Of a stretch of DNA of 64,000 nucleotides, positions 1-64,000 are shown piece by piece. Numbering within the stretch: position 1 is the first letter of the stretch; each line of letters starts with the position of its first letter. A program made the position numbers and the translations under genes. The notes below the pieces were generated by a model. The model was not told the DNA's origin. It saw nothing but the letters and a program-made list of their open reading frames with translations, and did no database searches. The DNA comes from Alphaproteobacteria bacterium (GTDB taxonomy: Bacteria > Pseudomonadota > Alphaproteobacteria > Micropepsales > Micropepsaceae): NCBI GenBank assembly GCA_016124635.1, contig WGNJ01000015.1:62001-126000 (forward strand). Direction: 5' to 3'.

Positions 1-337
1 TCGCATCGACGTAGCGCGAGAGCACGCGCGCCGTGTCGCCGACCGTCTCGCCGTGGCCGAATTGCATGTCGCGCCCGTCGAGAAACATGGTCTGCCCGCC
101 GAGTTGCCGCATGCCCATCTCGAACGAGATGCGCGTGCGCGTCGACGGTTTCTCGAAGATCATCGCCAGCATGCGCCCGGTGAGCGGTGTCTCGTCGTCC
201 GGCGCACCCTTCGGCCGGCCGGCGCGCGCTTGCTTCATGCGCCGCGCGTCGTCGATCAAATGCCGCAGCGTCGCTCCGTCGAAGGCATCGAGATCGAGAA
301 AGTGTTTTGGCCCGCGCGCAAGTCCCGTCGCATTCAT
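1..337 (-). CDS. argF: Ornithine carbamoyltransferase ArgF, N-terminal part (cut by window edge)
   Basis: Transfers the carbamoyl group from carbamoyl phosphate to ornithine to make citrulline in cytoplasmic arginine synthesis. About 112 N-terminal codons are in the window; the rest lies beyond position 1. The carbamoyl-phosphate signature STRTR is present ([15 protein letters not shown]), followed by GGQTMFLD and [16 protein letters not shown], all typical of OTCase. The ATG at 337-335 overlaps the TGA of argD (336-334) as ATGA, so the two genes are almost certainly translationally coupled. The family is certain; length and C terminus cannot be judged. Confidence 0.95.
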
Positions 338-1530
338 TTCGCCGCGTCCTTCGCAGGCTGATAGGCAAGCGCGCCGCACGCGTCGTTGATGATGCCGACG
401 GCTTCGCGCACCTGGGTTTCGTCGATGATCAGTGGCGGCAGCAAGCGCACCGTGTTGTCGCCCGCGCCGACGCTCAAAAGGCCGCGATCGCGCAGGGCGT
501 TCACGAGATCGGTGTTCGTCGTCTTGCATTTGAGGCCGACCATCAAGCCCTCGCCCCGCACCTCTTCGATGATTGCGCCGTGCTTATCGGCAATCATCGC
601 CAGCTGCTGACGCAGATAATTCGCAACGCGATTCACTTGCTCGACGAATTCCGGCTTGAGCACGACGTCGAGCACCGCGTTTCCGACCGCCATCGCAAGC
701 GGATTGCCGCCGAAGGTCGAGCCGTGCGTGCCGGCCGTCATACCCGCAGCAGCCTTTTCTGTTGCGAGACATGCGCCGACGGGAAACCCGCCGCCAAGCC
801 CCTTGGCGATAGCCATGATATCCGGCGTGATGCCGGCCCACTCGTGCGCGAACAGCTTGCCCGTGCGCCCGAACCCGGTCTGAATTTCATCGAGCACAAG
901 CAAGATGCCGTGCTCGTCGCAGAGTGCGCGCAGCTCGCGCAGATAGTCCCAACCAAAGGGACGAATGCCGCCTTCACCTTGGATCGGCTCGATCAAAATG
1001 CCGGCTGTTTGCGGCCCGATCGCCGCTTTGAGGGCTGCATGATCGCCGAACGGCACTTGATCGAATCCGTCGACCTTCGGTCCGAAGCCTTCGAGGTATT
1101 TCTTCTGTCCGCCAGCCGCGATCGTCGCCAACGTCCTGCCGTGGAACGCACCTTCGACGGTGATGAGGCGATACCGCTCGGGCTCACCGCGCGCCGCGTG
1201 ATACTTGCGCGCCATTTTGATCGAGCACTCGACCGCTTCAGCGCCTGAGTTCCCGAAGAAGACGGTGTCGGCAAACGTCGCAGCGACCAACCGCTCGGCG
1301 AGCCGCTCCTGTCCCGGAACGCGATAGAGATTTGACGTGTGCCAAAGCTTCGCGGCCTGCGCGTCCAGCGCGGCGACGAGATGCGGATGTGCATGTCCCA
1401 AGATGTTGACCGCGATGCCGCCCGCGAAATCGAGGAATCGCTCGCCCGTCGTCGCAATCAGATAAGGGCCTTCGCCGCGGTCAAAAGCGAGGTCGGCCCG
1501 GGCATAGGTCGGGAGCAACGGCGTAATCAC
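334..1530 (-). CDS. argD: Acetylornithine aminotransferase ArgD
   Basis: PLP-dependent class III aminotransferase converting N-acetylglutamate semialdehyde to N-acetylornithine; this family may also serve the succinyl-diaminopimelate step. The PLP lysine lies in [11 protein letters not shown] (about residue 243) and the cofactor aspartate in [23 protein letters not shown] and HGRTLA are also present. I start at GTG 1530 because it gives [16 protein letters not shown], the normal family N terminus, and about 398 residues. The frame stays open to a TTG at 1584 but the extra residues look non-native. It is the first gene of an argD-argF operon. Confidence 0.93.
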
Positions 1531-1610
1531 GGGGATAGAGCTTTCCTTGTGCGCGCCGCAGCAAATGGCTTCCGGGGGCGGCAATTTCCAGAATTTCAGT
1601 ATCGGAACGC

Positions 1611-1754
1611 GACTCGCCCGTTGTCAAACACCGCCCACAGATCGCGTTAACCATCTGTGATTGAATAAGCACAATCCCCAATAACTACATCTAGCGTCTA
1701 CTAATTCATCTTGTGCCGCAGCCCCACTCCCCTACTGTATCTCGCGTTAACCAA
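1611..1754 (+). promoter_or_regulatory. gcrA upstream region with CtrA-like half-sites and a GANTC site
   Basis: This stretch between the divergent argD and gcrA genes holds TTAACCAT at 1647-1654, a related TTAACCAA at 1747-1754, and a GACTC (GANTC, the CcrM methylation site) at 1611-1615. In Caulobacter gcrA transcription is controlled by CtrA and DnaA, and TTAACCAT resembles the CtrA half-site. That these elements act here is inference from short motifs. Confidence 0.35.
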
Positions 1755-1781
1755 CGGCTGTCCACGCGGAGGGACGAACGA

Positions 1782-2258
1782 ATGGGCTGGACGGAAGAAC
1801 GCGTCGAGCAATTGAAGCAGCTCTGGACCGAAGGCCTCAGCGCTAGCCAGATCGCCCGCCAGCTGGGCGGGGTCACCCGCAACGCGGTGATCGGCAAAGT
1901 CCATCGGTTGGGTTTGGCCGGGCGTGCAACGCCTGCGCGCGCCGAACGTCCACGCATGCCGACCGTTCGCCGCATGGCGCGGCCGCGGCCGGTACAAGTT
2001 GTCCAAGCGCCGATCATCGAAGCGGATCCGGTCGTAGACGAACACGGGAACAAGACGACCGTTCTCACGGTCTCCGACCGGATGTGCAAGTGGCCGATCG
2101 GCGATCCGTCGACCAACGAATTCCATTTCTGTGGGCATCCGCCGAAAGCCGGATCGCCTTACTGCGAGGCGCACTCCGTCAAGGCGTTCCAGCCGGCGCA
2201 AAGCCGTCGTGACCGGGATCGCGACCGCGACTACCGCCGCTATCTGGCCAACAGCTGA
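1782..2258 (+). CDS. gcrA: Cell-cycle regulator GcrA
   Basis: 158-residue sigma70-associated cell-cycle transcription factor, known in alphaproteobacteria to act at promoters carrying CcrM-methylated GANTC. The N-terminal helix-turn-helix is unmistakable: MGWTEERVEQLKQLW, then GLSASQIARQLGGVTRNAVIGKVHRLGL. The C-terminal sigma-interacting part has the expected Cys/His pattern (MCKWPIGDP, FHFCGHPP, SPYCEAHS). ATG 1782 is chosen over the upstream frame because GGAGGGAC at 1768-1775 gives an ideal ribosome site and the protein then starts like its relatives. A strong terminator follows. Confidence 0.95.
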   Translation: MGWTEERVEQLKQLWTEGLSASQIARQLGGVTRNAVIGKVHRLGLAGRATPARAERPRMPTVRRMARPRPVQVVQAPIIEADPVVDEHGNKTTVLTVSDRMCKWPIGDPSTNEFHFCGHPPKAGSPYCEAHSVKAFQPAQSRRDRDRDRDYRRYLANS

Positions 2259-2278
2259 TTCGAATAGAGGGGAATGCG

Positions 2279-2310
2279 AAAAGGGGCTGGCGCGGGGCCA
2301 GCCCCTTTTT
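2279..2310. terminator. Bidirectional rho-independent terminator between gcrA and phoB
   Basis: AAAAGGGGCTGGC pairs with GCCAGCCCCTTTT around a short loop, followed by a T run on the plus strand and a mirrored T run on the minus strand. It lies 20 bases after the gcrA stop and 19 before the phoB stop, so it can end both convergent transcripts. Confidence 0.9.
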
Positions 2311-2328
2311 CGTATCCGATTGGCTCTC

Positions 2329-3036
2329 TCAGTTCTTGAATGATTCGTCGAGCGCGTAGCCGGCCGAGCGAACAGTGCGAATCGGATCGTTCTGACCTGG
2401 CACGTTGAGCGCCTTGCGAAGCCGACCGATGTGAACGTCGACCGTCCTCGCCTCGACATAGACGTCTGAGCCCCAAACAGCGTCGAGCAATTGCTCGCGG
2501 CTGAAGACGCGTCCCGGATGCTGCATGAAGTGATCGAGCAGCCGGTATTCCGTAGGACCGAGGTGGATATCCTTTGCGCCGCGCCGCACCCGATGGGCCG
2601 ACCGGTCGACGCTGATATCGCCGAACGTCGCGACATCTTCCGCGAAGGCAGGCCGTATGCGGCGCAGCACCGCGCGCACGCGTGCCAATAGCTCCGTCAT
2701 CGAAAACGGCTTTGTGATGTAGTCGTCGGCGCCGGTGTCGAGCCCGCGGATGCGGTCACCCTCTTCGCCGCGCGCCGTCAGCATGATCACCGGCATGTTG
2801 CGTGATTCGGCGCGGCCGCGCAGTCGTCGGCAGACTTCGATGCCGGAGATCTTCGGCAACATCCAGTCGAGCAGCACGAGATCCGGCGTCTCTTCGTCGG
2901 CCAGGATCATGGCTTCTTCGCCGTCGCGTGCTTCCGATACGCGATAGCCTTCCTTCTCCAAATTGTAGCGCAGCAATGTTGTCAGTGGCATCTCGTCTTC
3001 GACCACGAGAACCAGCGGCTTCTTTGCGACACTCAT
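2329..3036 (-). CDS. phoB: Phosphate response regulator PhoB
   Basis: 235-residue OmpR/PhoB-type regulator. The receiver domain (about 8-120) has the acidic pair in VVEDE, phosphoacceptor Asp57 in LVLLDWMLP and the conserved lysine in ITKPFS. The C-terminal winged helix (about 130-230) carries LGPTEYRLLDHFMQHPGRVF and DVHIGRLRKAL. The start at ATG 3036 (MSVAKKPLVLVVEDE) is the normal family start; the frame continues upstream into phoU without support. It follows phoU by 20 bases. Its partner kinase is encoded at 4015-6786, and a PHO box precedes phoU, so autoregulation is likely. Confidence 0.93.
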   Translation of the reverse strand: MSVAKKPLVLVVEDEMPLTTLLRYNLEKEGYRVSEARDGEEAMILADEETPDLVLLDWMLPKISGIEVCRRLRGRAESRNMPVIMLTARGEEGDRIRGLDTGADDYITKPFSMTELLARVRAVLRRIRPAFAEDVATFGDISVDRSAHRVRRGAKDIHLGPTEYRLLDHFMQHPGRVFSREQLLDAVWGSDVYVEARTVDVHIGRLRKALNVPGQNDPIRTVRSAGYALDESFKN

Positions 3037-3056
3037 TTCGATACCTATTGGTTGCC

Positions 3057-3776
3057 TCAATGTTTGGGATCGTAGGCGACCGTCGTCGTCGACGTCGTGT
3101 CGCTCTTCGGTCGTTGATCGGTGATGCGCGTGCCGGTGACGAGGTAGTGCACCGTCTCGGCGATGTTCGTGGCGTGATCGCCCACGCGTTCGAAATTCTT
3201 GGCAATGAACAGAAGGTGCGTGGACTGACCGATCTTGCGCGGGTCTTCCATCATGTATGTCAGCAGCACGCGGAAGAGCGAGTTGTAGAGTTCGTCGATC
3301 TCTTCGTCGCGCCGCCAAACCGTAATTGCAGCCGCCGCATCGCGCCGCGCATAAGCGTCCAGCACGCTTTTCACCTGGCCGAGTGCCAAACGCCCCATGC
3401 GGCCGAGGCTTTGCGCTATCCCGGGCTCCGGCGCATCGCGCGACAAAACCAACGCGCGCTTTGCAACGTTCTTTGCCAGATCCCCGATGCGCTCGAGGTC
3501 CGAGGAGAGCTTCAGACCGGCCAGCGTCTCGCGCAGATCGTCTGCCATCGGCTGGCGCAGCGCGAGCAGACGTACGGCTTGCTGCTCGATCTGCTGTTCG
3601 AGCGCATCGATTCGAGCGTCCGCTGCTACGGTTTGCTCGGCGAGCGTCGAGTCGCGCCGCAATATGGCGTCGATGGCGTTGGCCAGCTGTGTTTCACACA
3701 AGCCGCCCATTTGCACGATGCCGGTGCTCAGCGCGTCGAGCTGATCTTGGAACGATTTGACGATGTGGTCGGCCAC
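3057..3776 (-). CDS. phoU: Phosphate signalling protein PhoU
   Basis: 239 residues, all helical, with the two-fold PhoU repeat: DALSTGIVQMGGLCETQLANAIDAI and the later ERIGDLAKNVAKRAL / ERVGDHATNIAETVHYLV motifs, whose acidic residues bind metal clusters in the family. PhoU normally links the Pst transporter to PhoR and damps PhoB activation under phosphate sufficiency. The GTG start at 3776 is supported by GGAGG seven bases upstream. It forms a two-gene unit with phoB. The pstSCAB genes that usually precede phoU are absent here. Confidence 0.95.
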   Translation of the reverse strand: MADHIVKSFQDQLDALSTGIVQMGGLCETQLANAIDAILRRDSTLAEQTVAADARIDALEQQIEQQAVRLLALRQPMADDLRETLAGLKLSSDLERIGDLAKNVAKRALVLSRDAPEPGIAQSLGRMGRLALGQVKSVLDAYARRDAAAAITVWRRDEEIDELYNSLFRVLLTYMMEDPRKIGQSTHLLFIAKNFERVGDHATNIAETVHYLVTGTRITDQRPKSDTTSTTTVAYDPKH

Positions 3777-3860
3777 GTTGGCGCCTCCTCAAGCAGCGGA
3801 CAGCAATGCAACCGCTGGCCGTAGCCTGGTGATGCGATGACTACCGGCAGCGCGCAATCC

Positions 3861-3893
3861 AATTATGACAATTCAATTGCAGTTTTGTGACAG
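3861..3893 (-). promoter_or_regulatory. PHO box (three 11-base units) upstream of phoU-phoB
   Basis: Read on the minus strand there are three head-to-tail 11-base units: CTGTCACAAAA, CTGCAATTGAA and TTGTCATAATT. The known PhoB site is CTGTCAT repeated every 11 bases, so spacing and sequence both fit. The block ends 84 bases before the phoU start, consistent with a PhoB-activated promoter for phoU-phoB. Confidence 0.8.
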
Positions 3894-4014
3894 AGCGGCC
3901 GGTTAGGCGCAGAATTCGGCCCTTTGAGCATGGGTTCACGGGCCGTCCCGCCACCCGGTATCGGACGGGAGCCCCCGGCGCGGCGGAAGGATGTGTCTAG
4001 GCAGAAGTCGAAGA

Positions 4015-6786
4015 CTACGACGCCGTGAGCAACCCGGTCGGCGCCGATTCCGGCGAACCAGCCTCGGTGGCGAGCGGCAGGAAGACGGTGAACGTCGAAC
4101 CCTCGCCGACTTTGCTTTCGATGGCGAGCCGCCCGCGATGGCGATTGAGGATGTGCTTCACGATCGCCAGGCCAAGCCCCGTGCCGCCGATCGCCCGGCT
4201 GCGCCGCACGTCGACGCGATAGAACCGCTCCGTGAGACGAGGAATGTGCTCGCGCGCGATGCCCTCGCCGTGGTCCTTGACGGCGACATAGACGGCAGGC
4301 GAAGGCCCGGCTTCGCCCGGTCCGGCGCGCCTTGTGCCGAGCTCGACGGTGATCGGCATGCCGGGCTTGCCGTATTTGACTGCGTTGTCGATCAGGTTCG
4401 TGAACACCTGAATGAGCTCTTCGCGATCGCCGGCGACGTTCGGCAGCGACATCGGTTCGACCAAATCGATCGTCATGCGCCCGGCGTCGGCGACCGGCGT
4501 CAGCGCATTGGTCACCTCTTCGATGACGTCGCCGAGATTAATGCTGCCGGACGGCCGCACGTGCTCGTTCAACTCGATGCGGCTGAGCGACAAGAGGTCG
4601 TCGATCAATCGCCGCATGCGCGAAGCTTGCTCCGCCATGATGCCAAGGAAACGTTCGCGGGCCTCCGGATCATCCTTGGCGTGGCCGCGCAAGGTATCGA
4701 TGAAGCCCGTCAGCGAGGCCAAAGGCGTTCGCAATTCGTGGCTGGCATTGGCGACGAAGTCCGCGCGCATTTGCTCGACGCGGCGCGCCTTTGTCGTGTC
4801 TTGCAGCACGATCAGTGCTGCGCGCGGCTTGTTCTCCTCGCCTTCGACGGGGGCGATATAGGCCTGGAAGCTTTGCTCCGGCGTCGAGGCAATCGTGAAC
4901 TCGGCGCGCTGAGAACCCTTGCCCCCGAGCGCCGCATCGAGAGCCTCGAGCACCTGCGGCGCGCGGATCAAACTGGCGAGATGTTTGCGGGGTTCCGCCG
5001 AGCCGAACAGCGTCTCGAGCGCCGCGTTCGCGGCGACAATTCGGCCGTTCTGATCGGTGACGATCACTGGATCAGGCAAACGCTGCACGACGTCCGTGAT
5101 CGAAAAATCATCTGCTGCGCGCGCACTGGCCGGCTCCGGCGCCGCCTGGGCGGGCGGCTCTTCCACCGCCGCAGTAGTCGCACTTTGTGCGGCAACCGTA
5201 GGAGCCGGAAGACTGCGCACAAAACCAAGCCGGGCAAATGCGACGGTGGTCACGGCGATGGCGAGAACGAGACAGAAGAACCATTGCGCCGGGTTCCACA
5301 GTGCCAAGATTGCAAGCGCACCAAGGGCCGGGAACAGAGTCCACGTGATGTCGCCGGCCCGCACCCGAAGCGGGGTTCGCGGCTTGGGTGCCGGCGGAAC
5401 ACGAGCGGCCCTCGACTGCGCACGCGTCGAGCTTTGAGCTGTCGCGCCGGGGAAACTCGCGCTTCCTTCACTCGCACTCATCGTCAAACCCTGCTCCGCT
5501 CCGAGGATCCCATCCCCCAAGGATCTCCGCCGCGGCTCCCTTACATAAACCATCAGAATGACAGCGGCCCCCAACATAGCAAGCGTCGCCGCCGCAAATA
5601 CAGCTTCGTACCCCAAAGTTTGAATGAGACCGCCGCCGAGGATCGGTCCGATGGCTAGCACCAAGGATTGCGCGGAGTTAACCATCCCCAGCCGAAGCGG
5701 CAGATCCGCGCGCTTGCCGAATTCGAGCACCATGTTCTGCGAGGCCAATTGATAGCCCGCGTTGCCGACGCCGATCCCGACGAAGCAAATCTGGAACGCC
5801 TGCATCGTGGAAACGAACGGACAGGCAATCGTTGCTCCCGCCCAGATGAACAGCGCCGGAACAAAGACGCTTTTGAAACCGAGCCGGTCGGCGACAAAGC
5901 CCCAGAGCAAATTCGCCACCGTCAGCGAAATGAGCAGCGTCGATGTCAGCGGCCCGATCGTCGAGCCGGTAAGACCGAGCCGGTGGCCCGCATAGATGAT
6001 GTAGAACGGCAGCGCGAGCGCGCCTAACGTCGCCAGCGCTTGCGCTCCGAAATAGAGCGCGAACTGCGGATCCTCTCGCAACACAAATGGTATGTCGAGC
6101 AAGCGTTGGCGAATGCTGCTGGGCTCGCGCACCGACGGTGAATCAGGCTCGCGCACCAAGTTCAGAAACGTCAGCCCGATTGCCGTCAACACGAACGCCA
6201 CGAGGAACGTCGTCGCGTATCCGTTGCCCAATACGTTCCGCTCGACGAGTATCGTCGCGCCGTAGCCGGCGACCGCCGCCGCCGTCATCCCGCCCAGGAA
6301 GTTGCGCGCACCGAGCAGCATGCCGCGCCGGTTCGGCGGAATGGTCTTCGACATTAGCACGTTCCAGAGCACGTTCTGCATGCCCGAGAACACGCCGAGC
6401 AACGCCAAGCATAGAGCGAACGCCCAGAGCGAATATGGCGGCGGCACGAAGAAGGCGACCAGCGCCAGACCCAACACCGAGAGGCGCATCATCCCGCCGT
6501 AGAGAAACCCGAGCGGCAAGATGCGACGGCGATGCTCGATCATCGTGACGCCGAAGAGGCTCGAGGCGAATGCGCCGAGCTGCTGCGACGCCAGAACCAA
6601 CCCGACGATCAGCGGCGAGCCAGAGAGAAGAAAGAGAAAGGCCGGAACGAATGTCGGCGTGTTGACCAGACGAAAGCCCGTCATAGCCAGCATGCCGTGC
6701 ATCAGCTGGCTCACATAATTGCGAGTCAGGTTCTTCGATACGGCTTGCTGGAACTGAGCTTCGGCTTCTGGGTCGTGCGCGTTCAC
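4015..6786 (-). CDS. phoR: MFS transporter fused in frame to PhoR-type sensor histidine kinase
   Basis: One open frame of 923 codons from GTG 6786. Residues about 30-418 form a complete two-half MFS permease with roughly twelve hydrophobic segments. Residues 420-478 are an Ala/Pro/Ser/Arg linker; 481-521 hold two further helices; 555-665 a PAS domain (RLPDPVIVTDQNGRIVAANAA). Residues 670-740 are HisKA with His683 in NASHELRTPLASL, and 780-906 the ATPase domain with NLIDNAVKYG, DHGEGI and GGTGLGLAIVKH. The second half alone (about 488 residues from ATG 5481) matches an ordinary alphaproteobacterial PhoR. No stop separates the halves. The GTG abuts the TAA of the upstream reductase gene, implying coupled translation. 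Either a real fusion or two products via internal initiation at 5481. Confidence 0.85.
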   Translation of the reverse strand: MNAHDPEAEAQFQQAVSKNLTRNYVSQLMHGMLAMTGFRLVNTPTFVPAFLFLLSGSPLIVGLVLASQQLGAFASSLFGVTMIEHRRRILPLGFLYGGMMRLSVLGLALVAFFVPPPYSLWAFALCLALLGVFSGMQNVLWNVLMSKTIPPNRRGMLLGARNFLGGMTAAAVAGYGATILVERNVLGNGYATTFLVAFVLTAIGLTFLNLVREPDSPSVREPSSIRQRLLDIPFVLREDPQFALYFGAQALATLGALALPFYIIYAGHRLGLTGSTIGPLTSTLLISLTVANLLWGFVADRLGFKSVFVPALFIWAGATIACPFVSTMQAFQICFVGIGVGNAGYQLASQNMVLEFGKRADLPLRLGMVNSAQSLVLAIGPILGGGLIQTLGYEAVFAAATLAMLGAAVILMVYVREPRRRSLGDGILGAEQGLTMSASEGSASFPGATAQSSTRAQSRAARVPPAPKPRTPLRVRAGDITWTLFPALGALAILALWNPAQWFFCLVLAIAVTTVAFARLGFVRSLPAPTVAAQSATTAAVEEPPAQAAPEPASARAADDFSITDVVQRLPDPVIVTDQNGRIVAANAALETLFGSAEPRKHLASLIRAPQVLEALDAALGGKGSQRAEFTIASTPEQSFQAYIAPVEGEENKPRAALIVLQDTTKARRVEQMRADFVANASHELRTPLASLTGFIDTLRGHAKDDPEARERFLGIMAEQASRMRRLIDDLLSLSRIELNEHVRPSGSINLGDVIEEVTNALTPVADAGRMTIDLVEPMSLPNVAGDREELIQVFTNLIDNAVKYGKPGMPITVELGTRRAGPGEAGPSPAVYVAVKDHGEGIAREHIPRLTERFYRVDVRRSRAIGGTGLGLAIVKHILNRHRGRLAIESKVGEGSTFTVFLPLATEAGSPESAPTGLLTAS

Positions 6787-7725
6787 TTATCGAAAGGTCA
6801 GTTTGTTGACTTCGTCCCAATCGCCGCGCGGCATCGCCCACGAGCCGGCGGCGACATTCGCCTCGACCTGCTCAGGCTTCGTAGCGCCGGCGATCACGGT
6901 GGCCACCGTCTTCTGCCCAAGCAGCCAGCTCACCGCAACGTCGAGAATGCCCTTGCCGCGCCCGCGCGCAAAGTCCTCAAGTTTCTCGACGATGGTAAAA
7001 TTCTCATCCGACAGCATGCGCTTGGCGGCGTCCGGATTGGCGGCCGCGCGCGAGTCGTTTGGCACCGGGGCGCCGCGGCGGTACTTACCGGTCAAAAGGC
7101 CCGAGGCCAGCGGGAAATAGGGGATGACGCCGACGCCGAAGTGCTCGGCGGCCGGAATGACCTCCCGCTCGATTCGCCGGTCGAGGAGATTGTAGTGGTT
7201 TTGCGCCGAGATGAACGGCGTGGTGCCCTTGGTCTTTGCCGTCCAAGCTGCATCGGCAAGCTGCCAGCCATTGAGATTGGACGAACCGGCGTAACGCACC
7301 TTGCCGGCGCGGACGAGCGTATCGAGCGCGGACAACGTCTCCTCGATCGGCGTCTTCGGATCGGGAAAATGCATTTGATAGAGATCGATGTAGTCCGTGC
7401 CGAGCCGGCGCAGGCTCGCTTCGACCGCGAGCATGATGTAGCGCCGGGAAGCGCCGCCTTCGTACTCGCCCTTTTGCATCGGCAGGCCGAACTTCGTCGC
7501 CAGCACGATGTCCTTGCGTCGCGCGCCGAGTGCCTTGCCCAAGTACTCCTCGGACAAGCCGCCCGAGTAAAAATCAGCTGTATCGAACGTGGTGACGCCG
7601 AGATCGAGGGCTTTATGAACGACCGTTCGCGTCTCTTCTTCGGAGCACCGCCGCCCGAAATTGTTGCAGCCGAGGCCGACCGCTGAAACCTTGAGACCTG
7701 AGTGTCCGAGTTGACGGTATTCCAT
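6787..7725 (-). CDS. Aldo/keto reductase
   Basis: 312-residue NADPH-dependent oxidoreductase of the AKR superfamily (YajO/Tas-like). Seen in the sequence: N-terminal EYRQLGHSGLKVSAVGLGCNNFG, the catalytic Asp/Tyr in TFDTADFYSGG, catalytic Lys in VLATKFG, and the barrel motif YIDLYQMHFPDP containing the active-site His. The C-terminal half has the cofactor-binding pattern (TVIAGATKPEQVEAN). The substrate cannot be read. It lies three bases after the dienelactone hydrolase gene and its TAA touches the GTG of the MFS-PhoR frame, so the three probably share one transcript. Confidence 0.9.
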   Translation of the reverse strand: MEYRQLGHSGLKVSAVGLGCNNFGRRCSEEETRTVVHKALDLGVTTFDTADFYSGGLSEEYLGKALGARRKDIVLATKFGLPMQKGEYEGGASRRYIMLAVEASLRRLGTDYIDLYQMHFPDPKTPIEETLSALDTLVRAGKVRYAGSSNLNGWQLADAAWTAKTKGTTPFISAQNHYNLLDRRIEREVIPAAEHFGVGVIPYFPLASGLLTGKYRRGAPVPNDSRAAANPDAAKRMLSDENFTIVEKLEDFARGRGKGILDVAVSWLLGQKTVATVIAGATKPEQVEANVAAGSWAMPRGDWDEVNKLTFR

Positions 7726-7728
7726 GAT

Positions 7729-8571
7729 CTACACCACGCCGTGCGATTTGAACCAATCGAGCGCCTTCGCCCAGCCGTCCTTCGCCGCCATCTCGTTATA
7801 GCTCGGGCGATAGTCGGCCAAGAACCCGTGCTCCGCTTCCGGATAAACGACGATTGTTGACTTGTCGTCGCCCACTGCCTTGAGCGCAGCGCGCATTTTT
7901 TCGATGTCGTCAGCGGTAATGCCCTTGTCGAGCCCGCCGTAGAGGCCGAGCACACGCCCTTTCATCTTGTCGGCGAGCGACACCGCTTGCAGCGGGCGCG
8001 GATGCTCGCCCTTACCGACGAGTCCGCCGTACCAAGCGACGCCCGCTTTGATGTTGGGATTGTGCGCCGTGTACAGCCAAACGATACGTCCGCCCCAACA
8101 GAACCCGGTGACGCCGAGCTTGTCGACGTTGCTGCCGTTGGCTGCCGCCCACTTGACCGTCGCGTCGAGATCGGAGAGCACGAGATCGTCGTCCACCTTC
8201 ATGACGATCTCCTCCACCAGCTTCTTGATGTCGGTGTATTTCGTCGCATCGCCGACTCGCGCGTAAAGCGACGGCGCTACTGCAAAATAGCCAAGCTTGG
8301 CGAAGCGCCGACAAACGTCTTTGACCCATTCGTGGATGCCGAAGATCTCTTGGATGACGAGCAGCGTCGGCAGATTGGTCTTGCCCGTGGGCATCGCGCG
8401 ATAGGCGGGTATTTCACCGTCGCTGACCGGGATTTTCACCTCGCCCGCCGTCAATCCGCTGTCGTCCGTCGTGATCGTCGCCGCCGATATCGGCTGCACC
8501 GACAACGCGAATCCTGTGCCCAAGGCCGTCACAGCAAAGGCGCGCCGATCGAGGACGAGATCTTTCGTCAT
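7729..8571 (-). CDS. Dienelactone hydrolase family protein with export signal
   Basis: 280-residue alpha/beta hydrolase. The catalytic triad is visible: Cys158 in GFCWGG, Asp215 in YGGLDKG and His248 in EAEHGF. Family members hydrolyse dienelactone or other carboxylic esters; the substrate here is unknown. The N terminus ([24 protein letters not shown]) looks like a Tat-type signal with a twin arginine, so the enzyme is probably periplasmic. ATG 8571 is preceded by AGAGGAA; a longer frame to 8898 has no ribosome site. First gene of the set dienelactone hydrolase - aldo/keto reductase - MFS-PhoR. Confidence 0.88.
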
Positions 8572-8773
8572 GGCAAGTTCCTCTCGCGAGAATGTGGATG
8601 CGTAGCGCATGAACGTGGGGCGCCCGCGCACCCGGTTGGCGTTGAACCTAGCAAACTCCGCTGGCTGCCCGCGAGAGGCCTGCGCCCGGCATCTGGATGT
8701 TTCGCTTTGTGGCATCCTCACGAGTTTGTGCACTGAATCAACCGGCTTGGCGTGTCTCACCCGCCGTGCAACC

Positions 8774-9283
8774 ATGAGCCGCATGCGTGGGGCATCTCTT
8801 CTTCTCGGCGTCTTGGCGCTGTTCGCGACGGTGTCGATCGCCGAGGCCGCCGATGCGCCGAAGGTCGATAAGATCGTCGTCGAAAAGGCCAACCACACAC
8901 TGACGCTGTATTCGCACGGCCAAGCGGTGAAGACTTATCGCGTTGCCATCGGTGTTGGCGCGCCCGGTCAAAAGATCGGCGGCGGTGACGACCGTACGCC
9001 CGAAGGGACCTACATCATCGACTCCAAGAACCCGAAGAGCGATTTCAACCGCGCGCTGCATATCTCCTATCCCAACGCAGCGGACCGCGAGCGTGCGCGC
9101 GAGCACGGTATGCGCGCGGGCGGCCTTATCGCCATTCACGGGACGCCGGATTGGATCGAGCGCATTCAGGATGCCGGCGAACATCCGGACTGGACGGCAG
9201 GCTGCATCGCCGTGCGCAACACCGAAATCAAAGAAATCTACGCTCTGGTTCCCGTCGGCACGCCGATCGAAATCAAGCCTTAA
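8774..9283 (+). CDS. L,D-transpeptidase (YkuD domain), exported
   Basis: 169 residues. A signal peptide (residues 1-26, ending SIAEAA) is followed by one YkuD domain with the catalytic signature: His122 in IAIHGTPDW and Cys144 in [13 protein letters not shown]. Such enzymes make 3-3 crosslinks in peptidoglycan or attach proteins to it; some act as murein endopeptidases. The start at ATG 8774 places the signal peptide at the N terminus; the upstream extension lacks support. It is divergent from the dienelactone hydrolase and overlaps the end of bioD by 11 bases tail to tail. Confidence 0.88.
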
Positions 9284-9935
9284 CGATCAAATCAAGCAAG
9301 GCGCGCGGCGCTCCTTGATCGCGTCCAATGCCGAAAAGCGGCACGCGCGCGAAGGCGCCGAGGCGTTCGATCAATTCGCTCATCGGCACGGGCGATGCGT
9401 CCGACTCTGAGATCACGACGGCAATCGGTTCAAGGCGCGCCGCCTTGAGCGCAGCCAATGCCGTCAACGTATGTGAGATCGTTCCCAGATAGCTGCCGGC
9501 AACCAACAGCGGCCGCGCGTCCGACGCAACGATCAAATCCAGGTTGGTGCGCCGCGTATCGATCGGCGACATCAAACCGCCGACGCCTTCGATCAAGCAC
9601 AGGTCCGATGTCCTCGCCGCAACCTCTCTGCAGAACGCCGCAACGTCATCGAACGGAACCACCCGCCCTTCACGCTCGGCCGCCATCTCTGCCGACAGGG
9701 CCGCCGCAAACCGCCACGGCGAAAGGTCCTGGATCGACGCGCGATCGCACTTGCGGCCGAGAGCGTGGAGAATACGGCCGGTATCGCTCTCCTGCGCATC
9801 GGCCTCATTGAACCCACTGATCACCGGTTTGTAGGCTCTCACCGACAAGCCGATGCGCTTGGCTTCGCGGATGAGCGCGCAGGTGACATAGGTCTTGCCG
9901 ACGTCGGTTCCCGTCGCCGTGACAAAGATCGCCAT
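9273..9935 (-). CDS. bioD: Dethiobiotin synthetase BioD
   Basis: 220-residue ATP-dependent enzyme closing the ureido ring of dethiobiotin from 7,8-diaminopelargonate and CO2. The P-loop variant TATGTDVGKTYVTCAL is at the N terminus, followed by YKPVISG and the C-terminal nucleotide/substrate motif IEGVGGLMSPI. ATG 9935 lies three bases after the bioF stop (TGA-TCC-ATG), so the pair is one unit. bioB-bioA are on the opposite strand 3.6 kb away. Confidence 0.95.
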   Translation of the reverse strand: MAIFVTATGTDVGKTYVTCALIREAKRIGLSVRAYKPVISGFNEADAQESDTGRILHALGRKCDRASIQDLSPWRFAAALSAEMAAEREGRVVPFDDVAAFCREVAARTSDLCLIEGVGGLMSPIDTRRTNLDLIVASDARPLLVAGSYLGTISHTLTALAALKAARLEPIAVVISESDASPVPMSELIERLGAFARVPLFGIGRDQGAPRALLDLIVKA

Positions 9936-9938
9936 GGA

Positions 9939-11093
9939 TCAACGGCTTTTCAGGATGCGTCGGGCGACCACGTCCGAAAGCCTCAGCACGTCCTCAATCG
10001 CATGGTCCGCGGCGAAACTGAACCGCAGCCGCGCCGTACCTTCGGGCACCGTCGGCGGGCGAATGGCAACCACCAGAAAGCCTTCGTCTTCGAGGACACG
10101 GGAAGCATCGAGTGCGTCCTCGGGCCGGCCCAAGATCAAGGGCACAATGGACGATTGCGGTGCTGGCAAGTCGAGGGCGCGCGCAAAGGCCCGCGCATGT
10201 GCAAGCGGCCTCGCACACAACGTCGGATCGCTCGCAATGAGATCGACGCCCGCGATCGCGGCCGCGACCGCGGACGGCGGCAAAGCCGTCGCATAGATCA
10301 ACGATCGCGCCCGGCTGACGAGCAAGTCGATCACCGCACGGCTCGCGCAGACATAGCCGCCGTAGCTTCCGACCGCCTTCGACAGCGTGCCCATCTGCAC
10401 ATCAGGCTTTACGCCGGCCTCGGCCGCCGAGCCACGCCCGCCGCCAGGGACACCGAAGCCATGCGCATCATCTGTCATCAGCCATGCGTCGTGTGTTTTC
10501 GCGACCTCGGCGATCTCGGCGAGCGGCGCCAAGTCGCCGTCCATGCTGAAGACGCCTTCGGTGACGATCAGGCAATGCCTCCCGTCGGAGCGGTGGGCAT
10601 TGAGAAGCGCGCGGAGTTCATCGACGTCGTTGTGGCGGAACAGGACGAGACGCGCACCTGAAAGGCGTGCGCCCGACATCAGACACGAATGCGAAAGCTC
10701 GTCGGCGAGGATCACGTCGCCCGGACCGACGAGCGCCGGTATGACGCCGACATTGGTGAGATAGCCGGAACCGAAAACGATTGCGGCTTCGGTCTGCTTG
10801 AGCGCCGCGAGCTTTGCCTCAAGCGTCCTATAGAGCGGATGGTTGCCGGTGACGAGCCGCGACGCGCCGGCACCCGCACCGTGCTCGTCGATCGCCTGCT
10901 TTGCCGCTGCCTTCAGCGCCGGGTGCTGCGCCAGCCCAAGGTAATCGTTCGAGCAAAAGGATATGAGCGCGCGTCCATCGCGGACGACACGTTGGCCGGG
11001 CCCGGTCGCGGCCGTATCCGCAAGCGAACGCCGCAGCGCACGCTCCTCCGCTTGGTCGAGCTTTGCGCACGCGAATTCGTCGAGAGCACCCAT
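9939..11093 (-). CDS. bioF: 8-amino-7-oxononanoate synthase BioF
   Basis: 384-residue PLP enzyme of the alpha-oxoamine synthase family that condenses pimeloyl-ACP (or -CoA) with alanine in biotin synthesis. Features seen: FCSNDYLGLAQHP, GSGYLTNVGVI, DELSHSC, DDAHGFGVPGGGRGS and the cofactor lysine in MGTLSKAVGSYGGY. Length and ends fit the family. First gene of bioF-bioD. No gene for making the pimeloyl chain (bioC/bioH, bioZ) was found in the window. Confidence 0.95.
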   Translation of the reverse strand: MGALDEFACAKLDQAEERALRRSLADTAATGPGQRVVRDGRALISFCSNDYLGLAQHPALKAAAKQAIDEHGAGAGASRLVTGNHPLYRTLEAKLAALKQTEAAIVFGSGYLTNVGVIPALVGPGDVILADELSHSCLMSGARLSGARLVLFRHNDVDELRALLNAHRSDGRHCLIVTEGVFSMDGDLAPLAEIAEVAKTHDAWLMTDDAHGFGVPGGGRGSAAEAGVKPDVQMGTLSKAVGSYGGYVCASRAVIDLLVSRARSLIYATALPPSAVAAAIAGVDLIASDPTLCARPLAHARAFARALDLPAPQSSIVPLILGRPEDALDASRVLEDEGFLVVAIRPPTVPEGTARLRFSFAADHAIEDVLRLSDVVARRILKSR

Positions 11094-11119
11094 GAGGCCA
11101 TCTTAGGCGTCGCACCCCA

Positions 11120-11153
11120 AAAACGAAACGGCGGCGGATCCCTCCGCCGCCGT
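11120..11153 (-). terminator. Rho-independent terminator of the S9 peptidase gene
   Basis: On the minus strand the perfect 11-base stem ACGGCGGCGGA / TCCGCCGCCGT has a four-base loop and is followed by TTTCGTTTTT. It starts about 27 bases after the S9 peptidase stop and separates that gene from bioF. Confidence 0.85.
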
Positions 11154-11179
11154 CTTGGACGGGATCGACTCCGTCCTAT

Positions 11180-13363
11180 CTACTTCAACTGCTCCTGCAA
11201 GAATTTGTCCATCGCCTCGAGCATCTGCTTGCGGCTGATGGCCTTGCGCATTTGGTGATCGTCACTGGTCACGCGCACGAATTGGTAGGGCTTTCCGGCC
11301 TTATCCATTGCTTGCGCCATCTGTTCGCTCTGCTCAATTGGCACCGTGGTGTCATTTTGCCCATGAATCAACAACAAGGATGCAGTGACCCGGTCGGCGT
11401 GGAGTGCTGGCGACGTCGCCCGCAAGCGTTCTGCGTCGCGCGTCGGATCGCCGATGACGCGAGGCCAATAGTTGGTATCCGCACTGAAGCCCATTCCATA
11501 GTGGATCGCCTCATAGCCCAGCATTGTGATCAGGTTGGAGACGCCGGCGACAGCGACGCCGCATTTGTACAACTCCGGAGTCAACGTTACGCCCGCGAGC
11601 GCGGCGTAACCGCCGTATGACCATCCGACGATGCACACTCTCTTTGGATCTGCCATACCTTGGTCGATGAGATACTTCACGCCGTCGCTGACGTCGTTCT
11701 GCATCTCCAATCCCCATTTGTATCGGCCTGCATCTTTCCACGCCTCGCCAAAGCCGTCCGAACCGCGGAACTGTGGTTGCAGCACAATGAAGCCGCGAGA
11801 TGCCACAAACTGAGCCCACCAATCGAACCCGGAATAGTCGCGAGCTTCCGGACCGCCATGCGGCATCACCACCATCGGCATGTTCTTTGCCGACGCTCCG
11901 GGTGGAATGGTGAGATATGCGGCGATGTCTTTGCCATCGCGCGATTTGTACGTGATGATTTGCTTTCGCGCCGTCTCGGCAACCGTAAGCCGCGGTCGAA
12001 GCGCGCCGATTTTGAAGATCTCGGGCTTGGTCGAGTCATAGTAGTAATACGTTCCGCCCGGATCTTGCGGACCGTCGACGTAGACCGTGAACTTCTTTCG
12101 GTCCACCGTGGCAGACGCGATATACACCTCGCTATTTTCGAACGTCGCATGAAGATCCGCATCGATCTGCGCCCAATCGCGGTCGATCCAACGCACGCGC
12201 TGCCCGTCCATCGCCTCGTATTCGACGCCTAGGATCCGTCGCGTGTACGGCTCGAGGTAATAGCCGCCGACGTCGACGTTCGGGTCTTGGTAAACGACGC
12301 GCCCCAATCGCTTCGTTTTCAGATCGAACTCATATGCCGTCGCTCGATCATTTCCGTTGTGGGCAATCGCATATGCGATGTTGGGATCGCTCGTTGAAAA
12401 TCCCTGAAAAATGATAGCCTTTTTCTCATTCTCGGCCGCGGCATAGCGGTAAATCTCTTCCCATTTTTCCGAACCTGCCAATCGCGCGTAAATGGCGACG
12501 TCGCCCGCTGCGTTCACTTGATCATATCGAATCCGCGGCTCGCCGTTCGCATCAAGCACAATGTAGTTGGTTCCGGTCCAGGTTTGGTTCGACTGCGAGT
12601 TCATGGCGGTGATGTGCGCACTGCCACGATACACCATGTCGCCATGTCCCGTTTCCGGATCGACCTTATAGATTTCGAGTGCTGTTGCTTGGCCCTCTCC
12701 TGGAGAGGAATCGCTCAGCAAGCTGAAGCCCGCCGATGCGATCAGTATGTGCTCGGGATCGTTAGGCGGCCGCCCAACAAAATCTGTGTTCCCAAGCGAC
12801 TCTCGAACCTGATCAAGATTCCCGAGAACGAGTTTCGGATCTTTGCACTCCGTATTGATTAGAATGAGTTTCCTCAGAACGCGAGGGCGATGCTCGCCGA
12901 GCGCGGTCAGGGTCTTCACATAGCTTACCCTGACAAGCACGCGGCGTGAGCTAGCCCATACAATTCCCAGAACATCGACATCAGTTGGCGCAAACGCGCA
13001 TGGGGCGCCGCCGCCCATCTTGTAGATGGTGACGCTCGCCGCACCTGCCACGGGCTGGAGCATCGCCACATACTGTCCGTCCGGCGAGATTCTGGCCTGC
13101 GTGATTTCCGGCAGCGCCGCATACACTTCGGCTGGCAGCTTTGCATAAGCCCCGTCCACGCTGGCACCGATGCAAAGAGCCGCGGCCACGATCGCAAAAG
13201 CATGCGAGTACAACGACTTCGTCTTCAGAATTCTCCCGCCGATCGGACCGGCAGCGCGCCTTGTACAACTTGTCCGGACACCGAATCTGCGGCGACCCTG
13301 TCCGCTCCAAAGTAACGCAAGACCGGCCGCAAACATTGCGACACGCGAAGCTGTTGACGCCAT
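11180..13363 (-). CDS. Exported S9 family (prolyl oligopeptidase-like) peptidase
   Basis: About 727 residues. The N-terminal two thirds resemble a beta-propeller (ISPDGQYVAMLQPV, repeated Asp/Gly/Trp strands). The C-terminal alpha/beta hydrolase has the serine nucleophile in VGWSYGGYAAL, Asp in HGQNDTTVP and His in SDDHQMRK. Such enzymes cleave peptides or release dipeptides. The start is uncertain: ATG 13363 has GGGGAAAG eight bases upstream, but a second hydrophobic segment (AFAIVAAALCIGASVDGAYA) about 60 residues in looks like the true signal peptide, so initiation at a rare codon near 13190-13200 is possible. Probably periplasmic; unrelated to the flanking biotin genes. Confidence 0.85.
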   Translation of the reverse strand: MASTASRVAMFAAGLALLWSGQGRRRFGVRTSCTRRAAGPIGGRILKTKSLYSHAFAIVAAALCIGASVDGAYAKLPAEVYAALPEITQARISPDGQYVAMLQPVAGAASVTIYKMGGGAPCAFAPTDVDVLGIVWASSRRVLVRVSYVKTLTALGEHRPRVLRKLILINTECKDPKLVLGNLDQVRESLGNTDFVGRPPNDPEHILIASAGFSLLSDSSPGEGQATALEIYKVDPETGHGDMVYRGSAHITAMNSQSNQTWTGTNYIVLDANGEPRIRYDQVNAAGDVAIYARLAGSEKWEEIYRYAAAENEKKAIIFQGFSTSDPNIAYAIAHNGNDRATAYEFDLKTKRLGRVVYQDPNVDVGGYYLEPYTRRILGVEYEAMDGQRVRWIDRDWAQIDADLHATFENSEVYIASATVDRKKFTVYVDGPQDPGGTYYYYDSTKPEIFKIGALRPRLTVAETARKQIITYKSRDGKDIAAYLTIPPGASAKNMPMVVMPHGGPEARDYSGFDWWAQFVASRGFIVLQPQFRGSDGFGEAWKDAGRYKWGLEMQNDVSDGVKYLIDQGMADPKRVCIVGWSYGGYAALAGVTLTPELYKCGVAVAGVSNLITMLGYEAIHYGMGFSADTNYWPRVIGDPTRDAERLRATSPALHADRVTASLLLIHGQNDTTVPIEQSEQMAQAMDKAGKPYQFVRVTSDDHQMRKAISRKQMLEAMDKFLQEQLK

Positions 13364-13546
13364 TTGTATTCTTTCCCCACCGAAGAGCGCAGCCCTACAC
13401 AAGCAGCGACCAAATGCACCCGGCTCATGTATACCAACGCCGGTCGCACGGAAAAAGCGGTTCGTCGCCGCGGTTGTTCAGCTTGACGGGCGCTCGCTCC
13501 ACCCTATTCTGCGCGCGGTCAATCGCTTTTCAGCGGAATTCCTTCG

Positions 13547-14545
13547 ATGAACATAGACATGGCGCGCGGCATCAAAGCCACGCCCGGCACGAATGACAGC
13601 GGGCTGCGCCGCGATTGGACGACGGCCGAAGCGTCGGCCTTCTTCACCATGCCGTTCGCCGATCTCATCCATCGCGCACAGACGGTTCATCGCCGGCACT
13701 TCGACGCGAACGAAGTTCAGATGTCGACGCTGCTGTCGATCAAGACCGGCGGTTGTCCGGAGGATTGCGGCTATTGCAGTCAGTCCGCGCATTTCGACAC
13801 CGGTCTCAAGGCGACGAAGCTCATGGCGGTCGAAGCCGTCGCCAACGCTGCAGCTGAAGCGAAAGCCGGCGGCGCGCAGCGCTTCTGCATGGGCGCCGCT
13901 TGGCGCGAGCTCAAAGATCGCGACGTCGATGCACTGTGCGAGATGGTGTCGGCCGTCAAAGCGCAAGGTCTTGAGACCTGTATGACGCTCGGCATGCTGA
14001 CAAAGGGCCAAGCGGAGCGGCTCGCCGGCGCAGGCCTCGACTTCTACAACCACAACATCGATACCGGCCCCGAATATTACGCGACGGTCGTCACCACGCG
14101 CACGATGCAGGACCGGCTCGAGACGCTGGCGCACGTGCGCGACGCCGGCATGGCGGTCTGCTGTGGCGGCATCGTCGGCATGGGCGAAGCGCGTGACGAT
14201 CGTGTCGGCATGTTGGTGACGCTCGCCAATCTGCCAAAGCATCCGGAGTCCGTACCGATCAACGCGCTCATGCCGATCAAAGGCACGCCGCTCGGCGACA
14301 GCAATCCGATCGAAGGGCTCGAGTTCGTGCGCACGATCGCTGCGGCGCGCATTATGATGCCGGAATCGGTCGTCCGCCTCTCCGCCGGCCGCGAGCACAT
14401 GAGCGAGGAGCTTCAGGCGCTTTGCTTCCTGGCCGGAGCAAACTCCATCTTTATCGGCGCCAAGCTGCTGACGACCAAGAACCCGGCCAAAGAGAAAGAC
14501 GACGCGTTGTGGTCGAAGCTCGGCATCCGCCCGATGGAGGCATGA
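13547..14545 (+). CDS. bioB: Biotin synthase BioB
   Basis: 332-residue radical SAM enzyme inserting sulfur into dethiobiotin. The [4Fe-4S] motif is in [16 protein letters not shown] (CxxxCxxC). Other conserved parts: [43 protein letters not shown] and the second-cluster arginine in [11 protein letters not shown] second Met 12 bases downstream could also start it. Its TGA overlaps the ATG of bioA (ATGA), making a bioB-bioA operon. No BioR-like palindrome is obvious upstream. Confidence 0.97.
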
Positions 14546-15807
14546 ACAACAATCCCGAGTGGCTGAGTGCAGGTTGGCCGCATATCTGGCTGCCCTATGC
14601 GCAGATGAAAACCGCGAGCCAGCCGATCCCAGTGGTCGGTGCGCATGGCGCGCGCCTAAAACTTGCCGATGGCCGTGAGCTCATCGACGGCGTCGCCTCG
14701 TGGTGGACCGTCGCGCACGGCTACAATCATCCGCACATCCGCAAGACCGTCGCCAAGCAGCTCGAGACGCTCCCGCATGTGATGCTCGGCGGCCTCGCCC
14801 ACGAGCAAGCGTTCACGCTGGCCAAGCGCCTAGCGGACATGCTGCCGCGCGACCTGTCACGTGTGTTCTTTTCCGACTCAGGCTCGGTTGCCGTCGAAGT
14901 CGCATTGAAGATGGCGATCCAATATTGGATCAACAAAGGCGAGCGCGGCCGCACCAAGATCGTCGCTTTTCGCCACGGCTATCATGGCGATACCTTTGCC
15001 ACGATGGCGATCTGCGACCCCGACGAAGGTATGCACTCGCTGTTCAAGGGTGTGCTCGCCGAACAGCTGATTGTCGATCTACCGCGCGACACCGCCACGA
15101 CGCGCGCGCTCGATACGCTGCTGGAACGCGAGCGGCGTTCGATCGCGGCCGTGATCGTCGAGCCGCTGGTGCAAGGTGCTGGCGGAATGAAATTCCACGA
15201 ACCCGAAGTGCTCGCGCGCGTAGCCGAGAGCGCGCGGCGCAACGGTCACATCTTCATCCTCGACGAGATCTTCACGGGCTTCGGCCGCACCGGCACGATG
15301 TTCGCGTTGGAGCAAGCGGACCTCATCCCCGACATCGTTTGCCTCGGCAAAGCGCTGACCGGAGGGACGGCGCCCCTCGCAGCGACGGTCGCAAGCGAGC
15401 GCGTCTTCGACGCGTTCCTCTCCGACGATCCGGCGCGCGCCCTGATGCACGGGCCGACGTTCATGGGCAACGCGCTCGCGTGTGCGGCTGCCAACGCCTC
15501 GCTCGATCTCTTCGAGCGCGAACCACGCATCCGCGAAATCAAGCGGATTGAGGCGCGCCTGCGCTCGGGCTTGGAGCCGGCGCGCGGCCTGCCCGGCGTG
15601 CGCGATGTGCGCGTCAAAGGCGCGATCGGTGTGATCGAGCTCGACAATCTCGACCGCGACGGGTTGCGCCGGCGCTTCGTTGAGGAGGGCGTTTGGATCC
15701 GCCCCTTCGGCAACATCGTCTATACGACACCGCCGTTTGTGATCTCAGAAGAGGATCTGACGAGCCTCACGGCCGCGATGGTGAAGGTCGTGCAAGATGC
15801 GGGCTGA
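14542..15807 (+). CDS. bioA: Adenosylmethionine-8-amino-7-oxononanoate aminotransferase BioA
   Basis: 421-residue class III aminotransferase using SAM as amino donor to form 7,8-diaminopelargonate. Seen: [14 protein letters not shown] near the start, [61 protein letters not shown] and the PLP lysine in [10 protein letters not shown]. The YAQM/WW pattern is typical of BioA rather than of general omega-transaminases. The ATG at 14542 overlaps the bioB stop by four bases. Confidence 0.96.
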
Positions 15808-15834
15808 GATGTCAGGCCAGGCGGAGCACCGGCC

Positions 15835-16602
15835 CTAGTCCACGACCGTCGGGGCCAACGCGCGCCGCCGAGACGGCTTGCGCGCCATGTAGCGATGCAG
15901 CTCGGCGCCATTTTTGCGCAGCCAGAGTTGCGCCGCTTCCGCCTCATCGCTGCCAACCAAGCGATCGACCAGTCGCCAGAACCGCCGCGAATGGTTCATC
16001 TCGCGCAGATGCGCAACCTCATGCGCGGCCACGTAGTTCAGGACGAAGCCCGGCGCCAGAACCAAGCGCCAAGAGAACGACATCGCCCCGCTCGTCGAAC
16101 ACGAACCCCACCGGCTCGAGGCATCGCGGATCGTGATGCGGCCAGCCTCCACGCCGAGTGTCGCCGCATGCTGCTGCACACGGCGCGACAAGGCTGCGCG
16201 CGCCTGTTTCTTCAAGAAATCCTCGACGCGACGCGGCGCATGTTCGCCACGGCCGGAGACCCGCAGCGCCGGCTTATTGCCGTCGTTGTCGACCCACACC
16301 CCACCGCGTTCGCTCGTCATCTTGATGAGATGAGGCTCGCCCCTGAACAGGATCGTGTTGCCGGGCTCGAAGGTGACCGGTGCCGGCACCTTGGCGAGGC
16401 GACCGGCAATCCAATCTTCTTCCTGTCGCGCGAAGTCCAAAGCCCGGTGAACCGAGCGCTCGCTCGGCGCCACGACCGCGATCTCACCCGTCGAAGGGTG
16501 CACCTTCACGATCAGCCGCCGCGCCCGCGGGTTCAGCCGCACCTTCACCGGCACCGACCTGCCGCGGATCTTCAATACTTCCTCGAGCGAACGCTTCCTC
16601 AC
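15835..16602 (-). CDS. YgjP-like (DUF45/M48-type) zinc metallopeptidase
   Basis: 255 residues with the YgjP fold: a basic N-terminal half (LNPRARRLIVKVHPSTGEIAVVAPS), the SSRWGSCSTSGAMSFSWRLVLAP motif, and the zinc site AAHEVAHLREMNHSRRFW with His194-Glu195-x-x-His198. Relatives are widespread predicted proteases with no settled substrate. Translation probably begins at GTG 16602, giving VRKRSLEEVLKIRG. It ends 27 bases past the convergent bioA stop. Confidence 0.85.
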   Translation of the reverse strand: MRKRSLEEVLKIRGRSVPVKVRLNPRARRLIVKVHPSTGEIAVVAPSERSVHRALDFARQEEDWIAGRLAKVPAPVTFEPGNTILFRGEPHLIKMTSERGGVWVDNDGNKPALRVSGRGEHAPRRVEDFLKKQARAALSRRVQQHAATLGVEAGRITIRDASSRWGSCSTSGAMSFSWRLVLAPGFVLNYVAAHEVAHLREMNHSRRFWRLVDRLVGSDEAEAAQLWLRKNGAELHRYMARKPSRRRALAPTVVD

Positions 16603-16684
16603 GTCTTCACGAACCCTTTGACCAACTGCTCACCCAAAGCCCATTCTCTTGACCCACTCGGAACTCAGACCTCATGCGCAGACC

Positions 16685-17125
16685 ATGACGGAGCGCCCGC
16701 GTTTCCACTTGGCATTTCCCGTTCACGACCTGGACAAGGCGCGCGCCTTTTACGGCGATTTGCTCGGTTGTCCGGAGGGCCGATCTGCCGCCGAATGGGT
16801 CGATTTCGACTTCTTCGGGCACCAAATCGTCGCCCATTTGACCCGGGAGGGACCCCGGGGGGAAGAGGCAAATGAGGTTGACGGCGACCAGGTTCCGGTC
16901 CGTCATTTCGGGGTGGTGCTAACCCTCGGAAAATGGACCGAAATCTCCGAGAAGCTGCGTAAGGCTAATGTACAATTTTTGATTGAGCCGCATGTTCGCT
17001 TCAAAGGCGAACCCGGCGAGCAAGCGACACTGTTTGTACTCGATCCGAGCGGTAACGCCTTGGAATTCAAGGCTTTTGCCGACGACCGGATGGTTTTCGC
17101 CAAGAACGAAAGCCGTACAACCTAG
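16685..17125 (+). CDS. VOC family (glyoxalase-like) protein
   Basis: 146 residues forming one paired beta-alpha-beta-beta-beta VOC module: RFHLAFPVHDLDKARAFYGDLLGCPEGR near the start, GHQIVAHL in the middle and FVLDPSGNALEFKAF at the end. His and Glu metal-ligand positions appear present. Family activities include lyases, isomerases and dioxygenases, and the closest recognisable pattern is the YdcJ/lactoylglutathione-lyase-like 'glyoxalase' group of unknown substrate. ATG 16685 gives the compact family N terminus; an upstream ATG at 16649 adds twelve unlikely residues. Confidence 0.85.
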   Translation: MTERPRFHLAFPVHDLDKARAFYGDLLGCPEGRSAAEWVDFDFFGHQIVAHLTREGPRGEEANEVDGDQVPVRHFGVVLTLGKWTEISEKLRKANVQFLIEPHVRFKGEPGEQATLFVLDPSGNALEFKAFADDRMVFAKNESRTT

Positions 17126-17144
17126 AGGGTTATGCTCGGCGCCG

Positions 17145-17774
17145 TTAACGAAGTGTGAACCCTGTCGCAGCCTCAAGATCGGCGAGCGCTTGCGCACCCG
17201 ATTGCACCTTGATGGTCGTCATTCCCATCTCGCGCGCCGGCTTCAGATTGATGCCGAGATCGTCGAGATAGACGCATGCTTTTGGATCGACACCGAGCGC
17301 GTCAACCATCATTGCGTAGATGCGCGGATCTGGCTTCCTCACGCCGACCTTGGACGACTCGATCACATGGTGGAACATCTCCATCACCCGCGCGACGTCG
17401 GCCGAACGCCAGGACGAAGTGCTGTCGTCGTTCTTCACGTTGTTGGTGATACAGCCCGTCTTCGTGCGGGCGCGAATGCGTTCCAACGCCGTCACCATCG
17501 CCGGCCTTAGCGCACCGTTCAGGCAGCTGAGGACATCCGCGCCCCTTAGCGAGTGCCCTGCAGCTTGCGCTTCCTCGGCAAAAGCCTCGTCGAAGCCGGC
17601 AAGATCGAGTTCGGAACGCTCGAACCGCGCCCAAGCATTGTCGTGCGGATTGGTGGCGTTGATCCGCCGTATGAAATCCTGCGGCAACCCTCGCTCGCGC
17701 TCAAGCTTGGCGAACGCCTCGAACGGCGATTCCGTGATCACGCCGCCAAAATCGAAGATCACTGCCTGGATCAT
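17145..17774 (-). CDS. HAD family hydrolase
   Basis: 209-residue haloacid dehalogenase-like hydrolase. Motif I is FDFGGVI with the nucleophile aspartate but Gly at the +2 acid position; motif II is in GCITNN, motif III in SSKVGVRKPDPRIY and motif IV in CVYLDDLGINL. A C1-type cap lies between motifs I and II. The DFGGV form occurs in the epoxide-hydrolase N-domain/YihX-like subgroup, so it may be a phosphatase with a variant motif. Monocistronic; the substrate is unknown. Confidence 0.85.
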   Translation of the reverse strand: MIQAVIFDFGGVITESPFEAFAKLERERGLPQDFIRRINATNPHDNAWARFERSELDLAGFDEAFAEEAQAAGHSLRGADVLSCLNGALRPAMVTALERIRARTKTGCITNNVKNDDSTSSWRSADVARVMEMFHHVIESSKVGVRKPDPRIYAMMVDALGVDPKACVYLDDLGINLKPAREMGMTTIKVQSGAQALADLEAATGFTLR

Positions 17775-17808
17775 AGTGCCTCAAGCCTTGTTCACATCGC
17801 ATAGCATC

Positions 17809-17935
17809 TGCCTCCCCCTTGTGGGGAGGCCAGCGAGAAGAGCAAAGCGAATTCGAGCGGGTGGGGGTAACCGGCAAAGCTCGTACCCCCACCTCTCAAG
17901 CTAGAGTTCGTTTGCCTCCCCACAAGAGGGAGGCA
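17809..17935. repeat. 127-base palindromic intergenic repeat (REP/MITE-like)
   Basis: The ends, 17809-17830 and 17914-17935, are 22-base inverted copies differing at one position. Inside them GGTGGGGGTA near 17855 faces TACCCCCACC at 17884-17893, so the whole block can fold into a long imperfect hairpin. No coding capacity. It lies between the HAD hydrolase and sdhC genes. Small C-rich palindromic repeats of this style are known in alphaproteobacterial genomes; I see no second copy in this window. Confidence 0.75.
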
Positions 17936-18064
17936 ACTCCGTCCGATGTCGTTTCGTCACGATGGACGGTGGAAAACATCGCAGAGTCAGAGGCTTCGCG
18001 CCCTTGCAGTACCCCCTCTGGTGTGGAAATTTGGCTTGAAACGGCATCCGAATCCGGAGCTCTC

Positions 18065-18469
18065 ATGGCCGAACAAAAAGCCGCATCCCGCCCTCTATCG
18101 CCTCATCTGCAAATCTATCGCTGGCCTATCACGATGGGGACGTCGATTCTCCATCGCGTCACGGGCTTTGGCCTCGCCTTAGGTGCACTGCTCCTGACCT
18201 GGTGGCTCGTTGCCGCCGCCCTCGGCCCGGACGCCTACGCGACCTTCCAAGCCCTCGCGTACGGCTGGTTCGGTCGCCTCGTTCTGTTCGGCTTCACGCT
18301 GGCGCTGGTCTTCCATGCGCTGAACGGCGTGCGCCACCTCTTCTGGGATCTAGGCTACGGCTTCCAGATGCACACCGCCAATCGCAGCGGCATCGCCGTC
18401 TATGCCGTGACGATCGTCCTGACCTGGATCATTTGGGCCGGCGCTTATTTTGCGATGGGGAAGCTATGA
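18065..18469 (+). CDS. sdhC: Succinate dehydrogenase cytochrome b556 subunit SdhC
   Basis: 134-residue membrane anchor of Complex II with three transmembrane helices (about 28-50, 66-88, 106-128). The family signatures RPLSPHLQIYRWPITMGTSILHRVTG and HALNGVRHLFWDLG are complete; the latter holds the haem b ligand histidine, and the SILHR serine/arginine line the quinone site. ATG 18065 is the family start; the frame upstream reads through the palindromic repeat and is not coding. Its TGA overlaps the sdhD ATG (ATGA). First gene of sdhC-sdhD-sdhA. Confidence 0.95.
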   Translation: MAEQKAASRPLSPHLQIYRWPITMGTSILHRVTGFGLALGALLLTWWLVAAALGPDAYATFQALAYGWFGRLVLFGFTLALVFHALNGVRHLFWDLGYGFQMHTANRSGIAVYAVTIVLTWIIWAGAYFAMGKL

Positions 18470-18840
18470 GCCTGAAGACACCCCTCGCCCGTGCCCAAGG
18501 CCTCGGCTCCGCCAAGTCCGGCGCCATGCATTTCTGGCATCAGCGTGCGACCGCCGTTGCGCTCGTACCGCTGACCATCTGGTTCGTCTATGTCGTCGTG
18601 CGCTTCACAGGTGCCGAGCTCTACGAGGTGAAGCACTTCTTCGCCAACCCGATCAACGCCAGCCTGATGCTGATCTTCGTGTTGGCCGGCCTCTATCACA
18701 TGACGCTCGGTGTTCAGGTGATCATCGAGGATTATATCCATCGTGAGGGCACGAAACTCGCGCTCTTCGTGCTCAACCAATTCGCCGGCCTCGCGCTCGC
18801 GGTCGTCTGCACGATCGCGATCCTCAGGCTCGCGCTCTAG
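18466..18840 (+). CDS. sdhD: Succinate dehydrogenase membrane anchor SdhD
   Basis: 124-residue hydrophobic subunit with three helices. GSAKSGAMHFWHQRATAVALVPLTIWF, ELYEVKHFFANP and LYHMTLGVQVIIEDYIH match alphaproteobacterial SdhD; the last contains the histidine and the Asp-Tyr pair near haem and quinone. The ATG at 18466 overlaps the sdhC stop by four bases. sdhA follows 16 bases downstream. Confidence 0.93.
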   Translation: MSLKTPLARAQGLGSAKSGAMHFWHQRATAVALVPLTIWFVYVVVRFTGAELYEVKHFFANPINASLMLIFVLAGLYHMTLGVQVIIEDYIHREGTKLALFVLNQFAGLALAVVCTIAILRLAL

Positions 18841-18856
18841 AACTTAGGACGTCCGA

Positions 18857-20644
18857 ATGTCGGCATATCCGATTACAGATCACACCTTCGACGTCGTCGT
18901 TGTCGGTGCCGGTGGCTCTGGCCTGCGCGCCACGCTCGAAGCAGCGCGTCACGGCCTCACCGTCGCCAACATCACCAAGGTCTTCCCGACGCGCAGCCAC
19001 ACGGTCGCGGCGCAAGGCGGCATCTCGGCCGCCCTCGGCAATATGGAGCCTGACGATTGGCGCTGGCACATGTACGACACCGTGAAGGGCTCCGACTGGC
19101 TCGGCGACCAAGACGCCATCGAATATCTCTGCCGTCACGCGCCGGAGGCCGTCTACGAGCTTGAGCATTTCGGCGTGCCCTTCAGCCGCACCGAACAAGG
19201 CAAGATCTATCAGCGCGCCTTCGGCGGCATGACCAAGAACTTCGGCGCCGATCCGATCCAGCGCACCTGCGCCGCTGCCGACCGCACGGGTCACGCGATC
19301 CTGCATTCCCTTTACGGGCAAAGCCTGCGCTACGACGCCGTGTTCTTCATCGAATACATCGCCCTCGACCTCATCATGGAAGACGGCCGCTGCCGCGGTG
19401 TTATGGCCTGGTGTCTCGAAGACGGGTCAATTCATCGCTTCCGCGCGCAGCGCGTCGTCCTGGCGACCGGCGGCTATGGCCGCGCGTACTTCACGTGCAC
19501 CGGCGCGCACACGCAGACCGGCGACGGAAACGGAATGGTGCTGCGCGCCGGACTGCCGCTGCAGGATATGGAGTTCGTGCAATTCCATCCGACCGGCATC
19601 TACGGCGCCGGAATGCTGATCACCGAGGGTGTCCGCGGTGAAGGCGGTTATCTGACCAACGCGAGCGGTGAGCGCTTTATGGAGCGCTATGCGCCGCATG
19701 CCAAGGACCTCGCCTCACGCGACGTGGTCTCCCGCGCGATGACCATCGAGATTCGCGAAGGTCGCGGCTGCGGGCCGGACAAGGAATACATCCACCTCCA
19801 TTTGAGCCATCTCGACCCGAAGATCATTCATGAGCGCTTGCCCGGCATCGCCGAGTCGGCGCGCATATTCGCCGGCGTCGACGTCACCAAGCAGCCGATC
19901 CCCGTGCTGCCGACCGTCCACTACAACATGGGCGGCATCCCGACGAACTATCACGGCGAAGCGTTGACGCTCAAAGACGGCAATCCGGACGCGGTCGTCC
20001 CGGGCCTGATGGCAGTGGGCGAAGCGGCGTGCGTCTCCGTGCACGGCGCCAATCGGCTGGGTTCGAATTCGCTGACCGATCTCGTGGTCTTCGGACGCGC
20101 GGCGGGCCTCAAATGCGCGGCAGATGTGAAGCCGCGCGATCGTCAACCTGAGCTGCCGAAGGACGCGGGCGACGCCGCTCTCGCGCGCCTTGATCGCTTC
20201 CGTAACGCGAAGGGCAAGACGCCGACGGCCGCACTCCGCTTGCGCATGCAGAAAGTGATGCAGAGCAACTGCCCCGTCTTCCGCACTGGCGACGTGCTGA
20301 AGGAAGGCGAGATTTTGATCCGCGAAGCCTGGAAAGGTATGAGCGACATCGGTGTGACCGACCGCTCGATGATCTGGAACTCCGACCTCGTCGAGACGCT
20401 TGAGTTCGACAACCTGATCGCTCAAGCCGTCGTCACCATGGACGGCGCCGCAAATCGCAAGGAGTCGCGCGGTGCGCATGCGCGGGAGGACTTCCCGAAC
20501 CGTGACGACGCCAATTGGATGAAGCACACGCTCGCTTGGTTCGACGGCGCAACGGCAAAGGTGCGCCTCGACTACCGCCCCGTGCACACCTACACGCTGT
20601 CGAACGACGTCGAGTACATCGCCCCCAAAGCACGCGTCTACTGA
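18857..20644 (+). CDS. sdhA: Succinate dehydrogenase flavoprotein subunit SdhA
   Basis: 595-residue FAD subunit oxidising succinate to fumarate on the cytoplasmic face of Complex II. Seen: dinucleotide fold [17 protein letters not shown], covalent-FAD histidine in [19 protein letters not shown], active-site region [35 protein letters not shown] and the C-terminal [17 protein letters not shown]. Length is normal. The next gene is not sdhB, which lies 11 kb away at 31602; a small VOC gene starts inside the sdhA stop codon. Confidence 0.97.
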
Positions 20645-21018
20645 TGAGCGATGCCGACATCCATCGGCTTGCGCCATTTGCGCACGTCGCCGATGTCGGA
20701 CGGTCGATGAAGTTCTACGAACTGCTCGGCTTCAAACCGGTCTCCGTCGCCAAGGGCGATGATGGCCGGCCCTATTGGGCGCACGTGAAATCCGGAACTG
20801 GCTCGCTTCTCTTGGGTCTCGCCGATGCGCCGATCTCGCGCACCGAGCAGGGCATCATGTTCTACATGTATTGCGAGGACGTCGCAGGATTGCGAAAGCG
20901 CCTGCTCGATGCCGGCGCACAGGTCTCCGAGATCCGGCATCCGCCTTACATGCAAGAGGGCGAGATTCGCGCAGAGGACCCGGACGGCTACACGCTATTG
21001 ATCGGGCAGACCGCTTGA
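20644..21018 (+). CDS. VOC family protein coupled to sdhA
   Basis: 124-residue single-module VOC protein (bleomycin resistance/glyoxalase-like): LAPFAHVADVGRSMKFYELLGFKPV, YWAHVKSGTGSLLLGLADAP, MFYMYCEDVAGLRKRLLDAG and RAEDPDGYTLLIGQ. The ATG shares its A with the sdhA TGA (TGATG), indicating termination-reinitiation coupling. Its place at the end of an sdh operon suggests co-expression with Complex II, but no substrate or link to succinate oxidation can be read from the sequence. Confidence 0.85.
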   Translation: MSDADIHRLAPFAHVADVGRSMKFYELLGFKPVSVAKGDDGRPYWAHVKSGTGSLLLGLADAPISRTEQGIMFYMYCEDVAGLRKRLLDAGAQVSEIRHPPYMQEGEIRAEDPDGYTLLIGQTA

Positions 21019-21034
21019 GCGTCGAGGATCATCG

Positions 21035-21505
21035 ATGACCGACGATCAATTCCTCTACATCTTTCCGATCGCCTTCCCACTCTTCTTTGCTATCGTCTGG
21101 ATCGGCGCGACGACGCTGCTTGGCTTCCTGTCGGGTTGGTACGCTTTGATGGACCAATTCCCCGATCGCGACGAGAAGCCCATCGCGCAACTCAATTGGC
21201 AGTCGGGCTTCATGGGATCGATCGGCGTCAACTTCCGCAATGTGCTCAAGATCGGCGTATGCCCCTCGGGCCTGCGCATCGGCGTTCTGCGCATCGTCGG
21301 CCTCTTCGCGCGCGATTTCTTCGTGCCTTGGCACGCCATCACCGCGACCAAGAAGAATTGGTGGATGTGGCAAGTCACCGAGTTCAGCTTCGGCAAGCCG
21401 CAAGTTGGCCGTCTGATGGTCTACGGCTGGACCGCCGACCGCATCGCCGAGGCGGCAAAAGGCAACCCCGAAGTCGCCGCCGCGCTCAATCTTCCGAAAT
21501 CATAG
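21035..21505 (+). CDS. Small membrane protein with PH-like soluble region, unknown function
   Basis: 156 residues. One or two hydrophobic segments at about 8-36 (YIFPIAFPLFFAIVWIGATTLLGFLSGWYAL) are followed by a soluble domain containing GLRIGVLRIVGLFARDFFVPWHAIT, a pattern seen in bacterial membrane-anchored PH-like proteins. Function unknown. ATG 21035 has GAGG seven bases upstream and lies 16 bases after the VOC gene, so it is probably the last member of the sdhCDA transcript; a GC-rich hairpin follows. Confidence 0.7.
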   Translation: MTDDQFLYIFPIAFPLFFAIVWIGATTLLGFLSGWYALMDQFPDRDEKPIAQLNWQSGFMGSIGVNFRNVLKIGVCPSGLRIGVLRIVGLFARDFFVPWHAITATKKNWWMWQVTEFSFGKPQVGRLMVYGWTADRIAEAAKGNPEVAAALNLPKS

Positions 21506-21514
21506 CCGGGCGCG

Positions 21515-21543
21515 GGCACGCGTCCACGTCTGCGACGCGTGCC
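21515..21543. terminator. GC-rich hairpin between convergent genes
   Basis: GGCACGCGTC (21515-21524) and GACGCGTGCC (21534-21543) form a perfect 10-base stem with a nine-base loop, just after the last gene of the sdh unit and before the thiolase stop. There is no T run, so it may be a weak or factor-assisted terminator, or a 3'-end stabiliser. Confidence 0.5.
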
Positions 21544-21562
21544 ACCAGCGTTGGACTGAGGC

Positions 21563-22708
21563 TTAGACCTTCTCCAAGACGTGCACGGCGCACGCCGAAC
21601 CCGCGCCCACGACATGCGTGAGGCCGATGCGCGCGCCCTCGACCTGGCGCTCGCCCGCTTCGCAGCGCAGATGAGTCGTAATCTCATAGATGTTGGCGAT
21701 CCCCGTTGCACCGAGCGGATGGCCCTTCGACAAGAGACCGCCAGACACGTTCACCGGAATGCGCCCACCGAGCGCCGTTTCGCCTGTGTCGATCATGCGG
21801 CCCGCATCGCCGTCCTTGCACAGCCCGAGGTTCTCGTAGTGCACGATCTCAGCCGTCGCGAAGCAATCGTGCAGTTCCACGAGATCGATGTCGTCGGGCC
21901 CAAGCCCCGCCATCTCATAGGCCGTCTTCGCGGCAATCTGCGTCACCGGATTGAAGTCCATGGCCGCGAGATTGTGCTTCGACCACGGATCGCTCGCGAG
22001 CGCCGAGGCGCGCACCTTCACGGCGCGGCTCATCAGACCAAGCTCTTTTGCCTTCTTCTCGGAGCACAAAACCGCCGCCGCCGATCCGTCGACATTCACC
22101 GAACACATCAGCTTCGTGTTTGGATAGGAAATCATCTCCGCGTTCATCACCTCTTCGAGCGGCGTCTCCACCCGGTACATTGCTTTCGGATTGAGCGTCG
22201 AATGGTGATGGTTTTTGACCGACACCTTGGCGAACTGCTCGAACGTCGTGCCGTATTTGCGGCTGTGCTCGAGCCCGACATGCGCGAACACCGACGGCAT
22301 GGTCCCCGAACCGAGCAATCCTTCGGTCGGAATGCCGTCGTCCTTGCCGCCGCCACCGCCGAGCAAGCCCTTGCCCATCTGCTCGACGCCCACGGCGAGC
22401 ACGAGGTCGTAAACCCCAGCCTTGATCGCCATCCAGCCTTCACGAAACGCTGTTGCGCCGGTCGCACAGGCGTTCGCGGTGTTGACGACGGGCACGCCGG
22501 TTTGTCCGATCTGTTTCAGCACGCGCTGGCCGACGGCCGCACTCGCTTGAAACAGGTTGCCGCAATAGACCGCCTGCATGTCGGCGATCGTAAGGCCGCA
22601 ATCGGCGAGCGCGAGCAGCGCCGCTTCCGCGCCAAGGTCGTCGACCGTCCGCTCCGGGAAACGGCCGAATTTGATCATGTCCGTGCCGACCACATAGACG
22701 TTCGTCAT
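21563..22708 (-). CDS. SCP2-type thiolase family protein
   Basis: 381-residue thiolase-fold protein. NTANACATGATAFREGWMAIKAG carries the nucleophile cysteine, GGLLSKGHPLGATGIANIYEI the active-site His motif, and GAGSACAVHVLE the second Cys region. This lineage (SCPx/lipid-transfer thiolases) usually works with a small Zn-ribbon/OB-fold partner, and exactly such a gene precedes it by 12 bases. Likely role: CoA-thioester cleavage or condensation in fatty acid, steroid or side-chain metabolism; the substrate is not readable. Confidence 0.88.
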   Translation of the reverse strand: MTNVYVVGTDMIKFGRFPERTVDDLGAEAALLALADCGLTIADMQAVYCGNLFQASAAVGQRVLKQIGQTGVPVVNTANACATGATAFREGWMAIKAGVYDLVLAVGVEQMGKGLLGGGGGKDDGIPTEGLLGSGTMPSVFAHVGLEHSRKYGTTFEQFAKVSVKNHHHSTLNPKAMYRVETPLEEVMNAEMISYPNTKLMCSVNVDGSAAAVLCSEKKAKELGLMSRAVKVRASALASDPWSKHNLAAMDFNPVTQIAAKTAYEMAGLGPDDIDLVELHDCFATAEIVHYENLGLCKDGDAGRMIDTGETALGGRIPVNVSGGLLSKGHPLGATGIANIYEITTHLRCEAGERQVEGARIGLTHVVGAGSACAVHVLEKV

Positions 22709-22720
22709 GGCTGTTCTCCG

Positions 22721-23152
22721 TCAGGCGGGAATGAAGAAATAGGCGAGATACTTGTTGCCGGCTTTGTCTTGGCGTCCAGCGTCCCGGAACACGACCTTCA
22801 CCGGCATGTCGAATTTGAGCTTCGACATGTCCGGCTCGATGTCGACCAGATTGCCTTTGAGTGAGCCGCCGCCGTCGAGATCGACGATCGCCGAAATGAA
22901 GGGCACCTTCACGCCCGGAAAATTCCGATGCACGACGGTGAAGTTGTAGAGCTTGCCGGTGTTCGCAAGTTTCTCGGGCTTGAGCGTGCCGATCTTCGTG
23001 CATTTGGGGCACGCGCGCCGCGCCTCCATAAACACTTCCTTGCACGCCGAGCAGCGATGACCTTCAAGGTAGGGCTCGCCATGCTCAGGTATCTTCAAGA
23101 ACGGCACCGCTGCTTTGGGCAGCGCGCTTGTGGTCGAGGGGGCTGCTGACAT
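22721..23152 (-). CDS. Zn-ribbon OB-fold (DUF35) partner protein
   Basis: 143 residues. The N-terminal rubredoxin-like zinc ribbon has two CxxC pairs (HRCSACKEVF and RACPKCTKIG), and the C-terminal OB-fold begins at LANTGKLYNFTVVHRNFPG. DUF35 proteins bind acyl-CoA and form complexes with thiolases or dehydratases, for example ChsH2 in steroid degradation. Upstream of, and probably co-transcribed with, the thiolase gene. ATG 23152. Confidence 0.88.
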   Translation of the reverse strand: MSAAPSTTSALPKAAVPFLKIPEHGEPYLEGHRCSACKEVFMEARRACPKCTKIGTLKPEKLANTGKLYNFTVVHRNFPGVKVPFISAIVDLDGGGSLKGNLVDIEPDMSKLKFDMPVKVVFRDAGRQDKAGNKYLAYFFIPA

Positions 23153-23377
23153 CAGGCAATACTCCAGGTTCAGCGCAAGCTTACGCCGTCCATTGCCTCA
23201 TCGGCCAGAGTTTTGGCGAACGCCTTGACGCTACGTCGACCAGACCGGCGTCCGGGTGGCATCCTACGCGCTTGTAACTTGCCCATCCATCAATCACCGC
23301 ACAATCTAGCGCTGCACTGCATTTATCGAAGGTGACACTCAATCAAAATCTACATGACGCCTAGCAGCGGAGACACC

Positions 23378-24886
23378 ATGCGTTTTCTTATTGCTCTTTT
23401 CTCGATTTTACTCTGCCTCACGAGCGCCCGCGCCGATACGAGCGCTGAGATCACCGACAAGCACTTGACCCTCAGTGTGCACGCCCGGCCCACCACCAAC
23501 TTGATCTATCAACTCGACTGCATGGCGGACTTGATCCATTGCGCGCCCGACATCTTTCAGTCGCTATGGCACAACGAACTCGGCTTCGACGCCGAGGACC
23601 AACGGCAACTCGATGAATGGAAACGCCTCGGCGAGGCGCTGCAGCGGCGTAACAAATCGCCGAACCCGCCGCCCGAAGTTGGCGCAAGCTTCCCAATCCC
23701 GCCGTCCGACGATCCGACAGTGTGGAGCGACGTGCTTCAGGCCGGATATGTCGCGAACGACCTTGCTGCCGTGGATGCCGCAGAGCGCAAGTTCCTCCTG
23801 CCGCAGGAAGTCGAGACGCTGCATCACATTGCCGAGCATTTTCGGCCACGCTTCGAGCGCTGGTGGAACGATAACAACCAGAGCGCCAACGCCTTTGTAC
23901 CGGCATTAAAAGACGCTCTGACGAAATCGCGGGCCTTCGATCTCATCGGCTGGGCAGCCGCGTTCTACGGCGCCGACTTGGGCGACGGTCACCTTCAGAT
24001 CCACGTCATCGCACTGCCGAAGGGCAAGCTCACGCTCACGCGAGCCTTTAGAAGCGGACCCCATCTCGTCGTCGAGGTTGTCCCTGGTGAGCAAGCTCAA
24101 CATCGTGTCGACGTCGTCGTGCACGAGATGGCCCATCACGTGTTCGGCTCCATGCCGCTCGCCCGCAAGGCGGCCTTCATGGAGCGCATGCTCGCAGCTG
24201 GTGACGGCGCGGTCCCTTCCTGGAGCTACTTCGACGAGGTCCAGGCGACCGTAATCGGCAACATCATGGCGTTCCGCAACGCCGCGACGCCCGACGAATT
24301 CGGCAAACAATGGAACCGGCCACGATCCTTCTATGCCGTTGAGCCCATCGACATCGGCGCGCGCGCTACGCACCAATTGTTCGACATGGCGTTTGCCCTC
24401 GGCGGGCCGATGCGGGACGATTTTCCGGCGGCCTTCGTCGCCGCGATGCGCCAGGGCTTCGGGGCGAAACTTGAAACCCCGGCGGTGTATTTGAATTCGA
24501 TGGCGCAGATCAATCTTGATCCGCGCGACAACGATCGTAAGCGATTGCTTCGCCATACCCTGCACACGACATCCGCGTGGGAGTACGACGCGGAGAACAC
24601 GAATGATTTCCTTTCCCACGCGAAGAAATACCCAGCACTCAGCCTCGCCGTTACTCTAAGGCCAGATCAGCTTTCCCAGATCGATGCGCTGAGCGGCGTG
24701 CTCGCAATGTCTGCCGCCCAAGTGAAGGATGCCCTGGCATCCACGACCGGCGCTATCATCGTCGCCAGGCGCTCGCTCAACGCCTATGCGTTCGTTTTGA
24801 TCGCGCGAACGGACGCGGCGATGGACGCTCTTATTGCGGCAACACCCGGTTGCTCACTCAAGGTAGGCGTCTGCAAGCGACTCTAG
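23378..24886 (+). CDS. Exported putative metallopeptidase of unknown function
   Basis: 502 residues. A signal peptide (residues 1-19, MRFLIALFSILLCLTSARA) is preceded by GCGGAG five bases before ATG 23378; an in-frame ATG at 23354 is less likely. Residues 249-253 are HEMAH in VDVVVHEMAHHVFG, a zincin HExxH, followed about 35 residues later by an acidic stretch (WSYFDEVQATVIGN) that could supply the third ligand. C-terminal cysteines (PGCSLKVGVCKRL) may form a disulfide. I do not recognise the family. Monocistronic, convergent with the OPT transporter. Confidence 0.75.
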   Translation: MRFLIALFSILLCLTSARADTSAEITDKHLTLSVHARPTTNLIYQLDCMADLIHCAPDIFQSLWHNELGFDAEDQRQLDEWKRLGEALQRRNKSPNPPPEVGASFPIPPSDDPTVWSDVLQAGYVANDLAAVDAAERKFLLPQEVETLHHIAEHFRPRFERWWNDNNQSANAFVPALKDALTKSRAFDLIGWAAAFYGADLGDGHLQIHVIALPKGKLTLTRAFRSGPHLVVEVVPGEQAQHRVDVVVHEMAHHVFGSMPLARKAAFMERMLAAGDGAVPSWSYFDEVQATVIGNIMAFRNAATPDEFGKQWNRPRSFYAVEPIDIGARATHQLFDMAFALGGPMRDDFPAAFVAAMRQGFGAKLETPAVYLNSMAQINLDPRDNDRKRLLRHTLHTTSAWEYDAENTNDFLSHAKKYPALSLAVTLRPDQLSQIDALSGVLAMSAAQVKDALASTTGAIIVARRSLNAYAFVLIARTDAAMDALIAATPGCSLKVGVCKRL

Positions 24887-24897
24887 CTATCGGCCTG

Positions 24898-26712
24898 CTA
24901 CGGGTGCCCAAGTCCTGCCATGAGCAAGATCGGCACCAACACGGCGATCAGCGCCTCGCCGGCGATGAAGCCGGAGGCGAGCGGCACCATGTAGGTCTTC
25001 GCCGAACTCGGTGCGATCGCCATCCACAGCATGCCGATGATACCGCCGATGAAGATCGTCGACACCGCTGCGAACGGAAGCAGGAACCCGAGGCTGAGAC
25101 CCGTAGAGGACGGCACGAACAGGCGCAGCTTCGGATACTGCTCGAGCAGCGCAAACACGATGCCGAGCACGATCGCGACGCCGGCCGCCTCCAGCGTGTA
25201 AGGCGGCAACGCGCTGAGGCCTGAGCTCAGCACTTCGGCAAAGCCGGCGGCGCGCCTCGCCGTCGGTGCCGCGAGCTGCGCGTTCTCGCCGACAATGCCG
25301 TAGGTCGAGACCAGCATCGGATAGGTCCAAGCGAGCGCGGCCGCGCCGATCGGCGCCCCGATCAATTGCGCGATGGTCATCGCAGCCGGCGTCGACCCGA
25401 TCAGATGACCAGTCTTGTAGTCCTGCATCAAGCCTTCGGAGGTGGACGCAATCGTGCCCGTCGTTGCATTGCCCATGATGTTGGCGACGACATTGCCCGG
25501 CGCAACCGCGGCAAAGAGGCCTTGCATCATGTTCGAAAGCGCGCTGATCGGGCCCCAATTGGTTTCGCCGAGCGCGCGCAGACCGACCAGCATCAGTGGT
25601 ACCGACAGAAAGATCGCGACCAGCGACATCCAAATCGGCAAACCGAAATAGAGCTCCTGCAGATAGCAAACGATCGCGGCGAGGATGACCACGCCCACGA
25701 CGACGATGCTGAGCGGCAGATCGCCCGTCGTGGCGCTCGCACTGGCGAGGCCGCGAAAAGCCTCCAGCAGCAGGCGCCACCGCGCGACAAGGATCGTCAT
25801 ACCGGCCGCCACGATCATGCCGATCGCGGGCCACATGATCCAGAAGAGCACCTGCGTGCGGCTCGGGTCGTTCTGCAAATATATGCCATGCGTCACGAGT
25901 TCATACGGCGCCAGAATCCATCCGATCGCACCGCCGACCAGCAACCAGAAGGTGACGCGGAAGCCGATGATCATGCCGGAGCCGATATTGAGCAGGCTGA
26001 AGGAAATGCCGACGCCCATCTTGGCGACAATGAACGTCGCGCCCACAACGCCCAGGGCCAACGCCCCCGGATCCCAGCCTTCGGGGATGTAATCGAACAT
26101 CTTCGCGTCCGCGCGGAAGAACATGAGCAGGGCCGAGATCACCATGCCGATGCCGAGCACTGTCGCTGCCCGGCGAGCCTGCAGCCAGGCATCGTCGCCT
26201 TTCGCGGTGCCGCGAGGCGGGTCGAGCACCTTCAGCGTTTCGGCCGCCGCGATCCCGTCGGGAAACGGAAGCTCTTCATCGACCACGAAATGCTTGCGCA
26301 TCGGCACGGAGAGCAGAATGCCGAGTCCCGAAAGCGACGTCAGCCAAATGAACGTCTGCAACGGCGTCGGGTTGAGCGCGAAGCTCACGATCTTCGAATC
26401 GCGCAGCATGTCGAACGACGCCAGCACGATGCACATGAACGCGGTCATCGCCGCCGACGTGCCGGCCGTCTGCACGATGTTGTTCTGCCAGCGGTCGTAA
26501 CTCTTGCGCGCGATGAGGGACAAGATGATGAAGCCGAAGAACGCGGCGACGATCGAGACGTTCGGTCCGAACCCGATCTTCAGCACCATATAAGGGTAGG
26601 AAACGCCCATGAACGCGGCGACCAAGATCGCCGCGAAGACCGAGGCGACCGAGAGTTCGGAACCTCGAACATGGCCTGCCGGCGCGGCAACGTCTGATAC
26701 GGCTGAGGCCAT
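24898..26712 (-). CDS. OPT family oligopeptide transporter
   Basis: 604-residue multi-span permease of the OPT family, proton-coupled importers of small peptides or metal chelates. Typical parts: FMGVSYPYMVLKIGFGPNVSIVAAFFGFI at the N terminus, NNIVQTAGTSAAMTAF, GIGMVISALLMFF and SEGLMQDYKTGHLIGSTPAAMTIAQLIGAPIGA in the second half. About fourteen to sixteen hydrophobic helices. ATG 26712 has GGGAAAG eight bases upstream. Divergent from the GFA-like gene. With the S9 and M1 peptidases nearby it suggests peptide use, but the genes are not one operon. Confidence 0.92.
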   Translation of the reverse strand: MASAVSDVAAPAGHVRGSELSVASVFAAILVAAFMGVSYPYMVLKIGFGPNVSIVAAFFGFIILSLIARKSYDRWQNNIVQTAGTSAAMTAFMCIVLASFDMLRDSKIVSFALNPTPLQTFIWLTSLSGLGILLSVPMRKHFVVDEELPFPDGIAAAETLKVLDPPRGTAKGDDAWLQARRAATVLGIGMVISALLMFFRADAKMFDYIPEGWDPGALALGVVGATFIVAKMGVGISFSLLNIGSGMIIGFRVTFWLLVGGAIGWILAPYELVTHGIYLQNDPSRTQVLFWIMWPAIGMIVAAGMTILVARWRLLLEAFRGLASASATTGDLPLSIVVVGVVILAAIVCYLQELYFGLPIWMSLVAIFLSVPLMLVGLRALGETNWGPISALSNMMQGLFAAVAPGNVVANIMGNATTGTIASTSEGLMQDYKTGHLIGSTPAAMTIAQLIGAPIGAAALAWTYPMLVSTYGIVGENAQLAAPTARRAAGFAEVLSSGLSALPPYTLEAAGVAIVLGIVFALLEQYPKLRLFVPSSTGLSLGFLLPFAAVSTIFIGGIIGMLWMAIAPSSAKTYMVPLASGFIAGEALIAVLVPILLMAGLGHP

Positions 26713-26813
26713 CGTTTCTTTCCCTTTTCACTGGCTGACGCGGGTCGAACGCCCCGCTCGATGCTGACAAACCACCCTAGCGAACCGGAAATACCGAGAG
26801 CAACATTCGCCTT

Positions 26814-27347
26814 ATGTCACCCATAGCAGGCGAGGTTTTGGTGAACGATACGAAGAAGCGCCGCAAGCCGCGCAACGCAGATGCAGCATGGGTGAAAGGA
26901 CAGTGCCTTTGCGGCAACGTCGAGGTCGAGATCGGGTTTCCCGCCCGTTGGGCTTGGCACGACCACTCGACCGCGAGCAGGCGCGCGCACGGTGCAGCCT
27001 ATGCGACCTATGTCGGGTGTTGGCGCTCCCGCGTGCGGGTGACCAAAGGCGCAACGAAGATCGCGAAATACGAAGAACCGGAGACGAAGCGCGTGCGCAG
27101 CTTCTGCTCACATTGCGGCGCGCCGGTCATGTACGAGCGGCCGCATGCGCCACAAATGATCAATCTTCCCCGTGCGCTCTTCAAAGACCGCACCGGCCGC
27201 GAGCCGCTCTATCACGTCCGCATCGAAGAACTGCAGGAGTGGACGTACACGGGTGAGCGGCTCGTCCCGCTCAAGGGTTTTCCGGGCGTGGTGTGGACCG
27301 GCCCGAAGAAGAAGAAGCGCGTCCCGACGCCGGACTTTCTCATCTGA
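26814..27347 (+). CDS. GFA family protein with altered catalytic zinc site
   Basis: 177 residues with the GFA (Gfa/CENP-V) fold. The structural-zinc cysteines are present (QCLCGNVEVEIG and SFCSHCGAPV). The usual catalytic-zinc motif CHCxxCRR is replaced by DHSTASRR in WHDHSTASRRAHGAAYATYVG, so Asp50, Ser52 and Ser55 stand where cysteines are expected. The formaldehyde-activating role is therefore doubtful. ATG 26814 is used; GTG 26841, with AGGCGAGG close upstream, is a good alternative. Basic C terminus (GPKKKKRVPTPDF). Confidence 0.8.
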   Translation: MSPIAGEVLVNDTKKRRKPRNADAAWVKGQCLCGNVEVEIGFPARWAWHDHSTASRRAHGAAYATYVGCWRSRVRVTKGATKIAKYEEPETKRVRSFCSHCGAPVMYERPHAPQMINLPRALFKDRTGREPLYHVRIEELQEWTYTGERLVPLKGFPGVVWTGPKKKKRVPTPDFLI

Positions 27348-27494
27348 AGACCAAAGCTCACGGCCTTCATCCAGAAAGCGCGAACGATGGCAGCGCCACC
27401 CTCCGCGCAAGCTCGTCACAGCCCCTCCCGGCCAAGAAAGTCCAGGTTTTAGCCATTCTTGACCAAATTTATCTCCTTGTGCTAATTTTTGAAC

Positions 27495-28154
27495 ATGCAG
27501 TCAGAAAAAATACTAATCGATCAAGGCAAGCGCAGCTTTATTGAAACTGCGCGCCGGGCGCAGATCGTCGAATGCGCGATCGAAACGATTGCAGACTTGG
27601 GATTCGCACAGGCATCGCTCGCTCAAATCGCCAAGCGCGCCAAAGTGTCGACTGGGGTCATCCTCTATTACTTCAACGGCAAAGACGATCTGATCCGTGA
27701 GGTCGTGGCGCACGTTTTCGCCACTGGCGAAGCCTTCATGCGGCCGCGCGTTGATGTGAACCAAGACAGCGCACGCAAGGCGCTCCTCTCCTTCATCGCC
27801 GCGAGCGTCGACTTTATCGCCTCCAATCCGACGAACGTACGCGCAGTGATGAACATCATGCGCGCCGGGCGAACAGAAAATGGCGCACTCAGATTCGACC
27901 CGGCAGTTGAGGAGCCGCGGCGAGCCGGATTCCGCAACATTCTCCAATGGGGTCATAGAACCGGCGAGTTTCGAGCATTCGATGTGCGCGTGATGGTCGT
28001 GACGATCATTGAGGCTCTGGACGTCATTCCGTCATTGCTCGCAGCGGAGCCGGACATCGATCTCGCCGCCTACAAACGCAACTTGGTCGAGCTCTTCGAT
28101 CGCGCGACGCGCAACGACGGCGTTGATCCGACACTGAGTTGGGAGTCCTCATGA
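27495..28154 (+). CDS. TetR family transcriptional regulator
   Basis: 219 residues. The N-terminal HTH (about 20-65) is RAQIVECAIETIADLGFAQASLAQIAKRAKVSTGVILYYFNGKDDLI, close to the BetI-like branch; the C-terminal ligand domain is helical (RAGFRNILQWGHRTGEFRAFDVRVM). ATG 27495 is chosen although a TTG two codons earlier keeps the frame. Its TGA overlaps the ATG of the next membrane-protein gene by four bases, so the pair is co-translated and the regulator may govern that gene; this is inference. Confidence 0.9.
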   Translation: MQSEKILIDQGKRSFIETARRAQIVECAIETIADLGFAQASLAQIAKRAKVSTGVILYYFNGKDDLIREVVAHVFATGEAFMRPRVDVNQDSARKALLSFIAASVDFIASNPTNVRAVMNIMRAGRTENGALRFDPAVEEPRRAGFRNILQWGHRTGEFRAFDVRVMVVTIIEALDVIPSLLAAEPDIDLAAYKRNLVELFDRATRNDGVDPTLSWESS

Positions 28155-28723
28155 AGAACCTGCTCCACGCCGGTAAGTTTCTCCTCGCCGACATGGCGTC
28201 GACGCTATTCTTCCTCGCACTGTATCTGTGGACCGAAGACGTACCTCTTGCGGTCGCCCTGGGGATCACGCTTGGCTTTGCACAAATCGGCCGGCAGCTC
28301 TTGCGCAAGGCGCCGATCGACACCATGCAGTGGATGAGCCTCTTCCTGGTCGTCGCTTCGGGCAGCGCGACCTTGCTGACCAACGACCCGCGCTTCGTGA
28401 TGATCAAACCGACAATAATCTACATCATCGTAGGCGTCGTGATGCTTAAGCCGGGTTGGATGAATCGGTACCTGCCCGCTGTTGCGATGGAGGTTGTGCC
28501 CGATCTCGGGGTTGTCTTTGGTTTCATCTGGTCGGCTTTGATGTTCGGTTCAGGCGCGTTGAACGTCTATGTCGCCCTGAACTACAGTGTCGTCGTTTGG
28601 GCGTCCTTCATGTCGATCTGGGGGATCACGAGCAAGCTTGGCCTGTTCCTAATGCAGTACGGAATTATGCGCGCCGTCGGCGTTCGCCGTCGGCGACGCC
28701 GCACGCAGCCGGCAATGGCCTAG
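28151..28723 (+). CDS. YciB/IspZ-like inner membrane protein
   Basis: 190 residues with about five transmembrane helices. The core TMQWMSLFLVVASGSATLLTNDPRFVMIKPTIIY is the hallmark of the intracellular septation protein A (YciB/IspZ) family, which affects cell-envelope integrity and septum synthesis. The arginine-rich tail (GVRRRRRRTQ) is probably cytoplasmic. Being cotranslated with a TetR regulator is unusual for this housekeeping family, so it may be a specialised paralogue. Confidence 0.82.
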   Translation: MKNLLHAGKFLLADMASTLFFLALYLWTEDVPLAVALGITLGFAQIGRQLLRKAPIDTMQWMSLFLVVASGSATLLTNDPRFVMIKPTIIYIIVGVVMLKPGWMNRYLPAVAMEVVPDLGVVFGFIWSALMFGSGALNVYVALNYSVVVWASFMSIWGITSKLGLFLMQYGIMRAVGVRRRRRRTQPAMA

Positions 28724-28769
28724 GGCGATTCGCCGCCGCAGCATTGAGCGGCGACGGGATCGCGTGGCA

Positions 28770-31460
28770 CTACTTCGACAGATAGTACGCGCTCACTTCG
28801 CTCGCTTTCGCCGCTTGCCAGGAGAGACAGCGATCGATCGACTCCAGCGTGTTGGAGAGCACGCGATCAGAGCCCGGCAGATCGGGCACCATCGGTCGGA
28901 AGAAGGTGTCGAACGCTTTGCGTTGCTCCGCCGAACAAAGCTTCTCGCCGTAACCGATTAGGCGGCCGCGGCCCTCGGCCGGAATTGGTTCGGCGACCGC
29001 CTTGAAGTTCGTGCGCAACCATGTCGCCGACTCGTTCCGGCGGTCGGGATCCAGGAACAATGCGCGCAAATAGCTCCGCCTTTCGCGGTACCGCAGCACG
29101 TCCGAAAGATAAAACTTCTCGACCTCCTTGATCGACGCGTCGTCATGCACGGCGGTCAGCGCGATGGCGGCGTCTGTGCGGAACTGTTGATCGGCCGACG
29201 CCTTGATGGCCGCGATCACGTCGTGCGTCGCCTGCTCTCCGCCCGAGCTCACCGCCGCCCACAATGCCGCCGGCCGAAGCTCGGCCGGCAGATCGGTATT
29301 GCTGATCGGCGCACTTGCGTAGGCCATACCCTTGCTCGCGAGCGCGGACACGGTGGCAGGGTCTTGCGCCTCTTTCACGACCAGTTCGGCAAGGGCTGCG
29401 CGCAGCAAGGTCGTCCCCACAGGCTCGCGCGGCTTCGGCTTCAGACCGAGCTTCGCCATCCGCGGTCCGAGCAAGGCGCGCAGTTTGGTGCGATAGGCCA
29501 GCGCCGCCTTGTCGTCCAACAGAACACCGCGCATTTCCGTCAGAAACGTCCCGGCGACCTGTACGACGTCCCACTCGCCCTTGGCGGCCAAGTGCTCCAG
29601 CGTCGAAGCGTAGGTCGCGCCGTCGACGTCGCCCGCCCGCATTCCGGCGCGCAAACTGTGCATCGCCGAGATCTGCTCTGCTGGGGTCAACGAATCGATG
29701 CGCGAGAGCAGCGCCTTCCAACCCTCGCCGGACAACGCGAACCGGTAATAGCCCGCGCCGTGTGCGTTCGGCATCCACGCCGTCGAGCAGCGCGTGATCA
29801 GCGACAGCTTGTCCTCAGGCTTGTTCAGCATCACGCACATCTGCGACTTGCCGGTGAGATCGCGCATGCAGACCGGAATTTGCCACGCACGCTTGTCGTC
29901 GTCCGAGCCGCGCCCATAGGGCGTCTGCGACAACTCCAACGTTGTCTTCCTCTTCTCGCAGGTCGCGTTCAAGCGAACGAGAGGAACACCCGGCTGATTC
30001 AGAAACGTTTCGAACGCCGGCACGATTTCGGGATGCCCCGATCCCTCGCCTAGCGACTCCATGAAATCCTTGACGTCGGCGACGCCGCCTGCGAAGCGAT
30101 CCATGTGCTTGCGGACGCCATCGCGGAATTTGTCCTCGCCGAGATAGCTCTCGAACATCGACAGTACGCCGGCGCCTTTGTCATAGGTCAGCCCATCGAA
30201 AGCATTGTAGATGTCGCCCGTACCTTTGATCTCTTGCCGTATGGAGCGAGCCGACGGGAGCGCATCGTTGTCCATCACCTGCATTTCGTCGCGCCGTACC
30301 TCGCGGTCGTATTCCCCCTTGGGAAACAGCTGCGTGACGATCTTGCCGCTCATCCACGTTGCGAACGACTCGTTGAGCCATATGTCGTTCCACCACTTCG
30401 GCGTCACCAAGTCGCCGAACCATTGATGCGCAAGCTCGTGCGCGTGGACGCTGTAAAAGGCGCGCTGCTGTTGCAGTGGCGAATGCTCGTCGAGAAGCAT
30501 CAACCGCTCCGCGTATGTGATCGCGCCGGCATTCTCCATGCCCCCGGCCGAGAAGTTCGGCGGCGCGATCAAATCGAGTTTCGGAAACGGAAATGGTCGC
30601 CCGAAATAGGCCTCGAGCGCGTTGACGATGGTCGCCGTGCGCTCGAGCGCGTAGCGAATTTGCGGTCCTTTGCCCTTCACGGTTATGCCGCGCAGTGGGA
30701 TCGGGTGGTCTCGCAACTTTGAAACGGGGATTGGCGGCCCGTCGACGACATCGTAGGGGCCGGCCGCAAGCAGCACGAGATAGGTCGGCAGCGGCGCCGT
30801 CGTCGCGAACGTCACGCGCTTGAGCCCGTTCACCGTCTCCTCGGATGTAGGCAGCGTGTTTGAGATGACCGCATCCGTAGGTCGCGCCGTCAGCACGATG
30901 TCGAATGGTGTCTTGAATCCGGGTTCATCGAAACACGGAAAGGCCTTGCGCGCTGCGATCGCTTCGAATTGCGTCCAGGCATAGGGCTCGCCGCTGTCGA
31001 TCTGCCGCGTGAGCCCGAGCGGCGTTTGGGTGAATGCGGCGTCGAAGGCGAGCCTCAACGAGGCGCCCCCCGGCGCCAGCTCTTGCTCGAAAGTCAATCG
31101 CGCGACACCCGACTTGTCGACTTCGGCGTAAGCGCCCGATATTTTCTTTCCGTCCGCAAGCTCTGCTTCGACGTTGGTGACGTGAAGATCCTGGCCGTGC
31201 AGATAGATGACACGTCGCGCCTCATTGAGTTTCACATCGATCTGCACGGAGCCCGAATAGCGCGGCTTGTCCGGCCGTATCGCGAGATCGAGCTTGTAGT
31301 GCGTCGGCACGACGGCCGTGCCCAATTGCCCCAGCGGCACGTTTGCGTCAGGACCTTTTTCAGTCGACGGCTGCTGTTCCGACTTCTGCGGCTCGCTGGG
31401 TCCGCACGCCGCGACGCCGAACAGGAGAACAACGGCAAATATACGGAAGAAGGACCTCAT
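28770..31460 (-). CDS. M1 family metallo-aminopeptidase, lipoprotein
   Basis: About 896 residues. A lipobox (VVLLFGVAAC) ends the signal peptide, so the enzyme is predicted to be membrane-anchored outside the cytoplasm. Gluzincin motifs are all present: exopeptidase motif SAGGMENAGAITY (a GAMEN variant), zinc site HAHELAHQWFGDLVTPKWW and downstream Glu ligand in LNESFATW. The C-terminal part is the ERAP1-like helical domain. ATG 31460 is supported by GGAG six bases upstream; the longer frame to 31529 would destroy the signal peptide. Likely removes N-terminal residues from peptides in the periplasm. Confidence 0.92.
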   Translation of the reverse strand: MRSFFRIFAVVLLFGVAACGPSEPQKSEQQPSTEKGPDANVPLGQLGTAVVPTHYKLDLAIRPDKPRYSGSVQIDVKLNEARRVIYLHGQDLHVTNVEAELADGKKISGAYAEVDKSGVARLTFEQELAPGGASLRLAFDAAFTQTPLGLTRQIDSGEPYAWTQFEAIAARKAFPCFDEPGFKTPFDIVLTARPTDAVISNTLPTSEETVNGLKRVTFATTAPLPTYLVLLAAGPYDVVDGPPIPVSKLRDHPIPLRGITVKGKGPQIRYALERTATIVNALEAYFGRPFPFPKLDLIAPPNFSAGGMENAGAITYAERLMLLDEHSPLQQQRAFYSVHAHELAHQWFGDLVTPKWWNDIWLNESFATWMSGKIVTQLFPKGEYDREVRRDEMQVMDNDALPSARSIRQEIKGTGDIYNAFDGLTYDKGAGVLSMFESYLGEDKFRDGVRKHMDRFAGGVADVKDFMESLGEGSGHPEIVPAFETFLNQPGVPLVRLNATCEKRKTTLELSQTPYGRGSDDDKRAWQIPVCMRDLTGKSQMCVMLNKPEDKLSLITRCSTAWMPNAHGAGYYRFALSGEGWKALLSRIDSLTPAEQISAMHSLRAGMRAGDVDGATYASTLEHLAAKGEWDVVQVAGTFLTEMRGVLLDDKAALAYRTKLRALLGPRMAKLGLKPKPREPVGTTLLRAALAELVVKEAQDPATVSALASKGMAYASAPISNTDLPAELRPAALWAAVSSGGEQATHDVIAAIKASADQQFRTDAAIALTAVHDDASIKEVEKFYLSDVLRYRERRSYLRALFLDPDRRNESATWLRTNFKAVAEPIPAEGRGRLIGYGEKLCSAEQRKAFDTFFRPMVPDLPGSDRVLSNTLESIDRCLSWQAAKASEVSAYYLSK

Positions 31461-31601
31461 GACGTGGCTCCTGAAAGGCTGGAGGTGCGCACAAAGTCTA
31501 TTGGCCCCACCGGCCTCGCGCGTCAACATTGCATAGACGCCCGTCTGTGCAGACGCTAAACCTCATCCTCAGCGTTATCCCGAATCGTCAGAGCGAGATC
31601 C

Positions 31602-32387
31602 ATGGTCAAATTCGCCTTGCCGAAGAATTCCAAGATCACCAAGGGCAAGCAGTGGCCCGCGCCCGTCGGCGCAAAAGAGACTCGCCAATTCAACGTCTAC
31701 CGCTTCGATCCGGACTCGGGCGCCAACCCGCACCTCGACAGCTATAGCGTCGAAACCGGCAATTGCGGTCCGATGGTTCTGGACGCGCTCATCAAGATCA
31801 AGAACGAAACCGACCCGACCTTGACGTTCCGCCGTTCGTGCCGCGAGGGCGTTTGCGGTTCGTGCGCCATGAATATCGACGGCTCGAACACGCTCGCCTG
31901 CACCAAAGCGATCGGCGACGTGAAGGGCACCGGCCCGGTCAACATCTATCCACTGCCGAGCATGGGCGTCGTCAAAGACCTCGTACCCGATATGACGCAT
32001 TTCTACGCGCAGTACGCGTCGATCGAGCCGTGGCTGCACACCGAAAGCCCAACGCCGGAGCGGGAGTGGAAGCAATCGCCGGAAGATCGCGCAAAGCTCG
32101 ATGGGCTTTATGAATGCATCCTCTGCGCTTGCTGCTCGACCTCGTGCCCGAGCTATTGGTGGAATCAGGATCGCTATCTGGGACCGGCGGCGTTGCTTCA
32201 GGCCCAACGCTGGCTTGCGGACAGCCGCGACGAAGCGGCAGGCGAGCGCCTCGACAATCTCGAAGATCCGTTCCGCCTCTACCGCTGCCACACGATCATG
32301 AACTGCGCGAGCGCCTGTCCCAAAGGCTTGAACCCGGCAAAAGCTATAGCCGAGATCAAAGCGACGCTGGTGAAGCGCGAGGTTTAG
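31602..32387 (+). CDS. sdhB: Succinate dehydrogenase iron-sulfur subunit SdhB
   Basis: 261 residues. The N-terminal [2Fe-2S] ferredoxin domain has the cysteines of [19 protein letters not shown] plus the later LACTK; the C-terminal domain holds [20 protein letters not shown] and the [13 protein letters not shown] cluster ligands for [4Fe-4S] and [3Fe-4S]. It carries electrons from SdhA to the quinone site in SdhC/SdhD. Normally next to sdhA, here it is a separate gene about 11 kb from sdhCDA. Its stop overlaps the convergent penicillin-binding protein stop by four bases. Confidence 0.97.
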
Positions 32388-34378
32388 TTGGCCCTTACGG
32401 GTGCAGGCTTCGGCTTGTCGTCCTTGCTCTCGAAAAGCGACGACAGCAGCTGATCGAAGGCCGACGTGCCTTCGTTCGTCGCGACCTGCGGTTCAGCATC
32501 GACGACATCGGTGCCTGGCAGCGCAACGACCGGATCGTTCGCCGTTGCAGCCTGCATGAAATTTTTCCAGATCGCCGCCGGTAGGGTACCGCCAGTGACC
32601 TTCTTCATCGGCTGAGCGCTATCGTTGCCGACCCAAACGCCGGTGACAAGCTGACCCGTGTACCCGACGAACCATGCGTCCCTGAAATCCTGCGTTGTGC
32701 CGGTCTTCCCGCCTGTGGGACGCCCGGCAAGCGCCGCGCTCTTGCCCGTGCCGGTTCGCATCGCCTCCGAAAGCATCCTGTTCATGGCGCCGGCCGCTGA
32801 CGCGTCGACGACGTTGCCCAACCCCGATCCTCGCCGCGCGTAAAGCACGTCGCCGTTCACCGCGCGAACCCTGTCGATCCCGTGCGCAATTGCGCCGCGT
32901 CCGCCTGTCGCGAATGGAACATAGGCTTTCGTCAGCTCGAAGAGCGTGACTTCGGAGGTGCCCAGCGCCAATGACGGCACGGCGGTGAGCCGGGAGGTAA
33001 TACCGAGCCGATGCGCGGTAGCAGCGACGTTGCTGGGCCCCAGCTCAAGGCACAAGCGCACCGCGACGGAGTTGACGGAGTGCGCCAAGGCATCGGTCAA
33101 CGACATCTCACCTTCGTACTTTTCGTCAAAATTCTGCGGCGTCCAGTTGCGGTACGTCACTGGGGCGTCGACCACACGCGACGTCGGCGTCCGGCCATTT
33201 TCGATCGCGGTCAGATAGACGAAGGGCTTGAACGCGGAGCCAGGCTGGCGGCGAGCAAGCGTTGCGCGATTGAACTCCGAGCGCATGTAGGAACGTCCGC
33301 CGACCATCGCGCGCACCGCACCGTCGGTCGACATTGCAACGAGCGCGCCTTGCCCGGCGTCGACCGCGACACCTCTCGTTTGCAGCACGTCTTGTACCGC
33401 TGTTTCGGCCTCGCGCTGCATGTCGAGGTCGAGCGTCGTTTGCACGACGAGGTCCACATCCGGCCGGCCGACGTAATGCGGCAGCCGCTCCATGATCCAG
33501 TCCGCGAAATACTGATTACCCTGGATCGTCGGACCGGTCGCGAGCTTGGGCCGCGTCCGCATCGCGTCGTCCTTCTGCGCCGACGTGATGTATCCGGCAT
33601 CGACCATCGCATCGAGAACCAGGGTCGCGCGTTGTTGCGCGAGCTCGATGCCGTGCACCGGCGAATAGCGCGTCGGCGCCTTCAAGAGCCCAGCAAGGAT
33701 CGCCGCCTCGATCATCGTCAACTTCGATGCCGGTTTGTTGAAGTAGCGGCGCGCGGCCGCGTCGATACCGAATGCGCCGGCTCCGAAATAAACGCGGTTG
33801 AGATAGAGCGCGAGGATCTCGTCCTTCGAGAACGACATCTCGAGATAGACCGCAAGCAGCGCCTCTTGCACCTTGCGCGAGATCGTGCGCTCAGGCTCCA
33901 AGAACAAGTTCTTCGCGAGCTGCTGGGTGATCGTTGAGCCGCCTTGCACCACATGACCCGCTTCCCAGTTCACCCACAGTGCGCGGCCAAGGCCCCACGG
34001 ATCGATACCCCAGTGCGAATAGAACCGACGATCCTCGGTCGCGATTACAGCTTCGGGAACATAAGGCGGGAGATCCGCCAGCGTGACCGGCATTCCACCG
34101 TCGATTCCACGCCGCGCGATCATACGGCCTTTCGCGTCGAGCAGCGTCACCGCGTGCGACGTTTCATGACGACGCAGTCCTTCGGTCGACGGAAGATCGG
34201 CGGCGAAATACGCAAGCACGCCCGCCACGATCACGCCGCACCAAACGCAGGTCAGCGTAGCGTAGTAGGCAGCCGCCCAACCCCAATGGGGTTGACCGCT
34301 TGCTTTCTTCCTTTTTCTGCGAGGGCGACGGGCGGGGCCTCGCGGCTCCGGCCGCTTTCCCTCACCACCTTTGGACAT
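32384..34378 (-). CDS. Class A penicillin-binding protein (PBP1A type)
   Basis: About 664 residues, bifunctional peptidoglycan synthase. A basic cytoplasmic tail (RRPRRKRKK) and one membrane anchor (about 34-58) precede the GT51 glycosyltransferase with [21 protein letters not shown] and [23 protein letters not shown]. The transpeptidase has SxxK in [10 protein letters not shown], SxN in [10 protein letters not shown] and KTG in [20 protein letters not shown]. Start ATG 34378 lies about ten bases after CAGGAC; the frame runs open to 34528. Divergent from the ankyrin gene. Confidence 0.93.
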
Positions 34379-34512
34379 GAGTTTTTGTCCTGAACCGCCG
34401 TTTCGCGTTCTAGACTCCAAGCCGTTAATGGCTGCTTTCCAACCGGGTTCAAACCCGCGGAGGAGCCTGTTAGCATCCGCGTCGCTTGAGATCCTCGAGA
34501 CCAGAGGCCGCC

Positions 34513-35085
34513 ATGAAACGCGCCACACGCATCGTCACCGGTCTAGCCCTTGCGATCATTGCACTGGCAGCCGTTCCGGCCTACGCGGGCTTGCCGTCGA
34601 GTCTCTTCGGCGAAGGCCCCCTAATCGACGCGATCAGGCAAGAGTCCGTCGATGACGTTAGGACGGCCCTGGTGGATGGCCAACCGCCCAACCAGCGCGC
34701 GGCCGACGGTACCCCGGCGCTGGTGATCGCGGTCAGCACGCACAACCTCGACATCGTCAAGCTCTTGGTGGAACAGAAAGCGCGGATCGACATTGCCAGC
34801 AAGGACGGAACCACGCCGTTAACGCTTGCGGCCGCCAACGGCGACACCTCGATTGTCGCCTATCTGCTCGACAAGAAGGCCGACATCGACAAGCCCGGCG
34901 CCCTTCGCGAAAGCGCGTTGATCAAGGCGACCCGCGGACACCACCCGGACGTCGTTAAGGTTCTGCTGGACCACGGGGCAGACCCCAACGACACCGACCA
35001 GACCGGCAATTCGGTTCTCGATATTGCGCGCGTAACTGGCCAAGCCTCGATCGTCGAGATGCTTCAGCAGAAGGGCGCGACTTGA
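34513..35085 (+). CDS. Exported ankyrin-repeat protein
   Basis: 190 residues. A signal peptide (about residues 1-25, TGLALAIIALAAVPAYA) is followed by four to five ankyrin repeats, e.g. DGTPALVIAVSTHNLDIVKLLVEQKARID, DGTTPLTLAAANGDTSIVAYLLDKKADID and HPDVVKVLLDHGADPN. Predicted to be a periplasmic protein-binding scaffold; the partner is unknown. It is 81 bases upstream of regB on the same strand. Confidence 0.85.
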   Translation: MKRATRIVTGLALAIIALAAVPAYAGLPSSLFGEGPLIDAIRQESVDDVRTALVDGQPPNQRAADGTPALVIAVSTHNLDIVKLLVEQKARIDIASKDGTTPLTLAAANGDTSIVAYLLDKKADIDKPGALRESALIKATRGHHPDVVKVLLDHGADPNDTDQTGNSVLDIARVTGQASIVEMLQQKGAT

Positions 35086-35141
35086 GAATCGGCAATTCTC
35101 GCCTCACGCCGTTGAGATCACCCCTGCGCGATCGCGCTCGA

Positions 35142-35161
35142 CTCCCGTAATATCGCGGGAG
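35142..35161 (+). promoter_or_regulatory. Hairpin covering the regB ribosome-binding site
   Basis: CTCCCG (35142-35147) is complementary to CGGGAG (35156-35161), with an eight-base loop. The right arm contains the regB Shine-Dalgarno GGGAG, five bases before ATG 35167. The structure could reduce translation initiation; a regulatory role is inference. Confidence 0.35.
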
Positions 35162-35166
35162 CAGAC

Positions 35167-36507
35167 ATGGCAGCCGTCACCTTCCCGACTCGCGAAACAA
35201 GCGTGCCGATCGCACCGCGCGTGCGGTTGCGCACGCTCGTATTCTTGCGTTGGCTTGGCATTGCCGGGCAGTCGACAGCGATCATCATCGTCTTCTTAGG
35301 CCTGCGCTACGAGTTGCCGGTCGAGCTGTGCGCAGCCGAGATCGGCGCCAGCGTGCTGTTCAACCTCATGCTGGCTTACCTCTATCCTCATTCGCGCCAG
35401 CTCAACGAGCCCGAAGCGATCCTGCACCTGAGCTTCGACATCGTGCAGCTCACCGCGCTGTTGATGTTGACCGGCGGCATCGAGAACCCGTTCACGCTGC
35501 TCTACATTGCGCCCGTCGTTATCTCGGCCACCAATTTGAGACTCACAGCGACACTCGGTCTTGCCGGATTCACCCTTGCTTGCGTTACATTGATCTCATT
35601 CCTTCATTGGCCGTTGCCGTGGGATCCGTATGAGCCGCTCGAGCTGCCGCTGTTCTATCTCGCTGGCAACTGGATCTCGCTGACGCTCGGCATCGGTTTC
35701 ACGTTGATCTACGCCTGGCGCACGGCCGACGAGGCCAGAGGCATGCAAACCGCCCTTGCGGTCGCACAAGAGGCGCTGGCGCGCGAACAGCATCTTTCCG
35801 ATCTCGGAGCTCTCGCGGCCGCGACCGCGCACGAGCTCGGCACGCCGCTCGGCACGATCGTCGTCGTTGCGCGCGAACTGGAACGCGAGGTCCCGCCGGA
35901 CGCGCCCTGGCTCGATGATATCCGCCTCCTCCGCAGCCAGGCCGATCGCTGTCGCGAAATCCTCGGCAAGCTTGCACAGCGTGATACCGCCGAAGACGAC
36001 GTCGAGGCGCAGCGTCTACCGTTAGGTGCTCTTCTCGACGAAATCGTCGAGCCGCACCGCGGTTTCGGCATCGACATCAAGGTCACTGCCAAAGGCGAGG
36101 GCACCCTGTCCGTACGGCGTCGGCCCGAAGTTCTGCATGCGCTTGGCAATCTGATCGAGAATGCCGTCGACTTCGCTGAAAGCGCCGTGACGGTCGATGC
36201 CACGTGGACGGCGAGCGAGGTCAAAATCGTCATTTCGGACGATGGCCCCGGGATCGACGTCGAAGTTTTTGAGCGGCTCGGCGAACCCTATGTGACCTCG
36301 CGTGGTGCGGCACAAGCAACGCCTGCGATCCAGGGCGACCTACGAGGTGACCACCAAGGCATGGGACTGGGCTTCTTCATCGCCAAAACGCTGACCGAGC
36401 GGACCGGTGGTTCGATCGACTTTTCCAACACACCGGGAAAAGGTGCCCAGGTCACCGCGCGTTGGCCGCGCACCGCGCTCGAAAGGCCAACATCTTCAAA
36501 GGGATAA
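35167..36507 (+). CDS. regB: Redox sensor histidine kinase RegB/PrrB/ActS
   Basis: 446 residues. Six transmembrane helices occupy about 25-185; the quinone-sensing signature GGIENPF is at 103-109. The H-box ATAHELGTPLGT has His222, and the redox-active cysteine typical of RegB is Cys262 in QADRCREILGKLA. The ATPase domain has NLIENAVDFA, DDGPGID and GMGLGFFIAKTL. In relatives it senses the quinone pool and oxygen and phosphorylates RegA to control respiration, photosynthesis and nitrogen or carbon fixation. regA follows 96 bases downstream. Confidence 0.95.
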   Translation: MAAVTFPTRETSVPIAPRVRLRTLVFLRWLGIAGQSTAIIIVFLGLRYELPVELCAAEIGASVLFNLMLAYLYPHSRQLNEPEAILHLSFDIVQLTALLMLTGGIENPFTLLYIAPVVISATNLRLTATLGLAGFTLACVTLISFLHWPLPWDPYEPLELPLFYLAGNWISLTLGIGFTLIYAWRTADEARGMQTALAVAQEALAREQHLSDLGALAAATAHELGTPLGTIVVVARELEREVPPDAPWLDDIRLLRSQADRCREILGKLAQRDTAEDDVEAQRLPLGALLDEIVEPHRGFGIDIKVTAKGEGTLSVRRRPEVLHALGNLIENAVDFAESAVTVDATWTASEVKIVISDDGPGIDVEVFERLGEPYVTSRGAAQATPAIQGDLRGDHQGMGLGFFIAKTLTERTGGSIDFSNTPGKGAQVTARWPRTALERPTSSKG

Positions 36508-36603
36508 ACTTTGGCATATCAGCCATGCAGGGCTTGGAGACAAAGCCTCTAGACCCCTATATTCAGATCGCCCTTACCCTCGAAGGCACGATAGAGAAAC
36601 GCC

Positions 36604-37155
36604 ATGGCGCTGACCGCGGACGAGCTACCTGACAAGAGCCTCCTGATCGTCGACGACGATGCGCCTTTTCGCCAGCGTTTGGCTCGCGCCATGGAAGCAC
36701 GCGGCTTCATCGTTACGGCAGCCGAAACCGCCGAAGAGGCTATGTCTCACGCGCGCAAATCGCCGCCGGCTTTCGCGGTCGTCGACCTCCGCCTCGGCAC
36801 TTCGGGCAACGGCCTCGATATCGTTGAGGCTCTGCACCAGGCGCGCCCGGATGCCCGCGTCATCATGTTGACCGGCTACGGCAATATCGCCACCGCAGTG
36901 GCAGCGGTTAAGCACGGCGCCGTCGATTATCTTTCGAAGCCGGCGGACGCGGACGACGTCGCCAACGCGCTGCTAGCGCGGCGCGATGCCAAACCGGCAC
37001 CGCCGGAGAATCCGATGTCGGCCGACCGCGTGCGTTGGGAGCACATTCAGCGCGTTTACGAGCTTTGCGGCCAAAACGTCTCCGAGACGGCCCGCCGTCT
37101 CAACATGCACCGCCGTACTTTGCAGCGGATCTTGGCGAAGCGCTCACCCAAATAG
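36604..37155 (+). CDS. regA: Redox response regulator RegA/PrrA/ActR
   Basis: 183 residues. Receiver domain (about 12-125) with LLIVDDDAPFRQRL, phosphoacceptor Asp61 in FAVVDLRLG, Thr/Ser in VIMLTGYGNIATAV and Lys in YLSKPAD; then a proline-rich hinge (PAPPENP) and the near-invariant Fis-type HTH VRWEHIQRVYELCGQNVSETARRLNMHRRTLQRILAKRSP. Partner of the RegB kinase upstream. ATG 36604. Confidence 0.97.
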   Translation: MALTADELPDKSLLIVDDDAPFRQRLARAMEARGFIVTAAETAEEAMSHARKSPPAFAVVDLRLGTSGNGLDIVEALHQARPDARVIMLTGYGNIATAVAAVKHGAVDYLSKPADADDVANALLARRDAKPAPPENPMSADRVRWEHIQRVYELCGQNVSETARRLNMHRRTLQRILAKRSPK

Positions 37156-37278
37156 GCCAAACGCAGGTCATTTTTGGCAGCGTGACGGACGGCTGGTTTC
37201 CGGCTCGCGTCTGCGCGCCCCAACATTCGCGCTCTTGAGGGGTTGAAACGTCGGGTCACGCTTTTGATATGAGCTGTC

Positions 37279-37587
37279 ATGTCCATCTTGGGCTGGATGG
37301 ATAAATCTGCACCTCGCAGCCGAGGGCAAATCGCGAGCGAATCCATGATGAAACGCGAGGCACCGACCTCCCGCGAGGGAAAATCGATCGTAAGGCATTT
37401 GGCGTTCGCGACGATCTCCGCGGCCATTCTTGCCGAGGCGCTCGTTGCGTCGACGATCGCTGCATCGAGCCAAACCAACGCGAGCCTGCTCACGTCGGAA
37501 CCGGTCCACCTGCTGCACTTCAACGCTGTCGCGGTCTATTTCACGATTGTCGATTATGCCGAGCAGTTGCTCCGCACGATTATCTGA
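37279..37587 (+). CDS. Possible small membrane protein, unknown
   Basis: 102 codons within the 444-base gap between regA and hldD. One hydrophobic segment (HLAFATISAAILAEALVASTIAA, about residues 39-61) and no recognised family. The ribosome site before ATG 37279 is weak (GAGCTGTC). Codon use is not clearly distinct from background, so this is a tentative call; the gap otherwise shows nothing. Confidence 0.3.
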   Translation: MSILGWMDKSAPRSRGQIASESMMKREAPTSREGKSIVRHLAFATISAAILAEALVASTIAASSQTNASLLTSEPVHLLHFNAVAVYFTIVDYAEQLLRTII

Positions 37588-37599
37588 CGCAGACAATTT

Positions 37600-38577
37600 T
37601 TACCGATAGGGATCAGTGGCGCTCAAATAGCGCTGCACGTAATCTCCGACGCCATCCTCGAGTGATATGAACGAACTGCTGTAGCCTGCGCCGCGCAGCC
37701 GCTCCATCTTCGCTTCTGTAAAATATTGATACTTGTCGCGGATCTCCGCCGGCGTGTCGACATATGCGATGTTCGGCTTGCGATTGAGCGCCGCGAAAAC
37801 CGCGTTCGCGAGATCGAGAAAGGTTCGTGCCTTCCCCGTGCCGAGATTGAACAATCCGTTGGCACCCGGGGTCTTCAGAAGCCACGTCACAACGTCCACG
37901 CAGTCGCGAACGTATATGAAGTCACGCATCTGACCGCCGTCCGGAAATTTGGGATTGTGCGACCGGAACAACGTCACGGCTTCGCCAGCCGCCGCGTGCG
38001 GAAAGACTTGCGCCACCACGCTCTTCATCGACCCCTTGTGGTATTCGTTCGGTCCGTAGACGTTGAAGAACTTGAGCCCCACCCACTGCGGCGGCGTCGG
38101 CCCGCCGCGCGCGACTTCGCGCGCAACGAAGCGGTCGAAGATGTGCTTCGACCAACCGTAAGGGTTCAGCGGTCGAAGCTTCGCAAGCGCCTCGCGCGAC
38201 GCGTCGTCGTCGAAGCCCGCGGCGCCGTCGCCGTAAGTCGCCGCCGATGACGCGTAGATGTAGCGCACGCCTTCACGCGCGGCGTACGTCCAAAGCATGC
38301 GCGACAGCTGATAGTTCTCCCGCACAATCAAGTCGACGTTGCGCTCGGTCGTTGACGAGATCGCCCCCATGTGGACGATGGCTTCGACCTTGTGCCGCGT
38401 CAACCACGCGTCGACAGCTAACGGTGCCACGATGTCGGCGAGGTCCATCTTCGCGACATTGCGCCACTTCTGCTGATCGCCGAAGTGATCGCAGATCGCA
38501 ACGTCCTGGCCGGCCTCGGCAAGCGCGGACGCCAGGTTCGAACCGATGAACCCGGCGCCTCCGGTTACAAGAATCAT
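37600..38577 (-). CDS. hldD: ADP-L-glycero-D-manno-heptose 6-epimerase HldD
   Basis: 325-residue extended SDR enzyme (RfaD/WaaD). N-terminal NADP motif ILVTGGAGFIGSNLA, VHMGAISSTTERN, catalytic Tyr/Lys in NPYGWSKHIFDRFV and substrate motif FFNVYGPNEYHKGSMKSV. Epimerises ADP-D-glycero- to ADP-L-glycero-manno-heptose for the LPS inner core. Its ATG (38577) overlaps the hldE stop as ATGA, so the two heptose genes are coupled. Confidence 0.95.
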   Translation of the reverse strand: MILVTGGAGFIGSNLASALAEAGQDVAICDHFGDQQKWRNVAKMDLADIVAPLAVDAWLTRHKVEAIVHMGAISSTTERNVDLIVRENYQLSRMLWTYAAREGVRYIYASSAATYGDGAAGFDDDASREALAKLRPLNPYGWSKHIFDRFVAREVARGGPTPPQWVGLKFFNVYGPNEYHKGSMKSVVAQVFPHAAAGEAVTLFRSHNPKFPDGGQMRDFIYVRDCVDVVTWLLKTPGANGLFNLGTGKARTFLDLANAVFAALNRKPNIAYVDTPAEIRDKYQYFTEAKMERLRGAGYSSSFISLEDGVGDYVQRYLSATDPYR

Positions 38578-40058
38578 GATTTGTTGCTCACCGTCTGCTT
38601 GGCCATGCGCGCGATCGTCCCACTCGTGCTCTGGCCCGGCGTGAGCGCCGCCAGCACGACCTTGCCGCCATAAGATTGGACGAACGGCGCCCCGACAACT
38701 TGGTCGACCGTATAATCGGCACCCTTGATCAAAACATCAGGTCGTATCGCCTCGATCAGTTTGATCGGCGTCTCCTCGTCGAACAGAACCACCATGTCGA
38801 CCGTCTCGAGCGCGGCCAACACGATCGCGCGGGCCATCTCGGTGTTCACGGGCCGCGACGGCCCTTTCAGCCGTTGCACCGAAGCATCCGTATTCAATCC
38901 GACGATCAAACGATCGCAGGCCGCGCGCGCCTGCGCCAGGAGGGATACGTGTCCGGTGTGAATGAGATCGAAGCAACCGTTCGTGAAACCGATCTTCAGA
39001 CCCCGCGCGCGCCACCGCGCTACCGTATCGAGCGCCGAATCGGACGGTTTGATCTTCGCTTCCGGACCTTTGAGATCGGCGGCATGAAGAGCCTGCGCAA
39101 GTTCGTCCGGACGGACGACGGCCGTGCCCGCCTTGGTGACAACGATCCCGGCCGCAACATTCGCGAGCGCTGCGGCATCGACGAAGTCGGCGCCCGACCC
39201 AAGTGCCAAGGCAAACACCGCGAGCACCGTATCGCCGGCACCGGAAACATCGAAGACTTCGCGCGCCTCGGCGGGAAAGTGCTGCGCGCCGAGCTCCTTC
39301 TTCACGATCGTCATCCCGCGCTCGGACCGGGTGACCAAGATCGCATCCGCCTTGGCAAGACCAAGGGCTTTGGCACCTGCAGCTTCCGCCGAGACGTCGT
39401 CTCCCACCTCCATTGCCGTTGCCGCGGCAAGCTCCTTGGCGTTCGGCGTAAGAACACTGACGCCCGCATATCGGGTGAAATCCGCACTCTTTGGGTCTGC
39501 GATGACCAGCTTTTGTGCTTTCTCCGCCGCGCGTCGCGCATATTGAATGATCATCGGCGACAACACGCCTTTAGCGTAATCGGACAACACGACGATGTCG
39601 GCGTCCGCAATCTCACTCTCGATGGCGGCGCACAGCCGCTGGATTGAATCTTGATCGAGCTGAGACACCTGCTCGTGATCTGCGCGCAGCAATTGCTGAT
39701 TGCCCGCGACATAACGCAACTTCAGCGTCGTCGCGCGACCGGCGACTGTAACCAGATCCGCATCGATCCCAGGTTGCTCGCCGATCAGGCGAGCAACCGC
39801 CCGTCCCGCATCGTCGTCGCCGACCACCGCGACAAGCGTCGCGCGCCCGCCCAGCGCCGCAATGTTACGTACGACGTTGCCGGCGCCACCGAGCATCTGC
39901 GCTTCGCGTTCGATGCGCAGCACAGGTATCGGTGCCTCCGGCGACACACGGTCGACCGCACCGTAAATAAAACGATCGAGCATGACGTCGCCGATACACA
40001 GCACGCGCACGGACGCGAGCTCTTCCAGCAGCGGGCCTAAAGCGTTGGCGTGATCCAT
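38574..40058 (-). CDS. hldE: Bifunctional heptose-7-phosphate kinase / heptose-1-phosphate adenylyltransferase HldE
   Basis: 494 residues. The N-terminal ribokinase-like domain (about 1-330) shows GDVMLDRFIYGAVDRVSPEAPIP, GGAGNVVRNIAALGG and the catalytic DVSGAGDTVLAVFAL. The C-terminal cytidylyltransferase-like domain (about 345-490) has GFTNGCFDLIHTGHVSLL, ending in the HxGH motif. Together they convert heptose 7-phosphate to ADP-heptose. ATG 40058 is used; the frame extends to 40100 without a ribosome site. hldD follows. Confidence 0.95.
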   Translation of the reverse strand: MDHANALGPLLEELASVRVLCIGDVMLDRFIYGAVDRVSPEAPIPVLRIEREAQMLGGAGNVVRNIAALGGRATLVAVVGDDDAGRAVARLIGEQPGIDADLVTVAGRATTLKLRYVAGNQQLLRADHEQVSQLDQDSIQRLCAAIESEIADADIVVLSDYAKGVLSPMIIQYARRAAEKAQKLVIADPKSADFTRYAGVSVLTPNAKELAAATAMEVGDDVSAEAAGAKALGLAKADAILVTRSERGMTIVKKELGAQHFPAEAREVFDVSGAGDTVLAVFALALGSGADFVDAAALANVAAGIVVTKAGTAVVRPDELAQALHAADLKGPEAKIKPSDSALDTVARWRARGLKIGFTNGCFDLIHTGHVSLLAQARAACDRLIVGLNTDASVQRLKGPSRPVNTEMARAIVLAALETVDMVVLFDEETPIKLIEAIRPDVLIKGADYTVDQVVGAPFVQSYGGKVVLAALTPGQSTSGTIARMAKQTVSNKS

Positions 40059-40127
40059 GGGACGCGATGTTGAGCACGGCCAGCGCCGCATATCAACCAA
40101 ACCCGCGCGTTTCCGTTAAGGCAAAGG

Positions 40128-40601
40128 TTAAGGCGCGAACGGATCCGCGGCGCGCGTCAATCGCTCCGCGGCGCATCGGGCAAAGCGGATCAACAGCGCC
40201 TTGCGCCGTGCCCCCGAAACCGTAGCGCGTTCCGAGTCGCGAATGACCGCCGCGCCGAAACGATCGGCGACGATCAACCCATGCTCGGCCGGCAGCGCCT
40301 CCTGCGGAAAGTCTTCCGGCACGGCGAAATAGAATCGATCGCAATACTCGAGGTACTCGACCCACTTCTCGTCCGCGCGCAGGTCGGCAAGGCTCACCTT
40401 GATTTCGACCGCAACGATCTCGCCGCTGTCGGAGACGGCCGCCACGTCGAGCCGTCGCCCAGACGGCAATGTGAATTCGAGAAGCGGTGAATATCCACGC
40501 TCGAGCATGAGGCGACTAACGCCCCGCGCGACGAGTCCTGCTTCAAGCGGCTCTCCGGACACGACAAACAACCTCATATTCGCGACCAACGACAAAGGCA
40601 T
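40128..40601 (-). CDS. mmcB: MmcB family DNA repair protein
   Basis: 157 residues with a compact restriction-endonuclease-like core: RRLDVAAVSDSGEIVAVEIKVSLADLRADEKWVEYLEYCDRFYFAVP, in which D-x(n)-ExK forms the PD-(D/E)XK site. This is the alphaproteobacterial MmcB family, SOS-linked in Caulobacter. I see no GTTC-N7-GTTC LexA box upstream. The start could be ATG 40601 or the Met at 40577. Divergent from the exported protein at 40670. Confidence 0.82.
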   Translation of the reverse strand: MPLSLVANMRLFVVSGEPLEAGLVARGVSRLMLERGYSPLLEFTLPSGRRLDVAAVSDSGEIVAVEIKVSLADLRADEKWVEYLEYCDRFYFAVPEDFPQEALPAEHGLIVADRFGAAVIRDSERATVSGARRKALLIRFARCAAERLTRAADPFAP

Positions 40602-40669
40602 TCTCAGTCAACGATTGCCGGACCTTCCGCCTTGCGCAATTCTCTATCAGCGGCGTACTTGGGGGAAGC

Positions 40670-41959
40670 ATGCGGCATCTGCTCGTCGTGTTTGGATTGG
40701 CGCTCTTTGTATCGGCCGCTGCACAGGCGGAACCGACGACTGACCGGCTACGCACACTGCAACAGCAAGGATTGGACGCATATAAAGCCGGCGACTTCGC
40801 CGGCTGCGCGAAGGCCTTCGCCGAAACGCTGACTATGCGCCCGCACCATCCCCGCCTTCTCTACAACTTCGCGGCTTGTTCGGCAAAAGCGGGCAACACC
40901 AAGAACGCGGTGGATGCGCTGAACGAATACGCCGGCATGGGCCTCATCGCTGGCGTCGAGAAAGACGAAGACTTCGCCTCGCTCAAAGGCAATCCAGGAT
41001 TCACATCCGCGCTCAACAAATTCCGCGCGAACGGAACGCAGATCGGCAGGTCGACCATCGCCGCCCGTCTGACAGAACCAATGCTCGCCGAGGGCGTCGC
41101 CTACGACGCAGTGGGCAGACGCTTCTTCGTCTCGAGCGTCGATGAGCGCAAAATCGCACAAGTCGACGCCAGCGGCAGGATCACTGATTTCGTACCGCCG
41201 CACCGCGACGGTCTCCTCGGCGCCTTCGGGATGTCAATCGATGCAAAACGCGACCTCTTATGGGTCTCGATGAGCGGCGTTGCGCAAGCGAGAGGCCTTA
41301 CCGAACAGGAGCACCACAGCATGGGAGTGATTGCCCTCTCTATCGCCGACGGCAAGCGAGTGGCGCGTGCCGACATAATTACGCCGGACGAAAACACTGT
41401 CGGCGTGATTGGAGACCTTGTCGCCGCACCGGACGGTGAGGTCTTTGCAACGGACTCGATCTTGCCGAAGATCTACTCCATTTCCGGCCCGTCGACTGAG
41501 ATGCGCCTGGACGACTGGCTTCAAAGTAACCGCTTTAGGTCGCTGCAGGGCGTAACGTTTTCACCGGACGGAAAAACGCTCGTCGCCGCCGACTACGGCA
41601 TGGGCTTGCATTTCATCGATCGCAAGACCAAGGCGATCCACACGATCGACTTCGCTGGCGGCACGACGCTGCTCGGCATCGACGGCCTGACGCGCAGCGG
41701 AAGCACGTTGCTCGCCGTGCAGAATGGTGTCGCGCCGCAACGTGTCTTGGCGATCTCGCTCGACGCCTCGGGAAGCAATATCGTTGCTGTCAAAGTCATC
41801 TCCGCAAACGACCCGAACATTCCAGAACCCTCGCTCGGCACGATCAAGGGCGATGAATTCTGCGTCGTCGCCAACGCTCAGTGGAGCCGCTTCAACGACG
41901 ACGGCACGCGCAAGGCCGACCTCGACCCGCCGCACATTGCTTGCATCAAGCTGCATTGA
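40670..41959 (+). CDS. Exported TPR plus beta-propeller protein
   Basis: 429 residues. A signal peptide (1-20, ending AAAQA) is followed by a TPR-like helical pair (about 28-120: GLDAYKAGDFAGCAKAFAETL, PRLLYNFAACSAKAG). Residues 130-428 have the strand pattern of an SMP-30/NHL-like six-bladed propeller (MLAEGVAYDAVGRRFFVSS, LVAAPDGEVFATDS, LQGVTFSPDGKTLVAADYG). Likely a periplasmic lactonase-like or binding protein; no catalytic residues can be assigned. Confidence 0.75.
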   Translation: MRHLLVVFGLALFVSAAAQAEPTTDRLRTLQQQGLDAYKAGDFAGCAKAFAETLTMRPHHPRLLYNFAACSAKAGNTKNAVDALNEYAGMGLIAGVEKDEDFASLKGNPGFTSALNKFRANGTQIGRSTIAARLTEPMLAEGVAYDAVGRRFFVSSVDERKIAQVDASGRITDFVPPHRDGLLGAFGMSIDAKRDLLWVSMSGVAQARGLTEQEHHSMGVIALSIADGKRVARADIITPDENTVGVIGDLVAAPDGEVFATDSILPKIYSISGPSTEMRLDDWLQSNRFRSLQGVTFSPDGKTLVAADYGMGLHFIDRKTKAIHTIDFAGGTTLLGIDGLTRSGSTLLAVQNGVAPQRVLAISLDASGSNIVAVKVISANDPNIPEPSLGTIKGDEFCVVANAQWSRFNDDGTRKADLDPPHIACIKLH

Positions 41960-42389
41960 AGGCCCGGAAAGCGCCGGAAGCCACGGCCTGCAGGCAACGA
42001 GCGAACTCACACCGGTCGCAGCGCCATCTGGGCGACCGCGCCCCCTGCGGACTTGAAATTAACGAGACCGATTCCCCTTTTTGGCCAGCGCGTGAGCCCT
42101 TGGACCGCCGGCTCAACCACCCACAACCATGCGCAGAACTTTCATGCGATGTGGCAGGCGACACAGCGGCCCGCCGGTGACAGTGGTGCGGGAAACACCT
42201 ATTGTAGCAGTTACCTTTTGGTAACCGTGAAGACCGGCCTGAAGTCTCTCGGGGAAGGCTTTTTGATGAGTGGTCGCATTGCATCCCGCGCGCTGGGACA
42301 CACGCGGGATGTTTCGTCGCGGTTTCGAACGCCGATGAGAAACTCATCGGCGAAGTGGCGATCATTCGCGTCGCTGAAGGGTGGGGGCT
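41960..42389. other. 430-base non-coding stretch before the autotransporter
   Basis: No credible gene. It holds two inverted repeats: GTTACC-TTTT-GGTAAC at 42210-42225 and ATCCCGCG / CGCGGGAT (42283-42290, 42303-42310, 12-base loop). Either could be an operator or an mRNA structure; the frames crossing it have no ribosome site or family signature. Confidence 0.6.
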
Positions 42390-45300
42390 ATGGGCCGCCA
42401 CGGTAGGAGACCATCGGCGCGTCTGCGTCTCGCTCTCCTTGCACACGCCTCCAGTTTCGTTCTCGTCATCGCTGCTTGCGATCAAAACGCATGGGCGAAA
42501 CCGCCCACAACAACAGGTAACGGACAACCCGGTGGCATTGGCCACAATCCGAACGATCTGAAGGACGGCGTGATCGACGGTAACGCCGGCGGTCCGCATT
42601 CGGCCTCGCAAGAGTCGTCGTGCGACGGCGGCACGAACGTAGTCGGCCTATTGAACATGACCGACGCGACGCCAATGCCGCTCACCGGAAGCATCGAATG
42701 CGTCACGGTGACGACCACGGTCGCGCATGACGTCGTCAGCGAAGCGACGATCGGCGATCCCGGTACCGGTTATTCTTCCTTCTTGGTCGGCGGCGAGGGC
42801 GTAATCACCGGCGAGCTTTGGAACAAAGGAACGATCACCGGAGGCTACGCCGATCTGACAGGTTCGGGCCTCGGAGCGTTGACGATCCTCGGCGACGTTC
42901 AAGGCGGCGTTCTTAATTCGGGACTCATCTCGTCGCCGGGCAACAACGCAATCCAGCTTGGCACCTCTTCGGACAGCATCCTTTTGCCGGGCACGATTGA
43001 AGGCGGCATCACCAACAATGGAACGATCATTGGCCTGAACGACGGCCTCGCCACGATTGCGGGCAGCCTTTCCGGTGGCTTCGTCAACAACGAAAATGCC
43101 CTTATCACAGCCGGAAATGCGGGTGTCTTTATCGCCGACACCTTTGACACCTGGTCGGGTGGCATCAGCAACGCAGGCACCGTTCACGGCGACGGCGTCG
43201 GCATTTTTATCGGCGCTCCGGGCGCGACCAATGTCGAATTTTCGGGCGGCATATTCAATGACACGACGGGCGTCATAAGCGGCGCGAGCGGCCCTGCGAT
43301 CTTCGTCAGCGGTGGGTCATACAGCGGCGGATTGACCAACTGGGGCCTCATCACTGAGACGGGCGAATCCTTCACAGATGTTTATGGCGGCGCCGGTGTC
43401 ATCTTGGACGCGCAAACGGTCGACGGCAACATTGAGAATCACGGCGCGATCGACGGCGTTTATCGACAGGGCCTGTTGATCACCGACAACGTTACCCAGT
43501 TCAACGGCAGCATCACCAATGCTGGCGTGATCGACGGCGCCGCCGGCGGAGTTGTCGTCATCGCGCAAAGCGTACGAGGCGATTTCAGCAACACCGGAAC
43601 GATCCTTGGCGGAGCCGGCACGGGCGTCGCTTACTTCAACAACTCGATTGAGGGCGCGGGCGGCGAAGGCACGACGGCAACCTTCACCAACAGCGGAACG
43701 ATCTTGGGTGCCGCCGGCGTCGTAATCGATGGACAGACAGTATTCGCCAATTTCATCAACGGCGATGCCGGCACCGGAGTAGGAGAAATCGTCGGCAGCA
43801 CGAGCGCTGGTGTCATTCTCGTGGCACAGAACTGGACCGGGGACGTTACGAACAACGGCAGCATCTCCGGCGCGACCGTCGGCATGGCGCTCGGCTACGA
43901 TCCGTTCCTCGGCAAGGCCTCGCCCGGCGATGAGTTCCTCGGCAACGTCGTCAACAATGGCTCCATCCATGGCGGCACGGCGGGATTGATCATTGCCGCC
44001 GACAATTACACCGGCGATTTCACCAACAATGGCTCCGTCACTGGCGGACAATACGGTGTCGCGCTCGAGGGCGGTGGAATGTTCGCCGGCTCATATTTGG
44101 CTTTGGATTGCATCGATTGCGTCCAGCCTTTCTCCTTGGGCGGCGGGACCTTCACCGGCGACGTCACCAACAACGACTTTATGGGTGGCGACACCGCGCT
44201 CTTCGTTTCCTACGATAACTTTATCGGCAATCTCACCAACAGCGGCACTGGCACGCTCCAAGGCACGAACTACGGCCTGCTGCTCGACGTCGACGATTTC
44301 CAAGGCAATCTCAGCAACGACGGCACAATCCTGGCCGGCGGCGAAGGCGGCTACGGTGCGGCGCTTCAAGTCGGCGCCGGATCGACCGAAGGCGGTACGG
44401 TCTTGAGTTCGCAAGCCTTCAGCGGCGACATCACCAATTCCGGACTCATTCACGGTCAAAATACGGGTCTCGCCGTCGTACTCGACGCCTATACCGCCGA
44501 TGCGACGGGCTTGACCAATTCAGGCACCATTACGGGCGACAACTGGTCTGGCGTCTACATCCGCACCAATCAGTGGACGGGCGACGTCGTCAATGAGAGC
44601 GGCGGCCAGATCGTCGGCGGAGTTACCGGCGTCTATATCGGCGCCGGAAGCATCGATGGCAACTTCACCAACAACGGCTACATCGAGGGCGGCGTCACTG
44701 GCGTCTTCATCAACGCCGGCACGATCAATGGCGACTTCAGCAACAACGGTAGCATCGTCGGCAACAGCTTCGACACCGGTTGGAACATCTCCGCGCTCTC
44801 CTACACCGGCAACATCGCCAACGGCACCGGCGGCCTCATTACTGCGCCGTCGAATGCCTTGCACCTCCGCATCGACACCTTCTCTGGCGAGATCACAAAC
44901 GACGGCGTGATCGCGGCGCCGTCGGGCAACGCGGTTGTCATCGAGGGTTATTACTCCAACGGCTTCTATGACGGCGCCTTCACGAATACCGGTACGATCG
45001 ACGCCAGCAACATCGGCATAAACTTGACGGGCGCCGAACTCACCGGCGGCATCACGAATGACGGCGGCACGATCACCGGTGCCACGGCGATCTCGACCTA
45101 CGACGCGACCGGCGCAACAACCATTACCAACACCGGCGGCGGCCTCATCGTCGGAGACCTGCGACTTGCGAACAATTTCGCCGACACATATGTCGCCGAA
45201 GACGGCGGCTTCATCGGCCAAATCATCGGCAGCGCCGGCGGCGAAGGCGGCAACGACGACAGCGTGATCGTTCAAAACGGCACGCAATACTTCATCGGCA

Positions 45301-46883
45301 AGGCTAGCAACCTCGCGAGCTTCACTGTCGACAACGGCGGCGCCGCAATCATGGGCGCCACGTTCGAGGGCGACGCGAACGGCGGCGGCTACTCTTTCGC
45401 CAATGTCGACGCCATCAACGTCAACAACGGCGGCACGCTCTACATCGACAAGACCGCGTCGCTGACCGCCGGCAGCTACACGCAGCAGGCCGGCGGCACG
45501 CTCGAGTTCTATCTCGGCGCGCCCGGCGGCGCGAATTTCTCGAATCTCACGGGGACACAGTCGGCCGCTGCTGGTACCGATTATGGGCAAATCCACGTCA
45601 CCGGCACGGCAACGCTCGACGGCGCCGTCGCGGCATTCCTCGATCCGACCTTTGCGTCCGCGAACTCAAGTCTCGATGCGGTCGTCTACAACGACGTCCT
45701 GATCGCCGACGGCGGCATTTCGGGCGATTTCAACACGTTGGCGCTGATCAGCAACTCCAACCTCTTCGAGTTGAATGAGGTCTTGGACGGCAACACCGTC
45801 GACTTGACGGTAACGCGCACCTCGCTCGGACAAGTCGGCAACATCGGCGACATCGTCGTCGAAACAGGCGGCCCGTGGAAATCCATGGTCAACGACAGAT
45901 CGAACGGCATCGGCTCCGGATCGTGTTCGCTTGCCGGCTCCGGCTGGTGCCTCAACGCCTACGCGGCAAACGACGCGGGCGGAACCGGCGTCATGTCGGA
46001 CGCCACGCCGGGTGCGGATGCGTTCGACTGGCTACGCACGGGCGTGCGGCGGCCAGGTGAGACTGCCGTATGGGGCCGCGCCGTCGGTGTCTGGGGCGAC
46101 ACGGGCGGAGACGTCAATCACGCCGCCACCGATTTCAATACCTACGGCGCGATCTTCGGCATCGATCACGTCTTCACACAAGTGTTTATGGCCGGTGCCG
46201 CGGCGCAGTGGACCAAGAGCAATATCGACTTCAGCGGCTCGCCGGACAACGCTCACATCGATAGCCTCGAAGTCGGCGGCTACATGTCCTACGGCGACGC
46301 GCGCTTCTACGTGAACGCGAACACAAGCGTTATCTTTCACAGCATCGACGTCACGCGCTATTCGCCCGGTGGCAGCGCGCGCGGCAGTTACGACGGAATG
46401 ACCGTATCGGGCTATGCCGAGGCAGGACGTATCTTCGAAACCTACGAAGGTCTTCGAATCCAGCCGTTGGCGGCGCTCAGCTTCGCGCACCTTGACACCG
46501 ACGCCTACAATGAGACGGGGTCTGCAACGACGCTGCTCCACGTCTTCGACGCGAGCTTGGACTCGATGAAGAGCATGCTTGGCGCGCGCCTCGCCTACCC
46601 GATTGCGACAGACTCCGGCAGAAAGTGGGTGCCCGAAACGAGAGTGATTTGGTCGCATGAGCTGATGGACGACCACTCGGCCTTTGACGCGAACCCGCTC
46701 TCCAACCCATCGAACATATCGACGGTGACGGGCCAAACCTACAATCGCAACTCGATCATTCTAGGTGCGGGCTTAACGGCGCCGCTTTCCAGTGCGACGA
46801 CGCTTTACCTCGACTACGACGCCGCATTGAACGAGGACATCACCACGCAAACCGTGTCGGGGGGCCTGCGGACTCGCTGGTAG
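42390..46883 (+). CDS. Autotransporter with repetitive beta-helical passenger
   Basis: About 1,497 residues. A basic signal peptide (GRHGRRPSARLRLALLAHASSF...) precedes a passenger of roughly 28 imperfect repeats around G-x-[IFV]-x-N-x-G-x-I-x-G (e.g. IEGGITNNGTIIG, YTGDFTNNGSVTG, IDGNFTNNGYIEG), spaced 25-50 residues, as expected for a right-handed beta helix. A linker near 1050-1200 leads to a C-terminal beta-barrel (about 1221-1497; WGRAVGVWGDTGG ... TVSGGLRTRW) ending in an aromatic residue. Predicted surface-displayed adhesin-like type V secretion protein. ATG 42390 has AAGG nine bases upstream; GTG 42381 is the alternative. A terminator follows. Confidence 0.9.
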   Translation: MGRHGRRPSARLRLALLAHASSFVLVIAACDQNAWAKPPTTTGNGQPGGIGHNPNDLKDGVIDGNAGGPHSASQESSCDGGTNVVGLLNMTDATPMPLTGSIECVTVTTTVAHDVVSEATIGDPGTGYSSFLVGGEGVITGELWNKGTITGGYADLTGSGLGALTILGDVQGGVLNSGLISSPGNNAIQLGTSSDSILLPGTIEGGITNNGTIIGLNDGLATIAGSLSGGFVNNENALITAGNAGVFIADTFDTWSGGISNAGTVHGDGVGIFIGAPGATNVEFSGGIFNDTTGVISGASGPAIFVSGGSYSGGLTNWGLITETGESFTDVYGGAGVILDAQTVDGNIENHGAIDGVYRQGLLITDNVTQFNGSITNAGVIDGAAGGVVVIAQSVRGDFSNTGTILGGAGTGVAYFNNSIEGAGGEGTTATFTNSGTILGAAGVVIDGQTVFANFINGDAGTGVGEIVGSTSAGVILVAQNWTGDVTNNGSISGATVGMALGYDPFLGKASPGDEFLGNVVNNGSIHGGTAGLIIAADNYTGDFTNNGSVTGGQYGVALEGGGMFAGSYLALDCIDCVQPFSLGGGTFTGDVTNNDFMGGDTALFVSYDNFIGNLTNSGTGTLQGTNYGLLLDVDDFQGNLSNDGTILAGGEGGYGAALQVGAGSTEGGTVLSSQAFSGDITNSGLIHGQNTGLAVVLDAYTADATGLTNSGTITGDNWSGVYIRTNQWTGDVVNESGGQIVGGVTGVYIGAGSIDGNFTNNGYIEGGVTGVFINAGTINGDFSNNGSIVGNSFDTGWNISALSYTGNIANGTGGLITAPSNALHLRIDTFSGEITNDGVIAAPSGNAVVIEGYYSNGFYDGAFTNTGTIDASNIGINLTGAELTGGITNDGGTITGATAISTYDATGATTITNTGGGLIVGDLRLANNFADTYVAEDGGFIGQIIGSAGGEGGNDDSVIVQNGTQYFIGKASNLASFTVDNGGAAIMGATFEGDANGGGYSFANVDAINVNNGGTLYIDKTASLTAGSYTQQAGGTLEFYLGAPGGANFSNLTGTQSAAAGTDYGQIHVTGTATLDGAVAAFLDPTFASANSSLDAVVYNDVLIADGGISGDFNTLALISNSNLFELNEVLDGNTVDLTVTRTSLGQVGNIGDIVVETGGPWKSMVNDRSNGIGSGSCSLAGSGWCLNAYAANDAGGTGVMSDATPGADAFDWLRTGVRRPGETAVWGRAVGVWGDTGGDVNHAATDFNTYGAIFGIDHVFTQVFMAGAAAQWTKSNIDFSGSPDNAHIDSLEVGGYMSYGDARFYVNANTSVIFHSIDVTRYSPGGSARGSYDGMTVSGYAEAGRIFETYEGLRIQPLAALSFAHLDTDAYNETGSATTLLHVFDASLDSMKSMLGARLAYPIATDSGRKWVPETRVIWSHELMDDHSAFDANPLSNPSNISTVTGQTYNRNSIILGAGLTAPLSSATTLYLDYDAALNEDITTQTVSGGLRTRW

Positions 46884-46911
46884 CGATTTCGCGTGTCAAC
46901 GGGATGCACCA

Positions 46912-46946
46912 AAAGGAAGGGCGGCTTAATCAGCCGCCCCTTTTTG
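46912..46946. terminator. Bidirectional terminator between autotransporter and ferritin-like gene
   Basis: GGGCGGCT (46919-46926) pairs with AGCCGCCC (46932-46939), loop TAATC, followed by CTTTTTG on the plus strand and TTCCTTTT on the minus strand. It serves the two convergent genes. Confidence 0.9.
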
Positions 46947-46966
46947 TCAAACTTGAGTCTTCGAAA

Positions 46967-48088
46967 TTATTCGGCCGCGAGCAGTGTCGCGCCCTTTTTC
47001 GAGCCGAAATTGATCGTCTGAAGATATTTGATGCCTTCCTCGGCGATATCGTCGCCGATCATGCGGTCGCCTTCACGCTTGAGCTCGTCCATGTCGACGT
47101 ACGCCGCATAGAACGCCTTCGTGCGATCGGTGATGATGCCGGCCTTGAGCAGCGTCTTAATCAGCACGCGGAAGATGTCCGTGCCTTCCCTCATGCGCTC
47201 GCGGCGTTGCTCGTCCGAGATCGCCTCGACGAGCGACTGTTGCGCGTCCTGCCAGTTGATGCCGACGCCTTCGTAGACCGACTTCATCTGCTCCGGATTG
47301 ATCAGGTTGAACAACAGCGTCTGGAAGCAGCTGGCCGCCCAGTCTTCGACAAGCTCCTGCTCCTGCTTGGACAGCTTCGGAATCGTACGGTCGGCCCAGA
47401 TCTTGCCGAACTTGTGGTGGAACGCCTCGTCAGTCATGACCAGCTGGCACAGTCGAACGAGCAGTGGATCGCGAGCCTTGGTGTAGAGTGTCGCGAATGC
47501 GCCCATGGCGAGCCCTTCGACCAGCATCTGCATGCCGACGATCTTTTTGTAGACCTCGGGCGCCAGCACGAGTTCGTTCAGAAGATTGCCAAGCGTCGGT
47601 CCGACCGGCAGCGGTTTGCCCCAGCGCGCTTGCACATAGCGCGAGAATGCCGCCACGTGGCGCGCTTCCTCGCGCGTCTGATTGGCGGCGTATTCTTGCG
47701 CGCCCGGATCACGTAGGATGTGGCAGAGCGACGCGGACAGCGACAAGGCACCCTGCTCACCGTGCAAGATCGACGACAGCGACCAGCGCGCCGATTCATT
47801 GACGAACTTGATACGCTGTTTGCCGGTTAGGCTTTCGCCGAGTTTCGTCTGCAGGATCGGAAAGAATTCGTCCGGCAGGATCTGGTCGTTCTCCATGTCG
47901 AACGGCTCGCTGAAGTCGATGTACTTCTTGTCGAGCGGATCCCAGAAATGATCGTGCGTCGCCGAAATGATCTTGTCGAACGCGGTGGAGCGCTGACCGT
48001 AGCGCTCGACATCCATCATGGACTTGAAGTCGGTGGGATCGACGGCGTTGTAGGCCGGATCTTTGGTGATCTGCTGCGTGATATTCAT
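46967..48088 (-). CDS. Ferritin-like di-iron carboxylate protein, probable oxygenase
   Basis: 373 residues, mostly helical. The four-helix di-iron ligand set is complete: Glu111 (ILHGEQGAL), Glu141-x-x-His144 (REEARHVAAF), Glu191 (MLVEGLAMGAF) and Glu221-x-x-His224 (MTDEAFHHKFG), the E...ExxH...E...ExxH layout of ribonucleotide-reductase R2-like oxygenases and desaturases. No radical Tyr or named family can be assigned. ATG 48088 has GGGAG five bases upstream. Alone on its strand and divergent from the RND transporter, sharing the 601-base region between them. Confidence 0.8.
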   Translation of the reverse strand: MNITQQITKDPAYNAVDPTDFKSMMDVERYGQRSTAFDKIISATHDHFWDPLDKKYIDFSEPFDMENDQILPDEFFPILQTKLGESLTGKQRIKFVNESARWSLSSILHGEQGALSLSASLCHILRDPGAQEYAANQTREEARHVAAFSRYVQARWGKPLPVGPTLGNLLNELVLAPEVYKKIVGMQMLVEGLAMGAFATLYTKARDPLLVRLCQLVMTDEAFHHKFGKIWADRTIPKLSKQEQELVEDWAASCFQTLLFNLINPEQMKSVYEGVGINWQDAQQSLVEAISDEQRRERMREGTDIFRVLIKTLLKAGIITDRTKAFYAAYVDMDELKREGDRMIGDDIAEEGIKYLQTINFGSKKGATLLAAE

Positions 48089-48689
48089 CGCGCTCCCATG
48101 CTGCCGATGCCTGATTTCTCGGCACCTAAGCAAAAAATGACACTCACGTCAACTTTAACCTGACGCACCCGTCAGTTTTGTGACGTTCTACCGGCGGCAT
48201 CATTAGAGGCTCCTTAAAATCGCTATGCGATGTTGAGCGGCCTTTGCCTCGCCAAATGGGGGGCGGAAGGGAGGAACGCGACTGCGGCACGGTGCCCACA
48301 GTCCGGCCCTCTTCAGCAAGATTCAGGTCCAAGCTTTGGCGGCGGCTACATGAATGTGTTAGAGGGAGTGGTTGGGCAAAACAGCGATGGGTGTCGTAAA
48401 CGACACGCTGTGTGCCCGATGGCCACGGGGTTTGGGGACCTTGTGGGCTGTGCGCCTGAGGGGGGAAGGACACACCAGTGGACGGTCGAGTTGCGGCAGC
48501 GTGTTCGCCTTTCCGGATTGGCGCCCACCGCGACGACATCTCCGGCCCTTTTCCCAAACGATCGATGGAATTCGGCTCTGCAAGCCGTGACGCGCGTTCT
48601 GCGCGCGGCTTCGCAGGTGCCACGCAGGTTCAGTAACGCTTGAGACGCACCGTCAAGAGTGCGCTCTCCAAGGGAGTAGACGGAAGAAC
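48089..48689. other. 601-base intergenic region between ferritin-like and RND genes
   Basis: No convincing gene: the open frames in both directions have low-complexity Pro/Arg/Ser content and no recognised domain. It contains the palindrome and promoter-like element at 48147-48175 and a G-rich central part (48230-48520). Room for a regulatory RNA exists but no family is recognised. Confidence 0.6.
48147..48175 (-). promoter_or_regulatory. Putative -35 box with upstream palindrome for the ferritin-like gene
   Basis: On the minus strand TTGACG (48152-48147) is followed 17 bases later by TTAGGT, a passable -35/-10 pair. Immediately upstream lies the perfect palindrome CTGACG-CACC-CGTCAG (48160-48175), the size and symmetry of a TetR- or GntR-type operator. 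Confidence 0.45.
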
Positions 48690-51419
48690 ATGATTAGATT
48701 TCTCGAAACCATTTTCTTCCGTGGCCGCGTGTTGGTCCTTGCGGCGATCGCCGTGGCCACCGTCATTCTCGGCTTCGAGGCGACCAAAATCCATTTGGAC
48801 GCCGGTTTCTACAAGGGCTTGCCGAGCAACCATCCCTACATTCAGACCTTCAACGAATATAAAGACCGCCTCTTCGGTTCGAACCGCGTCATCGTCGTTC
48901 TCGAGAACACGAAGGGCACGATCTGGAACAACGAATTCCTGAAGACATTGAACAACATCACGCAGGATATCTTCTTCCTGCCTGGCGTTGACCGCCGCAC
49001 TGTCACCAGCCTTTGGACGCCGAACACCCGAATCCTCGAAATCACCGAAGACGGCATCGAGGCTCGCGACGTCATTCCTGGCAAGATCACTCCGGAGAAG
49101 ATGGTTGGCCCTGCAATTGCGCAGCTCAAGAACGACGTGCTGAAGGGGAACTTGGTCGGCCGCCTCGTGTCGAACGACTTCACCGCCTCTATGGTCGTGA
49201 CGGAGCTGCTTGAATACGACGTCAAGGCACAGAAGAAGCTCGACTACATCGACCTTGGACAACAGCTCGAGCAGAAGATCCGCGGCAAATACGAAAAAGG
49301 CGACCTTAAGGTCCGCATTATCGGTTTTGCCAAAGCGATCAGTGACATTGCCATCGGAGGGCTCTACTCCGCGCCCTGGTTCTTTGCGATCGCGTTCATC
49401 CTGACCGTCCTGTCGGTCTACTTCTATTGCCGCAATTGGAAGCTTACGTTCCTCACAGTCGGATGCTCGCTCACGTCGGTCGTTTGGCAGTTCGGCCTGC
49501 TCACGATTCTGGGCTACGGCTTGGACCCTCTGGCGATCTTGGTGCCATTCTTGGTCTTCGCCATAGGCACCAGTCACGGCGTGCAGCAGCTCAACATGAT
49601 CACCTCGGAGCTGTCCTACGGCTCCACACCGGAGACGGCGGCCCGTTCGAGCTTCCGCGGCCTATTGATCCCGGGTTCGCTGTCGCTCGTCACAGCCGTC
49701 GCTGGCTTCGGCGCGCTTTACATCGTGCCGATCCCGCAGATTCAAGAGCTGGCCATCACGGCGTCGATCGGTACCGCGCTCAAGATCGTCACCAACCTCA
49801 TCATGCTGCCCGTCGTGACGTCGTATCTGACGTTCGACGATGGCTACCGCCAGCGTATCGCTGCAGCGCGTGAAACGCGCCTCGGCTTTATTGGCCTTTT
49901 GGGAGTCTTCGGAGAGCCGATCGTCGCGTTCCCGGTATCGGCGATCTTTTTCGGTCTCTTCGTCTTCGCCGCGATCAAGAGCGAACAACGCCACGTCGGC
50001 GACCTGCACCCTGGCACGCCGGAACTCCGGCCGGAGTCGCGCTACAACGTCGACTCGCGCGTCATTGCATCGAAATTCTCGATCGGCCTCGACCTCATGA
50101 CCATCGTCATCGAGACGCCGCCGCAGTCGTGTATCAATTACGCCTACATGAACTACGTGAACGAATTCAGCTGGTACATGCGCAATGTACCGGGTGTGCG
50201 TGAGGTACAGAGCGCGCCCTTCTTGGCGAAACAGATCAATGCCGGCTGGAACGAAGGCAACCTGAAATGGCGTGCCGTGCCACGCAATCAGTACTCCTTG
50301 GTGCAAGCCGTCGGCCCGATTCCCACGTCGTCCGGATTGATCGACGTCGACTGCACGATCATGCCGGTGCAGGTGTTCTTGACGGATGGCAAGGCGACGA
50401 CCATCAAACCAATTGTTGCCGCGGTCAAAGATTGGATTGCCAAGCGCGGCTTCCCGCACGTGCTGAATCAGGGCATGAACAACAAAGACAAGATCATGCC
50501 GCCGCAATACCTGGTCGACGGCAGCTTCCAGCGCGAGCCGGCGAAGCCCACCTCGACCTGGACGATGACGCGTGACGATCTCTCGGGCCTCACCTACACG
50601 GCGCCGGTTCTGATCAAGGACCAGAAACAGGTCTTCACGGTCACCGGCTATGAGCTTCCCGCCGCAGGCCACGAGAAGGACATTTTCGGGGCAAAGGTGG
50701 CCGAAGGTACGGTCGATGTCGTGCCCGACGCGAATGGCAAGGCCAATGTCGACGTCTTATCCCTGGTCAACAAGCCGGAGTGGGCGAAGGCGCAGCTCTT
50801 CCTGATCAACGGCGTACCGGATGAGTTCAACATCCGCCTCGCGCTCGGCAACTCGGGTGTTGCGGCTGCGGTCAACGAAACGATTTCGGAATACGAGCTA
50901 CCGTCGATCTTGATCGTCTACGCGATCGTGATCTTCCTAACCTACATCACCTACTTCGACTGGCGTGCCGCCGTCGGCTGCTGCTTGCCGCTGACCTACG
51001 CGACGTTCTTCGGCTACTACTTCATGTTGCAGCTGGAGATCGGTCTGAAGGTGGCGACGCTTCCCGTGATCGTGCTCGTTGTCGGTGTCGGTGTCGACTA
51101 CGCGTACTACATCTACAATCGCCTTCAGTATCACCTCTCCCGTGGCGTCAACATCACCGCCGCATACAAGGAAACAATCCTCGAGACCGGCAACGGTGTG
51201 TTCTTCACGGCTTTGAACTTCGCCCTCGGCGTCTCGACCTGGTCGTTCTCGCCGCTCAAGTTCCAAGCCGACATGGGTACTTTGATGACCTTCATGTTCA
51301 TGACGAACATGGTCATGGCACTGACTGCACTCCCCGGCCTCGCCGTCGTGATCGACACGGTCCTGCCGCGTAAGAGGCTGCCCTATCCAGGCCCCGAGAC
51401 CGGCGGCCACTGGCACTAA
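48690..51419 (+). CDS. RND superfamily/MMPL-type transporter
   Basis: 909 residues in two homologous halves. Each half has one N-terminal helix, a large exported domain, and a bundle of about five helices (230-375 and 735-890). LVPFLVFAIGTSHGVQQLNM in the first bundle and VIVLVVGVGVDYAYYIYNRL in the second are the transmembrane-4 motifs of the MMPL/SSD-like group; the GxxxDY pattern carries the proton-relay acid. Relatives export hydrophobic lipids (hopanoids, sterol-like or acyl compounds). ATG 48690 has GGAAGAAC upstream. A strong terminator follows, so it is monocistronic; no membrane-fusion or outer-membrane partner is adjacent. Confidence 0.87.
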   Translation: MIRFLETIFFRGRVLVLAAIAVATVILGFEATKIHLDAGFYKGLPSNHPYIQTFNEYKDRLFGSNRVIVVLENTKGTIWNNEFLKTLNNITQDIFFLPGVDRRTVTSLWTPNTRILEITEDGIEARDVIPGKITPEKMVGPAIAQLKNDVLKGNLVGRLVSNDFTASMVVTELLEYDVKAQKKLDYIDLGQQLEQKIRGKYEKGDLKVRIIGFAKAISDIAIGGLYSAPWFFAIAFILTVLSVYFYCRNWKLTFLTVGCSLTSVVWQFGLLTILGYGLDPLAILVPFLVFAIGTSHGVQQLNMITSELSYGSTPETAARSSFRGLLIPGSLSLVTAVAGFGALYIVPIPQIQELAITASIGTALKIVTNLIMLPVVTSYLTFDDGYRQRIAAARETRLGFIGLLGVFGEPIVAFPVSAIFFGLFVFAAIKSEQRHVGDLHPGTPELRPESRYNVDSRVIASKFSIGLDLMTIVIETPPQSCINYAYMNYVNEFSWYMRNVPGVREVQSAPFLAKQINAGWNEGNLKWRAVPRNQYSLVQAVGPIPTSSGLIDVDCTIMPVQVFLTDGKATTIKPIVAAVKDWIAKRGFPHVLNQGMNNKDKIMPPQYLVDGSFQREPAKPTSTWTMTRDDLSGLTYTAPVLIKDQKQVFTVTGYELPAAGHEKDIFGAKVAEGTVDVVPDANGKANVDVLSLVNKPEWAKAQLFLINGVPDEFNIRLALGNSGVAAAVNETISEYELPSILIVYAIVIFLTYITYFDWRAAVGCCLPLTYATFFGYYFMLQLEIGLKVATLPVIVLVVGVGVDYAYYIYNRLQYHLSRGVNITAAYKETILETGNGVFFTALNFALGVSTWSFSPLKFQADMGTLMTFMFMTNMVMALTALPGLAVVIDTVLPRKRLPYPGPETGGHWH

Positions 51420-51439
51420 GGAAGAACGCAAAACTTACG

Positions 51440-51475
51440 AAAAGGGCCGGAAACAACTTCCGGCCCTTTTTGTTT
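51440..51475 (+). terminator. Rho-independent terminator after the RND transporter
   Basis: AAAAGGGCCGGAA (51440-51452) pairs perfectly with TTCCGGCCCTTTT (51458-51470) around ACAAC, followed by TGTTTGTTT. It starts 20 bases after the stop codon. Confidence 0.92.
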
Positions 51476-51524
51476 GTTTCGCCTCGTGCGATTCTAGCGC
51501 CGCTGTCCTCCGGAGGGCTCATCA

Positions 51525-51983
51525 ATGTTCGAGAAGATCGCCGCCTATCTCGAGAAGCGCATGGAGGAGAATGCCGCCAATCCGGACCCCTTTGCGCGCC
51601 AACAGGTCGCGGTCGCGGCACTCCTGGTCGAAGCCTCGCGGCTCGACGGCCACTACGATGCCGCGGAGCAAGGCACGGTCGTGCGCCTACTCCGCCAGAT
51701 GCTCAAGCTACCGCCGGAGCAGGCCCGGCATCTGCTTGCGATTGCCGAGGAGCGCCAAGCGCACACCTATCACAACTGGGTTTTTTGCGAGGCCATCAAG
51801 AAGGGGTTCACGTCAGCCGAACGGCTTGAGGTCATCAAGGACCTTTGGGAGGTCGCACTGGCTGACGGCAAGCTCCACCGCATGGAGACCATGATGATCG
51901 ATCTGGTCGCCAAGCAGCTCGAGATCCCGGTGGCTGAGGCCGCAAAAGCCAAAGCGGAAGCAGAAGAGCGCGCCAAAAACTAG
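51525..51983 (+). CDS. TerB family (tellurite-resistance-like) protein
   Basis: 152 residues, all helical, with the TerB acidic metal-binding pattern: AALLVEASRLDGHYDAAEQ and WEVALADGKLHRMETMMI, two similar Asp-containing loops. TerB domains bind divalent metal and occur in stress-response or membrane-associated complexes; here a stand-alone copy. The Ala/Lys/Glu-rich tail is probably a coiled coil. ATG 51525 with GGAGGG upstream. No other ter genes nearby. Confidence 0.85.
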   Translation: MFEKIAAYLEKRMEENAANPDPFARQQVAVAALLVEASRLDGHYDAAEQGTVVRLLRQMLKLPPEQARHLLAIAEERQAHTYHNWVFCEAIKKGFTSAERLEVIKDLWEVALADGKLHRMETMMIDLVAKQLEIPVAEAAKAKAEAEERAKN

Positions 51984-52049
51984 GCACGTCACGCCGGCGC
52001 AACGTCGTCACCGCTCTGCTTCGAGCAACTGGCGCCGCGATCGCGGGCT

Positions 52050-52718
52050 CTATTCCAAGAACGTTGCAAACTCGCTGAGCGGCGCACGCTCCGTTCGCAA
52101 GGTATTGATCGGGTGAGTCTCGTCCATATAGCCGATGCCCATCCCGCAAAAGAGCATCAACTCCGGCGGCACCGGCAAGAATTCACCGAGCGTCTTGTGC
52201 CAAATCGCCCACGCCTCTTGCGGGCACGTATGAAGCCCGTGTTCGCGCGCGAGCAGCATAATCGACTGCATGAACATACCGAGATCGGCCCACTGCCCTT
52301 GCTGCATCGTCCGATCGATCGCGAAGAATATCGCCGCCGGCGCGCCGAAGAATTCGAAGTTGCGCGCGAAATTGAGCAAGCGTCCGACTTTGTCTTCGCG
52401 CGGCACGTTGATCGTCGCATACATGTCCTCGCCGCATTTGTACCGGCGTGCTTTGTACGGCTCCTTCAGATCGGGCGGATAAATGTGATACTCCGTGCCC
52501 TCGCCGCGCGGATGCGACGGAAGCCTTTCTTTGATGATCGCCTTGAACTCCGCAAGCTTCGCACCGGTCACCACCCACACACGCCAAGGCTGGAGATTGC
52601 CGCCCGACGGCGCCCGCTTGGCCGTCTCCAAAATGGCGCGCAGCATCCCGGCGGGCACCGGCTTGTCGAGAAAGGCGCGCGTCGTGATGCGCGTGTCGAT
52701 CGCTTCAGAAACCTTCAT
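52050..52718 (-). CDS. Nitroreductase family protein
   Basis: 222-residue FMN-dependent oxidoreductase. N-terminal ITTRAFLDKPVP, the flavin-binding APSGGNLQPWRVWVVTG, the central DLGMFMQSIMLLAREHGLHTCPQEAW and the C-terminal FCGMGIGYMDETHPINTLRTERAPL match the family. Uses NAD(P)H to reduce nitro or quinone compounds; the substrate is unknown. Monocistronic, ATG 52718. Confidence 0.92.
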   Translation of the reverse strand: MKVSEAIDTRITTRAFLDKPVPAGMLRAILETAKRAPSGGNLQPWRVWVVTGAKLAEFKAIIKERLPSHPRGEGTEYHIYPPDLKEPYKARRYKCGEDMYATINVPREDKVGRLLNFARNFEFFGAPAAIFFAIDRTMQQGQWADLGMFMQSIMLLAREHGLHTCPQEAWAIWHKTLGEFLPVPPELMLFCGMGIGYMDETHPINTLRTERAPLSEFATFLE

Positions 52719-52984
52719 CCCTGCACTCCAATAGCTGTCGCGTCCAACCTAGCGCCTATGCAAATTCTTCGTCGAGAGTAACGTCGGCCAACTTGCCATT
52801 GTGGCTCAGGCCATATATTCACGCGCCCTCGAAGCTGGAAAACGCCTTATGTCACCCATTGCCCGCCCCGTTGCGGGCCGCCGGGTCTAGCGGCCGTATA
52901 GGCCTCCCCCGGTAGCCCGATGAGACGCATCGCCCGCGCATTCGTGGGCGGTGAGCGATCACATCTGCATCGGGGACATCCCAA

Positions 52985-53242
52985 GTGAACATTTCGAAGT
53001 ATGAGCAGCGAACGCTTCACGCGCTCGCGCAGGGTGGTGCCATTCATGTCGTCAAAGACGGCCGCGGCAAGATCGTCGAAGTTAACTGCGCCACGCGCGA
53101 CGGCTGGAGGCTCAGCGATTGCACGCTAGCGATCTTCAATAAGCTGAAGAAGCGCGGCTTCATTGCGAGCCGCAAGAGCCTGCCTTATCGCATCACGCGC
53201 GATGGCTTGGCCGCCGTGCGCGCGCAGTTGGACAACCGTTGA
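52985..53242 (+). CDS. yjhX: YjhX family protein (putative toxin)
   Basis: 85 residues matching YjhX/UPF0386 end to end: [85 protein letters not shown], described here by its ends and the central TRDGWRL motif. In E. coli YjhX is listed as a toxin paired with the YjhQ acetyltransferase. Start is GTG 52985 after GGGGAC. No acetyltransferase gene is adjacent, so it stands as an orphan; a toxin role is unproven. Confidence 0.88.
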
Positions 53243-53248
53243 CCCGGC

Positions 53249-53281
53249 ATCCTGCCTTCCCATTGAGCGGGAGGGCAGGAT
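53249..53281. terminator. Strong hairpin between yjhX and methyltransferase genes
   Basis: ATCCTGCCTTCCC (53249-53261) pairs with GGGAGGGCAGGAT (53269-53281) with one T-G wobble and a seven-base loop. It sits between convergent stops. No T run follows on either strand, so termination is likely but not certain. Confidence 0.6.
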
Positions 53282-53284
53282 CCG

Positions 53285-54271
53285 TCACGCCTTCGTCCCT
53301 GCGATCTGCCAGCCGATCAATCGCCGGTCCACGTCATAGAGCATCGGCTGGACGCTGAGGTCCTTGAGCCCCTGCCCCTCGAGTGCCGTCGCAATCCCCC
53401 GCGCGCCGACCTCGGTCACGGCAGCCTTGCTCAGCTCGATCAGCCGTCCACGATTGGCAAGCGTCTCGCGCTTCGACTCCTCAACCTTGTCGACGAGCGT
53501 CTCGAGCGAGTAGCCGCCGCGCACCGAGAATGTGTGAATCAGCAGGTCGGAGATGCTCATCACCACGGCATTGTCGGGTGTGCCGCCATATCGTCTGACG
53601 ATCTCTTGGATCCCGGCTTGAAATTCATCGCGTGTTTCGATCGCGCGTGCGTGAAGCTTCGGATCGCTTCCAGGCCCGGCAGGATTGCGCTCGGAGGCGA
53701 CGACGGCTTCGATGGCGCGGCGCGCCAGCGCGTACAAGCGCACCTTGTCGACGAGGAAGGCGATTTGCTCCAGCGCCGTCTTCGTATCGCGCATCACCGT
53801 TCCCTCGGTCGCGTGCACGACGAAGCGCAGTCGCCCGCCACTCTTCAGCACGCGCGCCGCTTCGGGGAGCGACCGTTTGCGGTCGCTATATTCGATCCCG
53901 TAGTTGCTGGTGACGGCATCAAACGCCCCGTCCTCGAACGGCAGGGCCTCTGCGGCCGTCTTGCCGTGGAATGTAACCACCTTCAGCGCATCGCCAGCCT
54001 TAGTAACGAAGCGCGCCGGATCGATCTCGGCGCCGTCGACACCATGCACATCGAACGACTTGCCGCGTTCACGCCCGGTTTCGACGGCGATCGCAGCAAT
54101 CGCACCGTTTCCCGTACAAATATCGAGCACCCTGGCGCCGTCAGGCAACAAAGTGAAGAACCCACTCCACCCGGCCCGCATATCTGCCGAGTAGTTCGGC
54201 GTGTCGAGATTGAGGCACGACGCCAGCCGGTCCGTTTGCCAATACTGATCCCAGATCGAGTTATCGGTCAC
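53285..54271 (-). CDS. SAM-dependent methyltransferase
   Basis: 328 residues. Class I Rossmann fold with motif I VLDICTGNGAIAAIAVE, motif II DVHGVDGAEIDP and motif IV DAVTSNYGIEYSDR, followed by a mixed helical C-terminal domain. The substrate is unknown. GTG 54271 (VTDNSIWDQYWQTDRLAS) has GGGAAG about seven bases upstream; the open frame beyond it to 54592 overlaps gyrB's end and is Arg/Ala-rich, so not used. Downstream of gyrB by 89 bases and possibly in its transcript. Confidence 0.87.
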   Translation of the reverse strand: MTDNSIWDQYWQTDRLASCLNLDTPNYSADMRAGWSGFFTLLPDGARVLDICTGNGAIAAIAVETGRERGKSFDVHGVDGAEIDPARFVTKAGDALKVVTFHGKTAAEALPFEDGAFDAVTSNYGIEYSDRKRSLPEAARVLKSGGRLRFVVHATEGTVMRDTKTALEQIAFLVDKVRLYALARRAIEAVVASERNPAGPGSDPKLHARAIETRDEFQAGIQEIVRRYGGTPDNAVVMSISDLLIHTFSVRGGYSLETLVDKVEESKRETLANRGRLIELSKAAVTEVGARGIATALEGQGLKDLSVQPMLYDVDRRLIGWQIAGTKA

Positions 54272-54360
54272 GGTTGGTCTTCCCTCACGCTTGCCGCCTC
54301 GGCAGCGGAGAAGAAAGCGGCCCAGCGACCTGTCCCATGTCGCTGGGACCGGGGCCCCGA

Positions 54361-56805
<2,445 letters not shown>

Positions 56806-57969
56806 TTAAGCCCGCACGGCGCCGTCGCCGACACGCAGGAATTGCGCCCGCCCTTCGAGCGCAGAAAAAGCCGATCGATCCGTCCCCGTCATCCAGACCT
56901 GAACGCCCAGCGCATCGACCTCGTCGAACAAGGCCCGCCGCCGTCCCTCGTCGAGATGCGCAGCAATTTCGTCAAGCAACAGCACCAGCGCGTCCGGCGC
57001 ACCGGCCGCCGGCACGGCGGCGCCGGCAAGTACCAAGCGGATCAACAGCGCCTTTTGTTCCCCTGTCGAACACGCACGCGCCTCACGTCCCTTCTCACGG
57101 TGCCGCACCACCAGGTCTGACAGATGCGGCCCGCTTGCGGTTCGTCCCATCTCGGAATCGATGGCCCGCTGATTTGCGAGCGTCACCGCAAATCGGTCTT
57201 CCGCTTCTACTGCCGGCATCGCTTCCAGCATCGCTTCCACGGCGCCCGCAACCGCTATATCGGCCATCGGAAAGGCAGACGTCTTCACATCGATCATCGC
57301 AGCAACGAGCCGCTTGGTTCCCTCGCGCCGTGACGCGGCGACGGCAACCGCCGTCTCCGCCATTGTCCGTTCCAACGCGTCGAGCCAACGTCCGCCGGCA
57401 CCGTTCTTCAGCGCCGAGATGCGCTCGCGCATCGCGATTTCATAGGCACCCCAACGCCGCGCGTGCGCAGGATCGCTGCTTGTGATCAGTCGATCGAGAA
57501 ATCGCCGCCGCTCAGCCGCGCCGTCATGGAACAGCCGATCCATTGCTGGAATCAGCCAAACGAGACGTAGGCGCTCCGCAAGTGCCGCGGGGCTCGACAC
57601 CGGCTCGCCGTCGATCCGCACGACGCGCTTCGCCTGCCCGCCGTCGCCCGCCTCCGGCATGTAGCCGACACCGAGCTGCGTGTCACCGAAGCCGCTACGC
57701 ACCGTGGCGCCGACACTCCAAGAGCGCGCACCTTCTTCACCAGGCAGCGCGCGCGCCAAGTCGCTCAACCGCGCGCCACGCAAGCCGCGCCCAGGCGCCA
57801 TGGTCGACAGCGCTTCGAGCAGGTTTGTCTTGCCCGCGCCGTTCGCGCCGGTGAGCACGACCAACCGGCCGTCAACGTGAAGATCCAGCGCGGCGTAGGA
57901 GCGAAATTCGCTCAGCATCACGCGCGCGATCATCGCGCCGGATCCAGCCTGCGCGGCGTGTTCCGCCAT
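56806..57969 (-). CDS. recF: DNA replication and repair protein RecF
   Basis: 387-residue SMC-like ATPase that loads RecA at gaps. Walker A in LTGANGAGKTNLLEALS, signature region STGEQKALLIRLVLA and Walker B/D-loop VLLLDEIAAHLDEGRRRALFDEV. ATG 57969 follows GAAGGTC; ATG 57993 and the Met before IARVMLSEFRSYAALDLHV (the usual family start) are alternatives. Lies between dnaN and gyrB as in many bacteria. Confidence 0.95.
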   Translation of the reverse strand: MAEHAAQAGSGAMIARVMLSEFRSYAALDLHVDGRLVVLTGANGAGKTNLLEALSTMAPGRGLRGARLSDLARALPGEEGARSWSVGATVRSGFGDTQLGVGYMPEAGDGGQAKRVVRIDGEPVSSPAALAERLRLVWLIPAMDRLFHDGAAERRRFLDRLITSSDPAHARRWGAYEIAMRERISALKNGAGGRWLDALERTMAETAVAVAASRREGTKRLVAAMIDVKTSAFPMADIAVAGAVEAMLEAMPAVEAEDRFAVTLANQRAIDSEMGRTASGPHLSDLVVRHREKGREARACSTGEQKALLIRLVLAGAAVPAAGAPDALVLLLDEIAAHLDEGRRRALFDEVDALGVQVWMTGTDRSAFSALEGRAQFLRVGDGAVRA

Positions 57970-58014
57970 CGATCGACCTTCGACCAGTCCCATAAGACGA
58001 CTGCGTAGCCTTCC

Positions 58015-59133
58015 TTAAACGCGCATCGGCATCAGCACATAAAGCGCCGCGTCGCTCGCACTGTCGCGCACCAGTGTCGGTGAGCCGGAATCGGAAAACT
58101 GGAAGATCGCCTTGTCGCCGTCGATCCGTTCCAGGATGTCCATGATATAGCGGGCATTGAAGCCGATTTCGATGCTGCCCGAGTTGTAATCGAGAATGAG
58201 CTCTTCGGTCGCTGTTCCGGCCTCGGGGCTCACCACGCTGAGCGTCAGCCGGCCCTTCTCGAGATTGAGCTTCACCGCGCGCGATTTTTCCGTCGAGACC
58301 GTCGACACACGATCGACGGCTTCTTTCAGCTCGTCGCGCACGATCTCCATGACCTTGTCGTTGCCGGTCGGAATAACCCGCTGATACTCCGGGAACGTGC
58401 CGTCGATCAATTTCGAGGTCAGGATCACGCTGTCGAGCGCGAAGCGAATCTTGGTATCCGAAATCGCGACCTCAACGGGCGCGTCGATATCTTCGAGCAG
58501 CTTGCGTATCTCGTTGACCGTCTTGCGCGGCACGATGACGCCCGGAATGCCGTTCGCTCCCTTCGGCGCCTCGAGTTCGTAGCGCGCGAGACGGTGGCCG
58601 TCGGTCGCGGCGGCGCGCAGCAACGTCTTGCTCTTCTCAGCTTGCGCGTGAAGATAAATGCCGTTGAGATAATACCGCGTCTCCTCGGTCGACACCGCAA
58701 AGCGCGTCTTGTCGATCAAGGCGGCAAGATCGTCGGGCTTGAGCGCGAACTTGTGCGGCAGGGTGCCGGCCGACAGCGCCGGAAAGTCCTCGCGCGGCAA
58801 TGCCGAGAGCTGGAACTTCGAGCGACCCGCCGACAGCGTCAGGCGCCCATCGCCCTCGCCGAATTCGAGCTGAACCTGAGCTCCATCCGGCAACTTGCGC
58901 ACGATATCGTAGAGCGTGTGTGCTGGCGCAGTCGTCGCGCCGGGGCGAACGACATCAGCGCCTACAGACTCGACGATCTCGATATCGAGGTCGGTCGCGG
59001 TCAGCGAGAGCCGCCCCTTTTCCGCATTCAGCAAGACGTTAGAGAGGATTGGAATGGTGTTGCGCCGTTCGACCACGCTCTGCACGTGGTTCAGTGCTTT
59101 GAGCAAGCTGGCGCGTTCAATGGTGATCCGCAT
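58015..59133 (-). CDS. dnaN: DNA polymerase III beta subunit (sliding clamp)
   Basis: 372 residues in three clamp domains. MRITIERASLLKALNHVQSVVERRNTIPILSNVLL is the canonical N terminus, with RLSLTATDLDIEI in domain I, YYLNGIYLH and ATDGHRLARYE in domain II and the C-terminal LYVLMPMRV tail of the client-binding pocket. ATG 59133 is the family start; the frame runs on to 59247 without support. Confidence 0.97.
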   Translation of the reverse strand: MRITIERASLLKALNHVQSVVERRNTIPILSNVLLNAEKGRLSLTATDLDIEIVESVGADVVRPGATTAPAHTLYDIVRKLPDGAQVQLEFGEGDGRLTLSAGRSKFQLSALPREDFPALSAGTLPHKFALKPDDLAALIDKTRFAVSTEETRYYLNGIYLHAQAEKSKTLLRAAATDGHRLARYELEAPKGANGIPGVIVPRKTVNEIRKLLEDIDAPVEVAISDTKIRFALDSVILTSKLIDGTFPEYQRVIPTGNDKVMEIVRDELKEAVDRVSTVSTEKSRAVKLNLEKGRLTLSVVSPEAGTATEELILDYNSGSIEIGFNARYIMDILERIDGDKAIFQFSDSGSPTLVRDSASDAALYVLMPMRV

Positions 59134-59319
59134 GCGGTGAGAGGGCCCTTCAAATCGTGTCGGTGGGCGTGTGGTTAAGACATGAATGCCGCGCCTTTTG
59201 GAGCGCGGCGAAGCATGGTGCCAATATAGCCTTAGGCGGCCCGCCAAGGAAGGAAATTTCCCCTGGATGACCGCCTAAATTGGCATTCTAACTCATTGAT
59301 TTCAAAGCTAAATTTGCCC

Positions 59320-60786
59320 TCAAATTTGCGCCTGAAGCGGAGGCGTGGCAGAACCGGTCTTGGCCTCGCCGGGACCCTGATCGACGGGCCAATTCCGGAT
59401 CGAAAGGCGAAGGGATTCGACCTCTTCTGCGAAGTGCGGGTCCTTCTCGATGAAGGCTTTCACCGTCGTGACCGCGTGCATCACGGTCGTGTGGTCGCGA
59501 TCGCCGAAGCGCTTACCTATCTCCGGAAACGATCGCGGCGTCAGCACGCGGCTCAGATACATTGCGATCTGTCGCGGCCGCACAATGGAACGCGAACGAT
59601 TGGGCGACTCGAGATCGGCCACCTTCAGCTGAAAGTGATCGGCCACTCGCCGCTTGATCTCCTCGATCGTCACGCGCCGATCATAGGCCTTGAGGAAGTC
59701 CGCCAGCCAAACCTGCAGATTGTCGATCGTCACCGGGCGCGCACCGTTCTCGCTTTGCGTCACGACGCGATTGAGCGCACCTTCCAGTTCGCGCGTATTG
59801 GTGGCAATGCGCTGCGCCATATAGTGCAGCGCCTCGCTGCCGATAGCGATGCCCGGGCGCTCCTTACCAAGGCGCTCGACTTTCGACTCCAGGATCGCCA
59901 AACGTAGGTCGAGGTCGGTGCCGCCAATCTCGACGCTCGCACCTTTGATCAAGCGCGAGCGCACGCGATCGCTGATCTTGTCGAACAGCGACGGCGAACG
60001 ATCAGCCGAAAGCACGATCTGCTTATTCGCATCGACCAAGGCATCGAACGTATGGAAGAATTCTTCCTGCGTGGCAGTGCCTTCTTTCGACAAGATGAAG
60101 TGCACGTCGTCGACCAACAACAGATCGACGTTGCGCAGCAGATCCTTGAACTCAAGCGTCTGATTTCCCTTAATCGCCGTTACAAAGCGGCGCATAAAGG
60201 TCTCCGCCGTGATGAACAAAACGCGCTTCGTCGGGTCCTTCTCCAACACCCTCCAAGCAATCGCATGCATCAAGTGCGACTTGCCGAGCCCCGTACCGCC
60301 GAAGAAAAACAGCGGGTTGCCTTGCGGAATCTCCGCTTCGGCCGCACGCTTCGCCTCGTTGAATGCGACCTGATTGGAGCGACCGGTGACAAAGGTCGCG
60401 AATGTGCACGAGCGGTTGAGAGGGATCGAGCCGTCGACAAGCTTCACCTCCGTGCTGGCTGGCACGGCGTCGACCGGACGCGGTACCGACGCGAGCGCTA
60501 CCGGCTTTGGACGAGTCTCGACGATGAATTCGACTGCGCCGAGATTCGGAGCCATCTCCGATATCAGGTGTGCAATTCTATCGCCGTGCGACTCCACGAC
60601 TTTATCGCGTTCGAACCGGCTGGAGCACGCAATGACCACGCGCGTCTCGCTCGCCGACACGATCCGCAGGGGTTCAATCCAATAGGTGAACCGCTGCAAT
60701 CCGATGTCCGCTCTCAAACGATCGCGCACCCGATTCCAAATCTGCTCAAAACGTCCTTCGCCGGCTTTGGTCTCGAAATTAGCCAC
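59320..60786 (-). CDS. dnaA: Chromosomal replication initiator DnaA
   Basis: About 488 residues. Domain I (1-85) has FEQIWNRVRDRLRADIGLQRFTYWIEPL; AAA+ domain III has Walker A FGGTGLGKSHLMHAI, Walker B LLLVDDVHFI and sensor II NTRELEGALNRV; domain IV carries the DNA-contact signature GKRFGDRDHTTVMHAV. GTG 60786 (VANFETKAGEGRF) has AGGGAAG eight bases upstream and fits the family better than the frame open to 60861. The 187-base gap to dnaN and the rhodanese gene upstream are noted in findings. Confidence 0.96.
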   Translation of the reverse strand: MANFETKAGEGRFEQIWNRVRDRLRADIGLQRFTYWIEPLRIVSASETRVVIACSSRFERDKVVESHGDRIAHLISEMAPNLGAVEFIVETRPKPVALASVPRPVDAVPASTEVKLVDGSIPLNRSCTFATFVTGRSNQVAFNEAKRAAEAEIPQGNPLFFFGGTGLGKSHLMHAIAWRVLEKDPTKRVLFITAETFMRRFVTAIKGNQTLEFKDLLRNVDLLLVDDVHFILSKEGTATQEEFFHTFDALVDANKQIVLSADRSPSLFDKISDRVRSRLIKGASVEIGGTDLDLRLAILESKVERLGKERPGIAIGSEALHYMAQRIATNTRELEGALNRVVTQSENGARPVTIDNLQVWLADFLKAYDRRVTIEEIKRRVADHFQLKVADLESPNRSRSIVRPRQIAMYLSRVLTPRSFPEIGKRFGDRDHTTVMHAVTTVKAFIEKDPHFAEEVESLRLSIRNWPVDQGPGEAKTGSATPPLQAQI

Positions 60787-61056
60787 TTCTTGCACTTCCC
60801 TGGTTTTTGTTTGCCTCGCGAATCCATGCGCACGAGCAACCGCGCCGCACGGAAGTCCCACTCACCCAAATACTTTCAATTGACGTAACAGCCGAAAAAA
60901 TACGCTTCGGCAATTCTGAACTGGAATGCGTTTAGACTTTCAATGCACGTCACAAAGCATGGCGACACAGCAAATTGCGAGCCGTCACGCCCGGCAGGTG
61001 TCAGTTCGATGACGCAGACGAATCGGAATCCACAAGACGCATCATAGCTCTCTTCC

Positions 61057-61485
61057 TCATGTCTGCACCCACGGCAGCCCGGCTTGCTTCCATCCGTTGC
61101 GCCGGCCGCGATGTTTCTCTTGATCCAATTCCCCTTCGAAACCGCCGGTGAGATTTAGGCACCGGGTAAATCCTTTTGCCGCCATCGCTTGGGCGGCCGA
61201 CAAACTGCGCGCGCCAGAGCGGCAGAGGAAAACGATCGGCGTGTCCACGCCCGCGCCCTGTACCTTGAGCATTGCGGCAAGCTGCGCCTCGAAGTCCGCA
61301 TTGCGTGCCATGCTCGGAAACTGACTCCATTCGATCGTTAGAACCTGACGTCCCAGCGTGCGCAGATCCGGCACTCCGACAAACGTCCACTCCGCAGTCG
61401 TGCGCACGTCGACGAGTTGAGCCTTGGGGTCGTTCTTCAAGACTTCCCAAGCTTCGACAGGTGGCACTTCGTCGACTGTACCCAT
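61057..61485 (-). CDS. Rhodanese-like sulfurtransferase
   Basis: 142 residues, one rhodanese domain. QLVDVRTTAEWTFVGVPDL, the active-site loop VFLCRSGARSLSAA with the catalytic cysteine, and CLNLTGGFEGELDQEKHRG. Family members transfer sulfane sulfur to cyanide, thiols or carrier proteins; the role here is unknown. It lies between rpsT and dnaA on the same strand, with the gap to the dnaA start at 60786 containing no gene. Confidence 0.9.
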   Translation of the reverse strand: MGTVDEVPPVEAWEVLKNDPKAQLVDVRTTAEWTFVGVPDLRTLGRQVLTIEWSQFPSMARNADFEAQLAAMLKVQGAGVDTPIVFLCRSGARSLSAAQAMAAKGFTRCLNLTGGFEGELDQEKHRGRRNGWKQAGLPWVQT

Positions 61486-62074
61486 GTGCTCCCGAGCCCT
61501 TGGCCTTTAGGCAAAGAGACACCACGTCACGACCGCCGCGCGAACGACGGTGATGCAACCCTGACTGGACTCTTAGATGCGTCGCCGCCGAATGCGGCGA
61601 GGAGAGGAGACTCTATTTAGCTCGCTCGAAAATGCTTTGATCAAATCCCATGCAACCAATCTGGCGTGTTCTCGTTTTCATCTGCGGTCTGCCTTAGCGT
61701 CTTGGTTAACATTAGGCCTCACGTCTCAGCGCCTGCCAAGGGAACACACGGTGCACACCGGAAAAAAACTGCACGAGGTGCGCATTGTGAAGTTCAGGCG
61801 AAATGCGTTTGACGATTCAGCTTTGGGGGTTTTGACGGGGGGCACTGCGACGCGAAACGCGCGTCTTACTGGGGGGCTATGTACTTGGTTGCCCAAGCGC
61901 GGAACCACTCTAGGTTTCACTTTTTATGACGTCAATGTGGCAGATGCGTAAAAAAGCCGTGTCACTCCGTATACGGATGATGTTGGGTTTGTGAAACGCA
62001 CGTCGTGCGTAGGCGCACGCCTTGCGCTTCCGCCATTTTCAAGTTCGTCAAGAGAACGAAGTGCGTTTCGAAAT
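61486..62074. other. 589-base non-coding region between rpsT and rhodanese genes
   Basis: No credible gene. It carries GANTC sites at 61568, 61609 and 61814; a 7-base-stem hairpin at 61582-61600 (TCGCCGC / GCGGCGA); TTAG-N8-TTAAC at 61694-61710, near a CtrA-like spacing; and perfect palindromes TGACGTCA (61927), TCCGTATACGGA (61966) and ACGCAC-GTC-GTGCGT (61996). I found no TTATNCACA DnaA box on either strand. The rhodanese promoter should lie at its left end. Confidence 0.55.
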
Positions 62075-62089
62075 TTATTTCGAAAGCGC
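62062..62089 (-). terminator. Hairpin spanning the rpsT stop codon
   Basis: On the minus strand TTTCGAAAT and ATTTCGAAA flank AA and include the rpsT TAA stop in the stem. Weak as a terminator because no T run follows, but such a stem at a 3' end may protect or end the rpsT mRNA. Confidence 0.4.
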
Positions 62090-62341
62090 TTTGACGCGCT
62101 TCGTGAGGCGCGACACTTTGCGTGCGGCCGCGCGCTTGTGCATTACGCGCTTGTTCGCGCCGCGCACGATTTCAGGCTGGGCGGCACGAAGCGCTTCTCG
62201 CGCCGCCTTTTCATCGCCGGATGCAATCGCTTCTTCGACTTTGCGGACATACGAGCGAACGCGGCTCTTGCGCGCAGTGTTGATGGCCTCGCGACGCTTT
62301 GCTTTGCGTGCGGCCTTCGCGGCTGAGCGGATGTTCGCCAT
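62075..62341 (-). CDS. rpsT: 30S ribosomal protein S20
   Basis: 88 residues, basic and helical: [39 protein letters not shown], then [34 protein letters not shown]. Binds 16S rRNA at the base of the small subunit. AAAGGAA precedes ATG 62341 by nine bases. The ech - rpsT - dnaA order is typical of the alphaproteobacterial chromosome. Confidence 0.97.
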
Positions 62342-62405
62342 GAGACATATTCCTTTAGATATACGGCTACGAAAACGCGCCCTTCGTCGAGGGCCGGGGG
62401 TTATA

Positions 62406-62427
62406 GACGCCCAATTTGCCGGGCGTC
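62406..62427 (-). terminator. Hairpin after the enoyl-CoA hydratase gene
   Basis: GACGCCC (62406-62412) pairs with GGGCGTC (62421-62427), loop AATTTGCC, 20 bases past the hydratase stop on the minus strand. Only a weak AT tract follows, so it may attenuate rather than end transcription before the rpsT promoter. Confidence 0.4.
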
Positions 62428-62446
62428 AACGCCTGCGCACCCCTTT

Positions 62447-63223
62447 TTAGCGGTGCTCGAACTTCGGCTTTCGCTTGTCGATGAACGCCGCCATCCCTTC
62501 CTTCTGATCCGCCGTCGCGAACATCGAGTGAAACAGCCGCCGCTCGAACCGGACACCCTCGGACAGCGTCGTTTCGTAGGCGCGGTTCACCGTCTCCTTC
62601 GCCATCATGACGATGGGCAGGGACATCTCGCTGACCGCTTCCGCCGCCTTGAGCGCCTCGGCGACCAGATCCGCGACCGGAACGACACGGCTGACCAGGC
62701 CGGAGCGCTCCGCCTCAGCCGCATCCATCATCCGCCCCGTTAAGCACATCTCCATCGCTTTGGACTTGCCGACGAAGCGGGTCAGGCGCTGCGTACCGCC
62801 GGCGCCCGGCATGACGCCAAGCTTGATTTCAGGCTGGCCGAACTTGGCGTTATCGGCCGCGATGATGAAGTCGCACATCATCGCCAGCTCACAGCCGCCG
62901 CCGAGCGCAAAGCCTGCGACCGCTGCGATCACCGGCTTGCGACACCGCGTCACACGCTCCCAATTGCGCGTAATGAAGTCCTCGCTGAACACGTCCATGT
63001 AGCCCTTGGGCGCCATCTCCTTGATGTCCGCGCCGGCGGCAAACGCTTTCTCCGATCCCGTAATGACAATGCAGCGGATCGCCTTATTCGCCTCGGCCGC
63101 ATCGAGCGCGACCGTCAATTCGTCCATCAGCTGCCCGTTCAGCGCGTTGAGGGCTTGCGGACGATTGAGTGTGATCAGCTCGACTGCGCCGCGCGTTTCC
63201 GTCTTGATGGTCTCAAAAGCCAT
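62447..63223 (-). CDS. Enoyl-CoA hydratase/isomerase family protein
   Basis: 258-residue crotonase. Oxyanion-hole segments [12 protein letters not shown] and [42 protein letters not shown] carry the two glutamates of true hydratases, and the C terminus is [15 protein letters not shown]. Hydrates short- to medium-chain 2-enoyl-CoA, as in beta-oxidation. It sits between mutM and rpsT as in many Hyphomicrobiales. Confidence 0.94.
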
Positions 63224-63274
63224 GACCTTGCCCTCGTCGTTCGAGGGCCCTTTAGCGCAATCCGCGCGCCGCCG

Positions 63275-64000
63275 CTAGCGCTGGCAGACCGGGCAATAAA
63301 ATGTCGAGCGGCCCGATTGCACGATCCTTTTCACGTGGCCTCTGCATCCGCGCGTAAGGCAAGCTTGCCCTTCCCTGTCGTAGACGCGGAACCGGTGCTG
63401 GAAGTAGCCAAGCTCGCCGTCGGCACGCCGATAATCGCGAAGTGTTGACCCGCCTGCTCTGATCGCATCCTCAAGCACCGTTCGCGCGCTCGTGACCAAC
63501 CGTGCGATCTGCTCGCGCTTTAGGGAGCGTGCCAGGCGCTTGGGTGAGATGTGAGCGCGATAGAGCGCCTCGCACACATAGATGTTGCCGAGCCCCGCGA
63601 CGACGCGTTGGTCGAGCAGAGCCGCCTTGATCGGTGTCTTCTTTCCTTTCAGCTCGTCGCTCAAATAGGCCGCAGAGAAATCGGCTGAAAGAGGCTCGGG
63701 CCCCAGCCCCTTCAAAAGCTTGTGACCCGCGAGGGCATCAGGCGCGATCAGCGTCATCAAACCGAAGCGGCGGTGATCGCTATAGATGACGCGCGCACCG
63801 CGATCAGTTTCGAACAGCACGTGATCATGCGCGCCGCCACCGATGGAGTTTGTTCGCTCATGATCCACGAAGAATCGACCGCTCATCCCCAGATGCATCA
63901 ACAGAATTTCGCCGTCGTCGAGCTCGGCCAAAATGTACTTCGCTCGTCGGGTGAGCTTCTCGACCCGGCGCCCGGTTAACCGTTCGGCGAACCGCGGAGG
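63275..64000 (-). CDS. mutM: Formamidopyrimidine-DNA glycosylase MutM (Fpg), 5' end cut by window edge
   Basis: About 241 C-terminal codons; the frame is open to the last base, so the catalytic N-terminal Pro-Glu is outside the window. Present: [43 protein letters not shown] with the conserved lysine in RRAKY, the helix-two-turn-helix region [26 protein letters not shown], and the C-terminal zinc finger CLTRGC...YCPVCQR. Removes 8-oxoguanine and formamidopyrimidines. Confidence 0.95.

Follow-up and report, generated by a model that had tools for sequence, protein, structure and literature searches.

In the SLC5/STAC sensor kinases CbrA, CrbS and RpuS, a secondary transporter is fused N-terminally to a histidine kinase (PMC9100948), and in the ammonium sensor KsAmt5 an Amt transporter-like domain is fused to such a kinase (PMC8534201). 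UhpC is a receptor that senses glucose-6-phosphate and works with a separate kinase, UhpB (PMC8871633). The input of PhoR is believed to come from PstSCAB and PhoU, and physical contact with a transporter is believed to be required (PMC10055408). Moreover, a single gene may encode two protein forms, as was described for CheA-L/CheA-S and for other genes with internal starts (PMC11005335).

The window, i.e. the whole 64,000-nucleotide stretch of DNA that was analysed, carries on its minus strand a 923-codon open reading frame with a GTG start (4015..6786, the frame being conserved in relatives), in which the original prediction saw a complete MFS transporter joined to a complete PhoR. Both halves were indeed found in one stop-free frame. 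Pfam places MFS_1, PAS, HisKA and HATPase_c in this order on a single chain, and MFS_1, HisKA and HATPase_c are present in all ten fused homologues. The MFS domain (residues 19-418; 5533..6732, minus) has 12 predicted transmembrane helices and matches MFS_1 at 2.3e-29 (102.8 bits against a cut-off of 33.4). It is followed by a disordered, poorly conserved linker rich in Pro, Ala and Ser (residues 419-476; 5359..5532, minus). All the expected parts of PhoR then come in order on the same strand: a transmembrane hairpin (residues 477-524; 5215..5358), a PAS domain (residues 563-665; 4792..5100; PAS_4, 7.8e-9), a HisKA domain (4573..4767; 7.5e-19) whose phospho-acceptor His683 (4738-4740) is invariant in the alignment of fused homologues, and a HATPase_c domain (4069..4431; 3.3e-26). 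An AlphaFold model built with ten homologues has the 12 MFS helices at residues 20-414, a disordered stretch at 420-477 (pLDDT below 50), a two-helix hairpin at 472-521 (helices 472-497 and 499-521), a second disordered stretch at 521-561, and then the PAS fold and kinase core; as its pTM is 0.48 and its mean pLDDT 69, the relative placement of domains in it is uninformative. A 555-codon open frame that runs antisense to the kinase half (3991-5658, plus) is probably a by-product of GC-rich codon use.

A search for the same junction in related genomes, as had been proposed along with the original prediction, recovered it in the genus (g1) and in its sister genus g7. The fused frame is intact in 9 of the 11 genomes of g1 and in G016 of g7 (55-57% identity), which gives ten complete frames from independent assemblies, 55-83% identical to the window protein, more than chance could account for; the named records with the fusion are all metagenome assemblies of Alphaproteobacteria. 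The bridge from the MFS part to an internal Met measures 12-18 codons in the fusions, and its length differs by whole codons except in G004. In G007, contig ends interrupt the MFS part, and from there the frame is open into PhoR. In G004 (L062:6247-6353), a single additional base immediately ahead of the internal ATG puts MFS and PhoR in different frames; the ATG and its leader are retained despite the broken frame. As G004 stands beside G001 in the whole-protein tree, nested inside the genus (support 93/94), its split is either derived or a sequencing error, and we rejected the idea that it represents the ancestral state. Of the observations that had been named beforehand as able to overturn the fusion, two are not borne out. 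One of them, a stop hidden by a sequencing error, is unlikely since independent assemblies agree on the open frame. The other, relatives that all have separate mfs and phoR genes, was not encountered, as relatives of the same genus are fused; separate genes occur only outside g1 and g7, and in G004. Among 385 genomes sampled from the class and 398 from the phylum, no other fusion of this MFS family to a kinase was found at the thresholds used, and the long MFS frames seen there reflect upstream read-through or a GNAT domain, not kinase fusions. A second contig of the Rhodobiaceae Bin_29_10 assembly (L063:5001-5108) breaks off within 40 codons of the start of an mfs copy with 75% identity, which is possibly a strain variant or a broken duplicate.

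The surroundings of the fusion suggest how it may have arisen. Directly downstream lies phoU (3057..3776, minus; TIGR02135, 240.6 bits, above cut-off), followed by phoB (2329..3036, minus, likely start ATG 3036; TIGR02154, 353 bits, above cut-off), and throughout the family the order is phoR-phoU-phoB, then gcrA on the opposite strand, then argD. Synteny was read from the MFS, PhoU, DLH, AKR, GcrA and ArgD rows, with PhoR positions taken from a separate homology search. Upstream of the fusion there are an aldo/keto reductase gene (6787..7725, minus; identified by Pfam and synteny) and a DLH (YghX/dienelactone-hydrolase-like) gene (7729..8898, minus; NF041440, 1.4e-33, below cut-off, and synteny). 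In genera g6 and g4, too, phoR has the DLH gene upstream of it. The MFS gene of g1 and g7 sits between DLH and phoR, and by synteny no MFS gene was found at the phoR locus in other genera of the family, so that its insertion before phoR appears to be confined, within the family, to these two genera. Standalone MFS homologues, about 430-470 residues long, are present in 15 further genomes of the family and, here and there, in other families; they end 3 to about 50 residues past a conserved EPR motif, most of them within 15 (some from genus g5 at about 40-50), and in the fusions the frame continues beyond this motif, passes the internal Met and enters PhoR. The ancestor of the two sister genera probably acquired a gene of the standalone family between DLH and phoR, and this gene probably lost its stop, which would have joined it in frame to phoR.

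The aldo/keto reductase gene adjoins the fusion in G000, G002 and G016, and it was not found by synteny beside the remaining fusions whose upstream side is covered. Its TAA directly abuts the GTG of the fusion in the window (6784-6789), and in G016 the two overlap as GTGA (L045). GTG 6786 is without Shine-Dalgarno-like pairing (+0.7 kcal/mol), which, together with a stop touching or overlapping the start, is as expected for translational coupling. Between phoR and phoU (3861-3893, minus) we noted three units with 11-bp spacing, CTGTCAC-AAAA-CTGCAAT-TGAA-TTGTCAT, which resemble a Pho box, and pairs of similar units are present near the end of phoR in G001, G002 and G003. This suggests that phoU-phoB may be under PhoB control separate from that of the fusion.

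The original prediction carried the caveat that ATG 5481 could start a PhoR of normal length, and this caveat turned out to be well placed. The codon (Met436; 5479..5481, minus), proposed as the start of a separate 488-aa PhoR, is Met in 11 of 11 genus genomes, within a linker that is otherwise poorly conserved, and an AGGG resembling a Shine-Dalgarno sequence lies within the coding frame 7 nt before it (5489..5492, minus). Scored against an alphaproteobacterial-type 16S tail, predicted anti-Shine-Dalgarno pairing upstream of ATG 5481 amounts to -6.4 kcal/mol in the window sequence; at Met436 the mean over nine genus genomes is -6.9 kcal/mol, whereas the remaining in-frame Met codons average -3.0. 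A few codons upstream, at codon columns 428-430, mean pairing is the best of the whole gene, and column 436 ranks 14 of 880. A conserved in-frame start with such a leader is thus found in the genus, moderate in G002 (-4.1 kcal/mol), and in G016 the leader is weak (-2.5 kcal/mol). It needs to be mentioned that pairing of this kind can arise from codon choice, that such motifs are common inside genes, and that a comparison of codon identity, made in windows of 11 codons, showed nothing clear at the internal start as such. As both the ATG and its leader are conserved, a short PhoR is probably made too; ATG 5481 is probably a retained PhoR start, initiation at which would yield PhoR alone (about 53 kDa).

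Is the long chain produced as well? The dN/dS ratio is 0.10-0.17 for the MFS part and 0.04-0.09 for the kinase part, and the MFS half, which retains the residues invariant across the standalone family, is to judge from these values under purifying selection. No stop separates the MFS from the end of PhoR, so a ribosome that has translated all of the MFS has to continue into PhoR. Selection on an MFS half that has no stop of its own leads us to infer that these species do make the fusion chain, and we hold it to be highly likely that translation from GTG 6786 would give an MFS-PhoR protein of about 100 kDa. That one gene yields two products, of about 100 and 53 kDa, is a quite probable reading of the same sequences. 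The two forms could then share kinase dimers.

As to the kinase half, the NCBIfam PhoR model TIGR02966 covers residues 563-902 of the window protein at 325.7 bits, with 326-329 bits over all searches, which is just below its cut-off of 334.2; this cut-off is a strict one, passed by just one of 14 control genomes, and G002 passes it at 334.9 bits in the genome search. A genetic link to phoU and phoB is given by their place directly downstream and by synteny across the family. In G000 the fused gene scores 329 bits for PhoR and the next-best match 199.7, and at E <= 1e-60 a single PhoR is found in every one of the 11 genus genomes, all of which points to the fused gene as the only clear phoR of each genus genome. 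A canonical pstSCAB operon lies intact elsewhere in the genome (G000:C5), and loss of Pst as the cause of the fusion was rejected on account of its presence. As pstSCAB and phoU are both retained, the phosphate input to PhoR is probably kept. The simplest model leaves this input as it is and lets the MFS come on top of it, whether as a further input, as a means of co-location or as a passenger that is tolerated. We also observed short canonical PstC in G000 and G002; in G001, G004-G007, G009, G010 and G016 the best PstC-like matches lie in long frames (about 437-895 codons) with a different pst arrangement, so that a single genus seems to alternate between two Pst types.

The nearest solved MFS proteins by profile are NorA (E 1.2e-9) and EmrD (1.6e-8), both matches being half-length, and the nearest by fold are vesicular amine transporters and OxlT. 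A role as a phosphate or organophosphate carrier found no support, as scores for the organophosphate families stayed far below cut-offs (PgtP, 48.6 bits against 407.75; UhpT, 20.7 against 497) and the nearest profiles were those of NorA and EmrD. Genomic contexts of standalone homologues are varied and include RND efflux genes; in L048, L100, L103, L110, L113 and L114 the standalone gene has AcrB-like RND pump genes as neighbours, frequently together with a membrane-fusion gene. Taken together, the profile match, the RND neighbours and the low organophosphate scores favour an exporter-like function of the MFS half over phosphate uptake. Members of the same MFS family carry a C-terminal GNAT acetyltransferase domain in two other families of Alphaproteobacteria (L106:5518-7428 and L107:6270-8075).

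The explanation that in our opinion best accounts for these observations together, and which we regard as probable on balance, is that an MFS gene was inserted next to phoR and joined to it, that long and short products are both made, and that the phosphate input is kept, with the MFS adding to it. PhoR would retain its PhoU- and Pst-linked phosphate input, and the tethered transporter would contribute a second, non-phosphate input or else fixed co-location and dosage. That the state of the transporter alters kinase output is possible, but we consider this step a tentative one.

Several alternatives need to be weighed. One of them, unlikely in our view though the most serious contender, is that the mfs stop was lost and the fusion is tolerated, the MFS merely transports, and PhoR signals mainly via the short form from ATG 5481. 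This would agree with the conserved internal start, with the unconserved and disordered linker, with G004, which, if its extra base is real, lives with the frames apart, and with the GNAT domain borne C-terminally by the same MFS family elsewhere. What speaks against it is that the fused frame is open in 11 of 12 lineages despite several changes of linker length, all of them multiples of three.

On the other hand, the MFS and PhoR might form a true transceptor, in which substrate binding or flux directly switches the kinase, as in CbrA or KsAmt5, possibly replacing the Pst input. The covalent join involves the only PhoR and is conserved in the genus and in g7, PhoR is believed to depend on a separate transporter when it senses phosphate (PMC10055408), and the Amt and SLC5 fusions are precedents. 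However, both pstSCAB and phoU have been retained, the MFS is more like NorA/EmrD-type exporters than like phosphate carriers, a long and disordered linker joins the halves, Pfam found no STAC-like coupling domain, and the internal start is kept. We therefore find this reading doubtful. The original prediction stands in so far as the conserved fusion is real and involves the sole clear phoR, but its further proposal of a phosphate- or metabolite-sensing transceptor found no support, as the MFS is nearest to exporters and pstSCAB and phoU are still there, which leaves a phosphate transceptor unproven. More speculative still is a dual-start gene giving tethered and free PhoR, whose mixed dimers might let the flux or ligand state of the exporter-like MFS tune the phosphate-starvation response; in the Pho regulon, no transporter kinase of MFS type would have come before it.

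It is also conceivable that only separate proteins act, the long chain being a mere precursor that is cleaved in the linker. A linker of about 58 residues, disordered and variable, would allow this, and proteolysis there could part the halves after synthesis. Yet no cleavage motif is conserved in the linker, and a cell that obtained its PhoR by cleavage would have no need of a conserved internal start, which makes this scenario improbable. Finally, an assembly or sequencing error that conceals a stop between two ordinary genes has next to no likelihood and is refuted for the group, for although all named sequences come from metagenome assemblies, ten complete and divergent frames agree and the lone exception, G004, is itself a single-base case.

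Compared with the systems known so far, the window protein resembles the SLC5/STAC kinases in layout, as in both a secondary-transporter domain lies N-terminal to a histidine kinase in one chain. However, those kinases have SLC5 and STAC, and here there are an MFS, a disordered linker and a kinase which is PhoR beside phoU-phoB; by Pfam, neither SSF nor STAC domains were found in the window protein or its fused homologues. KsAmt5 likewise has a transporter-like domain fused to a histidine kinase, but its fold is that of Amt and it is specific for ammonium, whereas the window protein has an MFS, no Amt domain found by Pfam, and a probable second, short kinase product. UhpC, a transporter-like protein of the MFS, is paired with a membrane histidine kinase as the MFS half is here, but UhpC and UhpB are two proteins, and the single chain seen here belongs to another MFS subfamily. 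The drug:H+ antiporters NorA and EmrD, nearest by profile among solved structures (E about 1e-9 over half of the protein), differ in that the MFS is here fused to a kinase. The kinase half is like PhoR of E. coli and Salmonella, a membrane PAS-HisKA-HATPase protein with no sizable outer domain, but that PhoR is without a transporter domain and depends on PstSCAB-PhoU (PMC10055408). As for the two proposed products, a long kinase and an N-terminally shortened one from an internal start recall CheA-L/CheA-S, though CheA is soluble and the long form here would add a whole 12-helix transporter. No precedent for an MFS-kinase or MFS-PhoR fusion was found in the literature searched, the coverage of which leaves out most subscription journals. 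For the question of how PhoR reads phosphate, a natural and conserved tether to a different transporter would make communication from transporter to PhoR directly testable. Besides SLC5 and Amt, the MFS would then count among the transporter types fused to kinases, here with two products built into the arrangement.
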